A DNA stretch of 64,000 nucleotides. Source: Filobasidium wieringae. Its lineage: Eukaryota; Basidiomycota; Tremellomycetes; Filobasidiales; Filobasidiaceae. Of this stretch, positions 1-64,000 are shown one piece after another (position 1 is the stretch's first letter; every line of letters starts with the position of its first letter). The notes under the pieces are model-generated. The model ran no database searches, was not told the origin of the DNA, and was given only the letters and a program-made list of their open reading frames with translations. The translations under genes were made by a program, and so were the position numbers. The DNA lies in contig BCIV01000005.1 in assembly GCA_001600055.1 (NCBI GenBank), positions 62,001 to 126,000 of the forward strand, in the 5' to 3' direction.

Positions 1-486
1 GCTCATCTACCCTTCTACGGGTGAGGATATTACAGTAATTTCAACAATTCCCAACAGGTACCCGCTTCCAGCTTCATTGCTGCGACAACAAAAAGCATAC
101 CATATACATCAAGATTGAACGTCCCAGACGTTCCAGGGGGCCAAATAATCTTAACCCTTGGCCTTCATGTCGCCGTTCGGATTTGGCTTGCAATACAGTC
201 GGCGGTCGGCTGGCGATACAATCTTCGATGTTCAAGATTGGGATGAAACGGCGCCGGAAACTCGCTATCTCATAAAAACACGTCATTGATCATTCACGTT
301 AGTTATCAAATAAGTGTCACGAGTGACGTACGGAACATGCGAGATCGTCATCGATCCAAAACTCAAAAGTCAACGACTCGATTTCACTTTCGACTTGGAA
401 TTCAATTTCTTCTCTTTCACTCACAACACAATCACAACCACTACTACCAACACCACCACACTACCACCACATACATATCAATCAAA
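1..486. other. Upstream region and 5' leader of MBF1
   Basis: I see no convincing gene here. The short open frames have no recognisable product. The last 70 bases before the MBF1 start form a CA/CT-rich stretch of CAC, ACC and ACA triplets, typical of a fungal 5' untranslated leader, and the start context is ATCAAAATGG. Confidence 0.4.
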
Positions 487-1188
487 ATGGTATGTACTCT
501 TCTGTTAACTGGCTCCTCTTCTCGGAGCTCACTGATCTCATGCCTTCGCCCCCCTTTATAGTCAGACGACTGGGACAAGCAGACCGTTCTCCGAGGAGGA
601 CAGAAGCGAGTAGCTACCGTTACCAAATCTGAATCTGCCGTCAACAATGCTAGACGGATGGGAATCGCTGTTTCTACCGAATCCAAGGGTGCCGGTGGCT
701 CCAACTCGAGAGGAGGACGTGAGTCGAAACATTCTCTGATTCGACGTGGCGAGTATCTCTGTAGCTAAACTACTCGACCTGTTCTTTTGATAGCTACCGA
801 CTACCAACGTATAGCTAAGCTGGATCTGGAGAACGAGGTTAAGCCTCCTTCCTTGATCAACTCGGATGTAGGAAAGGCCATCGCCAAGGCCCGAATGGAC
901 AAGAAGAACCCTGACGGGAAGAGCTGGACCCAAAAGGATTTGGCTACCAAAGTAAACGAAAAGCCCCAGGTCGTACGTCGTCTTTCCACATTGCTGCTCT
1001 CTTTCTCCTTTTCAGTCTTCTAACGCATTTATAACCGATCCGTACAGATTGCCGACTACGAATCTTCCAAGGCCGTACCCAACGTAGCTCTCTTAGGAAA
1101 GATCGAGCGTCAATTGGGAGTCAAGCTGAGGGGAGACCCCAAGCTTATCGGAACCCCTTTGCCCGGTCCCGGAAGCAAGAAGAAGTAA
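487..1188 (+). CDS. MBF1: Multiprotein bridging factor 1 (transcriptional coactivator)
   Basis: MBF1 bridges bZIP-type activators and TBP and also acts on stalled, collided ribosomes. I splice four exons: 487-489, 562-718, 794-972 and 1048-1188. The product is about 150 residues, the usual family length. The N-terminal domain (SDDWDKQTVLRG, then GPTDYQRIAKLD) is followed by the Cro/C1-type helix-turn-helix, seen in WTQKDLATKVNEKPQV, IADYESSKA and LGKIERQLGVKLRG, and a Lys-rich C-terminus. The first exon consists only of the ATG codon, because the donor GTATGT follows it directly. The start is fixed by the TCAGACGACTGGGAC exon that follows the first acceptor. Identity is very secure. Exon edges follow GT..AG sites that keep the conserved frame. 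Confidence 0.95.
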
Positions 1189-1603
1189 ACGCTACAAGTG
1201 GAATAATCAACGAATAGTACGAGGGAGATGGGAGTAATATTTAATGCATTGTTGAATTGAACTGAACGAACATCAAAATGAAATGAATGTCGGTCATACC
1301 GAGCGGCTGCTTTGAACGCTGGGAGACTTGGCTCGTCGAATTGACGCTAAGCAGACTATTCCTCGTGTCTGGAGTATAAAATTTACATTCAGGGACATGA
1401 GCTGCCGATGTAGCCGTCCGAGACTGAAACAATGGCGAAACAACCATTCACTACCAAAAAGTCTTGTCGTTTCACTCACTACCCTAACGTGTTCTTGATG
1501 AATTTACGGTATTCAAAGTGGCAAGCTTTTCATATGCGGTCCTCATGAAAGGGTATCCTTCTAGTTCACCATCTGCTAGAATTACAATCCACAAGAGAGT
1601 ACA

Positions 1604-4249
1604 TTATGAGGCGTAGATAGCGCCAGTCATCGTGATCACATCCCGAGCAGGCGAAGGCTCATGCACTCTGACGATGTCGACTACCCCGCTACCAGCTGCA
1701 CGAGCAGACACGACAGCGTTGCCCCATTCTCGATCTTTCGCGATCGGTTTGTCCAGGATGGTCCCGATGAAGCCCTTTCTCGATGCACCTACAAGGGTTG
1801 CGAATCCTTCCAAACCAGACCCTTTGCCGAATAAGTTTTCGAGCGATTTTAGTAGTTTCAGATTACCTTCCAAGGTCTTGGCAAATCCGATACCAGGATC
1901 GAGGATGATATTCCAACGCTTGATTCCAGCTTGTTCTGCTCTTCTGACAGTCTCCTTCAACTCATGATTCACTCCGGCGACCACACCACCCAGATCGTCG
2001 TAATTCTTAGCTTTATCCGTAAGCATTTCCTTCGAATCGCCTCGAGAATGCATCAAGACGACCGGAACATCCATCTTCGCCATGACTTCGAGCATCCCTT
2101 CCTCTCGTCCTCCACGTACGTCGTTGATACAGCTCGCTCCAGCAAGGATGGCCTGTTCAGCAACTTCCGGTCGGAAGGTGTCGATCGAGATCGGAACCTT
2201 GATGCCTTCTATCCGGAGAGCCTGGATGACGGGGACGACACGAGCCAGTTCTTCTTCAACAGAGACATCTTTGTCGTCCACGCCGGGGCGAGTCGACATG
2301 CCCCCAATATCCAGAATACCCGCACCGTCAGCAACGAGATCGCGTGCGAGTTGTAGAACGTGTTCCAAGGAGCTGGACTCGTCCTTGACCACCCGGTTGG
2401 CCGAGCCATCCGAGAATGAGTCGGGCGTTACGTTCAGTATACCCATGATGGCAGGATGGTACGGGTTGTTCTGAAGAGGTAGGCTGGGTGAAGGGAATGG
2501 GATGATCGGGAGTAAAGCAGGAGACTCATTGGGATCTTCTAGCTCGACCAACAGCTCGGAAACCGTCTTCCCGTAGCCTGGATGAATCAAGTCTGGAGCA
2601 AGACTTCGCTCAGCAAGCATACTAAAGTCAGCTCTACGAAACGTTTTCACCGTTCGATGGCTTGCTAAACTTACTCTAGCAGAGGTCTTAAAACAAATTC
2701 CCTCTCTGCAATAGCCCAATGAGGAACCTCCAACCATCCTGCTCCTGGCACGTCCCATTTTCCTTCCCGATCCCCCTTCTGTCCTATCCTGATGGTATCC
2801 GTGCCATAGAAAGTCAAATCGAGATCAATCACTCGAGGACCGTTTTGCATCGTCTTGATCCGTCCAAGCTTGTTTTCGATCCTTTTCAGATGTAGCAACA
2901 AGGCCAATGGTGGAAGGGTGGTCTCGATCTAGCAATCAGGGCTTGTCAGTGTTTTTCCTCTTCCATTGAAAGTGGTCGACTCACCTCGATGACCCCATTG
3001 ATGAATTCTCCCTGATCAAGCACGTACATCGGTCTGCTTTCGTACAAACGGCTGACTCTCTTGACTTCCACCGAACCTTGATCTTCCGTCCCGCTCAGTT
3101 CAGCAACCTGCGGTAATAACCCTACAGCGTTCTGAATATGCTTGATCCGATCACCTAGATTGGTTCCGATGGCGATGTAAGCCAATATCGGTGTCCCGAG
3201 CGGACCTTCGGATTCTCTGCTTTCTGATGTCCAGACTCTCGATGATTGTTGGGAAGAGTCGTAGGACCTCAAAGTCCGGGTCATCTCGATACTAGGACAT
3301 TTTGCGAAAGCGATCGCAGCGGGTTTCCTTATTTGTATTCTGACTTGAACATCCTTCCTCTCAGTGTACCTCAAGGCAGAAGCCGAGTCATTTGAAGGTC
3401 CTGCGGACGGGCTGAACTGTTGTGCAGGGGAAACGGGAATTCGGGGAAGAATGGTTTTGAGAAGATTGTGGGCGAGGGATTCTAGGGTTTTGAAAGTGGT
3501 TGATTGGAGATACTACGAGCAGGATGATACTCAACGACATAATATGAGGTCTACAGATCGTTATGCTTACGTACTTCTTGAGCCGAATTGGCAAAAGTTT
3601 TATAGTCGAATCCAGATGCTGGTACTTCTTCGGCTAATGCAGCAAGATCGATCTCCACATCGAGCTCCAATTTCTGCTTCTCTGCTCTCTCATGGGGATG
3701 AAGGCCGATGATCGTTTCGACTTGTATATTCCGGGCCTGGAGAGATGCTCCTGATGACCGGAAGTTGTTGAAAGAGGGGGGTTCGGTTGAAGAGGAGGTG
3801 CATGCAGGGTATTGAAATGCGAACGATTTCTGGACCACAACGCTTTCAGCAAAGAGTAACGCCCGAGGCCTTTCGATCGTTATATCCAACCCTTCCAGAC
3901 TTGAAGGGTATTCTTTACCGCATAGCTGAGCGACAAAATCAGCCAGTCCTTCCAGAGAGCTGACCATTCCTTGTTCACATGCCGATACGACCTCCTTGTA
4001 TAGAACCTTTCCCAGTGCAGAGTAGTTGACGCTCTTGCCAAGACCTAGAGTGTCCCAATCGTCTGATACTCCATGTTCATCGGCCGAGGATGGTTTGAGG
4101 CAGTGAGGTAAAAGGTGAGATCGGACTGTCAAGAGGATGTGACATGGTTGTGAGGGAAGAGAGAATGGAGAAAGGCCGATTCCGGTCGACAGAGGTATGA
4201 GTAGCTGGTTTATGGATATTGAAGATGAGTCTACCTGCTGTATTGTCAT
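1604..4249 (-). CDS. FOL1: Trifunctional folate synthesis enzyme (DHNA-HPPK-DHPS)
   Basis: One polypeptide carries three steps of folate synthesis. A dihydroneopterin aldolase region lies at the N-terminus, including IQVETIIGLHPHERAEKQKL and, after the first intron, FKTLESLAHNLLKTILPRIP. Next comes hydroxymethyl-dihydropterin pyrophosphokinase (YIAIGTNLGDRI, then GPRVIDLDLTFYG). The C-terminal dihydropteroate synthase, the sulfonamide target, shows MGILNVTPDSFSDGS, ILDIGGMSTRPG, SIDTFRPEVAEQAI, INDVRGG and GASRKGFIG. At least four exons are joined; introns lie near 3545-3500, 2990-2935 and 2672-2620. ATG at 4249 begins the first long frame. The TRL1 stop lies 149 bp upstream on the same strand, so the promoter must be very short or overlap the TRL1 3' end. 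The gene is convergent with MBF1. Confidence 0.95.
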
Positions 4250-4398
4250 GATGATGAGTGAACGTCGTCTAGCAAGAGGAGGTGTTCAGGTAATCCAATC
4301 TCGGTATCGGATAGAGTTGACTAGCAATTGTCGCGTTTCACATCGTTCACATGATAAATTCGTAATTTCATAAAAAGCATGCTCCGGTATGCTCCACC

Positions 4399-7300
4399 TC
4401 AATTCAGCCCTACAACTCTCCCCATCGTTACAAAGTCATTCAATGCTGCATACCTCACTCTTCCGCCTCCGTCAGGCATGACGTCGACCCCCTCCCTCCA
4501 AGCCATGACGAGACCTCGAGCTTCAAACGGTGGAACCTTCTCATCCCTCGTCCCGACTGTCACATGCAGAACGTCTGCCAACGATTCGCATAATACCTTC
4601 TCGACCTCCTTCGCAGCCTCTGCTGATCGATCCTGGTCGGATGTATGAGGAGCTGGGCAGGGTCGGAGTCGCTCCACCACGAGAGTCATGACTCGATCGT
4701 TCCATATCAAACCGGTGATCTCGAAATCGAACCGGGTGGGAACAGGAAGCTGACCAAGAGTCTGGCAAGCGTTCCAGATGGATTCTTCTTTTCCTATCGT
4801 CGAGTCGCCTTCCGCTCGGCTCTCCTTCTCCTTAGCCACGCTTGATTCGTGGACGATCGTGATATGCGGTCTCCCCGTCAACCTCCCGTAATCGATCAAT
4901 CGATTCAAGAACGTTTCTCCGTCAGTCCTCGTCTCGTCCCGTTCATCACCGGGCAACCCAGCGAGTGCCGACTGAGAGACCTTGTCCAACTCCACCTCGA
5001 CACTCAGCCCATAATACCTGGCAGGTTTCGATACCTCCCCTTGCAGAGGTTTCTTCAGCTCAGCCTTGTACTTTAGCCCGACTTCCAATGCTTCATCCAA
5101 TTTCTCATCTCCCGGCACATCCCTGCCCAAAGCCCCCCAGATCGCTTTGACCACGCGTCCCAGATTCTCCCTCAACCCGACCATGACGCCCAGCTTGCAT
5201 TCCTCATCAAACACCCCACCTTCAGGGGGTACAAACTCGCTCTGAAACCTCTTCACTATATTCTCATGTCTCTGTTGATCGGTCGGGTCGGGTCGGAGGG
5301 ATTGATGGTTCTCACCCCGTAATGCGATTCGTTCGGAAGCGATACGCAGGGTCTTGTTGGTAGGATGATGATCTACGTCAAAGACAAGGGCGAGTTTGTG
5401 GATGTTGTACCCGCTGAGAGCGGGACTGTTGGACAAGTCGCTTAGTTCCTCATGATGTTGAGGCAGGTGGTTGTTTCTGTAAGCAAGATCGTTCAGTCAC
5501 AGAGGATAAACACAAACGTCCCGAAGATCCGAGCTGACCTATCGGCGAAAACGATATCGCTCGCTTTCAACGCGTCCACAACAGCCTTCAAGAAACCCGG
5601 TCCGGTCTTCTTGGTCTTGACATCGTCGCTTTGAACATGGACCATCTCCCCTCTCAGTAACGCTCTCACCGCCTCTCCGAGGACAGTCTTACCCATCCCG
5701 GGGATGGCCACGGGGACGATCAACAATTTCCTCTTCTCCGTCTTCTCCTTGTAAATCGAATTCTCTCTCGCCCTTTCCCACTCCTCGGCTCCATCCGTTC
5801 GGGTCCAAGCCAAGAACGCTTCCCGCACCCGAACGATCCCGGTATCGTATTTCTCGAACAACCCAGGGTTGGCGATCATCTCCCGTGCGACCCAGTCGGC
5901 ATAACACTTGCTCTCCGGTCTCTTCAATTTACTCCCCAACTTGGTCCACGGTTCCGCATTCCTGTTCGTCCGTCCTTTACAACCGGGACTCGTCAGGGGT
6001 AATAGAGTCCTCGTGATCTCCCTCCATTGACGGTACATCAAATAAGGTTCGTCAAACTTGATCTTGAAGAAGAACGGACTTCCCGGTGGATAAGGGGGTT
6101 CCGATCCATCCTCCTCGACGCCCGGTCTGACCGTGGTCCTCACGACGAACCCCTCAATAGGATCCCCGTTCCATTTCCCCTCCCTAGCCACCTTGTCCGC
6201 GTACGATCTGACCTCCTCGATCGTCTGCAGCGTTTGAGTGGCGGTAGGTATGAAACCCCATTGAAGGGCGAAATCGGCTACTTCTTCCGGAGGAAGGGTT
6301 GAGAAATGCGGAGTGTTATGGTTCAGACCGTGGAGATGTAGACCCGTCAGGTGTTCGGGAGTAGCCAATACATGTTCTTCAAACTCGTCGTCGCATAACT
6401 GATACATTCGAGTGCAGAACCGATCAATACCCCTATTCCCGGAACTCGTTTCCCACAACCCCAAACTCACCTCGAGAACACAACTGACCCCCCTCCCGTG
6501 CAACTCCCTTGCCAAATCCCTCTCCGTCCTCCCCACTCGATCCAGATGAATCCTCAACCATTTCCTGCCCATAGCGGCATGCGGTATCATCGACGTCTTC
6601 GTATTCGAGGCGATCTCCTCCGGTGCACGAGAACCGGGGATAAAAGCCTGAGCGGCCGCCTGTTCTTTCTTTTGCTGGAGGAAGGCCAGTTTTGCGGCTT
6701 TCTTCTGGGCCGATTTGGAGGGTGGTTTTCCTTCGATAGCCCCGGATGTTGGGTCCGAAAGATCTCGAGTGGGTTCTGCCTTGATCTCGAGCTCCTGTAC
6801 TGCTCGTTCGACCTGCTGAACCTTCTCCTCTAAGATCTTCGTCTCCTCGTTCCCCTCGCTCTCAACGTTCTCTCCCTCTTTCCCATCCTCTTCCTCAACC
6901 TGGGGCTTCCATATTTCAGTCCCCAGGCTGTGTTTACTCGCTACCATCAATGTCCCCTCGTCCAGTGCGCTTATGAGGATAAGACATCCGTTTGATTTGT
7001 AAGTGAGGGAATAGGGTGGGGAGGTATGGGTCGTAAGGGATTTCCACTGTTGGATGGGTAGAAGCGAAGCAGCGGACAGGAAGAGGGGGACGTGGGGAAT
7101 GAGGAATGAGATTCAAGGAGAGGTGAACAGAGATGACGGATATCGAAAACGTATCCATCAAGTCAGCATTGAGAATGAAAATCGAAATCGACCGGGACGT
7201 ACAGTAGTATACTCGACCTCGTCCAGGTTGAAAAACTTATCATACCCTCTCCCCACAATCCTCATCTCCTCCTCCTCCTCTGCACCCTCCGCTCCCTCTC

Positions 7301-7652
7301 CCACTACACCGGAGCCATAGTCCGTTCGAGCGACAAACAAGCCTCGAGCGAGGGTAGGAAAAGGACAATCTTTCCGGCGATAATGATGTTCCGCCATCTT
7401 ATACGAAGTGATGTAACACCTCCCCTCGTCCCCATTTCCTTGTTCCTCAACATCCGATCCATCGAGGTTCCCATTGAAGTAAGATCGATCGTAGGACTGA
7501 CGAAACGCTCCGGATCGATCGTACAGATGAACATGACTGTTTACCAATTTCTTCTGTTTCTGCTCCAGTGACCGGAGGGAGGAGATGAGAGAGGGAACGT
7601 CGGGCGGTGAGAACCTGTTCCGTTTGGTGGAGGATGATAAGGAAGACATCAT
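4399..7652 (-). CDS. TRL1: Fungal tripartite tRNA ligase Trl1
   Basis: Trl1 heals and seals tRNA exons after intron removal and joins HAC1-type mRNA in the unfolded protein response. Exons run 7652-7203, 7046-5539 and 5476-4399. The N-terminal adenylyltransferase begins with GYDKFFNLDEV and carries the nucleotidyl-transferase lysine motif YKSNGCLILIS just after the first intron. The central polynucleotide kinase has the P-loop IPGMGKTVLGEA. The C-terminal cyclic phosphodiesterase has two HxT motifs, HIT (RPHITIVHE) and HVT (LHVTVGTRD), as expected for 2H enzymes. All three catalytic modules look intact. ATG 7652 is the first of two consecutive Met codons. An acidic, Lys-rich insert lies between the KSNG region and the next ligase block. 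The product is about 1,000 residues. Confidence 0.93.
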
Positions 7653-8525
7653 CGAAAGCTTTACGAGCTGTGACCATCCGACTGGACGCTTTCAAGGAGA
7701 TTGGTCGGGTGGTGGAAGAAAGTCGAAGTCAGGTCGAATTCGTCAGACCTTGACTCGGATTCGGGGGCGACGTTTCCGTGAGAAGTTAGCTATCACGTGA
7801 TCGTAGGGCAACTTGAAGAAGCTAGAGAGATCATGGGTTTCAGCTCGTGCGGAACGAGTCTGACATGGTCCAGGTCGATATCGGAGCCTGGCCATTTCGA
7901 TCGGATTCGCGATATGCTCTCCTGTTTGTCTCCTACTTGACCAGCCGTGACGGGTGTAAAGCAGCGGCAGTGTTACCTTCGTGCACCTTGCAAAGTTGGC
8001 TTTGAGTGAGGATTATGCGATTTTGGATGAGTCTGGCTGGCTGGTTCCTGCGTGCGTGGTTACCGCGAGGAGTCGCGCCAGGTGCCATCCATCCGGAACT
8101 AACGCCCACTGCAGCAGTGTCCCCCCACTGTCACCTCTCCCACTCCTGCCTCCAGTCATACAACGGATACTCTACCACACATAGATACACACAGAGTATC
8201 GAGCAACCTATCCATACGATCATAGGTCATACGAAAACTGGGGGTAAGTCGAGCTTGGTAAAGAGAGATGACGTCGGGTTGCCCGATATCAACCCCACCC
8301 ACACACACACACACTCTCTCTCTCTGTTGCACGTTCACGGCTCATTCGCTGACCCGCCTTCTATACCTTCAGCGTCCACCTACCTCGAGGATCAATCACC
8401 CTATCTTCATCCACCAACTCCCTCAGTGAAGAAACAAACCGAGATAAAAACAACCGATCCTGACTTGAGCCCGACGAATCAACGTATCCCAGCCTGACCC
8501 GCTTCTCGTGACCTTCATAATCAAC
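7653..8525. other. Divergent intergenic region between TRL1 and the Boi-like gene
   Basis: This 0.87 kb separates two divergently transcribed genes and presumably holds both promoters. I find no supported gene. It contains a CA run followed by CT repeats at about 8297-8327. The last 150 bases are pyrimidine-rich and look like the 5' leader of the downstream gene. Confidence 0.4.
8297..8327. repeat. CA/CT microsatellite
   Basis: A perfect run of CA dinucleotides is followed directly by CT dinucleotides in the leader or promoter of the Boi-like gene. It could vary in length between strains. Confidence 0.8.
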
Positions 8526-11500
8526 ATGTCCTCGGAAACCTTGATCCCCCCCGTGAACCAGCAGGCTCAGACGAACGGGGAATCTTCGATAAGCAATAAC
8601 CCTTTCCGGAAATCCCTCGATGCCGCTGCGACGCAACAACCTCCATCATCCTCATCCACCTCCAAACCCGCTCAGAGCTCTTCTGTCTCCCCTCTACTCG
8701 CTCAGCTCGGGACGGATCCAAGTACTGGAGTGGAGACGACCCTCTCCCTGTTCGCTTTCACCGCGGAGAACGAGGACGAATTGACTTTCCCTGCCAACGA
8801 GCTCATCGTCATTGTCGAAAAGGATCACGAGTACAACGATGGTTGGTTTAGAGGAAGGAACGCCAAGGGGGAAGAAGGCTTGTTTCCTGCAAGTTACGTC
8901 TTACCCAGCGGGGCCGACCCTAAACCTTATCTCGAGATGCAACAAGCACCTCAACCCTTGAACATCGGAGGGCCCGATAAAGCTCTCGATCAACCGGCTC
9001 AAAAGGGATTAGGAATCATCTCCTCCGGAACCTCGGACAGGGTGGAAGAACCCAGACCTAGCTCTCCGACGAAATCGCTGGCGAGGACCGGCTCTAGATC
9101 TTCCCTCGTGACGACTCGGGAACAAGCCGCTAGGGGGGAAATCCAAGGTCCCCACTCGGCCGCTAGCGAACTCGTCAGTCCGGCCGAAAGGGCTGCAGCT
9201 TCCATGGAGCCTGAACAAGAAGCGCTCAGGATCCCGGAACCAGTATCGGATAAGATTCTGGGCGGGCGTGAGACTCTGGGCGGCCGTGATTCTACGGAAG
9301 ATCCGGATAGGACGATCACGGGGCTCGAACGTCAGAGGACTATCGATACGGATAAGGATGCGTCTAGTGTTGGACATCAGGATGATGAACAGGAACCGGG
9401 TAATAATAATATCAGGGCCAGGTTGGCGGAACAGGCTAGATTAGAGAATGAGAAGCTGGAAGCGGAGAAGGCGGATGAGGAGGACACGGATGGGGAACGC
9501 AAGAGAGTCACAAGCGACGCTTCGGCTACCCTTGGATCTCGACCTGTATCCAGTTCCAACCGGAATTACAGCTACACGTCTAATGGAGGGAAACCGAATG
9601 GCAATCAGAGGGTTTCTGGGGTCAGGATGTCTGGGGTTCCTCATGGACTGGTTTACTCTGATGAGAGCGATTCGGAAGAGGAAGGAAGTGTCGTTGGCGG
9701 ACTAGGCAGTCCGAAACGAGGAGCGGGGAGACGTTTGGGGTGGGAGGAAGAGGAGGAGGCTGCCACCAGGGATTTCAGCTTTGGTCGGTTCGGAGCAATG
9801 TCGGGAAGTAGCAAGCCTGAGGAAAACGTTACGAGACGGCAATCGGAGGGACAGAACCGGCTCGAGCAGATCGACGAGAGCCGATCGCTCGCTCCTTCTA
9901 TACAGGATGATGGAGGGTTGACCGCGAGTAATCCGAGAGACGGTGATCTTACCCCTCAGCCTTCCCGAAGTCGGCTTCAAGAGCCGGTTATCCCCAGTCC
10001 TCCTGTCGTTCAGGAAAAATCATACGCTGCTCCGGCACCTATCAGCCCTGTCGTACCAGTCGTCCCCGTAGCTCCCGTCGCACCCGTCGTACCTGAACCC
10101 GTCGTCAAGGAAGATGCCTACTTCCCGCCTGTCGAAAACACTCCCAAGCTGCGACAACCTGCCTTTCTCAGTCCGCCAGAGGAAGAATCCCCAATGGGCA
10201 CACCTGCTGCTCCTCGAGCTGTTTCTCAGACTACCGCCCCTGTGGTTACGAGTCCACCGCCTGTACAACCGGTGCTCAAGGAGAGCGCAGTTGTGTCTTC
10301 CCCACCTGTTGCACCTGTCGTCGCTCCCGTTCCTGTAACACAGCCGACATTGCATAGGAACGTTTCTGATGATAATGGGTTCGGTTCTGGTAGGGCGACA
10401 CCTAAGGATATACCCAGGCAATCTGAATCGTGGGCAAACGTGGCGGGTAACCCTCATGGGNGGGGNGTGACCGAGGTCATTGAGTGGGCCAGGAAACGGG
10501 GCTTTGACGATGCCGTTTGCGAGAAGTTTGCTGGTCAGTCTTACTCGACGGGTCAGGTTGTCATTAGGTGGTGCTAATTAGTATTCGTTTTGACAGAACA
10601 CGAGATTACCGGAGATATCTTGCTTGATTTAGATGCGAACCTTCTCAAGGAGCTCGATATTCCCCAGTTCGGCAAGCGGGTCAAGATCGCTAACGCTATC
10701 GCTGAACTCCGTCGTCCTCAATCCACGTTGTCGGTCGGTAACGCTTCGGTGAGGTCGTCACAGTTTGGAGGCGCACAAGGTCATGCTCGGGGCCCATCGA
10801 TGGGTACTTTGGGAACGGGTTATGGTTCGCCTGCCGTTTCTCCTTCACCGTACCCTGCATCTCCTACCTATGGCTACGAGAATGGTCCAAGGAGCGCTGG
10901 TGGAGCTGGCGTACAACCTGTGATTCACGAGGACGAAGCGCTCCAATCGGATGAACTGCGTACTCCACCTGAGCAAGTCGAACCTGTCGTCTCGAACGCA
11001 CAGAGCCGTCCCCAGTCACAGAGCCAACCTCCCCGCAGTGCCAGTGGCACGCCTAGCTCGACAAACTACGCTGAATGGGCTCACTCTAGAAAGTCCAGTG
11101 TCGCTGGAAGTCTGGCTACCGCGCCCATCATCGAGGAAGATGAGAGCGGTAAGAGAAGGACTGGACCTCCTTCCGTCCATCAAAGCTTCACTCCCGATGC
11201 TCCCACTCAGAGCATGTTGCCTCCAGGCGCTCGTGAAGGGACAGGTTCGATCCGTAGTATCGATTCTAGTATTCCTCCTTCTCCACAGACACCCAACACC
11301 AAACGTAGTTCCACCGAGCAGCGTGTGTTTGGTCACAAGAAGGCCAAGAGCAGCATGGATGGTTCTCGACCTCCGAGCGAAAGGATGAGCTTCTTCGGAG
11401 GCACCATTGGGCGAAACCGAAAACCCGCTCCTCGATACCCATCGTAAGTGAATTTGGTTCGTTCAAACCGATTAGCCCTGATTTTTACTTTGATTACGAT

Positions 11501-13075
11501 ATAGCAACGCGTCTACTGCTGCATTCGCGGTCGAAGACCAAGCCCCGGCGACGAATGGTCCTGACCGTCAGCGAAGCTTGAGTCGGCTGGTCGGTGGCGG
11601 TGGTGGTAACCGGTTGACGAAATCTTCTGTCGGACCCGCTTCAGCGCCCATCACTAATAACCAGCGTATCTATGTGGGCAATCCTGTTTCCGCAACGGCC
11701 CCTACCACCCCTCAACGAGGCGGCAATGCAGTTGCATCTCCGCCTGGCGAAGGTTCTGCTATTTCGAAGATCGGCAAGCCCGATTATGCGGGTTACATGA
11801 AGAAGAAGGGAGAACGATACAACACCTGGAAGAACCGGTACTTCGTGTTGAAGGGGTCTCACCTTTATTACATGAAGAGTCCTCAGGAGGACAAGGCGAA
11901 GGGTCATATCGATTTGACCGGGTACAAAGTCTTGTCTGATCCCAATGCTGGTTCAGGATTCGGATTCCAGATCGTTCATGATCGAGAAAAGACCCATTAC
12001 TTTGCTAGTAATGACGAAAAGGTCATTAAAGGTTGGATGAAGAACCTGATGAAAGCGACTATCAGCCGAGATTACTCTGGTAAGCACCAGTGGTTCGCAT
12101 GTATTTGTCGCATCGCTGAATTCTTGTTCCTCCAGCTCCTGTGGTCTCCTCCTGTAATATACCTACCATCCCACTTAGAGAGGCTCAGATGATGGCACCT
12201 CGACCGCCTTCTCCCGGAGAGCGAGATGCAGCTCAGAGGGCTGCCAGGCGAGATGATCCTAACAAGTTGACTCCACGGGATGCTAGCGTCTTGGTACGTT
12301 TGTGCTAGATCGGATCGGAATATCGGTATACTGATACGTTCCGACTCTCCGAATAGATGTCGCTTGAAAATTCGCCTACCTCACCTAAGAGGAACACCGC
12401 GCAACAGAACTTGGGCCGAGGTTCCGTAAGGCCCTCTTCCTCGATGCTAGTCGCGCCTGGTCGGCCAAGTCGAGATATGCGTAGACCAAGTGATCGTCAA
12501 GGAAGTGTGAGTACCAGAGACACACCCTGACTTGCCTTGTTTGATATTGATCTTTTCGCCAATTGTAGACCGCTAGTTTCTACCCTCAAAGCGACGGGCC
12601 TGAGACCCCAAGAGGACCTATTGCAGGTGGAGTTCAGAACCCTTTGGCGACCCCCTTACCTATACATCCTGAGACTCGGCGAGAACTCGTTGGTACCAAC
12701 AACGCCAGCAACAATTCCTATGGTCAGGATGGCGACCTTTTGGCTTGGATCAACGCCCGGCTGCCACGTCACGTTTACGACCGAGCAGACTCGCTCGCGG
12801 CTTCATTCCGTGATGGGAAGATCGTGACTCGTCTCATAGAGACGTATTGCAACCCCGAATCCCCTTCGGCTGTTCCAGCAGACGAGTCTATCTTCCAGCC
12901 GGTTGCACTTGGAGAGCCGAATCTGGAAGGGTTGTTTACGATGATGGACAAGTGTATTGATGAAGGGGTCGACACCGTCGGGTCCAGCATCAACGATATC
13001 CGATTGGGACACGAGGAAGAAACAAGGAAGCTGTTGACTAGTCTCCGGGGATGGATCGAGAACAGGGAGGCATGA
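8526..13075 (+). CDS. Boi/Pob1-type polarity scaffold (SH3-SAM-PH, CH-like tail)
   Basis: Boi/Pob1 proteins act at sites of polarised growth with Cdc42, formins and the exocyst. Six exons are supported: 8526-10533, 10597-11443, 11505-12079, 12136-12293, 12357-12506 and 12569-13075. In order the protein has an SH3 domain near residues 75-135 (LSLFAFTAENEDELTF, GWFRGRNAKGEEGLFPASYV), a long disordered Pro/Ser-rich stretch, a SAM domain split by intron 1 (VTEVIEWARKRGFDD, then LLDLDANLLKELDI), and a PH domain (YAGYMKKKGERYNTWKNRYF, IKGWMKNLMKAT). The end, beginning DGDLLAWINARLP, resembles a calponin-homology fold. Two N bases (10461, 10466) fall at the SAM start; whatever they are, the second codon is Gly, and TGG (Trp) is likely for the first. 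ATG 8526 is the first in-frame ATG. The SH3-SAM-PH order defines the family; the tail is my inference. Confidence 0.88.
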
Positions 13076-13633
13076 TGATAATAGATGTCGAGTTTGGGAG
13101 GGGTTCGAGATAGGCAAGATGCTCTTGACTTTTGACTGGTTTCTAATTCACTTGTAACGCTACATCGCATCCTTCGTTGATAGTTTACAAGCCCACCTTA
13201 GCGCTTGTAACTATCCTGCCAAGATGCTGAGAGGTCCTATGCATATAATCTGTTCAGAGCTGGGCCTACCTGCGGCGTTCAGCTATCGCTCGAAAGATCT
13301 GATCCGCAGATCAGGTCGTCTCTTTGTTGCGCGGATGCTCTTTGTCCGGGAAGCGAGATGTTCAACAACGTCGATTACTGAGTAGCATGAGTAGCTATTC
13401 GTATACTCACCTTCGTCTCCATCGCAACCTCGAAACCTCACACCCAAGGCCACCTGGACTAGTACGAGCATTCTTAGATCCTGACTTAGCAATTATTCCC
13501 TGCTACATACCCTTCCGACCAGATATCTAAACTTACTTGAGCTGTCGGAGAAAAACATGCTCAGGACGACGTTCCAGCTTCTTCGACAACGACCTTGCGT
13601 ATGAAGACAATTTGGAATCAAGACTAAAAAGCT

Positions 13634-16600
13634 ATGCAGAGTCTTGGGCAAGATGGAAACATGCCTGTAGCTGTGGAAAATGCCGGTCACGGCAACAATA
13701 AGGAGCCTCTTATCCCAGCATCGAAACAAGAGGAAGATGTCGCAATGGAGGATGGAGACACTGAGATGGATGGGCGACCACTCCTGCCGTGGGCATTTAT
13801 CAACTGCGAGATAGATGATCTCGTGGTGCTTGTCGGTATGTTGACTTCGTTCTAGTTGTCGAGGTCGTGATGCTTACTTCGGGATTCATCAGCTCACATG
13901 CTAAACAAACTTATGGAACATAACGATCAAGTCGTTCTGACACCCTCATCTCTCACTCGATTTCATTCCCGAGCACCTCCCGGAATAAGCGTGCTAGACT
14001 ACCTCAAAAGAATCGTCAAATATACCAACCTCGAAGTGAGTTCTGTTTGACATTCCGACGGTCTATGAGAATATGCGACTGACCGCTGCATCGTAGAAAT
14101 TACCACTATTATCTCTCCTAGCATATATAGACATAACATGCTCCAACCTCCCATCGTTCACCCTGTCGTCTCTGACTGTCCATCGGTTCGTCATTTCCGG
14201 GATCACCGCAGGCTCAAAAGCATTGTGCGACGTATTCTGCACGAACGTGCATTATGCTAAAGTCGGCGGAATCAAGGTAGGGGAACTCAACGCATTGGAG
14301 AGGGAGTTTCTTAGGGTAACAGATTGGGATTTATGCGTACGTTTGAGTTTTGTGAACGCTCATTTGGTTGAACAAGACACTGACTTTCTTCCTGATAATC
14401 GTCAGGTCCCCGCTGAATTGATCCAGCAGTATTATTCCTCGCTTATTCGGTCACATGGAGGATATCGGCAGTCCCCCAAACCTTCTCAATCCCCATTCAC
14501 TACCTTCCCACTAGAAGGAGATGGTAACGAGAAGAAAGTAGAGGAAGAAACGCAGATGGAAGATGGGGAACAGGCAATACCAGAGAAAGGAGATACAGAT
14601 CCAGTAAAACAAATTGAAGTGGAAGAGGGAAGAACCGGGATGAACGAGACGGCAGTACAAGCGAGGCTTGCACCGGTCTTGAAGGGTGAGTGGAGTCCTT
14701 TTCTAGCAGCGATTGAGCTTGCGCTCATCGCAACGGATTCAGGGGATACGACTGGCATGATACCGGAGAAAAGGAATGCCTTGATATCCGCTCTACTGCA
14801 AGATATGGATGATGGGGAGGGCGATAAAGTGGGGTTCTACACAGTCTGGTCCCACCAAAGTGAGTGAATCGGGGCTTCATGACATCGCTCAGGTCGTCTA
14901 ATATCTCTGCTATCATTCGAACAGCACTATCATTGGTCATGGAAACACTAAAGACTCTATCCAGAAGCGCGACCGGGACGGACTTGCTGACAAGTCTCGA
15001 CTCATTGAGGATCCTGTTCAAACAGGCTAGGATACTGCCAACACAGGCTACGACCACAGATTACGACATGGACAAGACCTCTAGTTCCGAGACTCGGGAG
15101 ATACGGCCTGATAACAAGGTTGAGAAGGAGGCTCTTTCGACGATAGCAAATACCATATTCCTGCATCAAACGTCGACCCTGCGATCGCTTCGAGAGCTGA
15201 ACGCGGGGCATCTGATTGTAGAGAGGATAAAAGTAGATCAGCGGAGTAGGAGGGATGGCGAAGGGCTCGGATCCAAGGGAAACACGACAGAACCTCTCGA
15301 CGAGATGATGATGTTCCTGCTGGGAAGGCTGTTGATGTGGATGACCGCGTCCAAGGAATCTGGGTTCTTGGAGACGTTGGTGGAGAAAGACGATTTAGTG
15401 GAGGTCCTGAAGATCGTGAGTGTGCGTGCGGTTGAGTTGACATGCATCTCATAGACGGTTGACAATGCCACAGGAACTATCGAGACCATATGTACCATCA
15501 AGCAAGATGGCGTTCGAAGAGATGTTGAAAACCACATTCCATGCGCTGGCTGTGTATCCCTCTGGCGACGAGTCACGGTGGGAACACCTTTTCAGCAGGT
15601 ATGCCGATACCGATTTCTCTGTTGTTGAGGGCATTCGCTGATATCCTCAAGGTATAGCCTACTGACACCGCTATTGAAGCTATTCGAGACGATACCTGGC
15701 GATACCCTCACTCCGCCACTCACCCATATCATCAACTGCCTGACGCGATTCCCCTTTACCGAATCCCTCTCTCCGAAATGGCTTGAATTCCCTGACAACC
15801 TATCGAGACTACTGAACATCGTGAACGGCCATCTCGATCGAGTTTTGCCGGCATCACCTTGGGAGCCTGGTGAACCCATCCCTCGTAATCACGTAGGCGA
15901 GCAGAGAAAGGAGTTGGAAAGACTTGATGAAGTCCTCACGCCCAGTATGCTTTTATTGGCGAGGTTGACGAAGGATAATGACGTGATGCGTCAGGAGGTC
16001 AAGCGGATCATCTTACCTCATGACCTGTAAGTCGGTTTCAAGCCGGGTTCCTTATCGCTTCCTGTCTCATATTCATACGATCTGTTTTTTTTTTCGGCAG
16101 CGATCGATCACCGGGCTCGATGCCTTTGGAAAAACGACGGACGTTGTTGGGTCATTTGATCCGGTTCTTGAAAGCCCCTAATTACCTGCACCTATCCACC
16201 TCGATCGGGGAGACGCTTTGGAACGTCTGTGATCAGGATGGTTAGTCTTCGAGCACGAGATTGTAGTGATTTCGGGAACCGCTAACTGACCTTCACGTCA
16301 TATGTCTTAGCGGGGAAACTATCGAATGAGATCGGGTATGGGAACGCTGCAGGGCTGTTGTTCAGTAAAGGTATCACCGGACCTTCCCAATCGAGTTCCT
16401 CTTCCGGACCGAGTGGGAGTGGGAGTGGGGGTGCAACGATCGAAGAGATCCCCGACCCCGAGCCAGTCTTTGACACTCGTCACCCAATAACCGCACTCGA
16501 TCGAGCCTCATCGTCCTCCCCCATGACCCCGGAATTACCGGAAATGACCCCCCTGGAAAAGGAAAGGGAGGCCGATCGACTGATGCATCTCTTCTCGCGG

Positions 16601-16792
16601 ATGGATCGGAACCCTGCGCTCCGGATGATGGAGAACCCTATGCGGGGGATGGTCGATTCCGGTCGGATGGAGGGGTGGGAGCGGGAAGAGGGGGAGAGGG
16701 AGCGGAGGAGGTTGGAGGAGGAGGAAAGAAGGGATGAGGAGGAAGGGATGAGGGAGTTGGGGGAGTGGAAGAAGAGGAAGAAGAGGGGGTAG
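13634..16792 (+). CDS. Pho80-type cyclin continuous with Ric8 (apparent fusion)
   Basis: The predicted exons are 13634-13835, 13893-14035, 14097-14336, 14406-14859, 14925-15415, 15474-15598, 15658-16026, 16101-16240 and 16311-16792. The first four encode a Pho80/Pcl-type cyclin box (TVHRFVISGITAGSKALCD, VHYAKVGGIKVGELNALERE, TDWDLC then VPAELIQQYYSSLI), normally the partner of a Pho85-type CDK. The same open frame then crosses an acidic linker of about 70 residues and enters a complete Ric8/synembryn beginning MNETAVQARLAPVLKGEWS. No stop codon separates the two. Either this is a true fusion, or a separate RIC8 transcript starts at the internal ATG 14640 while the cyclin message ends by an unseen splice or polyadenylation. 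Domain identities are firm; single-protein status is uncertain. Confidence 0.65.
14640..16792 (+). CDS. RIC8: Ric8/synembryn, G-alpha exchange factor and chaperone (alternative start)
   Basis: Ric8 promotes nucleotide exchange on, and folding of, heterotrimeric G-alpha subunits. This entry gives the separate-gene reading of the second half of the preceding model. From ATG 14640 the protein aligns by eye from its start with animal Ric8: an N-terminal helix (FLAAIELALIATDSG), LKTLSRSATGTDLLTSLDSL, the central repeats, LDEVLTPSMLLLARLTKDND, and the conserved GYGNAAGLLFSKG block. It ends with MTPLEKEREADRLMHLFSRM and a very charged Glu/Arg tail. Because the N-terminus is complete from this Met, an independent start is possible. 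There is, however, no intergenic gap: the promoter would lie inside cyclin coding sequence. Introns at 14860-14924, 15416-15473, 15599-15657, 16027-16100 and 16241-16310 restore the family frame. Confidence 0.7.
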
Positions 16793-16823
16793 AAGGAACG
16801 TGGCGGGTGGGGGGGGGGACTGN

Positions 16824-16846
16824 GTGACGTGACGTGACGTGACGTG
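16824..16846. repeat. TGACG pentanucleotide tandem repeat
   Basis: About four and a half copies of GTGAC stand in tandem just after the RIC8 stop, next to an unresolved N (16823) in a G-rich run. TGACGTG resembles bZIP/UPRE half-sites, but this is the 3' side of both flanking genes, so a promoter role is unlikely. Confidence 0.7.
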
Positions 16847-16970
16847 TATCGATGCTGAGAGTGGAACATGTTTGTATATCTAGGTCATGCTACAAGGTCA
16901 TGATCGAAACCGCAAGAATCAAGAACCGTCCCACTCTTCCCTTCCGGTAATCCCCCACCTCCCAGGTTCC

Positions 16971-17528
16971 TTAGCATCCATCCAAGATCGACCATAACCC
17001 AACAACCCCACCCATCCCAACCAACCCAGCCCGAACGTAATTCAACCTCTCGAACAGGATCAATAACGCTACGATCTCCTCGGTATCCGAACGCATCACC
17101 TCCTTCTCATCCCCGTCGTGCTCCCTCGATTTCGCAAGCTTTTTCCTCTTCTCGTCCAACCCGATCAACCGGCCATTACAAACCCTGACCATGACCCCCG
17201 TCATAGGTCCGATTCCCAAACACCCGAGCGCGGCGAGCACGAACCCCGTGCGTCTCTCGGGGTGAAGATGGGCTAGGTAAGCCCAGCCTGCGGCCGCACA
17301 GGTGGCTACCTGGGGAATAAAGTGGCTGCCGTTGGAGAAGATCGAGCGGAGGTGGGCCAGAGAGATGGATGGTCGGGAGCGATCGGAGGCGGAGGAGGAG
17401 GGCTGGGGACGGGCGAGGGAGATGAGAATCGGGACGGGGTAGAATGAGATGGAGAAGATCAGGGTGGATAGGGGGAGGGTTAGGAGAGGTGGGATCAGGT
17501 TGGTCAGTTGGGTTGAGAGGGGGGACAT
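16971..17528 (-). CDS. Small DUF1772/anthrone-oxygenase-like membrane protein
   Basis: The product is an intronless 185-residue protein. Hydrophobic segments are visible near residues 12-38 (PPLLTLPLSTLIFSISFYPV), 75-90 (CAAAGWAYLAHL), 96-115 (FVLAALGCLGIGPMTGVM) and at the C-terminus (AGLVGMGGVVGLWSIL). The layout fits the DUF1772 family, some of whose members are anthrone oxygenases or tautomerase partners in polyketide pathways: a Ser/Pro-rich first loop, a Pro-Met-Thr turn after the third segment, then an Asn-Gly-Arg-Leu-Ile stretch and a charged loop. No polyketide genes lie nearby, so no pathway is assigned. ATG 17528 is the only in-frame start that includes the first membrane segment. 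Confidence 0.6.
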   Translation of the reverse strand: MSPLSTQLTNLIPPLLTLPLSTLIFSISFYPVPILISLARPQPSSSASDRSRPSISLAHLRSIFSNGSHFIPQVATCAAAGWAYLAHLHPERRTGFVLAALGCLGIGPMTGVMVRVCNGRLIGLDEKRKKLAKSREHDGDEKEVMRSDTEEIVALLILFERLNYVRAGLVGMGGVVGLWSILDGC

Positions 17529-18336
17529 GGGGCCGAGTTGTAGGTGTGGGATCGTTCGGTCTGTATCGTTTGTGTGTGGGAGGTTTGGGTTTACGGTCTG
17601 AACAGGAAGATCCCAAGCGATTCAAAGTTCAGACGCGCGCGATCGGCGCCCAGTCATTTTATACGTTTCATCGCTGGTCACGGGCGGAGATAACGGCGGA
17701 CGTTCGACACCAACAGCTCTATCGGGAGCGTGATCGAGCGAAACGTTATCCCCTTTTTTGGGGGACGTCGTTTTCTTCACCTACCCTGCGGTTCTCAATG
17801 ATCTCAGGCTCGGATTCGGGCCACATGCTAGAGAAGAGACTACTCTACTTGCACCCTGTCGACCCATATTATTATTGGAGCGAGGTGAGCGACGAGGCGT
17901 GACTCTGCGCAGCAAAAGACGACGGATCCGAATACGTTTGAGAGCGATCGGATTACCCCGAGCGTTGGGTGGACGCGTGGGAAAGCGGTGTTGCAGTTCG
18001 AGCAGGTGGTGGGTCTAGTCGTTGAGGGTTGTAGGTGTGTTGGGTGGTTGACTATGGCCTGGAGTGGTTGTATGTGAGAGTGTGAGGATGATATGTGGTA
18101 GTCGAGATGAAGATTGGTAGGGGTGACCTTGCCCCGTTACGCCGTGTGGCCCTGTGAACGCAATGGATGAGGTATATCATTCTCCGTATCATTTGTATCC
18201 GCGCGCGTCCGAGTTGATGATTCAACCTGGTTTCTTATAAGAACGAGCGATGATTAGACTCGAATCTCGTTCTCCACCACATCGTCACAGCCAACAACGA
18301 CACCGACACCACCTTGACCTCCATCGACCTACCACG
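17529..18336. other. Divergent intergenic region, DUF1772 gene and bZIP gene
   Basis: This 0.8 kb lies between divergent genes and should carry both promoters. It is rich in CGCG and CGAT. The open frames crossing it start inside the minus-strand gene and have no recognisable product. I see no RNA gene. Confidence 0.4.
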
Positions 18337-20501
18337 ATGACCATAGTCAACACTCTCCTCCAAGACCAAGACCAAGCCTACTACCTCCCTTACACGTGAG
18401 CTCCTCGTTCTTATCCCCCCGTCCGTCCCGTCTCTCCTTCTCACTCCTTCTCGCGATACACGTATACGTCATGCACCACCAGTAGTAGTAACGGCGGTAG
18501 TCTCAGTGACAACTCGTTCGATACGAAAGTAGGATCACTACCAGGAGGGACAGGGACGGGGACAGCTCCATTCGTCTTCCCTCTCGAAGGAGATCTTTCG
18601 TTCTTGTTATCGACAAACTCGTACTCGTACGCGGACGTGAATAACGACGGACCGTTGGGTTCCTTTACGGGGGAACACGAGTACAACCTTATTCCCATCG
18701 ACGACGACGACGACAAGTACAAATCCTACACGTCCACACCGCCCAGCTGCCCCTCCCTTTCGCCCGGGTCTACCATCTTTGAAGATCTCTTGGTGGAGGA
18801 AAAGATCGGGTTGGGTATGGATAGGCACTTGGGCGGCGACATGGACATGGGCATGGGTATTAACATGGGTATGAACGTGGGTATGAGCATGGAGATGGAT
18901 ATGAGTATGGATATGGGGATGGGGAGACTGTTCCCCTCCCTACCTGGATCGGCTCGATTGGGGTATCCTCAGTTACCTAGACCGCCGGTTACTCGTCAGC
19001 AACAGCAGCAGCAGCAGCAACAGCAGCCTCAACAATCTCAACAGACTCAACAATCTCAACAGACTCAACAATCTCAACAGACTCAACAAAGGAAACCATA
19101 CACCGGTCCAGCCCGTGGTCTAATGGGTCGATCGACTTCCCGAGCTCTCATCCGTCCTAACGCTACTACGAACAGTATCCACCTGAACCCCACCGATCAC
19201 TCCACACGCCCCACACGCCCCAACCCAAGCCCAGCGGAAAACGCATCCTACCACTCCTCCTCTTCCTTGAAGGGGACCGAGAGGGGGACGGAGATCTGGA
19301 CGTCATTGGATTGGGATCGGTTGTTGAACCTGCACCAAGCTGGGAGTGCAGTTGGAAGGGAGGGGTTGGGTTTGGGGCCTGTCAATGCGGGTGCGAGCGC
19401 GGATGTGGGTGTGGAAGGGGGTAATCAACCAACCCGACCCGGCCCGGTATTGTCATCACCGATAGTCCAAGCCCAAGTTCAAGTACAAAGAGAGGTCGAG
19501 AGTTATATAGTACCTCATCAGACTTACGGGGCTTTCCTCTTCGACCACCAGGCGGGGTATACTTTCGATCTGCCTCTCGTCTCGCAACATGAGGAGCAGG
19601 AGAATCATATTGGTGATGTTGCCCACGGGGAAGTGGAAGGACGAGCAGGGCGGGACGACGAAAGCCGAACGTATCAACCCGGTCCGACCCCTAGTCCGAT
19701 CTTATCCTCGTTCACGGAATCGGGACTTTCACCTGTCCCTTTTATCCAACTCGCTGAACCTACCATGGCCAGCATCACCGGTTTCAGCACCACAACCACC
19801 ACCGGCACCACCGGCTCGATCAACAACTCCAACCCCGTTTCGAAACCCACGACGAGGGGTAAAAAACGATCGGCCATGGATGAACTCGAACTGCCCGGGC
19901 AGGGGCAGGGGAAGGGGAAGGGGAAGAAATTCATCAGACCGCCCTCCGATAGGGGTCAGGGGAGGAAACCTTCCCCCCGTGTTGGAGGGAAGGATGATGG
20001 GTTTTCCCCATCCCCCTCCAATTCGACCCCCGCTCACGCTCATGGGGAAGAGGAGACTGAACCGCTAGCTCAGAAAAAGGCACGCAGGAGGGAGATCAAT
20101 AGGAAATCCGCCAGGACGTTGAGGGAGAAGAGGAAGGCAGAGTTGGAAGGTGCCTGGGCCGTCGTGGAGGATCTCAAACGGGAGGTCAAAGGGTTGAGGG
20201 AAGAGGTCAGGAGCGGGAGGGAGTGGAGGTTCGGGGTCATGGCGGAATTGATCAAGGTTCGTTTCGAGTTTTTTTTCTTCAGAGGTTTGGTTAGAGGGAC
20301 GAGCGGCTGAGGGTGAGATCTTTCCCGCCTGTACAGAGAGGGATCGATCTTTCTTCCTTGAACACGTTGGATGGACCTACCCCGTACTCCGGACCTTCCG
20401 ACTCACACGCGCCCGGCACACGGACCGGTACGGCGACTAGGGAAGAAGAGGAGATGGATCGAGATGTCTCTGATACCGATCAATCCGACTACGAACCCTA
20501 G
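18337..20501 (+). CDS. bZIP transcription factor with Met/Gly and Gln-rich tracts
   Basis: This is a predicted DNA-binding regulator. Exons are 18337-18395, 18483-20256 and 20337-20501. The C-terminal basic region and zipper are clear: RREINRKSARTLREKRKAEL supplies the basic N-x3-AR element, followed by heptad-spaced hydrophobics in WAVVEDLKREVKGLREEV. The basic region departs slightly from the N-x2-A-x3-C/S-R form. Upstream the protein is low complexity: a Met/Gly/Asp-rich run near 18841-18923, a Gln tract with an 18-bp repeated unit, and Ser/Pro/Thr-rich segments. FIRPPSDRGQGRKPSPR may be a basic localisation stretch. Such tracts are common in fungal activators, but the target pathway cannot be read from sequence. 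The first exon ends at a GTGAGC donor; the frame continues in phase. Confidence 0.8.
18841..18923 (+). repeat. Met-Gly/Met-Asp hexanucleotide repeat
   Basis: A degenerate 6-bp periodicity of ATGGGN/ATGGAT type encodes alternating Met with Gly, Asp, Asn, Ser or Glu for about 28 residues within the bZIP gene. Met-rich runs of this regularity are uncommon in transcription factors outside Cu-sensing proteins; there is no Cys cluster here to support metal binding. Confidence 0.8.
19030..19083 (+). repeat. 18-bp coding minisatellite in poly-Gln tract
   Basis: Three identical copies of CAACAATCTCAACAGACT (19030-19047, 19048-19065, 19066-19083) encode QQSQQT units, directly after a CAG/CAA Gln run. 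The exact identity implies recent unit duplication and probable length variation between strains. Confidence 0.9.
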
Positions 20502-21669
20502 TCCGTACGAACATTACTTACAATCAAACTACACACATCCCTGCTCGACTCGTCATTGAGCATCATGGGACGATGACACCACACACCGCCTCTCTCGACT
20601 ACTTTTGGAATGGGAAAGGAAGAAGACGCCCCGCCCGTCTGCCCGTCCCGTTCTTTTCTCTATTTCGGCTTATACGATCACGCACACTCTTGTCCTGGAC
20701 CCCTCTTTGTTTCTATTCCGGTTTCTACTTTCGCCTTGTTTTTCGCTCGAATGTGGGATCTCGACTCTCTCTTATGGAGAGGAAATGGAACGAGAGGGAC
20801 GGATGGACGTTCGTTTTAAAGGACGCTTGAGTGAGTTTCGGGTCGTTTTCCCATTGGGTCGAGGAGGGATGGTGATGCTGATTAGGGGATCACTTTTGGT
20901 TCGGTTAGGATTACTCGCGGTTACCTTTTTTCTTGATGGATGGAATGGACTTTTCCGACCCGGTCGAACACGGCGGGTCGACTAGACGGACGGGCTTTCG
21001 TCGCTTTGAAATCCCTTGAACCTCTCGGTAGGCAGGCACTGTTTCGTGTCCGCCCTCCGACGAGTCAAGGGGGTGGATGGCAAGGGAGCGATATCGACGC
21101 GGTCCGTCTAGGAAGAACGAGGTTTATATCTCTGAGATGAAACTTCGGTACCTTTCCCGACTCATACTCGTTTGGTACACGGGACGGTGGGGACCCTGCA
21201 CTTGCACTCATAGCTCGAATGCGGGTTTCTGTCGTTACTCTGTGGACCAATACGATGTGAAACTGGGAGGGAAGAGAAGAGGTTTCTTGAATTTTCTTGT
21301 TAGAGGATGTTGTACCATAGAGAACGCTTTTGCTGTGTAGGATGACACCGATCGATCACGTGATTCGCTTATCAGATGCCGTAAACTCGAACTTGGGCCG
21401 ATCGCCGAAGTTGAAGGCTACGCACTTCTTTCTGAATTGGAATTCCCTTGGGAGCTTTGTCTTGGAAAGCTCGAGTGGCGAGGATCATGCTCCATTCATT
21501 TGTGCAAAGCTACCTCTTGGGTGTTGATTGAGTGGATAGACACTCGTACCACTTGGAATCGCCTCGTATCGTCCAGAACCATCACAACTGGAAAGAAAAA
21601 ACGGCGATCAAGCGATCAGTAACGACGACTCGACAGAGATAACACCCAAAACGCAGAAGAACGAGTCAG
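20502..21669. other. Long intergenic region, bZIP to GH5 gene
   Basis: About 1.17 kb holds no recognisable gene. Several overlapping plus-strand frames (the longest 20605-20985) encode compositionally odd Arg/Phe-rich peptides with no motif, and are probably chance frames in GC-rich DNA. It should contain the bZIP 3' end and the GH5 promoter. Confidence 0.4.
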
Positions 21670-23495
21670 ATGGCCCTAGATGTCATCCGGGGTGTCAACC
21701 TAGGGGGCTGGTTCGTCACTGAGAAATGGTAAGCCTTCTCTCAGCTCTTTCACAAAATCGTCACTTCCCGCGATTGAGAGCGTTACTACGAACGATTCAG
21801 GATCACACCTTCCATATATCAATCGAATACGCAGGACGAATGGACGCTATGCTCCGTACTAGGTAAAGAACCATGTAGCGCCGTCTTATCTGAGCATTGG
21901 GGGTATGTCTCTCCTCAACATCCTCAAAAGCTCGAAGAGATAAAGCTAAAGGTCGATCACTTGAGGGTAGATCTTTCTTCACGAAAGACGATTTCGAGGA
22001 GATCAAGCAGGCTGGGTTGAACGCTGTTCGGATACCTATCGGTAAGCACTCTATCTTCCGTGATCGGACCGGATGGAGGCAAAGAAGACTGATCCAGTCC
22101 TCGAGTATAGGTTATTGGGCGGTAGACGTCCTCCCTTCAGAACCATACGTTTCCGGTCAAGTAAGTCTCCTTCATCCTCCCTACCAAACCTCACCTCACC
22201 TTTTCTCACTTAACCCTCTAACCCAACTCCTTTCCGCTCTCACAGTACCCCTACCTAATCCAAGCCGTAACCTGGGCGCAAGACCTAAACCTCTCCGTCC
22301 TCCTCGACGTACATGGTGCCCCAGGATCACAGAACGGACAAGACAACTCGGGACGAATCGGGAGGGTCGGGATCGCCGACAATGGGACCAATTGGGACCG
22401 GACCGAAGGCGTCTTGAGGAATCTCACAGCGGAATTCGGAGCGGGGAGGTACGGTGGGGTCGTCAAGTGTGAGTGAATCTCGCTTTTCGATGATCCCAGT
22501 TCAAGTTCCTTCGGTTTCAAACGCTTACGATCGATTCGCGGTTTAGCGATCGAATTGCTCAATGAACCGAGGCTTGGACAGGGGGACTTTACGATGGATA
22601 CCCTCAAGGGGTATTACGAATCTGGTTCTCAGGTGGTACAGAGTGGGGATAGTTCAATGGGGGTCACAGTTCACGGTAAGTCCCGCTCAGAAAGATCTAA
22701 TCGAGAGATCATCGACCCATCTAAACTCGCCCCCTATGATAGATGCCTTCTGGGGTCCTACCTACTGGACTGACTTCGACCCTTCAAACCCACTCGGAAG
22801 CAGAACCTCCACACCCAACTACCTCCACCTAGATACCCATCAATACTACGCCTTTGCGCCCGTGAACAACCTAACCCGGACTCAGATCTTGCAATCCATA
22901 TGCAACGTCTCTCAGATCCTCAAATCTCCTCAGCAGGAGAGCGGGATCCCAGGGACGGTCGTAGGGGAATGGTCATTGGAGACGACCTCCTCCCCTGCCA
23001 CGGGGGAAGAACAAAAGGATGGGGTTTTGGGATCGAGTAGTGGGGAGAGGGAGACGGATCAGGAGAGGAGGACTTGGTTCAGATTACTCTTCGAGGCTCA
23101 GGCGAGAGCTTACGAGCCGGAATCAGGTCAGGTCGGGGTTCAAGTGGGGAAGGGGTGGTACTACTGGACTTGTGAGTGGCCCATGAGCTATGCTGGGAAA
23201 GCGACAGATCACTGATGGGGTCTCGTGCTAACGATCCATAGGGAAAACGGAATACGATATCAACACTTGGTCTTATCGCAGAGGCATAAGTGACGGATAC
23301 ATTCCTTCTGATGTCTCGAATTCATCAACTTTCGTCTATCCCGTACTCGACAACGGGTGCGTAGACGCCGGGTTCAATTATACCGCTCCTCGACGAGCAG
23401 GCAGCTCATCGGGGACGGCCGGACGGAAGAGCAGTCAATGGGCGTGGGGATTGGTCTTGAGCAGCATAGGTTTGTATGTCCTTGGAAGCATTTGA
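21670..23495 (+). CDS. GH5 exo-beta-1,3-glucanase-like enzyme
   Basis: Members of this family hydrolyse or remodel beta-1,3-glucan in the fungal wall. Eight exons are predicted: 21670-21728, 21801-21902, 21971-22041, 22112-22160, 22246-22468, 22547-22675, 22743-23171 and 23242-23495. Family landmarks are RGVNLGGWFVTEKWITPS, GLNAVRIPIGYWA, LLDVHGAPGSQNGQDNSGR, the acid/base Glu in ELLNEPRLG, HQYYAF and the nucleophile Glu in VVGEWS. The visible start opens directly at the catalytic domain, with no signal peptide, yet the C-terminus has a Ser-rich stretch followed by a hydrophobic tail (WGLVLSSIGLYVLGSI) that looks like a GPI or membrane anchor. An upstream signal-peptide exon may have been missed; the TCAG just before ATG 21670 could itself be an acceptor. 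Catalytic identity is secure. Confidence 0.9.
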
Positions 23496-23662
23496 TAGAT
23501 GTGAATCGGTCGTGTAGGTTGTATCAGATTAGGTTGACAAGCATAATAGAGGCTCGGATTTAGACGTGAAAATACTATGATCAAAATCGAAATAACCGAA
23601 AGCCCGAGTCTAGTTCATAGAATACACCGCTACACCCTATACACATCCGAATTGAGAGGCGA

Positions 23663-24837
23663 TCAGCAACGTCGGCATAGTGTCCAGTGAATCGCTCGAC
23701 TTACCCCCACCATATCCTTCCCGATCGCTTTCCTTCCAACCAAAGCAATCAAGCATTTATTGACTTTGGCTTGTGGCAGACCGGTTGCCCCGACGATCTC
23801 TCCCACTGTGACAGAGCGATCAGCTATAGATTACACAAGCTGTCCTTGTATCGAGACGTACGTTTCCTTCCGCCCGGGTTCAGCATAAGTTGGCCGATGA
23901 CCTTCTCCATGGATTGCCTTGTTGCCTACAAAAGGATTCAAAGGAGTTTTGAAGTTTGGTAAATCAATGAACGCAGTTACTTGTTGACCATGACTGACTG
24001 GGTCTCCTCCTCTGTATTCGATCGGCAAAGTATCGATGATGGCCGTTATCGTCGCCTGTGGTCAGATTCTCGGTCAGCGGGAGATAGCAGTCCGATCTGA
24101 CAAATCATGCATACTTCTCTCTTCTTCCTCTCCGCTATTGTACTTGCTCCTGCACCTGGAGCTTTGCCGCCTCGAGCTACACCAACAGCAGCACCTCTAC
24201 CTCTAACACTAGCCATCCCTCGTCCCCCTCTAGCACCTCGGATCGAACTTCCCCGAGGGATCCCGCTTCTTGGAGGTGAGGAATACTCTTCTGGGTCATG
24301 ATTCGATTGAATGGTGGCATAAGTCTGGTCACCTGCTGCTTGCGCTTGGGGAGTGGGCGATGGTGATCGTGGAGGAGGCAGGATAGGTGCTGGTATGGCT
24401 AGAAGAATGGAGACGATCAGCTACAGAATTCGGTCTCACTACCGCTGTATACGAACGAGCTAGTTCGGCAGATCTAGAAAAGCTGACATCGTATGGAGCC
24501 TAGATCAAGCTTGCAGTCAGATTCTGGAGGTAACTTGCCGACGTCTTCTACAACTTACCTCAGTCCATTCCACACAGAACGCATTCATACGTAAGGCATA
24601 GAGGTATCCTGCAAACGCTTCATTGAACGTTCCTAGACTTTCATGTAGACTATTCATATGGTTCAGATGACTGGCCAGAGTCGCCGCTTCATCTGAAAGA
24701 TCCATCATCGCACTTGTGAGAAAGTCCAGACCCGATGCGGAGGATTGAGCAGGATGATGACCATCCTGTGACCGAGCGAGGTTTGACAAAGATCCCGTAG
24801 ATACTCTACGTAAGGGATGAGAGCGCATGTGCGACAT
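23663..24837 (-). CDS. DAM1: DASH/Dam1 complex subunit Dam1
   Basis: Dam1 is a core subunit of the kinetochore ring that couples chromosomes to microtubule plus ends. The N-terminal exon (24837 to about 24561) holds the family signature, LNHMNSLHESLGTFNEAFAG followed by YLYALRMNAFCVEWTE, with FLTSAMMDLSDEAATLASHL just upstream. Later exons encode APYDVSFSRSAELARSYTA, a Pro/Gln-rich linker, an RGG-like Arg/Gly stretch (GARGGRGMASVRGRG), then IIDTLPIEYRGGDP and MEKVIGQLMLNPGGRK, ending LPQAKVNKCLIALVGRKAIG. The stop used is TGA at 23665-23663; a GTAAGT just before it could instead be a donor to another exon. The gene is intron-rich (about six exons). Name confidence rests on the N-terminal signature; the C-terminal model is less certain. 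Confidence 0.8.
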
Positions 24838-25022
24838 GACTGAAAAGCTTGGGCCGACGATAGACTGGCAAGAGATGTTATAGATTGAAGACGTTCTTAC
24901 GTTCTTGGGATTGATGAAACAGGTTGTTGTTGTGAATGTCAGAATATAGATGCGCGTCGCTCCGTATAATAAACGTTGAATTTTACCAAGAAAAATTGGG
25001 GTTTATAGGTAATAATCTTTCC

Positions 25023-26954
25023 TCAATAGGGGCGATCAACTACACCTTCCATCCCGAATTTAAGCAGATTTCGCTCCTCTATCTTATCCATGTCAGGCTC
25101 AAACCAGTCTTCCTGGCGTGTTCCGTCCTCATTCTGATAGTGCAACATTTTTAGCTTTGAATAAGGAGTTTTTGAATGTAAAAAACATACCCTGAGTGGT
25201 TTGCCATCGTCATCCACCAATGGCCACTTATCAGCTGCAGTAAGCTTTCTTGTCTGTGTATACACTTTTTATCAAGTGACTTTTTTGCAGCTGGACTGCT
25301 GTGTGTGCTTACCCATTTAGGAACATATTGGCCACTTGTAAAGGAAGTTCATAAGCATAACAAGATGTTTATCAAGAACATTTACGTACCGGATACCATC
25401 CCAAGAATCAGCTGTGATATAAATACATCAACAAAATTGCCTGCAATGGTGCAAAATCAAAGACATATGACAACTCACGGCCCCAATCCCCTTGACCTGA
25501 AGTATCAGCCCTTGCCATTGCTTCTTGTGCTTGCAGCAAAGACAGAGCACTAGCAGTCATTATGACCCCATCTCTCTCATACAGCCCACCTCTTGCAGCA
25601 ATTGCTTCTTCCTCTTCAAGCAGTTCCATAGCAGACCGAGTGACGACTTGTCCATAGTAATTACAAAGTTCTGGGGCCTCTTCATGAACTGGGGAGCCCT
25701 TTGCATAAATTGGTGGACCATCAAAACAAGTGGCTATAGAAGTAGCAGGGCGGTGGGAAGTGGGCATTTCCTTGATAGATTTGTCTTCTTCTACCACGGG
25801 TTTAGGTGTTTTAAGAATAGACTTGATTTTCTTGACTGGTTTTTGGTCCGGCTCTACTGGATTGCTACCTCCTATGATCTACACCAGGTATTATAGTCAG
25901 CTGGTGATACGATCCAATTTTATAATTCTCACCTTAAGTATCGCAGCGTATATGGTTGCTGCAGCTTTCTTCCCCTGACGGTCTGTGATAAGGTCAGAAT
26001 TCTGAGCTAGAGCTTGTTTGGCCTCGTTTGCTCTTGTTTGAAACCTGGAATCCCTTAGTACTCAATACCAAGGTTTAAGAAAACGGAATGACACGAAGAA
26101 TGACATACTCCTTCTCATCCGCTCGGTAACTCTTTAGATCTGATGTGATATCAGCGATTGTTTGACGAAGCGCAGGACTGATGGTTTCAGCGTGCCAGAT
26201 CATCGCCTCAAACAATAATATCTTGCTTAGGTAATTAAACCCTTTTTTCTGGTTTCAGCGCTCATTATCTTATAAGAGCGTACGACTCACCTTCTTGCAG
26301 GAGTCTGTCCACTTTCAAGACTTGTTTTCCTTGTTTGCTAGATTTGGCTTGACTTGCTGCTTCTGCAGCTGACGTACATCGTTCATAGACATGCTGAAGG
26401 TTACCTAATTTTCAAATCGGGTCGGTCAATCAGCCTCGCAGGATAAATCGCCAGCTCATTACTGACTGCCTGAAGGGAGCGCTATTCCATCCAGCAGATT
26501 CTCGTGTTCTGCGAGCCAGCTGTTTTGCTCGAATAGAGTAGCTACCAACTGATCAGCCTCGGTCTTGTGCAAGGATTCTTTCACTTGTTGAGCTTGGGCT
26601 GGAAATCATTCGATAGTGAAGCATTCGGTGACCGCGATCGAGTACCATCAAACACTCACTGAGACACTCAGCTGCTGCTGTGCAGATGTTCTTATATGCG
26701 TCAGATTGTTCCTCGATACCGTCGTAAGGATTAATAGGCGCCTGCCCAGATGGTACGTTGGTATTCGAATTCGAAGCCGCAGCGACCGGGTCGTCATGTC
26801 CTGCAGCTACGTGATCAGGATCGTGCTGATATCCAATCGACGGTGCTGGGGGAACCGGCTTCAGCTTGCTTCTCGACCCTTGAGGTTTGCCGGTCAGTAT
26901 AGCCATGACCACGTTCTTAATCGGAACACCATTGGAGAGTGTCTGGTCGAACAT
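25023..26954 (-). CDS. Unrecognised intron-rich protein in AT-richer DNA
   Basis: I do not recognise this protein. ATG 26954 opens MFDQTLSNGVPIKNVVMAIL, followed by a Pro/Ala/Asn-rich linker. Spliced downstream segments include ESLHKTEADQLVATLFEQNS, LRQTIADITSDLKSYRADEK, FQTRANEAKQALAQNS, IIGGSNPVEPDQKPVKKIKS and ELCNYYGQVVTRSAMELLEE. The end, KWPLVDDDGKPLRVCFLHSK to GMEGVVDRPY, reads as a compact terminal domain. The middle is predicted helical or coiled-coil by its Glu/Gln/Ala heptads. About eight or nine exons are needed, some very small (near 25390 and 25320). By eye, base composition from about 24.95 to 26.3 kb is more AT-rich than the neighbours. Coding is supported by phase-consistent GT..AG joins; function is unknown. 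Confidence 0.5.
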
Positions 26955-27210
26955 GATCGTAGACAGAGTAAAGTGCGGTCGGTACCAAAGCACAAATGCA
27001 TGCGTACACTCTGATGATTACATCGTCATCTGAAGTATGGCTCGATTACTCAACCCGCAAAGAGCTGCTCCTTAGAGTCAAAGGAGGGACATGCTCGGGT
27101 TTCATTATTATAACACATCGTCGAGCTAGCGTGAGGCGGAGCCGCGCTGTCTTACGTCGCATGCAGGTATATTACCCTTATATATACAACATAGAATCCA
27201 GTTGGCCTTC

Positions 27211-30020
27211 TCAGATCCCTAGCCCCAGAAGGGGATCCACGTTTGCCTTCTTTGCAGGTTGCATATCAAAGGTTTCTTCGTAATCCGCGGATTTGGCCAT
27301 CTTGAAAGGCATGTCAGGGGGAGAATCAGGTGTCGGGTAGAGGTTTGGCGCAGCCTGTTTGGCTGGAGGAGCGTACACTTGTGAATGAGTGGGGTGGAAC
27401 GTCTGACTAGTCCGCTTGTTCCCAAACCCAGAAGGAGGAAACGAAGGCGAAGTATAGTTGTCTAAGTTTCGAGGCGAATTAAGCGAGTGTATGCTTGTTG
27501 TAGGTCGGTGAAATCGAGGTGAATCGAAGGATGCCGAAGTCGCGCTCGAAGGTTGATAGGAAGGTACCTCTACGTGGGAGATGACAGGTGTGTGTTTCGC
27601 TAATGGATCCGAATGTTGGTCCTCGTGCGCCGTATGCGCAGTACCTGGTTCATTTGCAAAATCTGTCACGTTTGATAGGCTGGTTGATTGTAGGTCCTGC
27701 GACCAAGCCCAGACACGGGCAAGGTCGCTTGTAGGTGCCGCCCCGCCATCCAAGAGAGACTCTTGTAGTCGCTTCATTCCAGTCCAAGCTGACGCTGACT
27801 GATCGTTACCATTGTTGATGATCGGCTGGTTAGCTTCTGTGGTGTTGGAGGGGGGATTTACCAAGTCTAGCCAGGTTCCCATAGCCTTTCCCATTCCGAT
27901 CATACTGAGTCGAAGCTCAGCAATTTCTCGCTCGGCATCCAATAGGGTCCGAACTCGCTGCAACGGCGGCGGTTTATGAGCGGGCAATGCATCGTCCGAA
28001 AACAGACTCTCCGACACGGCCTCAGTCGTAAAATTTCGAAACGGAAAGGTAGGTGCCGTTTGTGTGTTAAAGTCCGGAAGATTTTTTCTAAACTCAGAGA
28101 CCGTTGAAATGATGGTCTTGTCGAACCCCGACGCTTGTGCCTTTTCCATTAGACCCCTAGCGATCGATTCGAAGCCATATGTACGAGAAGCTGCAGGTAA
28201 GGACCGATTGGAAGCGGCAGGCGCGGTTTTCTGCCTCGATCTGAGGGTCTGGGTGTGCATAAGAGACGGCGTTGTTTCGGTACCATCAGGTGCATACGCT
28301 GGTATACCCAGAGTCTCTTGATTTTGTAGTGTCACGGCTGCTCCGGCGGACGGCGATGGGTTCTTCAATACGGTAAGAGCTTGACTTAGCAGCAGTGCTG
28401 GACTCAACGGCAATTCAGGGCTGGCTTGCGGATATTTCAAGAGTAGTGTGAGAACACCAGGATAATCAGAAGGCAGCACTTTCGTCCGTACTGGGTCAGT
28501 CAGAGTTCGAGCGATGTGGTAGAAAAGCTACTTACGCAAATGTCGAATCCGTAGAAGCAAAGTGATGCAAACATGAACTATAACCTGGTCCATCCTGACC
28601 TCTTCGGCGAAGATCCCATCCCAAATCCTCATTGCAGAAGCAAGCGGCATTTCTCTCGTGAAGAGCAACCTGACGTATCGTCTAAGAAGGGCCAATATAG
28701 GATGAGCGAAACTCCGAACTGAATTTCTCGTTGAGAAGTCTCACATCCCCCAAAGCTGCCCCTCCACACCCTCTGCTGCGAGCTTGGCTTGTAGAATCGG
28801 ATCGACCTTCTTCAGGATATCATCTTGCATATGTTCGCACAGATCTATTATTTTCGCTCGTCTTTGCACCCTGGTCTGAACTTAGGGATTAGCATCTGGA
28901 ATCCGATGTCCCCCGAGTGAGATGTGTTGACTTACTACCCCGACTGCCTCTGTCCTCCATTCATACCAATCCTTTCCCGTCTCCATCAGCCGGCAGAACA
29001 AAGAGTACGCATCGTGTTCCACGAAACCCCTGTCCAGGACAAGCTTCATGCTCTCTTCTAGCCGTGCGCTTGAGGGAGAAGATCCCTCTTGGAGAGGAGA
29101 GAAGGTGATATCGACGCTAGACCCAGAGGACTGAGGAAGAGAGTCGCGATCGCAAACCATGAGTATAGTCCCCAGTAACTCATGCATTCCCTATGAAGGA
29201 TTGGTGAGTACAAAAGTTCGCAACCTGCTGCGTCATCGCTTACCTGTCGATACCCCACTTCCTCGTTCTCAATAGCCCACAGAAACAGGATGGTTGTTAA
29301 GATCTTGCGCACAGTTACGTTCCCAAAGTATGGTATGTCTGGGAACCTTTGTGGTAGATGCAAGGAGATGAGCGACCGGTCTAGTGGCCCTCCATAACGC
29401 TCACCTCGACTCACGTTCGCTCCACATCCTTTTCTATCGTTTTGCGTAGCTCAGCATTCGCAAACCATGCTTGCCAAGGATTCTGGAGATCGATGGTATC
29501 AGCTACCTTTCCTTGGGACTTCCGGAACTTTACATACCTCATCGCCAAGGTTTAAGGGATCCCAGGTATCACTTCCAGCATTTGTCGAGCCAGAGCCGAA
29601 TTCCCCATGAGGTATCGAGCAATCACTTGCCCATCTTCCGTCAGGAGCTTTCAACCATTTCTCTCTTCTCTGATCGTAGTTCCTTCTTTGACTCCGAAGA
29701 TGCGTGCGTAAATGAGTACTGGATCCTGCTTGCAGTGCTTCGAGGGGTAAAATTCCTAGATAGATACGCCAATATACGCTTCTCAGCGTAACTCCCCCTT
29801 GGTCATCTTCATCGTGTCCCAGTCCAGCTGGAAGAAGAGCCTGTTGCTGCAGATCTTCTATAGTGATGTCGGGATGGCTGAAAAGGGAGATCCATTTGTC
29901 ACTATATATCGTTGTTCATCGGCAACAAAAGGATAAGCCGATGAGTGGAACTTTGGTACCAGTATTGGCTGACCGGATCTCCGTTTCCAAAGGTCTGTCA
30001 AGAGCCGGTGTCGAATCCAT
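27211..30020 (-). CDS. TBC-domain Rab GTPase-activating protein, TBC1D5-like
   Basis: TBC proteins accelerate GTP hydrolysis by Rab GTPases; TBC1D5 relatives act with retromer and Rab7 at endosomes and vacuoles. The minus-strand exons give SVYWRIYLGILPL, then IEKDVERTFPDIPYF (the IxxDxxRT arginine-finger motif split by an intron near 29411), then GYRQ|GMHELLGTILMV (the YxQG glutamine finger, also at an exon boundary). FVEHDAYSLFCRLMETGKDW and LPSDYPGVLTLLLKYPQ match the TBC1D5 branch. The large last exon (28479-27211) is disordered and Ser/Pro-rich, with one coiled segment (LLDAEREIAELRLSMIGMG). The start is put at ATG 30020 (MDSTPALDRPLETEI), which joins in phase to HPDITIEDLQQQALLP; a start further upstream is possible. 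Both catalytic fingers are intact. Confidence 0.85.
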
Positions 30021-30289
30021 CTACTGCTACTTGGTTCTTGGCAAATCTTTACAACTTATTCGGACAGGCAGTCGTCCATATGGCTTCGAAATCAGCCAGG
30101 CGGGAGGTCGCGATAGTATATGTATGGTAGGCATGATGAAGGACAACGCGGACATGTCCGATGACGATATACGTGCAATAATAATAATGGCCCGGAGCTG
30201 TAACATGAAACATCGCTAGTCATTTCTCTCTTTCTCTCTGAGCTGTACGGATCTAAGTCCCGACACGCTGACTCAGTCAGGAAATGTTT

Positions 30290-32735
30290 TCAGGTATAGT
30301 CTGGGAAATGAGCGTGGTCCACAGAAGTTACCAAGGTGAGCCCAAGGCAGTTCTGCAGGCTACGTAGACCAGCATCCGACCTGCTGTCGGATCCGTCATC
30401 TGGAGCGACTACTTCCAGGTCAGTCGCTTCAATTAGAACTTGCTCGTGGGCTGATGTTGCCAGTTCCTCATCAATGTCCAGGAAAGTCGCTGCGTGGCTA
30501 TAGCCGACCAAAGTTTGCAACGCTGGGTCGACTCTGGAACGTTCGTTGCTGTCGTGATGATAACCCCTATAGCTCAGGAGATTGTGGCCGTATGCGTCGT
30601 CAACCGTATCATGGTTTCTTGTGAATGATGTGATTGTGTGGTCAGCGTCATCGTAAGAGTCGACTGACGGTAAGGCTACGCAGCTCATGCGCTGAAGAAG
30701 TGAGGAAGGCAGAGTATGAAGATCCTGACCAGTGGACCAATCAGGCAAAGTCGTCGCTCTTTCGTCCTCATGTCGTAGAAGGAGATCCAAGACTGTACTG
30801 GAAGCGTCGGAGACTTCGCAACGCGAATAATCGTCGCGATTCGACATCTCCGCGCTTCTGAAGGTAGGGGTTTCGATTGAGACCGTACAGGTAGAGATAG
30901 AGTTTTGACTTTCGTTAGTAGCGCATCGCCAGGCTAGAGTTCTCATAAAAGTTTCTGCTGCATCCGATGACAAACTTGCTTCGTTTGTAAGCGGTGGGTC
31001 GACCGGTGATAGCGGTCCATATTCGTGCTGAACCGGGGAGGCAATCTCGTTAAGAGCTGCTGCATTGACGCCTCCCGCCGGTCCGTGTCCAAGGTCATTG
31101 ACAGTCTCGGGAACCGATTCTGTGCTAATCCAGGAGTCCAAAACTCTCTGGCCTAAAGTTGTATTCGGTGTCATGCGCTGGAATATGCTGACCCTATTCT
31201 CAATAGCATCTGACGATTCCTGTTCTAGCGTGCTACCGCCTTCGTGCGTTCCAGCATCTAGACCAATACCACTTGAGAGAAAGATCTCGGGAGAAACCTC
31301 GGAATTTTGTGCGAGAGGAATGTGAGGAAAAGCGGCAGATCTATACTTGATGCTTGCGAGAAGGCCGGCACGATTGCCATAAACGATCGCCTTCTCCAGT
31401 TCGCACGCGAGCTGTTTAGACACGTATTCTGATTAAGTGACTTTGTTGTATCGGTATTTAGGTAGGTACGCTTACTGAATCGTCACCTATCAACGTATGC
31501 AAACGGGCATCGTTGAACGGTGTTCGAAGAAACGTGCCTCGCCATTGCCTACTGGGTTCACCGCTCTCGCTCGAAGCAGGGAGCCATTGTTGCACTTCCG
31601 GAGCTTCTTGAAATGTGATCGTCACACAGGAACGCATTTGTTGGTCGCTGCTGGCGTGAGATGAGGGAAGTTCTCCCTTTACAATTGCAGAGATGTTGGG
31701 CATTGAGGTGATACAGCGATAATGAAGCCTTTGTCGAGATGATCATGGTCGCATCAGCGTCGTCCAGCGGAAAAGATTACCATTTATAACTTACCCTTCA
31801 TGGGTCCATCGCCAAACAAGCTTTGCGGACCCCAAAAGAGCATAGCAAAAGAGGCTGTCCGGCCTTCCACTGATTGTTCCTATACTCTTTGAGGCTATGA
31901 CGAGGCGCTTGACTGGTAGAAATTCTAGGTCTGTAGGATTTGACAACATTGATCAACGGCAATCACTCTACGCACCAGGATAAGAAGGGCTCACGTTGTC
32001 TCTCTAGTTTCTCATCGAACCTCTTCACCATACTTATCTTCTGAAGTACATCCGGCGGTAGTACACAATCCGTACTCCAGGAGCCAATCTCTGTCCGATT
32101 GATCCGGAGCCTCTTGTACAATTCCTTGAAGTGCGTAAACGTTAAAACCCGATTAAGCGGCTGAAGCGAGATGGGATTTCCTCACCATCCATTTCGACTG
32201 GGTTATTTTTAAACCTATACTTTCTCCCACCTTTGCCATGTACATCGTTTGCTCATGAGTGAGGACGCGTTTACTACAGGCAAACGAATTAGTCCAGGCT
32301 ACCCCTATTCTGCGGATGATCCCTGAATCAATCGACTGACCCATTGATATCGAAACATTTTTCCATGATCGCTCCTTCCAGTTCTCTTCCATACTCCACT
32401 TGCTTTTTGCGAGCACTGTCATCTGCATTGTGTAGGTGCTTGTTTTTGGATTCGGAAGGAAGCGGGAAGAGCGTATGAGGGATGTTTGGGTTGTGGCTGC
32501 GTGGGACAGGAGCACGCTACGGTAGAATAGTAAGCAGTGAAAACAGTTCAGCAAGATACAGCCATTCCCGGTTTTAGGTATATCTAGTCAGACATACTCG
32601 CACGGTTGCCTGGCCTTGACTGGCGTTGACGTTCTCATTCCGAAATTGAGGTTCACGAGGCTTTATGTTCGCTAACCTCTTTCTTGGCCTTTCGATGGGA
32701 TCCGTCAAGCATCTTTTTCGAGGTCGAAGATCCAT
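30290..32735 (-). CDS. Unrecognised multi-exon protein with basic N-terminus
   Basis: I do not recognise this protein. A phase-consistent model starts at ATG 32735 (MDLRPRKRCLTDPIERPRKR). It continues after a GTATGT..CCGTAG intron into RAPVPRSHNPNIPHTLFPLP and QVEYGRELEGAIMEKCFDIN. After the intron at about 32341-32275 it reads KRVLTHEQTMYMAKVGESIG, then KWMELYKRLRINRTEIGSWS. Later exons give FAMLFWGPQSLFGDGPMKGE and WRGTFLRTPFNDARLHTLIG. The large last exon (31423-30290) is acidic, Ser/Asp-rich and apparently disordered, ending VDHAHFPDYT. The Arg/Lys-rich N-terminus suggests nuclear targeting (inference). The middle part, with regular helices, is the best candidate for a folded domain. Confidence 0.5.
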
Positions 32736-33135
32736 ATGAGCGTGATTATTTTCAGAGAGATTAATCGATTAATTAAAAAGATTCGTATCTTCCGTCTCGA
32801 TGTCGTGGTTGTCGTTGTTTGCCAATTCAATTAGGACGTCTATTTCTTTGATCAAGGAGGATGAGACCTGCTTCGGAAGGTGACTGTAACGGTTGTAGGA
32901 GGTGCCTTGGCTCGAGCGATATGGCTGATATCCACTATGCAGTTACTTCGATCACCATGATCGAGTTGCGACTTAAGTTGTCCACAAGTCGTTCTTCAGA
33001 TCCCATCAGATCAAGTCGCGTAGAATATGGATCAACCGTTTCCCTGCGAAAGATGTCAGGCTGAACGACCAAAAGACAGAAGGCCGCGAAAATACAACTA
33101 CTAAGGCTACATCTGGTATTACATCATTGCTAGGC
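32736..33135. other. Intergenic region with perfect AT palindrome
   Basis: This is the region upstream of the unrecognised gene at 30.3-32.7 kb, between it and the 3' end of the cyclin gene. It includes the perfect 14-bp palindrome ATTAATCGATTAAT (32760-32773) about 25 bp upstream of the proposed start codon, within an A/T-rich patch. No gene is supported. Confidence 0.4.
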
Positions 33136-34958
33136 TTATGCGTCTTCTTGCTTGAGGTCTGGAGCGATGATCGGTGTTATTGGCTTTGTATCGGACGGCT
33201 GGGTGGCGTCGCCATTCGAAGTCTCGGTTGGAAGGGGCTCTGGCTGTTGAGCTATTGCGGGTACTGCCGGCTCCTCTTTTGGAATAGCGGGAGGACTCGC
33301 TTCTTCAGGCTTCACTTCCCCCTGTACGGGTACAACATTCTGCTCCACCTTATACGTAGTTTGATCATATTGAGGATTCTACGGAAAACGAACCCATCAG
33401 CGTGGTAGATGAGATCTGAACACGATAGGTATCCTGCTTACCACATCCATATCCTCATCCAGCACGTCCTTGTTCATCAACCCTCTTCTATGGTAATCGA
33501 TTATCAGGGCACAACAATCTTCTCTTGCATATTCGTCAGTAGCCCGCTGCCTTAGCTATCGGTCTTACAAACGATACTCACCAGTCACATCCCGCCCGAA
33601 CTCCCCCTTCTTGTAAAGCGGTTTCACACCCTCTTGAGGTAGAAATGCGTCCTCCCAGTTCGAGTTCAAGGTGGCAAGAGAGTCGGAGACGGATTGTTCC
33701 CTGATCATACTGGTAGCTAATAGGTATGCTGCGCTGGCTATGATGTAGGGTTTAGCCAGTAATGTGAGCGGGGTAGGTGTTCTAGGGTATGATATTTCTG
33801 TCAGTACGACCGATGGCAGATGAACGAAAAGCGGTCAACAAGGCTCACGTAGCGATCAAGATCTCAGTAGCCAAATCCAGCAAGAAGTCTTCCGCTTTAT
33901 CTTCCGTCAAATCATCCATGTCCGCATCCAGTTCTCCTTCTTCTTTCCCATTTCCATTTAACGCCAATGAAGCCTTCTCCGGGAAGGGAGAGTCGATTTC
34001 CATATCAACCACACTTCCCAACGTCGATCCAGGTGTTTTGTTCCCTAATATCGAACCGGGCGTCTTATTTCCTAGATAAGAAGCGGGAGTCTTGATCCCA
34101 TCTAGAGAATTCGGGGTATGCGTTTGTGTTTGGTTATCGATGATGAGTCTCGCTCCTTTTCTTCTCCGGTTGCTCTGGAGTACGGAGTGAGCGGCGACCA
34201 AGATGGATTGAGGTTGTTCGACCGCTAAGTCGTAGCAAAGGGCTTCCAAGAGATGGTCTTCGTTCCCAACTATAGAAGCTACGAACGCTTTCGTTTCCTG
34301 GTGGTAAGTCATTCTTAATCGTATCAGCAAATAGCTATTCATGGAAGACCATCGAGATTCTCTCACTCGGCTTTCCCAGCCCAATTCAATTTTCGTAGCT
34401 TGAGCCAGTGAACGGAGTTTCACTTTCATCACCTCCTCCGTTTTCAATGCCAAGTAGAGGGATGTAGCTGCGATATCCTTTGTCAGATCTCAATATGAGC
34501 CTCAAGACTTCAATCAGGAGGAAGAAAGCAGACTGACTTGAACAGGAAAGTCTTGCAGGGCAAAGCGCATGTAGAAACGATGCAGGAAACAGGATGCTGC
34601 ATAGTATACATAAGTTGCGTGTGGCCTATATAATATCCAGAACGTCAGTATCCCAGACCTAGGCACTTATGTATGCAACTTACATGGCCTGGTATTCCTT
34701 ATGAGTCAAGGTCCAATGCCGCATGTCCGTTTCATTCAGCATAGTCATCTGCTTAACCTCCGGCTGTTGACTAGGGTCCAATTGCGGCAGACGTTCACAA
34801 ATCCTCGCAATTAGCTCGACTCCTCTCCTTCTTATCTCAAGTTCCTCTTCGAAAGTCATGGTCCCATCTTCGCTGCTGGGAGTGAGTTGAAGGTGGGACG
34901 GAAGAAACTGCCATTGTTGAGCGTAAGGGGAGGTGTAGGTGGGGTTTGCTTGTACCAT
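33136..34958 (-). CDS. Transcription-type cyclin (cyclin C/K/T or Ctk2-like)
   Basis: Cyclins of this class partner CTD kinases such as P-TEFb or CTDK-I, or the Mediator kinase. The first exon reads QWQFLPSHLQLTPSSEDG and EEELEIRRRGVELIARICER. The next gives ATHATYVYYAASCFLHRFYMRF, and then DIAATSLYLALKTEEVMKVK, the hallmark of the first cyclin box (HRFYMR, A-A-T-x-L-x-L-A-x-K-x-E-E). EDHLLEALCYDLAVEQP opens the second box, which resumes after a linker as TLLAKPYIIASAAYLLATSM. Between the halves is a linker with repeated LGNKTPGS units. The C-terminus is Pro/Glu-rich. ATG 34958 is the first in-frame ATG; the frame upstream of it opens with GTG only. I cannot decide between the Ctk2, cyclin K/T and Ssn8 branches from sequence alone. 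Confidence 0.8.
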
Positions 34959-35339
34959 TTCGACGAGCACGATGTCACCGCATAGATTTCTTGGAGATTG
35001 TGGTCAGACTACACGGTCCGGTTCCAGCGTTAAGAAGGAGTCTATGGCCGGTGATTCTCTCTTGGGTAAGAGGAACAAAGAGTCCTCGAGAAAGTCGATG
35101 ATTCAGGGATCCGGACATGACGCGTGCAGATATCGCAAGTCCTCAAGTACAGCGAAACCGATATTATCAGCCAACATCACTGATCATTCCACACTCAGCA
35201 GCTGCATCTGCCATCCCTTTCACAAGCACGCTCGCTCATAGATAGCCCAGATAATCAGTCGAGGCACTGCGTCATAGAACAAACCCTCATACAGTCACGT
35301 CCACGACATCCATACGGTCGTGAAGATAACGATCAACCG
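34959..35339. promoter_or_regulatory. Shared divergent promoter, cyclin and striatin genes
   Basis: This 381-bp segment lies between two ATGs on opposite strands and must contain both core promoters. No TATA box is obvious on either side. Confidence 0.5.
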
Positions 35340-38300
35340 ATGCTCGGACAGCAACCCAATTATGGGACATACCAGCAACAACAGCTAGCACAACAGCAGC
35401 AATACGCTATGAACAGTCAGCAGCAGCATCCTCAACAACAGCAACAACAACAGTCTCAGCAGCAGCAACAGTCTCAGCAGCAGCAGCAGCAGCCACAACA
35501 ACCTCAACAACCTCAACAAAACCAGCTACCGACTCACGATGCCAACGGGAACCCTTTACAGGTTGCTTCCAACGCTGGAGATAACTCCAGTCAATCAGGA
35601 ATACAGAATCCTCCTATGAATCTGGCTAGCGTCTTACATTACTTGCAGAGCGAATGGCGGAGGTGGGAGAGGGATAGGAATGAGTGGGAGATTGAACGAG
35701 CTGAAATGAGGGTCAGTACTGTGATTTCTCATTCCGGTCGACTGAATGCGTTTCTGATCGCCATGATACCCTGCTTGATCTGTTTCCTTATTGGTCCTAC
35801 CTCGATTGTCCATTACACTATCATAGGCCAGGATAGCGCTACTGGAAGGGGAACGTCGATCTGCCGAGAACCTCAAGACGGATCTTATGAGACGAGTGAA
35901 GATGCTCGAATTCGCACTTCGACAAGAAAGGTCAGTCGTCTGTATCCTCCGACTCGAACGAATATTTGAATTGATCATGTCAATAATCCTGGTTCCCATT
36001 CTCTTCTCTAACTCTCGATATGGAACCTTCACCGTCAAAATCACAAATAGATCCAAAACCCTTTCTTCCCAAACACAATCAAGCATCTCGACGAACACCT
36101 TGGCTCACTCCAAGTTAACTTCCCTCATCGCAGAGGACAAAGCTTCTCACGAGAAAGACAAGGATGGCAGTACCAGTGGTGGAAGCGAGAGTCCAAAAAG
36201 CGTCGCCATACGTGAGTCATCCAACACCTTCACCAGAATATGTTTTGTGCTCACGGTAATGCCTCTGGAATAGCTCTACCTAATGGGAAGAACTCCAGGT
36301 CAGAACCCAACGGATCAGGGATGAATGGGGGAACTTGGAACCCTGCTAACAGTCAATGGAAAGCTTCGATGAGCGTACCTAGTAGGGATGGGAAGAGTCG
36401 AGCGAGGAGTAGGGACTACCTCAAACAGTAAGCTGTGTGATCTCAGCCTTTCAACTCAGAGATATCGATCAACGCGAATTTGTCTTTTTTAGGTGCTTGC
36501 AGGAAATCTCGTACCTCACCTCCCCCGCTGCCTTGAACCCTCTCCCAAACAAATTGGGATTCGAGATGGCCCTTCCGGATAATCAGAAGATCACTGCAAC
36601 AGAGACTACCGGAGCGGAATCCACCGCACCTCAGGCCGCTATGGAGATACCTGCACGACCGAAAAAGACACTGGATAACGCCCCGCCCGCAAAAGAAGAG
36701 GGAGGCGCTGTATCTGGGGAGACATCGTCCGCCAGTAAAGATAAGGCGGAAGGACAGAAGGTTTCGGTCGATAAATCGACCCTTGCTACAGAAAGCTCAA
36801 CTTCAGGCTTCGAGAAATACTCCGATACGAGATCAGAGAGTTCAGCTAGCTCTGCGGCTAGCGATGATTCTGGAAGCGTGTTGACTGCTATCTACAAGCC
36901 AGAGAGTAAAGAGGCTTGGAAAGAGGCCTTGAGGAGTGCGAACGAAAAGGCTGAGAAGGTGAGTCTGACTCAACTGTCGAACGAGGCTGCTGCTAACTTT
37001 GGTCTACAGGCACAGCAAGACGCGAAGAGCCAATTGCAGACTGGAACGCTGTGTAAGTACAGAGGGCTGACGTGATCGAGGATCTCGTTCTAACTTCAGA
37101 TTCTACAGCGAATCCAGCTATTCCTTCGGAACCGGACACTGCCGTGGACAGCCTATCGGAAGCTGGAGAGGTTGTGGCGAACGCAAAAAGGCACTGGAAG
37201 CAGAGTCGGCAACTTAAGAGGTTCGTCGTCATGTTAAACTGCGAACAAAGTTAGCCTCGACACTGATCTCTTTCCGGACCACAGTCATCTAGACGCTGTT
37301 CATAGTCTACGCTTCGCAGCTGACGGAGAGACTCTAGTGTCTGCTTCAACTGACTGTACCGTTAAGGTGTGGAAGCTTGACCTAGCGATGTTGGCAAGCG
37401 GCAAGTGAGTATACATGCATCCGAAATTGATCCGTGCGACGTCAACGATAGGAAGGCTAAGACGTGGATCTATTTTTCGTAGGAGTGTTGGAGCAGGAAA
37501 TGAGGTTGAGCCGCAGACGACGTTCCGAGGTCACACTGCACCCGTCACTTCCTTGGCTGTGTCATCGAAGGGCATGGTTTTCAGTGGTTCTCTTGACGCG
37601 ACCATTCGAGTTTGGCGAGTACCATCGGCCCAACACGAGACGTATTCAGCGTACGATCCAAGCCTGACAGTTGACTCCCTGATTGGTCACACTGACGGTG
37701 TATGGGATGTCGCACTACTGCCCAGCCGAGGCGACCCCGAAGGTTTTTTGGTTTCCGCTGGTGCGGATGGAGCAGTGAAGGTCTGGGACGCCACGAAAGC
37801 GGACGTCAACGGGAAGGGCTATCCACTTCTCCGTACATGGACGTATGATGGTGCCGATGCTGGATCTGCGTCTTCGGACATCGAGCCAGTCTCGATAGCA
37901 CCGTACTTCCCAGATCTGCAGAATGTGCTGATCGGGTACAACAATGGAGTTGTAAAAGCATTCAGCCTAGCAACAGGAAAGGTCATAAAAACGTTTGGAC
38001 AGCAAGAGAAGAGTAAGAACCGTCTTTCAGTTACAGGCGGTCAGACAGTTGACACTTTTCATCCAGACCTTTCCGCCTGCAATCAAGTGATATGCCACCA
38101 CACACTTGATGTCATTGTGTCTGCACATGACGACGGTAACCTGCGTTTCTATGACAGCAAGACTGGTGAGTCGTCTTTGAAAACGAGATATGCCGGCTAG
38201 ATCGCTGACATTGCGATATCTGCCAGGCCGATTAACCTCGACCGTGAAAGGCCACGCTGAAGCCGTCAATACCGTTGATTTCGACCCCAACACCTCATCC

Positions 38301-38495
38301 GCTCTCATTTCTGGCGGCGATGACTGCTCATGTAAAGTTTGGGACATTTCGAGCGGAACATGCGGTCAGGACTGGACTCTGCACCGACGGAGAGGCGACC
38401 AAGGAGTGCTAGCTGTCCAGTTCTGTGAGAAGGTTCCTGTGCTTGCAAGCGGAGGCGCAGATGGTGTAGTGCGTGTCTATGTCAGGTCAACCTGA
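35340..38495 (+). CDS. Striatin homologue, STRIPAK scaffold with WD40 repeats
   Basis: Striatin is the regulatory B''' subunit of PP2A and the scaffold of the STRIPAK complex, which controls fungal cell fusion, development and cell cycle. After an N-terminal Gln-rich region (about residues 10-70), the striatin signature is unmistakable: SVLHYLQSEWRRWERDRNEW, ARIALLEGERRSAENLKTDL and RRVKMLEFALRQERS, the last three joined across the intron that ends just before 35829. This is the caveolin-binding/coiled-coil block. A long acidic, Ser-rich linker follows, then WD40 repeats from about 37.28 kb (SHLDAVHSLRFAADGETLVS, PVTSLAVSSKGMVFSGSLDA, GHTDGVWDVALLPS) to the end (VLAVQFCEKVPVLASGGADG). ATG 35340 is the only start upstream of the Gln tract. 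Roughly nine exons. Confidence 0.9.
35367..35526 (+). repeat. Coding CAG/CAA tract in striatin
   Basis: Interrupted CAG and CAA codons encode a Gln-rich N-terminus, broken by Ser, Pro and His. Mixed codons reduce slippage, but length polymorphism is likely. Confidence 0.8.
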
Positions 38496-39309
38496 AAAGA
38501 GAAAAGGATTTATTACTGTGGTGAGTCATCTGCGACGAACCGCTGGGTATTTGTCCTGACCTTAAAAGCGAAACAGAGCGGGACAAGGTCTTCCATCACG
38601 GGACGTAGATTGGTCTCCGACGAAAACGACAACAAACGATCTTGTAACCTATCCGCTCAACCTGCAACAAATTTCGATTTACAATGCGAGGAGAAAGAGG
38701 GGTGCACTTAACGATGTATCAACCTTAATATGACCACTAAAGATTTTGCCAACCATGCATGAGCTCAGTTGACCGTGTCTTCTATGTCGCTTTGCATTAC
38801 ACTGCTTCGATCGGCATCAGGAGGCGGGAATGGCCATCTTTCAGCATGCGCGGTAGCTGGCCCCGCCTCTCTCCTGAATAAGTCCATATCATACATTCAG
38901 CTTGTTGGATCCTCTGGCATCGGCCATTGGTATACACTCCGACATTTTAATTATAATGTTAAGATCTGGTCAAGTTGCTGGTGAACACACGAAGACCCTT
39001 ATTCGAAACAACTGCGCACCTCCTTGGGTGAGCTAGTGAACTGAATTTTGGAGGATTTACACGTCACTTTAAAAGCGTCCGGCTGCCATTGTTTCACCTA
39101 GTCATCATGTTGAAATCATCAGACAGCCTAGAGTCCATCCGCGTTATTGTACAGCCGTTCCGAAGCATGATCGAAGAAAAAACGTCGAACTATCTTAAAT
39201 TCCAATCTGATTCGGATAATTCGAAAGACGCAAGAGCTCTACCTATAGAGTACAAGGGCACATTGACGCGGTAATCTGCAATATCATCGCGATACGACCC
39301 CGCCTGGAT
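38496..39309. other. Intergenic region downstream of striatin
   Basis: About 0.8 kb has no supported gene. The plus-strand open frames near 38769 and 39089 are short and show no motif. Confidence 0.35.
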
Positions 39310-39504
39310 TCAACGATCGGGATCGCTCGATAAACGGGACTGATCCTGAGTCGAGATGACGTTGCCATTACTATCGAGTTGGTCGGTCTGCGTCTCCTTG
39401 TCTACCCCGCTAGGACGCTCCGACACGTCCGGAGACGAACTACCTGCGGAAGCTCGTGTAGAACTGGGCGAACCAGACGGGTTCTCTCCATCCCTTTCGC
39501 TCAT
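39310..39504 (-). CDS. Doubtful 64-residue Ser/Asp-rich ORF
   Basis: A complete ATG-to-stop frame encodes a hydrophilic peptide (MSERDGENPSGSPSSTRASA, ending SRLSSDPDR) without hydrophobic core or motif. It resembles an intrinsically disordered small protein or a fragment of a larger spliced gene. Only its biased composition supports it. Confidence 0.25.
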   Translation of the reverse strand: MSERDGENPSGSPSSTRASAGSSSPDVSERPSGVDKETQTDQLDSNGNVISTQDQSRLSSDPDR

Positions 39505-40054
39505 ATCGACCTACTGACCTGTGACTGTATGAGATGACGATCTTTCACGGTCAAGCTTAAGCACGCACTTATCGGTCGATGAAGTCCCTACCAGTCAGGA
39601 TAAGGTAGAAGTTGTATGAAAGTGGCTTGTGTCTGTATGACAGGAAGGATTTAGATCAGGCCAAAACCGGCCACCTATCGTAAGGAATCTCAACGTTACC
39701 ACACGAAGCCTGTTGTAAGAGATCAACAAACAACCGTTCAGAGTCGAACGGTCGATGTCGTGTGACTGTGTCTGTATATATGTCAACGATCAATTATCGT
39801 CGAGAGTCAGATGACCCGAAGCTGAGAATCATGACGTCAGAAACGGTCCTGGATGTCGGAGTGCACGTGCATTCGAGTGATCATCGGTTGGCCAAACGAT
39901 TATCAGCACTACTGATCACCAAAGTCACCTTGCCACCCATAGTCACCTTGTCGGTCTGGTCATGATCGAACGACAGAGGAGTAATCAGAACGAGCTCGAA
40001 GATCTTACTCGCCACAATATGCTCACTCAGTTTACCAAACTACATCCGGATGTC

Positions 40055-40282
40055 TTATCGCTGCCCTTCTTCGCACTTGTATCTTTTTTTTGCTAAGCCC
40101 ATATTCATCAACATATTCATGAAACCCTCGTCGGTCTGACGACTCTGCTCCCGGTCGTATACCACCTTCCGTTTCGGAACGGGATCAGTCACCTTACCAA
40201 CCAACATTTCCGGAGCCCCACATGCAAAGTCTCTAACGCAATCCTCATCGTCATATGCGTACGTTATGATCATCCGATACAT
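40055..40282 (-). CDS. Doubtful 75-residue ORF downstream of RPN8
   Basis: ATG 40282 opens MYRMIITYAYDDEDCVRDFA and the frame ends GLAKKRYKCEEGQR. The mixed charged and hydrophobic composition is protein-like, but no family is recognised. It lies 71 bp downstream of the RPN8 stop on the same strand, so it could be part of the RPN8 3' untranslated region instead. Confidence 0.3.
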   Translation of the reverse strand: MYRMIITYAYDDEDCVRDFACGAPEMLVGKVTDPVPKRKVVYDREQSRQTDEGFMNMLMNMGLAKKRYKCEEGQR

Positions 40283-40353
40283 GTTCTCATCTGCGAGAAC
40301 GAAAACTGCTAATTACAAACTCGTGCGTCACCAGCCAAGGGGGAGTATGAGTC

Positions 40354-42062
40354 CTATAGCCCCTTCTTCTTGTCTTCAGCATCCTTGTCTTCCTTCACAT
40401 CACCAGGCTTGACTCCCGTCTTGTCCGCGGTCGACTCGATCGCTTTCGTTTCCGTCGATTTCGTCTCTTCCAATTCGGCTTGAGAGTTGGATATTCTATT
40501 TTCGACTATGAAGCGCGAAGGCGACGTTAGTTCCGTTACGATCCAGTCTCTCACGTCTACTCACTCAATTCGTGTAGAGCCAAAACGGATCTGATCAGAC
40601 TACTCAGATAGACGACCAGACTCTGATCGTTCGTCTCCACCCTGAACGCCGTCCTCTTCTTCTCCGCGTCCCTAGCGTCCCCATCCAGATCGGGTAACAA
40701 GTTGAAAATGTCCTGTAAATGGTACATGACCTGATGATTCACGGGCAACTTCCCCTTCCCTACGAGAGCGAGGTAATCCCTGATCTCGATCAGACGGGAA
40801 TGAAGTCCCTTGAGGGAAGAGATCTGGGCTGAAACTCGGTTGGAAAGACCTCCGTATTGATGAGGAGATTTGATATCCCGGAGTAAATGCTCCACACCGA
40901 TCTCTTCCGCTTCTTCCGCTTCGATGGTGGAGGGAATATGAGCGAATGATTTTTGAGTGGCAGTTCCGTCCTGTCAAGCGGGGCGCGAGCGAAGACGAAA
41001 TTGGGTTCAGATCAGTATTGGTTCTAACCAGTCCAACCTTCTCGTACGATCAGGAACTCACATCCTTGATCTCCTCTACAGCGAAATAAGCATCCGTAGG
41101 GATCCCTACTTCCCCTCTTCCTCCTGTTGCTCTGACGTCTACGATCACCATGACCTGTTCCCACCAGAAACAACAACAAGAACATGATATAGGTCAGTGA
41201 AGAGCAAAAGGAAATAAAAGAAGGAAATACGTACGGGACTAGGGATAAACCTCTTCAACCTCTCACTAATTTCTAGATCGGAAGAACGTAATTGAGGTCC
41301 CGTGTGATAGAACCCGATAGGCTTTTCGGTCGCTACGACAACAAGCAGGCGATTTAACGATACAAGATGAACAAGTATGATTGATTATCAGTTCTCGTTG
41401 TCATTACTAAGAAAAAGTAAGGATGAAAGAGGAGAGGAGAGGAGATGAGGAACTAACCGTTGACTTTCCGGAACATCTCCCACATCGAATCGATGTAATC
41501 TAAATCCAAGAACCAAGTCTTCGGGTCTCTCTCATCTTCTTCAAAAGGTACGGCGAATCTGTGTACCAGTGGTAACGAACATATTATCAATCCCCGAGTG
41601 AAAACGATGTGGATGTAGAGAAAGAAGGGGGACTGACGAATTGGCGACGTTGATGGTCTTGCCTTCGTTCTGACCTAATAAGATCCCTAGGATTCGTTTT
41701 CGGCTCGAGGTGGGGACTCGGGAGGCGTGGTCTACTACCTGATTATTTTGGTTGTGAAATGTTGATCAGAGAAAGTAGAGAGGAAGAGTAGTCAGGAGGG
41801 GACAGCTTACGGAAAGGAGGACTAGGGGATGGATCACACTAATGGACAGATGATCGTCAGTCAGTCGAAACCCTTGGACCAGGGTTTGAGAACCGATACG
41901 TACACTTGAGTCCCTGCAAGAGACTCGTTGATCTAATCAACCACAAGATATCAGATCAGTTTCACGATTTCAATCCACTTATTCTATTCCTGATGCTCGA
42001 TCTCGAGCTCGATTCCGATTCCTGAAAAAAGGACGCACCTGAGCTGTAGTCATTCCACCCAT
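40354..42062 (-). CDS. RPN8: 26S proteasome lid subunit Rpn8
   Basis: Rpn8 is the catalytically inert MPN partner of the deubiquitinase Rpn11 in the proteasome lid. The model starts at ATG 42062 (MGGMTTAQ), continues through the tiny exons INESLAGTQ and VIHPLVLLS, then [40 protein letters not shown] and [20 protein letters not shown]. As in other Rpn8 proteins the zinc-binding JAMM histidines are absent. The C-terminal half has [13 protein letters not shown] and [20 protein letters not shown], diagnostic for the family, ending in a Lys/Asp/Glu-rich tail. About eight exons lie in 1.7 kb. The gene is head-to-head with the 2OG dioxygenase gene. Confidence 0.93.
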
Positions 42063-42344
42063 TTTGGATACGATCTATCTAGTATGTCCGTGGGTTATCG
42101 AGCAGAGTGAGTTATGGCAGGGATAGTTGCAGAGCAGTGAAATGGGTTGAACGATGTCTTGCGTGTCGTCAGCGTTTGACATTGTACACTTTCAACCGTG
42201 AATTATCTGAAATCCGCGGTGCGATATTGCATAAATCAGCTTGGATTCGTCATAATCACTCGCTCACTCGAAAGTAAAGTTCCTACTAGCTACTAGCTAC
42301 TAGACTTGTGTACTGTCGACAATCATCATCCTATCACTTCAACC
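42063..42344. promoter_or_regulatory. Shared divergent promoter, RPN8 and 2OG dioxygenase
   Basis: This 282-bp segment separates the two start codons. A short tandem repeat with unit CTACTAG lies at 42283-42303, about 40-60 bp from the dioxygenase start. I see no clear proteasome-associated control element. Confidence 0.5.
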
Positions 42345-43174
42345 ATGCCTAAACCAAACAAACAAGCCATACCATCAGCTGCTCCTTCAAAACAGCAAGA
42401 AAAAGAACCCAATTGGCCCTCTGTTTCACCCAAAAATGATCTCTATAGCGAAAGCATAATGGACGGTCAGATCTATATAATCGACGTTAGTCCTCTCTCG
42501 TTCCAACCAAACACTCGCCATTCTAACTGACAAGTCGCTCGATTATACTTCCTGATCTCTGAATAATGAAGTAGGACATCTTCACGCCAGCAGAATGCAA
42601 AGCCTACATAGCTCTGGGTGGGAAGATCGATATGGATCCTCCTAAACCACCAGGGAAAGATGAAGCTCGTCGGACGAATTGTGACCCGCGTTTCTCTTCC
42701 TGGTCATCAACCATTCCCCCAACTAACTTTCCTCACCTTTCCATAGTCAGGTACTCGACGTATTCTCCAACACTAACCGATCTCCTATACCCTGTGATAA
42801 TCCCCAACATCCCATCCCCAATCCCCAGCCCTAAATCCCTTTTCCCTCGGATAAAACTGTACCACTACCCTCCTGGCACATTCTTCGAATCACATTACGA
42901 CGAATCGGTCAAAGATCCCCAAACGGGTCTCAAGAGCGAATGGACCGTCCTGGTCTTCCTCTCCGGGGAAGAAGATGGGATCGAAGGAGGAGGGACCGTC
43001 TTTCATCTCCCTCGAGTGGGGAAGAAGAAGGAAGGGGAGGTGTTGAGGGTGAGAGCGAAGAGGGGGAGGATGGTCTTGCATAAACACGGGAGGGATTGTT
43101 TCTTACATGAAGGCGAACTCGTGAAATCGGGCAAGATCGGGAAATGGGTCTTGCGGACCGATCTGATGTACTAG
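42345..43174 (+). CDS. 2-oxoglutarate/Fe(II) dioxygenase, prolyl 4-hydroxylase type
   Basis: This is a predicted Fe(II)- and 2-oxoglutarate-dependent hydroxylase. Exons are 42345-42485, 42575-42680 and 42747-43174. The double-stranded beta-helix core shows the HxD iron ligands in FFESHYDESV, preceded by RIKLYHYPPG, then WTVLVFLS, EGGGTVFHL and the distal part CFLHEGELVKSGKIGKWVLR, which supplies the third histidine and the 2OG-binding lysine. DIFTPAECKAYIALG opens the domain. There is no signal peptide or membrane segment, so a cytosolic or nuclear substrate is likely; the substrate is unknown. Intron 2 (66 nt) has no in-frame stop; splicing it out gives EARRTNFRYSTYS, which fits the family better than the read-through. 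Confidence 0.82.
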
Positions 43175-43276
43175 GTTGTGCTCACTTGAAGATCGATGGA
43201 TGGATGACCCTCAAAGACTCTGCGAAAGTCTGCACCCCAGAAACTAACACTCATTCGATCCATATAACTATAAAAT

Positions 43277-45616
43277 CTAAACCTTGATATCCTCAACCCC
43301 CTTGGTGACTCCCTCGACATCCTCATCACCCTCTCCCTCAACGAAGTCATCCATGCCACTAGCCTTGGCGAACGAAAACTTCCCCTTTGCGTTATCCCCA
43401 CCCTCACTCTTCTTCTCCGTCATTCGAGGTGCGGTCTGAGCGGATTGTTTCCTAGCCCCAGGTCCAGAGGCGATCATGAACCCATCCTCATCTACTACCG
43501 ATTCCTGAGCGGCCTTGGGGGCCTTGGGTTGAGTGGTAGCAGGGACGGCGGCAGGGGCAGGGACAGCGGCGGGTGGAGCTCTTCTCCATCCTCCTTCCGC
43601 TCCTCCACGTCGAGGTAGATCTTTAGGGAAGTTTCCTCCCGCCGCCGCTCTCCCTCCCCGGTTCATGACGGGTCCTCGAGGGGGTACAGGTCCTCCTGAA
43701 GTGGCAGTAGCAGCGGCAGAAGCAGCACCACCTTCAACCTTCTCCTTGTCCTCTACAACAGGCTTCTTCTTCTCCTCGACAACCTTTCGTTCAGGTCGGT
43801 TGGATCTCCAATCACTTTCTATTCTCTTGGCCTTTTCCTCCGCTTCAGGGTTAGGAGGGGCCGCGGCTAGAGGCTGAGCACGAGCAGGGTGAGGGGAAGC
43901 TTGAGCAGAAGAGGTGGCTAACAAAACGAATCCCCTTGTCAGCCTAGATCTTTCTCCCGCGCATAGGATGGGAGACTCACGGGTTGGCTCTTTGCTAGCG
44001 GGTTTACTGGATCTCCAATTAGTCTGTTCCAACTCGACACGAGGAGTGACAGGGAGAGATTCTTTACGGGTAATCTCTGGTTTAGGGGGAGCGGGTTCCG
44101 TTGCGGTGAATTTGGTGCCTCTTGACCACTATAGCAAAGCGATCGTCATCAGAATCAGCACAGCATCGAGACCAACATGATTCTCTCGAACGCACCGTCT
44201 CTTCGGCAGCAGCTCCGGTAAGCTGTACAGGCTCTCGGTCCATGAATCCTCCCCTTCCACCCCGGGGTCCTCCAACTGGTAAATCCTTTCCAAGCGCGAC
44301 AGGGGCCGCAGGAGGAGCAGGAGGTCGAGCAGGTCGGTTCGACCTCCAATCATCCGGAGTCTCCGCAATAGGAGTTCCCCCAATAGGACCTCTATCCCTC
44401 AATCCACCCTCCTGCGCTCCTCGAGCGGGAACGAACCCTCTCTCTCCACCCATACCGGAATCTCCTCGTCGTAAAGCAGGAGGCTCGGCGTTTGCAGTAA
44501 ATCGACTTCCACGTGCGGCACCCCAATCTCGATCGATGGGGGAAGGACCATCGTCACGTCCTCCCTCAGAGTCGTAACGGTTGTTGGAACGGGCTGGCGC
44601 TCGGGTGTCGGTTCGAGCGGGAAGGGGTCCTGATCGTCTCCATTGATCGGCCGACTCGGCCATGGAAGGTCCGAATCCTCCTCCTCCGAATCCACTACTC
44701 TTGGCTAATCAATTTTCGGAATGTCGCAACGTCATGAGCTCCATAGTCGTCGAGCGATGCCAGACAATGAGCGAATCTACTTACGAGGTTCAGCAACGCT
44801 AACCCTGACAGACCTTCCATCCATCTGTCCTCCAGTCCTCTCCAAACCAGCCTTCAAGTCGTCCAAAGTCTTGAACTCGACATATCCGAATCCCTTGGGC
44901 TTGTCATCGTGTCCCTTGATGATCTTGGAAGAGACGGTCTATATCGTTCCCAAAAACAGACACGAACCCGAAAGCGCTCATCAACTCCTTGCCCCTGCTT
45001 TGACATTTCCTGTTCGGCTCACCTCCAAGCCCTCAAAGAACTGGCTTAATTCTTGCTCTCCAACTTCAAAGCTCAAGTTCCCTACGAATGCGGTATAAGG
45101 AGGTTTCGTTGGCAAGGGGAGCTCCTCCCTCTGGAACCTCTCGTTTCCTTGTCCACCAGTCGCACCAGCGGACGCGCCGTATCGCGAAGCGCCACGGTCG
45201 GGGATGGAGTCGAAGTAACCGGGATCACCACGTTTGGGAGCGTTGGGGTCTTTTGGGGTAGCTATAGTTGTGGGAGCTGTTAAGAGGATGTATTCTCAAT
45301 GCGTGCGTCTAAGGACGGCTCACGAGCGATGGGCATGTCTTCCATCTCGTCGGCCCAGTTACCAGTAGCTGCATCCGATCCCTCAGGATTAGTCATACGA
45401 CTCTCTCGCTACAAGGCAAGGATTCGCTTACCGGTATCGGCCAAGAAGGACGACAAGTCCATCTTCTGTCCCTTCTTCTTAGGAGCTGCATGATATCGTC
45501 GAGAGAAACGTAGAAAAGGCGAGGAACAACGTTGAGGTGAAATGAGCTCGATGATTCCTCGCGATCGTTCTTGCTGTTGAGGCAGGATTGACCGCGTTTT
45601 TTCGAGACTTACCCAT
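43277..45616 (-). CDS. TIF3: Translation initiation factor eIF4B (Tif3-like)
   Basis: eIF4B stimulates the eIF4A helicase during mRNA scanning. The first exon is only ATGG (45616-45613); after a GTAAGT..GCAG intron the frame resumes as MAPKKKGQKMDLSSFLADT. NWADEMEDMP and KRGDPGYFDSIPDRGASRY precede an RRM with RNP2 in YTAFVGNLSFEVGE and RNP1 in KPKGFGYVEFKTLDDLKAGL. After the RRM come repeated Trp-Arg units (DQWRRSGPLPAR, DDWRSNRPARPP, TNWRSSKPASK, SDWRSNRPERK) that resemble the yeast Tif3 repeats, with Arg/Gly patches between them. The tail, EDGFMIASGPGARKQSAQTA onward, is acidic at the end (VEGEGDEDVEG). The 3' end faces the dioxygenase gene tail-to-tail, 102 bp apart. Confidence 0.9.
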
Positions 45617-45966
45617 TGTTACGATCTATCTGCTTGTATCTAACTTGTAAAGTAGTGCAAGGGGTAGCTATAGCTGAGGGTAGAGATTATCTACTCTTGA
45701 CGATATCAGGTCAGACATCCAATCTTGGCGATTGATGATCTCATCTCGAAAAAGGACAAGCGGGGTAATCTCGCGGACATCTGCGATTGGGACGAGCCAA
45801 ACCGAAGCGCAGCCGAGGTCGTCACGTCGAGTTTGATAAGCGCGGCCGTGTGTTTCAGGTAGACAAGGACAAGGGAAGTGGCAGGTCCCGGTGTATGAGC
45901 TGGTAGGATAAAGTAGGATCACTCCTGCGGTCGCTGAAGTTGGTGATCATAGTTCGAGGCCCCGTG

Positions 45967-46363
45967 ATGTTTCACCCAGCTATGCCTCTACTGCAATCGA
46001 ACGTGAAGATGAATGCGCCATCGTTACCCAAGGCCATCCCGAACGACAATCATAACGATACCAACGCTTCAGTCGGTCCGCGATCCGCCACCACGCACGA
46101 ACAGACCTGGACGATGTCTCTGATGTACGTGCCTTTACTAGATTTCCAGTATCTGTATCACTCTTACCATAAGGTCTCGCGATGAACAGGGACCAAGACC
46201 GTGCTATATCGTTCCAGCAGATGGACCAATCAAGAACCCCTCCACTAGTGCTCAGAGCGACAGTCGAAACGGAAATAGCCATAACGAACCGACAATCAAG
46301 CTCGATGAACAGGAATTCAAAATGCCAATAAAGATACATAAATACACAAGTCTATTTTTCTAA
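45967..46363 (+). CDS. Tentative small spliced gene, unknown product
   Basis: Two frames join in phase across a 49-nt intron (45967-46124 and 46174-46363; donor GTACGT, acceptor TAAG) to give about 115 residues. The first exon begins MFHPAMPLLQSNVKMNAPSL. The second reads SRDEQGPRPCYIVPADGPIK and ends HKYTSLFF. The Asn/Asp/Ser-rich composition is protein-like, but I recognise no family. The rest of the interval between TIF3 and the ABC transporter holds nothing else. Its 3' end lies 95 bp from the end of the convergent ABC gene. Confidence 0.3.
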
Positions 46364-46457
46364 AGATTTCGTTGGCGAATAATCACTACCGAGAAAGAAC
46401 GTAATGTATTGTCTAAGGATTGTAGAGAACTAGAATGATGGGTCAACATAGAACCGA

Positions 46458-49400
46458 TCAAGCCTTTCGGTTCCTCCATGCGAATGCCGCAATTGTGAAT
46501 CCCCAAAATGCGAAGACTAGCGAATGAGGGCAAGATCAGCTGATGCTTTCGGTCTTGAGAGGAAAGAATGTAAGCTCACCCCAAATGGCAGTGATACCGA
46601 TGTTCCTCCATCCAATGACGCCGGAAGTGATGTCCAATGTGCTCAAGTACTCGTTACCGTTTCGGTAAGCTGTCAGTCAGCAAGTTCATCAGTATGCATG
46701 ACAACAAAAGTCTATATGGAGACCGAAACACTCACGACAATAGGCACAGTCCGCGGTAGCATCCGGGTTGTTGACGTACCCTGCCGCACTTGACAAGAAG
46801 TCGTTGAGATATGCACCGCACGTCTGGCCAGCGTTCGGCTGGACGATGTTGAACTCGCTCTCATCGCATGTGATGTTGACGTTCCAATTGATGAAGAAGA
46901 CCTTTCCTCCCAAGATGTAGGACCATGGGTCGAGGTAGTAGATCCAATATCTCCACCAGGCGGGGATTTGAGGGTAAGGTAACAAGATACCCGCAAATGA
47001 GGCCATGAGACCGAGAGGCACAGAGTTGAGTAATGCGGCTGCCTCTGCGGTTGGACAGAGAACTCCGATGAACTGAGCGAATCCTCCAATCCACAGGAAA
47101 TAGAGCATGTCGAGGAAAACGAACGATCCGGCGTGGTATGGGTCGGTGAGGATACCGACCTTGAAGGTGACCAAGTACCAAGAAACCCAACTCAGGATCT
47201 GGGACATCAAAAGCCAAGGGATCTCGGTGACGATCAAAGCGAACACCCAGGGGAACCACCCGAACAGTTTTGCTGATGACTCTCGCGATTCGAAAAGTGT
47301 ACGTTGTTCGATGACCTGAAGTCGTAGGGAGGCAACTGGATGTCAGCTAAAGCGCGTGGAAACGCCAAGGGGAAAGGCAAATGAACTAACCCTCGGTTGA
47401 ATGATGTTGAACAATCCTGGTGCGACGAACATGGCTTGGAAAGTAGCCAACAATCGGTTCTGAACACTTCGGTAGTTGTTGTCCATTTGCAAGAACGAAA
47501 GACCAGTGATCAGACCGGAACCGACAACGAGACCGACTCGACCCATGACGTAATCAGGGGTCCTGACGATAGACGACCAAGATCTTTGGGTGACCAATTT
47601 CATCTGTCTTCCGAGCGGAGCGGCGTAATAGAGACCATCTTCTTCGAAAGAAGGAGGCTTGCTCTTGGCCTCTTCGTTGACGGCTTGAACCTGTTTGGTG
47701 ACCTCCTGGTACTCCTCAGAGTCGAGCCAGACTTGAGCCCAATCGTGACCTTTTGACCTGACTCCACTGACGATATCGATCATTTCTTCAGCAGCGTTGG
47801 CTTCATCGTCGATCTTGGCTCCGTTCTTCGCAAAGTACTCCTTCATCGTGCTAGCGTGTTTACCGAGTTCACCATTATAGACGGTTCGTCCACCCTTGGC
47901 GAGCAAGATGAGCTGATCGAACTGTTCAAAGAGCAAGGCGGAAGGCTGGTGCACGGTGACCAACATGGACTGTCCGGCAGCACTGAGCTTTTTGAGGAAA
48001 CGAAGGATTTGGAAAGCACTCTGTCCGTCCAATCCACTGGTAGGTTCATCCAGGAAGAGCAACTTGGGACGAGCGACTAGTTCAACTCCGATCGTAGTCC
48101 TCTTCCTCTGTTCGATACTGAGTCCGGCTCCGGGAATACCAATAACAGCGTTGGCCAAGTCCTCAAGTTCGAGGACGCTGATGACCTTGTCGACGTAGGC
48201 AACGATTTCCTCGTCGGGAGTGTCGGCAGGCTGACGGAGTCTAGCCGAGAACAAGAAGGCTTCACGGATAGTCTGAGTAGGTTCGTGAATGTCCATCTGA
48301 CCGACATAACCACAAGTACGCTGGAAAGAAGGACCGGGGGGACGACCGTCGACAAGGATTTCACCTTCAATGACACCGTCTTCCTTTCGGGCACCCAATA
48401 CGTCTAAAAGAGTGGTCTTTCCGGCTCCGGACGCACCCATCAGGGCGACCAACGAACCTGGCTTTGTGAATCCTTGAATGTTGTCGAGCAATTTACGGTG
48501 ACCACCTCGAACGGGAACGGTATAGTTGAGTCCGGACCAAGAGAAGAGGGTCTCGGTCTTGTCGATCTTCATGTCCTCGTTGTCCTGACGGGGTCCAGCG
48601 GCATCGTTACCCGCGCCAGCCTTTTCACCGGCCTCGGCATCCTTGTGCTCAGCCATAGGGTTGGGCTCGTTCTTGGCAGGTCTTCGGAAGAGCAAGACGG
48701 ACTTGACGCTTCCGGCGGCCTTGAGACGTTCGACGGCGAAACAAGTGACGATGACGTAGGCGATCCACCAAACGATGACGATCCCAAAGTTTCTCCAGAG
48801 GTGATCGGTTCGGTAACCGTACTGTGACTGAATGTAAGCCGTTCCTCCGACGCTGGTATCACCGGTAGTAGCTCCGGGGGTGACACAGGTGACTCCCTGA
48901 CCGGAAGTCGGGTAGTTTGCGCCGTAAGGAATCAAGCTGGGGGTGACACAAGGAACGGTAGTCCCCTGGAACTCGTTGATAAAGGCGGATTCCAAGGAAT
49001 AGTACAGAGGGTTGAGCCACCTGACCCAACCGATCCAAGGTTTGAACTGATTCGAGGGGATCAAGTAACCCATGGTGACGATCAAGAGACCCAACGAGAG
49101 ACCGGAGACGGCACCTGACGCTTGGAACGAGGAGAACCCGAAACCGACCATCCGGAAGAACCCGAGCAAGGCGTGAGTGGTGACATAGGTCAAGACCCAG
49201 AGGGTAAAGAAGGCACCGGCGGTATGACGTAAAGCGGACATCCAGTAGATGGGCAAGATGAAGACGGTGACTTGACAAGCGACGATGGGGAGATCGACCA
49301 TGATCTGAGCCAAGATGAGGGCACTGGGACGGTAAAGCGCCATACTCTTGTGTTTCGCCAAGATCGTCCTTCCCTTGAAAGAATTGACGACCTCTCCGAG

Positions 49401-51370
49401 ACCGAGTAGAGCGTTGACGAGTAGGATCAAGAACAGGACACCGGCCTTTCCAAACAGACCGGTGGTATCACCCGACAACATGTAGAACAACGAACCCAAG
49501 ATCAACGACTGAATGAGACAACCTCCCTGTTTGATCGCCAACGAGGCCTTGTCGTTCCAAGTCAAGGCGTACTGTCTCCTCGTAGCGCTCAACACCTGAG
49601 TCCACAGGGTGGTGGTATAAGGACTCTTCTTCCCGGACCCCTTTGCCTTTTCGATCCTAACGTTTTCCTGGAAATCTTCCGTCCTGACCCGTCGAGTCTC
49701 CTCGTCCCTGATCAGAGCGTCGTACTCCTCCATCATTCGACGACTGAGATCACTCTCCCTGAACGCCCTCGCGAATTCCTCGGGGGTATCGGGGACTTGT
49801 CCCTTTTTATCATCCGCGACGACTCGTTCGGTAGCGACGGTGACGGCGGTCAAATAGTCCGACAAGTTTGCTCCGGGGGAAACGACGAACCCCAAGTTTT
49901 CGAAATAAGGTCGAGCCTCTTTCATCGGACCCCAATAGATACATCGGCCCGCGGCGATGACGAGGATCTTGTCGAAACATTCCGTGATCTGATTCCCGGC
50001 CTGGTAGACCGAGATGAAACAAGCCGTCTTGGTGTAATCCGTGATGGTCCTCATGGAGCGGGTAAACTCTAGAGCGGTGGAGGCGTCCAATCCTCGAGTG
50101 GGTTGATCGAAAGCGATCACCGGTGCTCGATTGACGAGAGCTTCGGCGAGTGTGACTCGCTGTGACGTGCAAACGATCCGATCAGTCCCCACGCCCATGG
50201 TCGAGACACTGTGAGCGACTAACCTTCCTCTCTCCTCCCGAAACACCTCGGACGTTCTCATTCCCGACCTTGGTATCGACGGTATGCTCAATCCCAAAAG
50301 TCTTTAGCAAAGTCTGCCTATGATCCTCCTCATACTCTTCCCTACTGACCCCATCCGGTCTGGCTTCGTCCGAAGGGGTCCTCATCTTCAGAGCAAACTT
50401 GATGGTCTGATTGACAGTGAGATCGGGGTAGAAGACTTCGTCCTCCGCTACAAAGATGATTTGCCCGGGGTAGGATTCGGCCGCTTTGGAATCCATCGTT
50501 CCGTAGAGGATCTCTCCGTCGACACCTGCGTATCCTTGTTTGATGTTTGTCAGTGCCTGGACGAGGGAGGAGCCGTCAAGTCAGTGCGGGTCGGATCGGT
50601 AACAAAGAGAACCTCGGACTGACCTTCATGAACGTCGTACACCCCGCTCCAGGTCGACCCAAGACCAAAGCCATCTCCCCACTCTTCAAACAACCCGTGA
50701 AATCCTGGATCAAGAACTTTTCATTCTTTCCCAACTTGCTATCGAGATCGGGAAGATGGTTCGCCTGGGTAGACTTTTCCGAAGCCTGAGGAGCGGTTTT
50801 ACCAGAGGTGACCGAGGAAGTCAAGGTGGAACGTTTCTTGTCGTTTCGCTTGGTCATGGGGTTGAACATGGTCCCCAAGTCTTCGGCGAAGACGGCATCC
50901 GCTCCCACACCTCTTACGCAGAGTTGGTTCCATGAGACGTCTAGACGACGAGGTTTCAGTCCGTCCCTCTCGTCCCTCTCCTGATCACGTTTCATCACGC
51001 TCTCGAGGGTCCAGGCGTCCTTCTTGGAAGCTTCCGACCGACGGGAGACGGCTCGGTCAAAGGAAGAGACCTCGTCGGGGTAATCGTCTCGAGCTTGCGA
51101 TCGGGCGGAAGTCATTCGAGTGAGGATTCCACCGATGGCCGACTGTTGTCTCCCGTTCGCTGGTCGTTCGTCCAGTTCCCTGGTGTATTGAGGAACGGCA
51201 TGAGACTTGTTGGCGGTCTTGGGGTCGGCGGCGGTGCTGGGGGAAGAAGGGAAAGCGTCTTCCTCCTCGTCAGCGTAGGAAGAGGCTGGGGATGGTTGTT
51301 GAGTGGTCGCATCGAGAGAGGGGGAGTGATCGATGGGGAGAGCGGTGCCGAGGGTGATGGGCGCTGCCAT
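46458..51370 (-). CDS. PDR-type (ABCG full-length) multidrug ABC transporter
   Basis: This is a plasma-membrane efflux pump of the fungal PDR family, with (NBD-TMD)x2 topology. It includes Snq2-, Pdr5- and Cryptococcus Afr1-like azole exporters; the substrate here is unknown. The acidic N-terminus (MAAPITLGTALP) leads to NBD1 with the typical degenerate Walker A GRPGAGCTTFMK, signature NVRGVSGGERK and IAFDQPTRGLDASTALEF. TMD1 has six segments (ILGSLFYMLSG to FGIVIVWWIAYVIVTCF). NBD2 has the canonical Walker A GASGAGKTTLLDVLG, the PDR-type signature LSIEQRKRTTIGVELV and LLFLDEPTSGLDG. TMD2 follows (WFPWVFALIVTEIPWLL, FAGILLPYPQIPAWWRYWIY) and the last exons end in FTIAAFAWRNRKA. There are few introns, near 50600-50535, 50230-50160 and 47390-47290, plus two near 46.5-46.75 kb. 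ATG 51370 is chosen because a basic intergenic-like stretch lies upstream. Confidence 0.93.
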
Positions 51371-53128
51371 TGTGGTGGGTGGCTGTTGAGCCAGGGTGAG
51401 GAGTGAGGAGTGGGGATGGTAGGTGAGAGGTGGTGTCGCTGAGAGAAGAGACAAGTAGTGGTGGTGACCTGTGCCACTATAAGAAGCTAAGAAGAGTGAA
51501 TTGTGAGAGTGAATTGTATCAGTTGCGCCTCTTCCAACGTGAACCCCGTCCCCGCTCTCACACACAAAACACACACAGACACACCACAGCAAACTCTCAT
51601 CTCCGCCGCTCGATCCGTAGCCGAGCATCATCGTGTACGTAACAAAACTCCCGATCTCCCCTCCCTCTCGCAACCACGTGATATACGCCCGCACACACCC
51701 GCCGAGCCACCGCGTCAGTGTTTCAAGTCCCCCACGGCGCTGGCTGCACTGGCTGGCTGACGAATGACAGATGACAGATGACAGCTGACTAGGCCGAGGT
51801 GCTGACCAAGTGCCAAGGCCGCAGACACGAGGCCGCTCGCTATGAGTCACAGCCAGGCCGCGTTTCGATCGGGTCGCCGTTCGAAACGTCTCATCGTAGT
51901 CGAGGTCAAACACGATCGAGCACCGTCTGTCATTCACGACGAATATGGCTAGTCAGTTACGCATGAGTCGTGGCAAAAGGATATCAGTTCAGTAGCCGAG
52001 TCCAGATGGTTGTTTGATATCCATTTCCAGTCGACTGCCATACGATCGATCTGGTCGAGTGACCTTGATGCACGACCGACATTCCATCATCTACATCCTC
52101 ATTTGATGCATTCGGCACAACAAGCGGGACCCATATCCCGCTACCGCCGCATCCAGCCTAGAAGTTCATCTCGAAAGCAAAGGTTCGATAGCCCGGTAGG
52201 TATCGCCGTCGAACAAGCTGAAGTCGACCGAGACATTCCCCTCTACACGATATCGAGACGTTCACAACCCGACCGCCTGGGACCGCTAGGCGAGGGATAG
52301 ATGACTACCAGATGCGCCTGATCACTCGGATCGTATGTCTGTCTCTTGTCATCAAGGGAGGTTGATATGATCCGACGTCCGTATGGTTTCAAACGTACGA
52401 ATAGAGACAGAGCGCTGATAAAAGATTCCGATGAGTCGAGTTCAGTCGAGAACATGATCGATGAGCGATTCGAAGTGTTAGAGCATAGGTACAAGCGCGT
52501 TGCGTTCCTCAACACTCAGATCGAAATGCGCATCATGGTTTCATTCCAGAGCAATCAGGTGCGAGTGTGATGATAATGTCCTTCGATAGTCATGGATGAC
52601 CAAACTTGTTGTCGGCCCTTGTATCGAACGAGAGGTAACACGGTACTGCTTCAAACCAAGTCACGAACGCTGGCTGAGCTTGGAAGATGTGGTCGAGTGA
52701 GGATGGGCTTTTGTCGATACGAATTTCGGTCAGGCTGATCGTACTCCCAAAGACGGAAAATGCGATCCTGCATGATTAGTACACGAGTCCTGCGGGTGAG
52801 GCAGAAAACGAATCTGTTCCGAATAGAGCTGGTTTTCGGCATTGATCTGTTATCTGGATCGACATTTGGAAACGATCTCGAACAAATACCGGATGGTATA
52901 GGTGCAATCGCTCGGTCTTCCAATTGGAGTGTCGCGCTGTGAGTGAACTGATGTGTCGAATCTTCAAGCAGGACTGGTCAGTTGAATTGTTGGCCAAGTT
53001 TATGACCGGGGATACGAGAGGTCATTTCAAGTGAAGTTCACTTGGGCTGAAGGATCGAGCCGTACACCGAGTCAGATAACTGCATTAAGCGATATACGAA
53101 GAGGACCATCATCTCGCTGGATTTCATC
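51371..53128. other. Long region upstream of the ABC transporter, no clear gene
   Basis: The first few hundred bases should hold the ABC transporter promoter and leader; a GACACACACA-type CA run lies near 51565. Three copies of ATGACAG stand in tandem at 51764-51784. Open frames on both strands between 52.0 and 53.0 kb (for example 52346-52570 plus and 52651-52923 minus) are short, overlap each other, and show no motif. I cannot assemble them into a convincing gene. Confidence 0.35.
51764..51784. repeat. ATGACAG x3 tandem repeat upstream of ABC transporter
   Basis: Three perfect 7-bp copies lie about 400 bp upstream of the ABC transporter start, followed by a related ACAGCTGAC. They could be repeated binding sites for a regulator or a neutral microsatellite. 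Confidence 0.75.
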
Positions 53129-53682
53129 CTAGGATAGCATGACGCGATAATCGTCAAACAAAGCTGCACCGATAAATTCGCCCAAAGCGATTGTTGAACA
53201 TATGCTCAACCCCGCACCTCGGTTGATGCCCAATCCTGACTGCCATTGCAGGACGCGCCTGTCGTATTCGATACAGGAGACATCTTTGCCCTCAGGATAC
53301 GATCGCCCTGGGAATATCGAATCGAGTTTCGTGGGTTTGTACGCCTTCTGTACTAGGTCTTGATCAATCCGTTGCCACTTGGAGGGATTCTGCGATTATA
53401 TTTTGGGTGTGAGTGAAGTCGAAGATCATTATCAAAACCCTACTCCCGGGCCCAAACTCTCTAACTCGTTCACCTCTTCCAAAGCTTGGTCCCTAGAAGA
53501 AGAAGAGTAACCAATCTATGACACTTGTCGTCGAGCGATGATCTCCTGTTTACTACGAGCGCTGTTCGAAGAATCCTATGCTTCTTCTTCTTCTTCTGTG
53601 ATTTCAAGCTAGGTTTTGCCGCGCTGAAAGTCAACTTGGATTTATGTTGACACGCAATGGCAATCGCAGTATTCGTTATCAT
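53129..53682 (-). CDS. Tentative small gene with 19-nt microexon
   Basis: Exons 53682-53525, 53492-53474 (19 nt) and 53389-53129 join in phase through GT..AG introns to give about 145 residues. It starts MITNTAIAIACQHKSKLTF with a Lys-rich stretch. The last exon is an 87-codon open frame (NPSKWQRIDQDLVQKAYKPT, then IEYDRRVLQWQSGLGI, ending FDDYRVMLS) with protein-like composition. I recognise no family. The evidence is the long open last exon plus phase agreement; the N-terminus is the weakest part. Confidence 0.35.
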
Positions 53683-54738
53683 ACAGACACAGAGTGACGG
53701 TATCTGTGGTCGGTGCACAATGGGTATGCGACTCTACACATCGGGTGTGAGGCCCTCTTCCTATGAACAGCGTTCGAGCGGCACATCGAAGTTGTAGCTC
53801 TCGTTAATCTTACGGCCAAACACTATGGGCAGCGCGATGGATTGCACGGCAGATCCAACGAAGCTGTCAGTTGAGTAGGGTATGAACACGCTTGTCTCTG
53901 TCTCTCTAAGTCCATGGCAAAAATGAGACATTTCGAACATTCGTAGGAAACGTGAAAAGTAGTATCGCCGATGGGGGCACTCGAGATCGGAAACGCAAAG
54001 ATTTCTCCGGCAGACACGATCGATCGAGAGCTCACATCCGAGGCTTACTAAGCGATGTAAGATGAGAGCACACTGTCAAAGGATGGTGGATATTTTGATT
54101 GGGCATGGATCGTGCGCTGTCACCACAATTCGGACATTGTCCAGGACCGGAAATATCGTCCGTCTGGTATATGGCAGGCGCGTCGGGCGGTTTGTGCAAC
54201 GAGGCCTGTCCATCAGCAATCAGGCAGGAATTGCAGCCGGGTAGCGCGCGTTTCAACTTGATATGAAACAAGCCTTCGGGGAGTAATGTGAAAGCGATAG
54301 AAGTGATCTACATGAAATTTGGAACGATTAGTCACTTCATGCACATACGACAGAACATATCATTCCCGTGTCTCGTCTCTCGTCTCAAATCCCAGGGCGA
54401 CACAGCAGCCCATCATCTCACGATGGCTTTGGATCCTACGGGAGTGTCCGTCCTCGCCTGGGATTTTGTCCAGAATGTAGACCTCTTCCCATCTAGCCAA
54501 CTGCCAGTCCTAATAGTCCTTCTACTGTTGCGAGTGTGGACTTGTCCGAATTGATTTGTACATCGCCACCTACCTATCCTATATTCACAATCTGCAAAAG
54601 CCCTGAATAATTCTGTCCTGCGCATCAAGTACCGATTGAATCGTAGTGCGGACAGTTCATCGACAGTTACAGTGACCGATGTGAACTAACAGCTCAATCG
54701 TCTGATCAGTATACACATATCAGGAGCTCGTGGACAGC
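53683..54738. other. Region without a supported gene
   Basis: Minus-strand frames at 53823-54035 and 54032-54271 are protein-like in places (one contains CPNCGDSAR, a possible half zinc ribbon), and another lies at 54413-54628. I could not join them into a model with consistent splice phases, so I leave them unassigned. Confidence 0.3.
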
Positions 54739-55714
54739 ATGTCCCAGACAAGTACGATGAGCAAGACTCGACAGGGAAACCGAGTGATCGAGGCGGTAGA
54801 GACAAACGGGGTACGTAACGGTCCTCGAAGAGAGCTTGACAAGCGGCAACATCTCCAATGCTGACGACATGGACAGATGTTTCAGACTACGAACGATGCC
54901 ACAGCAGGTCCATCTTCACCGAGGAAGTACAAGGATGAGGAGAGCGAATATACTTGGACGTCGTCGGATGATGAGGAAGACGAGGACCATGAGGCGGAAA
55001 ACACTAAGGGGAAAAAACGGACACGATCGGAACCGGGAAAGAAGCAAAAGAAACACAGAAAAGTTCTCACAAAGACGAAAGACATCGAGGATGGAAAGGA
55101 AGATTGGAAGGCTTTGGTACAGGTTACAAAAGAAAGTCTTGAAGATATCGCTCCCAACTCCACCGTACTACTGCCAAGTTTCGATGCTCCGAATTTCGAT
55201 CCCGCCGACCACCCTGCGCACTTGCGGCAGGTGGATCTAGAACGGACGTGAGTCGAATATCTTTGTCGGACATATCGTTACATCTCTGAGCCGGGTTACG
55301 ATCTGTAGCCCCTCAAAGACCGCCTCGCCCACCTGCTACCTGCGATGCTTCCGAGTCACGATGGACCACCTTGATCTCTATATGAAACAGTACCCTGCAG
55401 ACTATCTTAGATCAATGTTGATGATGATTGGTCTTGGTGCTACTCACAAGGAGATCATTCGATCATTGGAAGCATCACTTTCCAAAGTCTTGTGGTACAT
55501 TGAGGATTTTGAACTGCTGTTGTCCAACAAAAAATATGAGGAGCTTCACCAATACCAGAACAGTTCTGGAATCTTACTATGCGGAGGCGTGACGCTCGCT
55601 TCCAGTGCTCAAGGTAACATCGTTCAACCTGCTTCAACGGCATACGCTGTGGTGAGCTGGACAAACAGGACTACTATCGGATACCCTAGGACCAATCCGC
55701 GGTACACCTTTTAG
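54739..55714 (+). CDS. Unrecognised protein with acidic/Lys-rich N-terminal half
   Basis: I do not recognise this protein. Exons 54739-54810, 54877-55247 and 55309-55714 join in phase. The N-terminal half is highly charged: an acidic run (SDDEEDEDHEAEN) followed by a Lys/Arg-rich run (KGKKRTRSEPGKKQKKHRK), the pattern of nuclear or nucleolar proteins. The C-terminal half looks folded (YLRSMLMMIGLGATHKEIIR, LSKVLWYIEDFELLLSNKKY) and ends NRTTIGYPRTNPRYTF. It sits upstream of another unrecognised plus-strand gene. About 280 residues. Confidence 0.5.
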
Positions 55715-56358
55715 AAATCTTCGCCCCTCCGCTTCGCTACCGATCACTTCTTCTCCGTGTTTCATCGGCCTACTGCGATGGCTACGTCTTGAGTATACGT
55801 TTGATCAAACTCTTTTCTTTCTTCATCACCTTTTACACAGGCAAGCTCAGTCTTGCGACGGATCGCTTAGTCGCCTCCGGTCTTTTTAGACTTCTCCTTA
55901 GTATAGTATAAATACAAGACTGATCCGAAGCGATTAGCGAAGTTGTACGACTTAGGAGAGGGAAGGAAGGAAGAGCTCAAAGAGTAACGAGACCTTACTT
56001 CACATCACATTCATTTTACCTACGCCTTTATCCTTCATCTGGACTAGTACCCATAGAGTGGTACCACGTCTTCGACTCAATACTAGAAGGGCGTCACCGG
56101 GGAGTCTAAAGAGTAGACTCAGCTCGTACTGATAGCTAGCCGGACAGTATCCACAGTGGAGATAGTTGTTGATCGATTTAGTTTCTTTGTTTTAGTGTTT
56201 CGCCAATAGTCTCTAGTAGAACTAGACATAGCCCACCGTTAAGCCACCACCACTCCCCACTTGCACCACAACGCTCTTCTGACCTGCGACGTTGCTACTC
56301 TCCAGGTCGTGCCGAAGAAGATGCAGCGAGAAACGAGTTCAGTCCCATTCGAAACTTC
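55715..56358. other. Region between two unrecognised genes
   Basis: Probably 3' and 5' untranslated sequence; pyrimidine-rich and Alu-like AG-rich patches occur but no motif is recognised. The frame of the downstream gene stays open upstream of its first ATG back to about 56300, next to a possible acceptor (CTCTCCAG), so an extra 5' exon may lie here. Confidence 0.3.
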
Positions 56359-59004
56359 ATGCGAACGACCGGCCTGAATCCGGAAGTATACGAAGTGATC
56401 TGTAACGCCCTAGACTTGGGGGATCTCGAGCATCGTCTGGTCAAGAGCATACCATGGAGCCGCAGATTGAATTCTCAGGTCGGTCGTCTGTTTCTCTGTC
56501 AACTTGATATGCAGGGTTCTCAGATTGATACGAGTCGTTTGGTGGGCATAGCCAGGAGGGTTAAAAGAATACTGGATCCCGCCGGCCTGGGTGAAGGAAA
56601 TCAACGACAAAATCGACAATCAGCATCAGCTAAAATCGTCCGTCGATTTGGAAGAATTCCTCGCACCTTCCACCTCTTCGAATTCTTCCGAACCATCTAC
56701 CTCCTTGCAGTCTTCCATACAACAAGCAGCCTCAAAGTTCGCTGAGATGCAAACAGGCCCGATCATACATCCAGAAGCTCTGAAAGTGGTTGAAAGGTGG
56801 AGAGGTGGTGCCGGGTATCGCACTTATGCTGGAAGATGTCTCTCAGTATCCGCTCTAAAAGATATCCCTCAAAACGCTCATATGAATAAGGTCAGCATGA
56901 GTTTACTTGCGGGTAAAAGATTATCTTACCGATGACAGCTATGCCCGGGTCCTGGTAGTCATATATAGGCCGTTCTTTCGATAGCTGGCGGCACCTCAAT
57001 GATCTGATTGGCGACAAGAATATCGGCTTCGAGCTCCCCATTGCCGATTCGGTTTCGGGTTCCGTTGAATCGAGCAAAGAGAGCGTTTACAATTTCGGTT
57101 TAATTCTGGATATTTGGCATCTTATTGTCTGGCATATTTGCTGGAATTGGTGTTTGATCTTCTTCTACTGGGATATAGTTCTCATCGACCCGCTCTTCGT
57201 GATGTCCTGGAGTAACTTGCAAGCAGCTCTGTGGTTCCGGTTCGAAGCGTTTGCCCAACCAGAGAACCTCTCCGTGATCCCGCAAGTGGAACTTACGGCA
57301 TCAGAGATGTTCGAAGCAGTCGGAAAGCTCGTGATCGGTCGTCACGGTTCGAGATATCACCTCCACCTATGTGATTTTCACCTAGGCGTGCTCAAGTACA
57401 GAGGAAAACTACGCTCGAAGTATCTAGAACTGTCAATCTGTATCAATCTCTACCGGAAATTGGTTCTGCTAGTCTTAAAGGACAAACTCACTAGAGCCTC
57501 CACCAGCAGCGGAACGTCGACCAACGAAGCTCCAATCACCGATCTCGCTTGGTTCCAGGAAGCTCGCTCAACCTGCATCGAGTTGGCCACAGCAATTGGT
57601 CTCCTTGATAGACTATCAGCAGCCAAAAGCCGTTTGCAAAGGCATAGCCATGTCGATGCCATCCTCGTAAGCCGCAGGCGGCTGGAGCTGGATCGTGCGC
57701 ACGCCAACGCCAGGTCGACACCGCTTTCTAACATTATTTGTAACTATGATGCTGGCCGTACTCCAGTAATAACGGAGGATGCGAGAAAAACCTTGCAGCG
57801 GTGGGAGTTGGTGATGAAAGGAAAGGCTGGTTCGAAGGAAAGACTTGACCAACTGTCGTCACTCAAGCGGAACTCTGAGGATAAAGCTGCTCGAGGAGTT
57901 GACCAAGATCCTTATCGTATCGACATTGGCAACAGCGACAACTATGAGCGGTTGCTTCACTTTGAGCCGGGCAAACAAGCCAAGTGGGCTCTGAACGCAT
58001 CCGGTCGAACAGTCGAAGGTAAGCTCGACGCCAAACGAGAAACGTATATTGAACGACTTACAGTAAAACATTCAAAGGGAAAGCACACGCCGACGCCTGC
58101 AGAGCTCTGGGGACCGCAGCGATCAACACCACTGAAGCGATCTTGAATCGCACACCAGATACGTATGACATCAAGGATGTCTTGACTCGTTTGATTCCTA
58201 GGTCAGGTATTGCCGTGCAGCTCTTTCTCGATCTGAACTTGACGTTTATCGATTTCTAGGCTCAACGGTTGGGCTGATCTCGATGCAGCTGCCGGTCCCA
58301 TCGGTGCTAAATGTGGCGATTGCAGTAGATTCCTATTCACTACAACACCACGCTCCTCCCATTTTTGCCGAAGCGGAGGGGATCGCAGTCGATTGATCTC
58401 GACTTTGCTCTATCCGACGTCCCTTCGCTCGATCCGTGATCTCGTCAGATTTGTTCAAGATCATCCCGACGAACGAACGGCGGCGGTTCTCGATATCATC
58501 GAGAAGACACCACCTGTCGATCTTTCGCCATACGAATTGGAGACAATATCGGTTTACGACGGTTTGTTCAAATCGACGCATTTCAGTTTCAACCTTCTCA
58601 ACCTTCCAACAACAATGTCCGAACTTCAAACCTATAACAGAAAGCTAGGCGGAATCGTCAAATTTGCGACCTTGATGTTGGGCAATGAGGAGTTGTTCAG
58701 AAAAGGGTGGATCTACGGCAAATGCCATTTCTGCGAACATAGGTCAGTCCGTCGTCTACGTTTGGCAGAGAGTGGTCCCATACTGATCTCCGCCAACAAA
58801 TATAGGGTGATCATCTACCCTTCGAAAGGAACTCGCTTCCAACACTACTGTTCTGACAACAAGAAGAGAACCACCTACGCCACGCTTGGCCATATTAGAG
58901 GCCTTCACGATCTACCCCCTTACATCGCGTCTAGGATTTGGCTAACAGTACGTTCGGCGGGAGACACGACTTTTGATATTCGAGATTGGGCTCCGACTGA
59001 ATGA
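56359..59004 (+). CDS. Unrecognised large multi-exon protein with Cys pairs near C-terminus
   Basis: I do not recognise this protein. The frame opens at ATG 56359 (MRTTGLNPEVYEVICNALDL). After short introns it continues through VDLEEFLAPSTSSNSSEP and PIIHPEALKVVERWRGGAGY, then across a clean GTCAGC..GTAG intron (56890-56957) into SYIGRSFDSWRHLNDLIGDK. A long exon follows (SRYHLHLCDFHLGVLKYR, DARKTLQRWELVMKGKAG). After a frame-changing splice near 58020-58105 comes TPDTYDIKDVLTRLIPR, and past another intron LNGWADLDAAAGPIGAKCGD. The final part has CGDCSRF, a later His-Phe-Cys and GKCHFCEHR, suggestive of a zinc-binding site. The model is my reconstruction; one splice uses a non-first AG, so it may be two genes. 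Confidence 0.4.
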
Positions 59005-59699
59005 AGTAGTCTTGCAACACAATCCGAAACATGACAAGATGACGACCTTCACGCACAATTACGCATTATGAAAAGATTGGTCAAGCGACTACTACAGACG
59101 CTGTATTCGATTATCATGACACGATGACTATCGCTGTATCGACCAGATCGGAGGAATGGCTCGATTTACTCTTGGCGAGGCATTGCTATCCGTTACGAAC
59201 TCGAACATACTATCATCAATCACTGCCATCCCCTCGTCTCCGCTCTATCCACTACGATTATAGTGTTTGTCATTTCGAAAAAGGTTCAAGGAGACGATAA
59301 GTATGCTCAGGCGTGATGCCTTATCTATCTCGCTGATAACACGAGCTTAGCCCCTTCAATATCATGACAATCTCGTCGTGCGATACGTAGCGAGGAATTC
59401 TGGGGTTGATCTACACCTGAATGAACTTGACGTGACGTGACGTCTCGCATTCACCGATCGCAAAACTTGACAAATGTTTGGTTGACCAGCCTGCTTGATG
59501 CATCCGTTTCATACTGCTAGAACTACGACAAAGCGACTACACATTCCGATGCGATCATTCGCTTCAAGCGCAAGGACTTGTGAAATGCGTAGCTCCAATT
59601 GGATACAACGTTCTTATCCTAGCTTGCATCAGATCGTCCCAGTCTGTGAGCGGGAATGACGAATAGTCGATGTCTGCATTTGTCACCGAAGGAAAATCA
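59005..59699. other. Intergenic region with TGACG repeat
   Basis: No gene is supported. TGACGTGACGTGACGTC (59428-59444) repeats the same pentanucleotide seen after RIC8 at 16.8 kb. The rest is unremarkable. Confidence 0.35.
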
Positions 59700-60115
59700 T
59701 GGCGCCGTCAGAGAGGCGCCGGAGGCGCCGGCTCTAGGTTTAGCCTGTCATGTGAAGTGTAGTGTGGGTATGTATTCATTGGTTTGAAGTGGAAGGAATG
59801 GAAACACCGGCTCTGTGACTATGCGGTGAAATGTGAGTGTCAGGTATATGATCGACATGGGTGAGAGCAAATTCAAGGGCAAGAATGGACAACCACAGTA
59901 AACAGAGAGGCGCCGATAGGCGCCGGTTCTGTGAATGAGTCTTTGGTCAGAGCGAGTAAACATTGTCNGGTCAGATGGCCGAGTGGTCTNAGCGCCAGCT
60001 CTGTGAATGTGTGTTCAGTGTGAGTGAGGTGGAAGATCACCGGGGTCAGATGGCCAAGTGGGCTAGGCGCCGGTTCTGTGAATGAGTCTTTGGTCAGAGC
60101 GAGTAAACATTGTCC
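59700..60115 (+). repeat. Array of truncated tRNA-Leu 5' halves and GGCGCC elements
   Basis: Two tRNA-Leu 5' ends (59969-59994 and 60044-60070), each about 27 nt and reaching through the D-arm, precede the intact tRNA at 60116. Spacings are 75 and 72 bp. Each copy runs into GCGCC(A/G)G(C/T)TCTGTGAATG in place of the anticodon arm. A 78-bp segment at 59917-59994 is repeated almost perfectly at 60064-60141, an offset of 147 bp, that is, two units. More degenerate units with GGCGCC lie back to about 59700. Two N bases (59968, 59990) sit in the array, perhaps from assembly difficulty. Confidence 0.85.
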
Positions 60116-60229
60116 GGTCAGATGGCCGAGTGGTCTAAGGCGCTCGACTCAAGTATCTATTACTTCTCCTGTCATCAGGAGAGTATTCGAGTCTCGCAAG
60201 AGGCGGGCGTTCGAATCGCCCTCTGATCA
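60116..60229 (+). tRNA. tRNA-Leu(CAA) with intron
   Basis: The cloverleaf folds by eye. The acceptor stem is GGTCAGA with TCTGATC and discriminator A. The D-arm is GCCGAGTGGTCTAAGGC, with the A-box. The anticodon stem is CTCGA with TCGAG, the loop is CTCAAG (anticodon CAA), and a long variable arm TCTCGCAAGAGG marks class II. The T-arm is GGGCG TTCGAAT CGCCC (B-box). An intron of about 32 nt follows position 37 (from TATCTATT to about GAGTA), as in many fungal tRNA-Leu(CAA) genes. A T-run follows the 3' end within 10 bases, a probable Pol III terminator. Its splicing would need the TRL1 ligase encoded at 4.4-7.7 kb. Confidence 0.92.
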
Positions 60230-60629
60230 ATATCCTTTTTGCCTTGTGTCGCTCGTTTGCGCGAACCACACCAACACCCTTCCTTCCTCGCGGATCCAGG
60301 TACACACGCCCGGGCCTCGGTTCTCGGTTGGAGCGAGATCGGGATCGGTCGTGTGGACGAAAGATTAGATTGGAAAAGCTACAGCTACAGGTCGTCTAAG
60401 GTCGTCTATGCATATATACCCTCGTCTGTACACTTTCCCGCCCATTGTCGTCATCCGTCATCCGTCACTGCCTCAGATGACTTGGTACACTCGCCCGCTC
60501 ATTGCGTCTTTGCGACAACTTATAATACAGGTCTCTACGTCGTGACCGTCTACTTTTTCCTGCTTGGCAAAATCGTCAGCGTCACACCGCATAATACTGT
60601 CACAATTGACCTGCCAGGGACTGGTTACC

Positions 60630-62723
60630 ATGATCGAAACGAAACCGACTCAATCCACACTGATGACGGACCAGGAGTCCTCATCTACCGGCGCACCCGT
60701 CATCTCCAAGGCCAGGAAGATGTCCATGTTGACACTCGTAAGCAGTCGTGTGACTATTTGATCAGGTTTCTCGAGCTGACGCTTCTTTGGGCGGCGTCTA
60801 GTTCTGTTTCGCTCAATTCGTCGACGTCTATAACGCCAGTGCCGTCGTCCTGGCGACTGCTACGGTATGTCTTTCTACATTGCTCGACGACCGATTCTAT
60901 CTACCTCGACTGACCACGGGTTGAACGGTTTCAGATCGCCGAAGACCTTCAAATGGGAGCCACCGAAAGTGTCTGGACATTGAGCGCCTATGTTCTGACC
61001 TTTGCATCGTTCATGTTGCCCGTAAGTTTCCCATTCGCCACACTATCACACGGCCCTCACTGAATCGATCGACCGCCACTACGACTGTAGATGGGGAAAA
61101 TCGCAGACCTCTGGTCAGCCAAAGCCGTCTTCCTCCTCGGTCTCGTCTGGGTCGGAGCGTTCTCTATAGGGATCGCCGTCGCCCAAGACAAAGTCGTTCT
61201 CTTCGTCCTTCGAGCGTTTGCCGGTCTTGGGCAAGTCTCCTCTCCAAACCGAACTGTAAACTCACACGAACAATGCTGATACCTGTACCGAACCACCACA
61301 GAGCCGCCGCCTCCATCCCCGCCGCTCTGAACCTGATAATCCACCTCTTCCCTGGAGAAGCGGAACAACACATCGCCCTAGCTTCTTTCGGTGGAGCAGG
61401 GGAACTCGCAAACGTCTGTGGGTTCCTCCTCGGTGGGGTCCTCTTACTAGCATCGTGGCGCTGGGTGTTTTGGTTATTACCCATCGTCTGTTTCCCGATG
61501 GCGCTAGGCGGATTATGGCTAATACCCAGTCGAGAGATCTTGAAGGGGTACCAACTCGAAGGACTCAGGAGAGAGGTTCAGGCGGGGTCGAAACGGGCCG
61601 AGGAGGAGTTGAGGGCTATTGAAGGGTCCGAGATGGGCAGGGGAGGGTTCGATTATGTCGGGACGTTTTTGATCGTCGCCGGAGCCGTTTTGACCATCTT
61701 CGGATTGACGGACGGAGGTGAAAGTGGAGGATGGTGAGTCTCATCACCTCGAACCGAGCACCCCCGGTCTCAGTTCTTACTAATCACCGCCACTCATCAA
61801 CTCCCAGGGCACGAGCACAACCGATCACATGTCTCGTCATCGGTCTGATCCTCTTCCCGCTCTTCTTCTACTACGAATCCCGTCTCCCATCATCCACCGC
61901 TTTGATCCCTTCCTCCATCTGGCACATCCAGAACGTCACCATCTTGGTCGTGGTCAGCTTGGTACCGTACTTTTGGTGGTACGGTATTCAGTATTGTTTC
62001 GCGAACATCATGCAGGAAGACTGGGGGGTTTCTAGTATCATGACTGCCGTGCATTTGTATGTACCTGGGTCCCCGCTTTACTTCGAACGATGATGGGATT
62101 CTAACGATTCGAGTTTCTGCGCGACACAGTCTACCCATCTCGATCGGAGGAGGAATCATCTTCATCCTTATCGGCTACCTACCCCCTTCCGCGTTCCCCT
62201 TGAAACTCCGGATGATCGTTGGAGCACTTATAGCAGCCGGTGGAACTCTAATGCTCGTCTTCGCTCGCGATGAAGGCTGGTATTGGAAACTCGTCGTACC
62301 GGGGATGGTGGTGGGAAGCTTCGGGATGGCTATCGTCTTCATCTCGGCGAATAATAGTCTATTGATGAGGGTCCCTAGTGAATATTCTGGGTGAGTCTGG
62401 GTCAGATGCTCAAGTGTTTCACTGGATAGGGTATTGATCACGATTCCATGCGCAGTGTCGTCGGAGGGATCTTCAATGCTACGCTTCAATTGGGAGCCAC
62501 AGCAGGTCTAGCGATAAACGCTACCATCCAAGCCGCTTTCCCCTCATCCGACAATCACTCGAACGGAGCACACTCGATCGCTTGGAAAGGGTACGAAAGT
62601 ACTTTTATCTGGATGACGGTGCTGTGTGTGGTGGTGGCGATCTTGTCGGGGATCTGGTTCAAGAATCCCATCGAAGGGGATTCAGAGGTGGAGGTGAGGG
62701 TCAAGGAAGGTGAACGGATATGA
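60630..62723 (+). CDS. MFS transporter, DHA2-like (14-TM drug:H+ antiporter type)
   Basis: This is a predicted proton-coupled exporter of the major facilitator superfamily. Exons are 60630-60737, 60802-60864, 60935-61021, 61091-61230, 61302-61733, 61808-62056, 62130-62390 and 62456-62723. TM1 carries FCFAQFVDVYNASAVVLATATI, and the loop motif A-like GKIADLWSAKAVFLLG follows. Motif C-like glycines occur in GLGAAASIPAALNLIIHLFP and SFGGAGELANVCGFLLGGVL. Later helices include FLPISIGGGIIFILIGYLPP and VVGGIFNATLQLGATAGLAI. The N-terminus and C-terminus are short and hydrophilic. Intron 4 has a GC..AG border: only the GCAAGT donor keeps the conserved GLGAAASIP frame. The closest types are Atr1/Sge1-like proteins; the substrate is unknown. 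Confidence 0.88.
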
Positions 62724-63058
62724 TGGAGGAGTAGATTACGAATAGATGGTTACATAGGATCGAGACCGTTGTACAGGAATAGAAATACATGAGATCGCAT
62801 TGCCCGTTGCAAGAAAAGGAAACATGAAACACATCGGGTAGATTCAGGATTCGCTCGCTATCAACGATGAATATGCTGCGCCGGTTGCTGACGTGTATTC
62901 TAGCCGTGTTCGATCATAGTTCTCTGCATGCAGCTGCATGGTAGGTGACCTCCCATGACCAGACCTCGTATCAATCATATCAACTACCTAGAGAGCCGCC
63001 TCAACCTCACGCCGAGCTCTTCTCGCAAGATAACTACCGGAAAGAGTGTGCTTGCGAA
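62724..63058. other. Intergenic region with CATGCAGCTGCATG palindrome
   Basis: No gene is seen. A perfect 14-bp palindrome CATGCAGCTGCATG (62927-62940) lies about 120 bp upstream of the next start codon, with an E-box-like CAGCTG centre; it could be a dimeric factor site. Confidence 0.4.
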
Positions 63059-64000
63059 ATGTCCTCTGTAAAACCTGCCGCTAACCAGCAAACGGCAGCA
63101 CCCAAAATGTAAGAACCGCTGTAATCTAAGCTATTACTTACAACCGCTCACTTCTGCACCTGTATCCAACAGCCTAGCAATAGGCTCAGCCAATTCAAGT
63201 CTGAAGAAACTATCTACAAAAATAAATGCCTTTCAAACGAATTACGGACCGTTCGATTGTGCGTTTACCAAGATCGCTCTCATAATCCGTGTTATGACTA
63301 ATCGGAGAACGCTGGGTGCACGTACAGGTTGTGTGATCGTAGGAAATTTGTTCAAGGAGGGAGAATCGGTGGATTCTTTGAGTTCGGATCTTACCTGTAC
63401 GTGAATCGCTGGTAGTATCCATCTTCCCATGATCTATACCCGTGTTGCTCACGCACGACGAACAGTTCCTATTCCAACCTACTTCACCCACCCAACTCAT
63501 TCCTTAAGTGAAGAACTCTCGACAAAGCTTTCGACAACGAACGGAGAAGTGTTACCGAATCTGATCTATGCGGGTCGGACGGGGGTGATCAAGACGAGTA
63601 ACGGGGTTGGGATCGGATTTCTAGGTGGACGAGTTGGAGTGGAAGGAGGAGAGGTGAGTTCTCATCAACAGTTCGCGGGAAGGGTAGACATTTATGGTTT
63701 CGATCTCATTCGGACAGGAGACGGATCCTGAAGTATTGACAGAACCGGAACTTTCATCTTTCATTCAAAACCCTTCTTTCCGAACCCACACTCTTCCCCC
63801 TCCTTCCGAACCCGCTGCCCCCCGCTCATCGACAGAGACGAACATAAATCCCACGACATCCGGTCAATCTTCCATCACTCCCAAAGATCTTTCCTTAGCA
63901 GAAGCCCGAGCTCTAGCACAGAAGAAAGAGAAAGAAGAGAAGATCCCTAGTTGGACGAAAGGGCTGGACGTTCTGGTACTTCCTTCTTCACCTGCAGATT
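63059..64000 (+). CDS. Cwf19/Drn1-like protein, 5' part (truncated by window)
   Basis: Cwf19L1/Drn1 proteins associate with the spliceosome and lariat debranching enzyme Dbr1. Exons begin at ATG 63059 (MSSVKPAANQQTAAPK) and continue after an intron with ILAIGSANSSLKKLSTKINA and YGPFDC. The next exon joins as CVIVGNLFKEGESV, matching the family's metallophosphatase-like core (LxxGDxxG...FDLLLCVGNFF). It goes on with PIPTYFTHPTHSLSEEL, LPNLIYAGRTGVIKTSNGVG and, near the end, WTKGLDVLVLPSSPAD, equivalent to the family's GVDILLTSPWP. The phosphatase-type ligands are only partly kept, as in other members. The CwfJ C-terminal HIT-like region lies beyond base 64000. A signal peptide is absent, as expected for a nuclear protein. 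Confidence 0.8.

Follow-up and report, generated by a model that had tools for sequence, protein, structure and literature searches.

A Pho80-type cyclin reading in one frame into a complete Ric8 points to a PHO80-RIC8 gene fusion in Filobasidium wieringae

Introduction

Pho80 is a cyclin governing the phosphate response, whereas Ric8 folds G-protein alpha subunits and activates them. In Cryptococcus, Pho80 works with Pho85 and Pho81 (PMC10127591), and Ric8 acts with Gpa1/Gpa2 and cAMP (PMC6592070). Regarding the mechanism of Ric8, a study of rat Ric-8A identifies Y412, A415, A416 and L418 as residues contacting G-alpha, and indicates that phosphorylation by casein kinase II of the connector that follows the contact helix raises Ric-8A activity (PMC7044438).

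Here, we analyzed a 64,000-nucleotide stretch of the Filobasidium wieringae genome (contig BCIV01000005.1, positions 62,001 to 126,000), hereafter the window, for which a preliminary description had claimed that a Pho80-type cyclin reads in one frame into a complete Ric8. Both halves belong to known families, and the novelty lies in their combination: a literature search, in which subscription journals were thinly covered, found no work pairing Pho80 or Pho85 with Ric8/synembryn, nor any synembryn-cyclin gene fusion.

Results

The locus occupies positions 13634..16792 of the window on the forward strand, where a Pho80-type cyclin, an acidic linker and a complete Ric8 lie in a single frame, from the start ATG at 13634 to the stop codon at 16790-16792, in exons joined by GT-AG introns. 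The claim of a cyclin read in frame into Ric8 was borne out, both by the two Pfam domains and by a second protein of the same organization, P0001. When cut as initially proposed, the gene encodes 881 amino acids (882 including the stop); the model that we prefer, aligned with P0001, has an extra intron, 10 exons and 862 amino acids, the stop lying within the coordinates. Exon 1 (13634..13835) holds the start codon and an acidic N-terminus, cyclin homology starting at residue 48 (base 13775); exons 2 (13893..14035) and 3 (14097..14336) encode the cyclin box, the latter including Asp160 (14229-14231). Exon 4 (14406..14685) comprises the last part of the cyclin homology (through residue 233, ending at 14519), the acidic linker (14520..14681, residues 234-287) and the first Ric8 residues. 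The N-terminal helices of Ric8 follow in exon 5 (14743..14859) and its armadillo/HEAT repeats in exon 6 (14925..15415), and Ric8 continues through exons 7 (15474..15598), 8 (15658..16026) and 9 (16101..16240) to exon 10 (16311..16792), which encodes the C-terminus with the motif GYGNAAGLL (16334-16360), the connector, a charged tail and the stop. The nine introns total 570 bases, and six of them are not multiples of three.

The additional segment, 14686..14742 (57 nt, GTGAGT...CAG), is most likely an intron whose length, divisible by three, preserves the frame, because its 19 residues are absent from P0001 and from the aligned standalone Ric8 proteins; its in-frame codon score of 0.09 decides nothing between intron and exon. 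The stretch 14406-14859 had been described as a single exon holding the end of the cyclin, an acidic linker and the start of Ric8 with no stop; this content was confirmed, with no stop codon in the coding frame against nine and seven in the other two, whereas its unity was not, the stretch being likely split by this intron. Two internal in-frame ATGs lie nearby: Met246 (14556..14558), a possible internal start, faces a gap in P0001, and Met274 (14640..14642), the RIC8 start suggested in the preliminary description, is indeed an in-frame ATG, but P0001 has Lys there. A different internal Met is present in P0001, at position 251.

Coding evidence across the join was considered separately. In simulated sequence of similar composition, a run of 53 codons was free of stops in some 8% of cases and one of 92 codons in some 1.3-1.5%, so that openness alone constitutes moderate evidence. 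Codon usage, referred to 20 further long open frames (unverified as genes) from the same window, gave the linker (residues 220-285) 0.23 bits per codon in frame against -0.13 and -0.09 out of frame, while the 521 bases upstream of the fused gene scored negatively in all three forward frames. This score is a rough one, another frame scoring about equal to the coding one at residues ~441-500 and from 761 onward, and cyclin residues ~81-140 scoring about zero in the coding frame. A chance open frame was rejected as a sufficient cause, given the 8% figure for 53 codons together with the linker codon score and P0001. Residues 234-287 include 15 D/E and 6 K/R, and Ric8 homology starts within the linker, at about residue 264-275. 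Some 30-54 residues, or ~90-160 bases (the lower figure being read by hand from the alignment), separate the Ric8 fold from the last conserved residue of the cyclin, a short distance in which to fit a 3' UTR, a promoter and a 5' UTR. Of the words searched, AATAAA and ATTAAA were absent from all four regions tested, and TGTA was present twice at the end of the fused gene and twice behind the gene upstream of it; positions 14400-14700 contained none of the searched words, TGTA included, which is a weak indication considering the general lack of AATAAA and ATTAAA. The whole window has five ambiguous bases, none of them in 14406-14859. One of them, at 16823, is followed by a short GTGAC repeat directly after the stop of the fused gene (16820-16850).

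The cyclin half matched Cyclin PF08613 over residues 84-194 (104.6 bits, cut-off 21). The best PDB sequence match of the N-terminal half was Pho80 with Pho85, 2pk9/2pmi (E 1.9e-34), which was also the only strong cyclin match, Cyclin-Y coming next at E 0.0055. A Foldseek comparison using the cyclin part alone of the P0001 model (pLDDT 49.2 overall) weakly pointed the same way, 2pmi/2pk9 ranking top at E ~3e-6 with a TM of only 0.42-0.44 and an rmsd of 8-9 A, and Pcl10 reaching E 0.37. The half falls in a group where several proteins bear the name Pho80, and shares 84% identity with the Pho80 of Naganishia albida across 183 residues. These comparisons place it nearer to Pho80 than to the other cyclins of Pho85. 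Asp160 aligns with Pho80 Asp136, which we take to have a role in the contact with Pho85.

The Ric8 half matched PF10165 over residues 333-821 (249.2 bits, cut-off 25.7), covering profile positions 2-447 of 447, and the modeled Ric8 half of P0001 has a predicted fold of the armadillo/HEAT type that matches Ric-8A/B. The motif GYGNAAGLL at residues 711-719 corresponds, as matched via motif spacing, to the contact motif of Ric-8A; the P0001 version, GYGNVAGLL, replaces one Ala by Val. The effect of casein kinase II on the Ric-8A connector suggests a route by which a tethered CDK could act. CDK-type S/T-P sites were counted in the connectors of the window protein, P0001 and eight standalone Ric8 proteins (10 of the 12 tried, P0034 and P0035 being without the anchor motif), and in none were they enriched relative to shuffled sequences at p<0.1, the lowest value being 0.106, for P0001.

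P0001 is a protein of 835 amino acids, from an independent Logan contig, with the order cyclin, linker, Ric8, both domains being confirmed by a Pfam rescan; the same domain order in a relative, proposed as a check of the initial claim, was thereby found. It is 58% identical to the window protein over 96% of the query, with marked differences between segments: 171 of 185 aligned residues in the cyclin (92%), 16 of 48 in the linker (33%), 234 of 432 in Ric8 (54%) and 64 of 119 in the tail (54%). In the alignment, the nine intron positions of the window gene are all free of intron-derived insertions in P0001, whose contig of 2789 bases has 281 bases beyond the coding sequence, compared with 570 intron bases in the window gene. 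For these reasons, the simplest reading of this single contig is that it represents a spliced mRNA, presumably a cDNA, carrying both domains. Neither of the window ATGs at 14556 and 14640 is conserved in it. It is this independent relative that carries the sequence-based case for a true fusion.

The first protein search, which used the fused protein as its query, yielded 32 sequences, namely P0001 with both domains, 26 with the cyclin only and five with Ric8 only; with two further searches using the Ric8 half, these became 42 distinct proteins (one fused, 26 cyclin-only, 15 Ric8-only). Each protein search scored ~8000 best-word candidates within length limits. No fusion other than P0001 was found among the 42 proteins, and no Naganishia Ric8 was among the proteins that these length-limited searches returned; a scan of viral_contigs with P0001 gave no match. 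All 15 Ric8-only proteins list no second Pfam domain. In a tree of 20 cyclin regions, from which eight of the 27 cyclin-bearing proteins, all from Kwoniella, were left out, the window and P0001 cyclins paired with a support of 94/92, slightly short of the 95/80 threshold set by the tool, and this pair was sister to four Naganishia Pho80s (96/94) within a 100/99 group. Joint cyclin and Ric8 alignments placed Ric8 proteins onto the cyclin and were kept out of folding. Naganishia belongs to the Filobasidiales, Tremellomycetes, and it is quite probable that the fusion is located in a tremellomycete lineage near it. Because the four Naganishia Pho80s list the cyclin domain only (P0002 and P0004 were rescanned), the fusion probably arose after the split from Naganishia. 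The tremellomycete Pho80s returned were 539-845 amino acids long, in a list that could hold no protein under ~485 amino acids owing to the search length limits, and have a long tail where the fused protein has Ric8. Such a tail is not universal, since the C. neoformans PHO80 coding region measures only 809 bp (PMC10127591).

The genome searched comprised 19.76 Mb in 33 contigs, the window being C5:62001-126000. With N. albida Pho80 as the query, the fused locus matched at 90, 78, 73 and 52% by exon, and the next locus, on contig C1, at 50 and 40%. No other Pho80 was found by this loose, exon-by-exon search, which could miss a very divergent copy, and Ric8 matches obtained in the same way fell at the fused locus only. 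PF08613 also matched on contigs C1, C10, C12, C9 and C3, the last four not being raised by the Pho80 query. The best other cyclin, C1:524593, was considered as a second Pho80 and rejected, as it looks Pcl-type by eye. The genome's other strong PF08613 cyclin (L013 1053-2653, forward strand) has a long N-terminal extension and is Pcl-like by eye. As regards possible partners, three G-alpha loci were found (C1, C12 and C24), together with a weak match under the cut-off on C14, and a locus on C8 combining SPX and ankyrin domains is Pho81-like, no GDPD-domain match being found there.

Among the neighbors of the fused gene, 10578-13072 on the forward strand shows SAM and PH domains followed by a calponin-homology match below the cut-off, and may be one Boi-like gene or two genes. 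A convergent gene at 16974-17621 on the reverse strand has an anthrone oxygenase domain (42.8 bits). Elsewhere in the window, also on the reverse strand, 5499-7112 carries tRNA ligase domains (RNA ligase and tRNA ligase kinase) and 47349-50303 an ABC transporter of the PDR/CDR type.

Discussion

This work leads us to propose, with good confidence in the explanation as a whole, that a fusion of PHO80 with RIC8 has produced a single gene, giving one mRNA and one polypeptide with both halves working. The product, which is very probably a single fused chain of ~862 amino acids, would begin with a Pho80 cyclin and continue through a short, acidic and flexible linker into a full-length Ric8. The two halves likely keep their roles, because their key motifs are kept (Asp160 and GYGNAAGLL): the cyclin would still bind Pho85, under the control of Pho81, and Ric8 would still chaperone and activate G-alpha. 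In such a molecule, Pho80 and Ric8 would be made at a fixed 1:1 ratio, every Ric8 could carry a Pho85 kinase, and phosphate or cell-cycle state could thereby modify Ric8 or G-alpha.

Other explanations of the locus were weighed against this fused polypeptide. That an assembly or annotation artefact merged two neighboring genes, for which we found no supporting sign, appears exceedingly improbable, given that P0001, independent and only 58% identical, has the same join, and that no ambiguous base occurs in 14406-14859. We also regard as improbable that a single open frame holds two overlapping genes with separate expression, RIC8 from an internal promoter with translation from ATG 14556 or 14640, and the cyclin as a message cut short either by early polyadenylation or because intron 14860-14924 is retained. 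Such expression would be in line with the internal in-frame ATGs of the window gene and the separate one of P0001 (Met251), with the stop met at 14865-14867 on reading through that intron, and with the distinct pho80 and ric8 deletion strains of C. neoformans (PMC10127591; PMC5959070). On the other hand, P0001 spans both domains without intron sequence and conserves neither window ATG, the linker scores as coding, and the lack of the searched words, including TGTA, in 14400-14700 adds a weak argument. The ATGs at 14556/14640, or retention of intron 14860-14924, could nonetheless yield separate RIC8-only and cyclin-only isoforms.

A more serious competitor concerns the meaning of the join rather than its existence. 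One polypeptide may be made, the halves of which work as before or are cleaved after translation, as a neutral fusion retained because neither gene is dispensable and the linker does no harm. We give this about an even chance, in a probability that overlaps with that of the preferred explanation, of which it is the sub-case without regulatory coupling. The fast evolution of the linker (33% identity, vs. 92% in the cyclin and 54% in Ric8), its low confidence in structure models and the lack of enrichment in S/T-P sites all favor it. By contrast, the fusion is older than the divergence of two lineages that now share only 54% identity in their Ric8 halves, a persistence that argues against a purely neutral join. 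That the fusion couples the phosphate CDK to G-alpha signaling is, for its part, doubtful, and coupling by phosphorylation stays speculation because neither fused protein has S/T-P sites in the connector beyond the level of chance. We consider a passive tether at least as likely as regulatory coupling.

From a functional point of view, gene fusions often mark cooperating proteins. The occurrence of the sole detected Pho80 and the sole detected Ric8 as one molecule would predict a physical link between the phosphate CDK and heterotrimeric G-proteins, which may exist unfused in other fungi and which the fusion makes directly testable. The fused protein might tentatively be viewed as a single-chain device in which the Pho80 half, controlled by Pho81, recruits Pho85 and so keeps it on the chaperone and GEF of G-alpha. 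If so, phosphate status would set the amount of active G-alpha, hence the cAMP or mating signal, and Ric8 occupancy could shift the kinase between nucleus, cytosol and membrane.

Compared with described systems, the fused protein has a cyclin half that best matches Pho80 (2pk9/2pmi), and carries Ric8 in place of the long tail of the tremellomycete Pho80s returned. It differs from Ric8/synembryn (PF10165; PDB 6n85, 6nmg, 8el7) in that a cyclin precedes Ric8 in the same polypeptide. The same two families operate in Cryptococcus, where PHO80 and RIC8 are two genes, each of which was deleted singly (PMC10127591; PMC5959070), whereas here they form a single frame.
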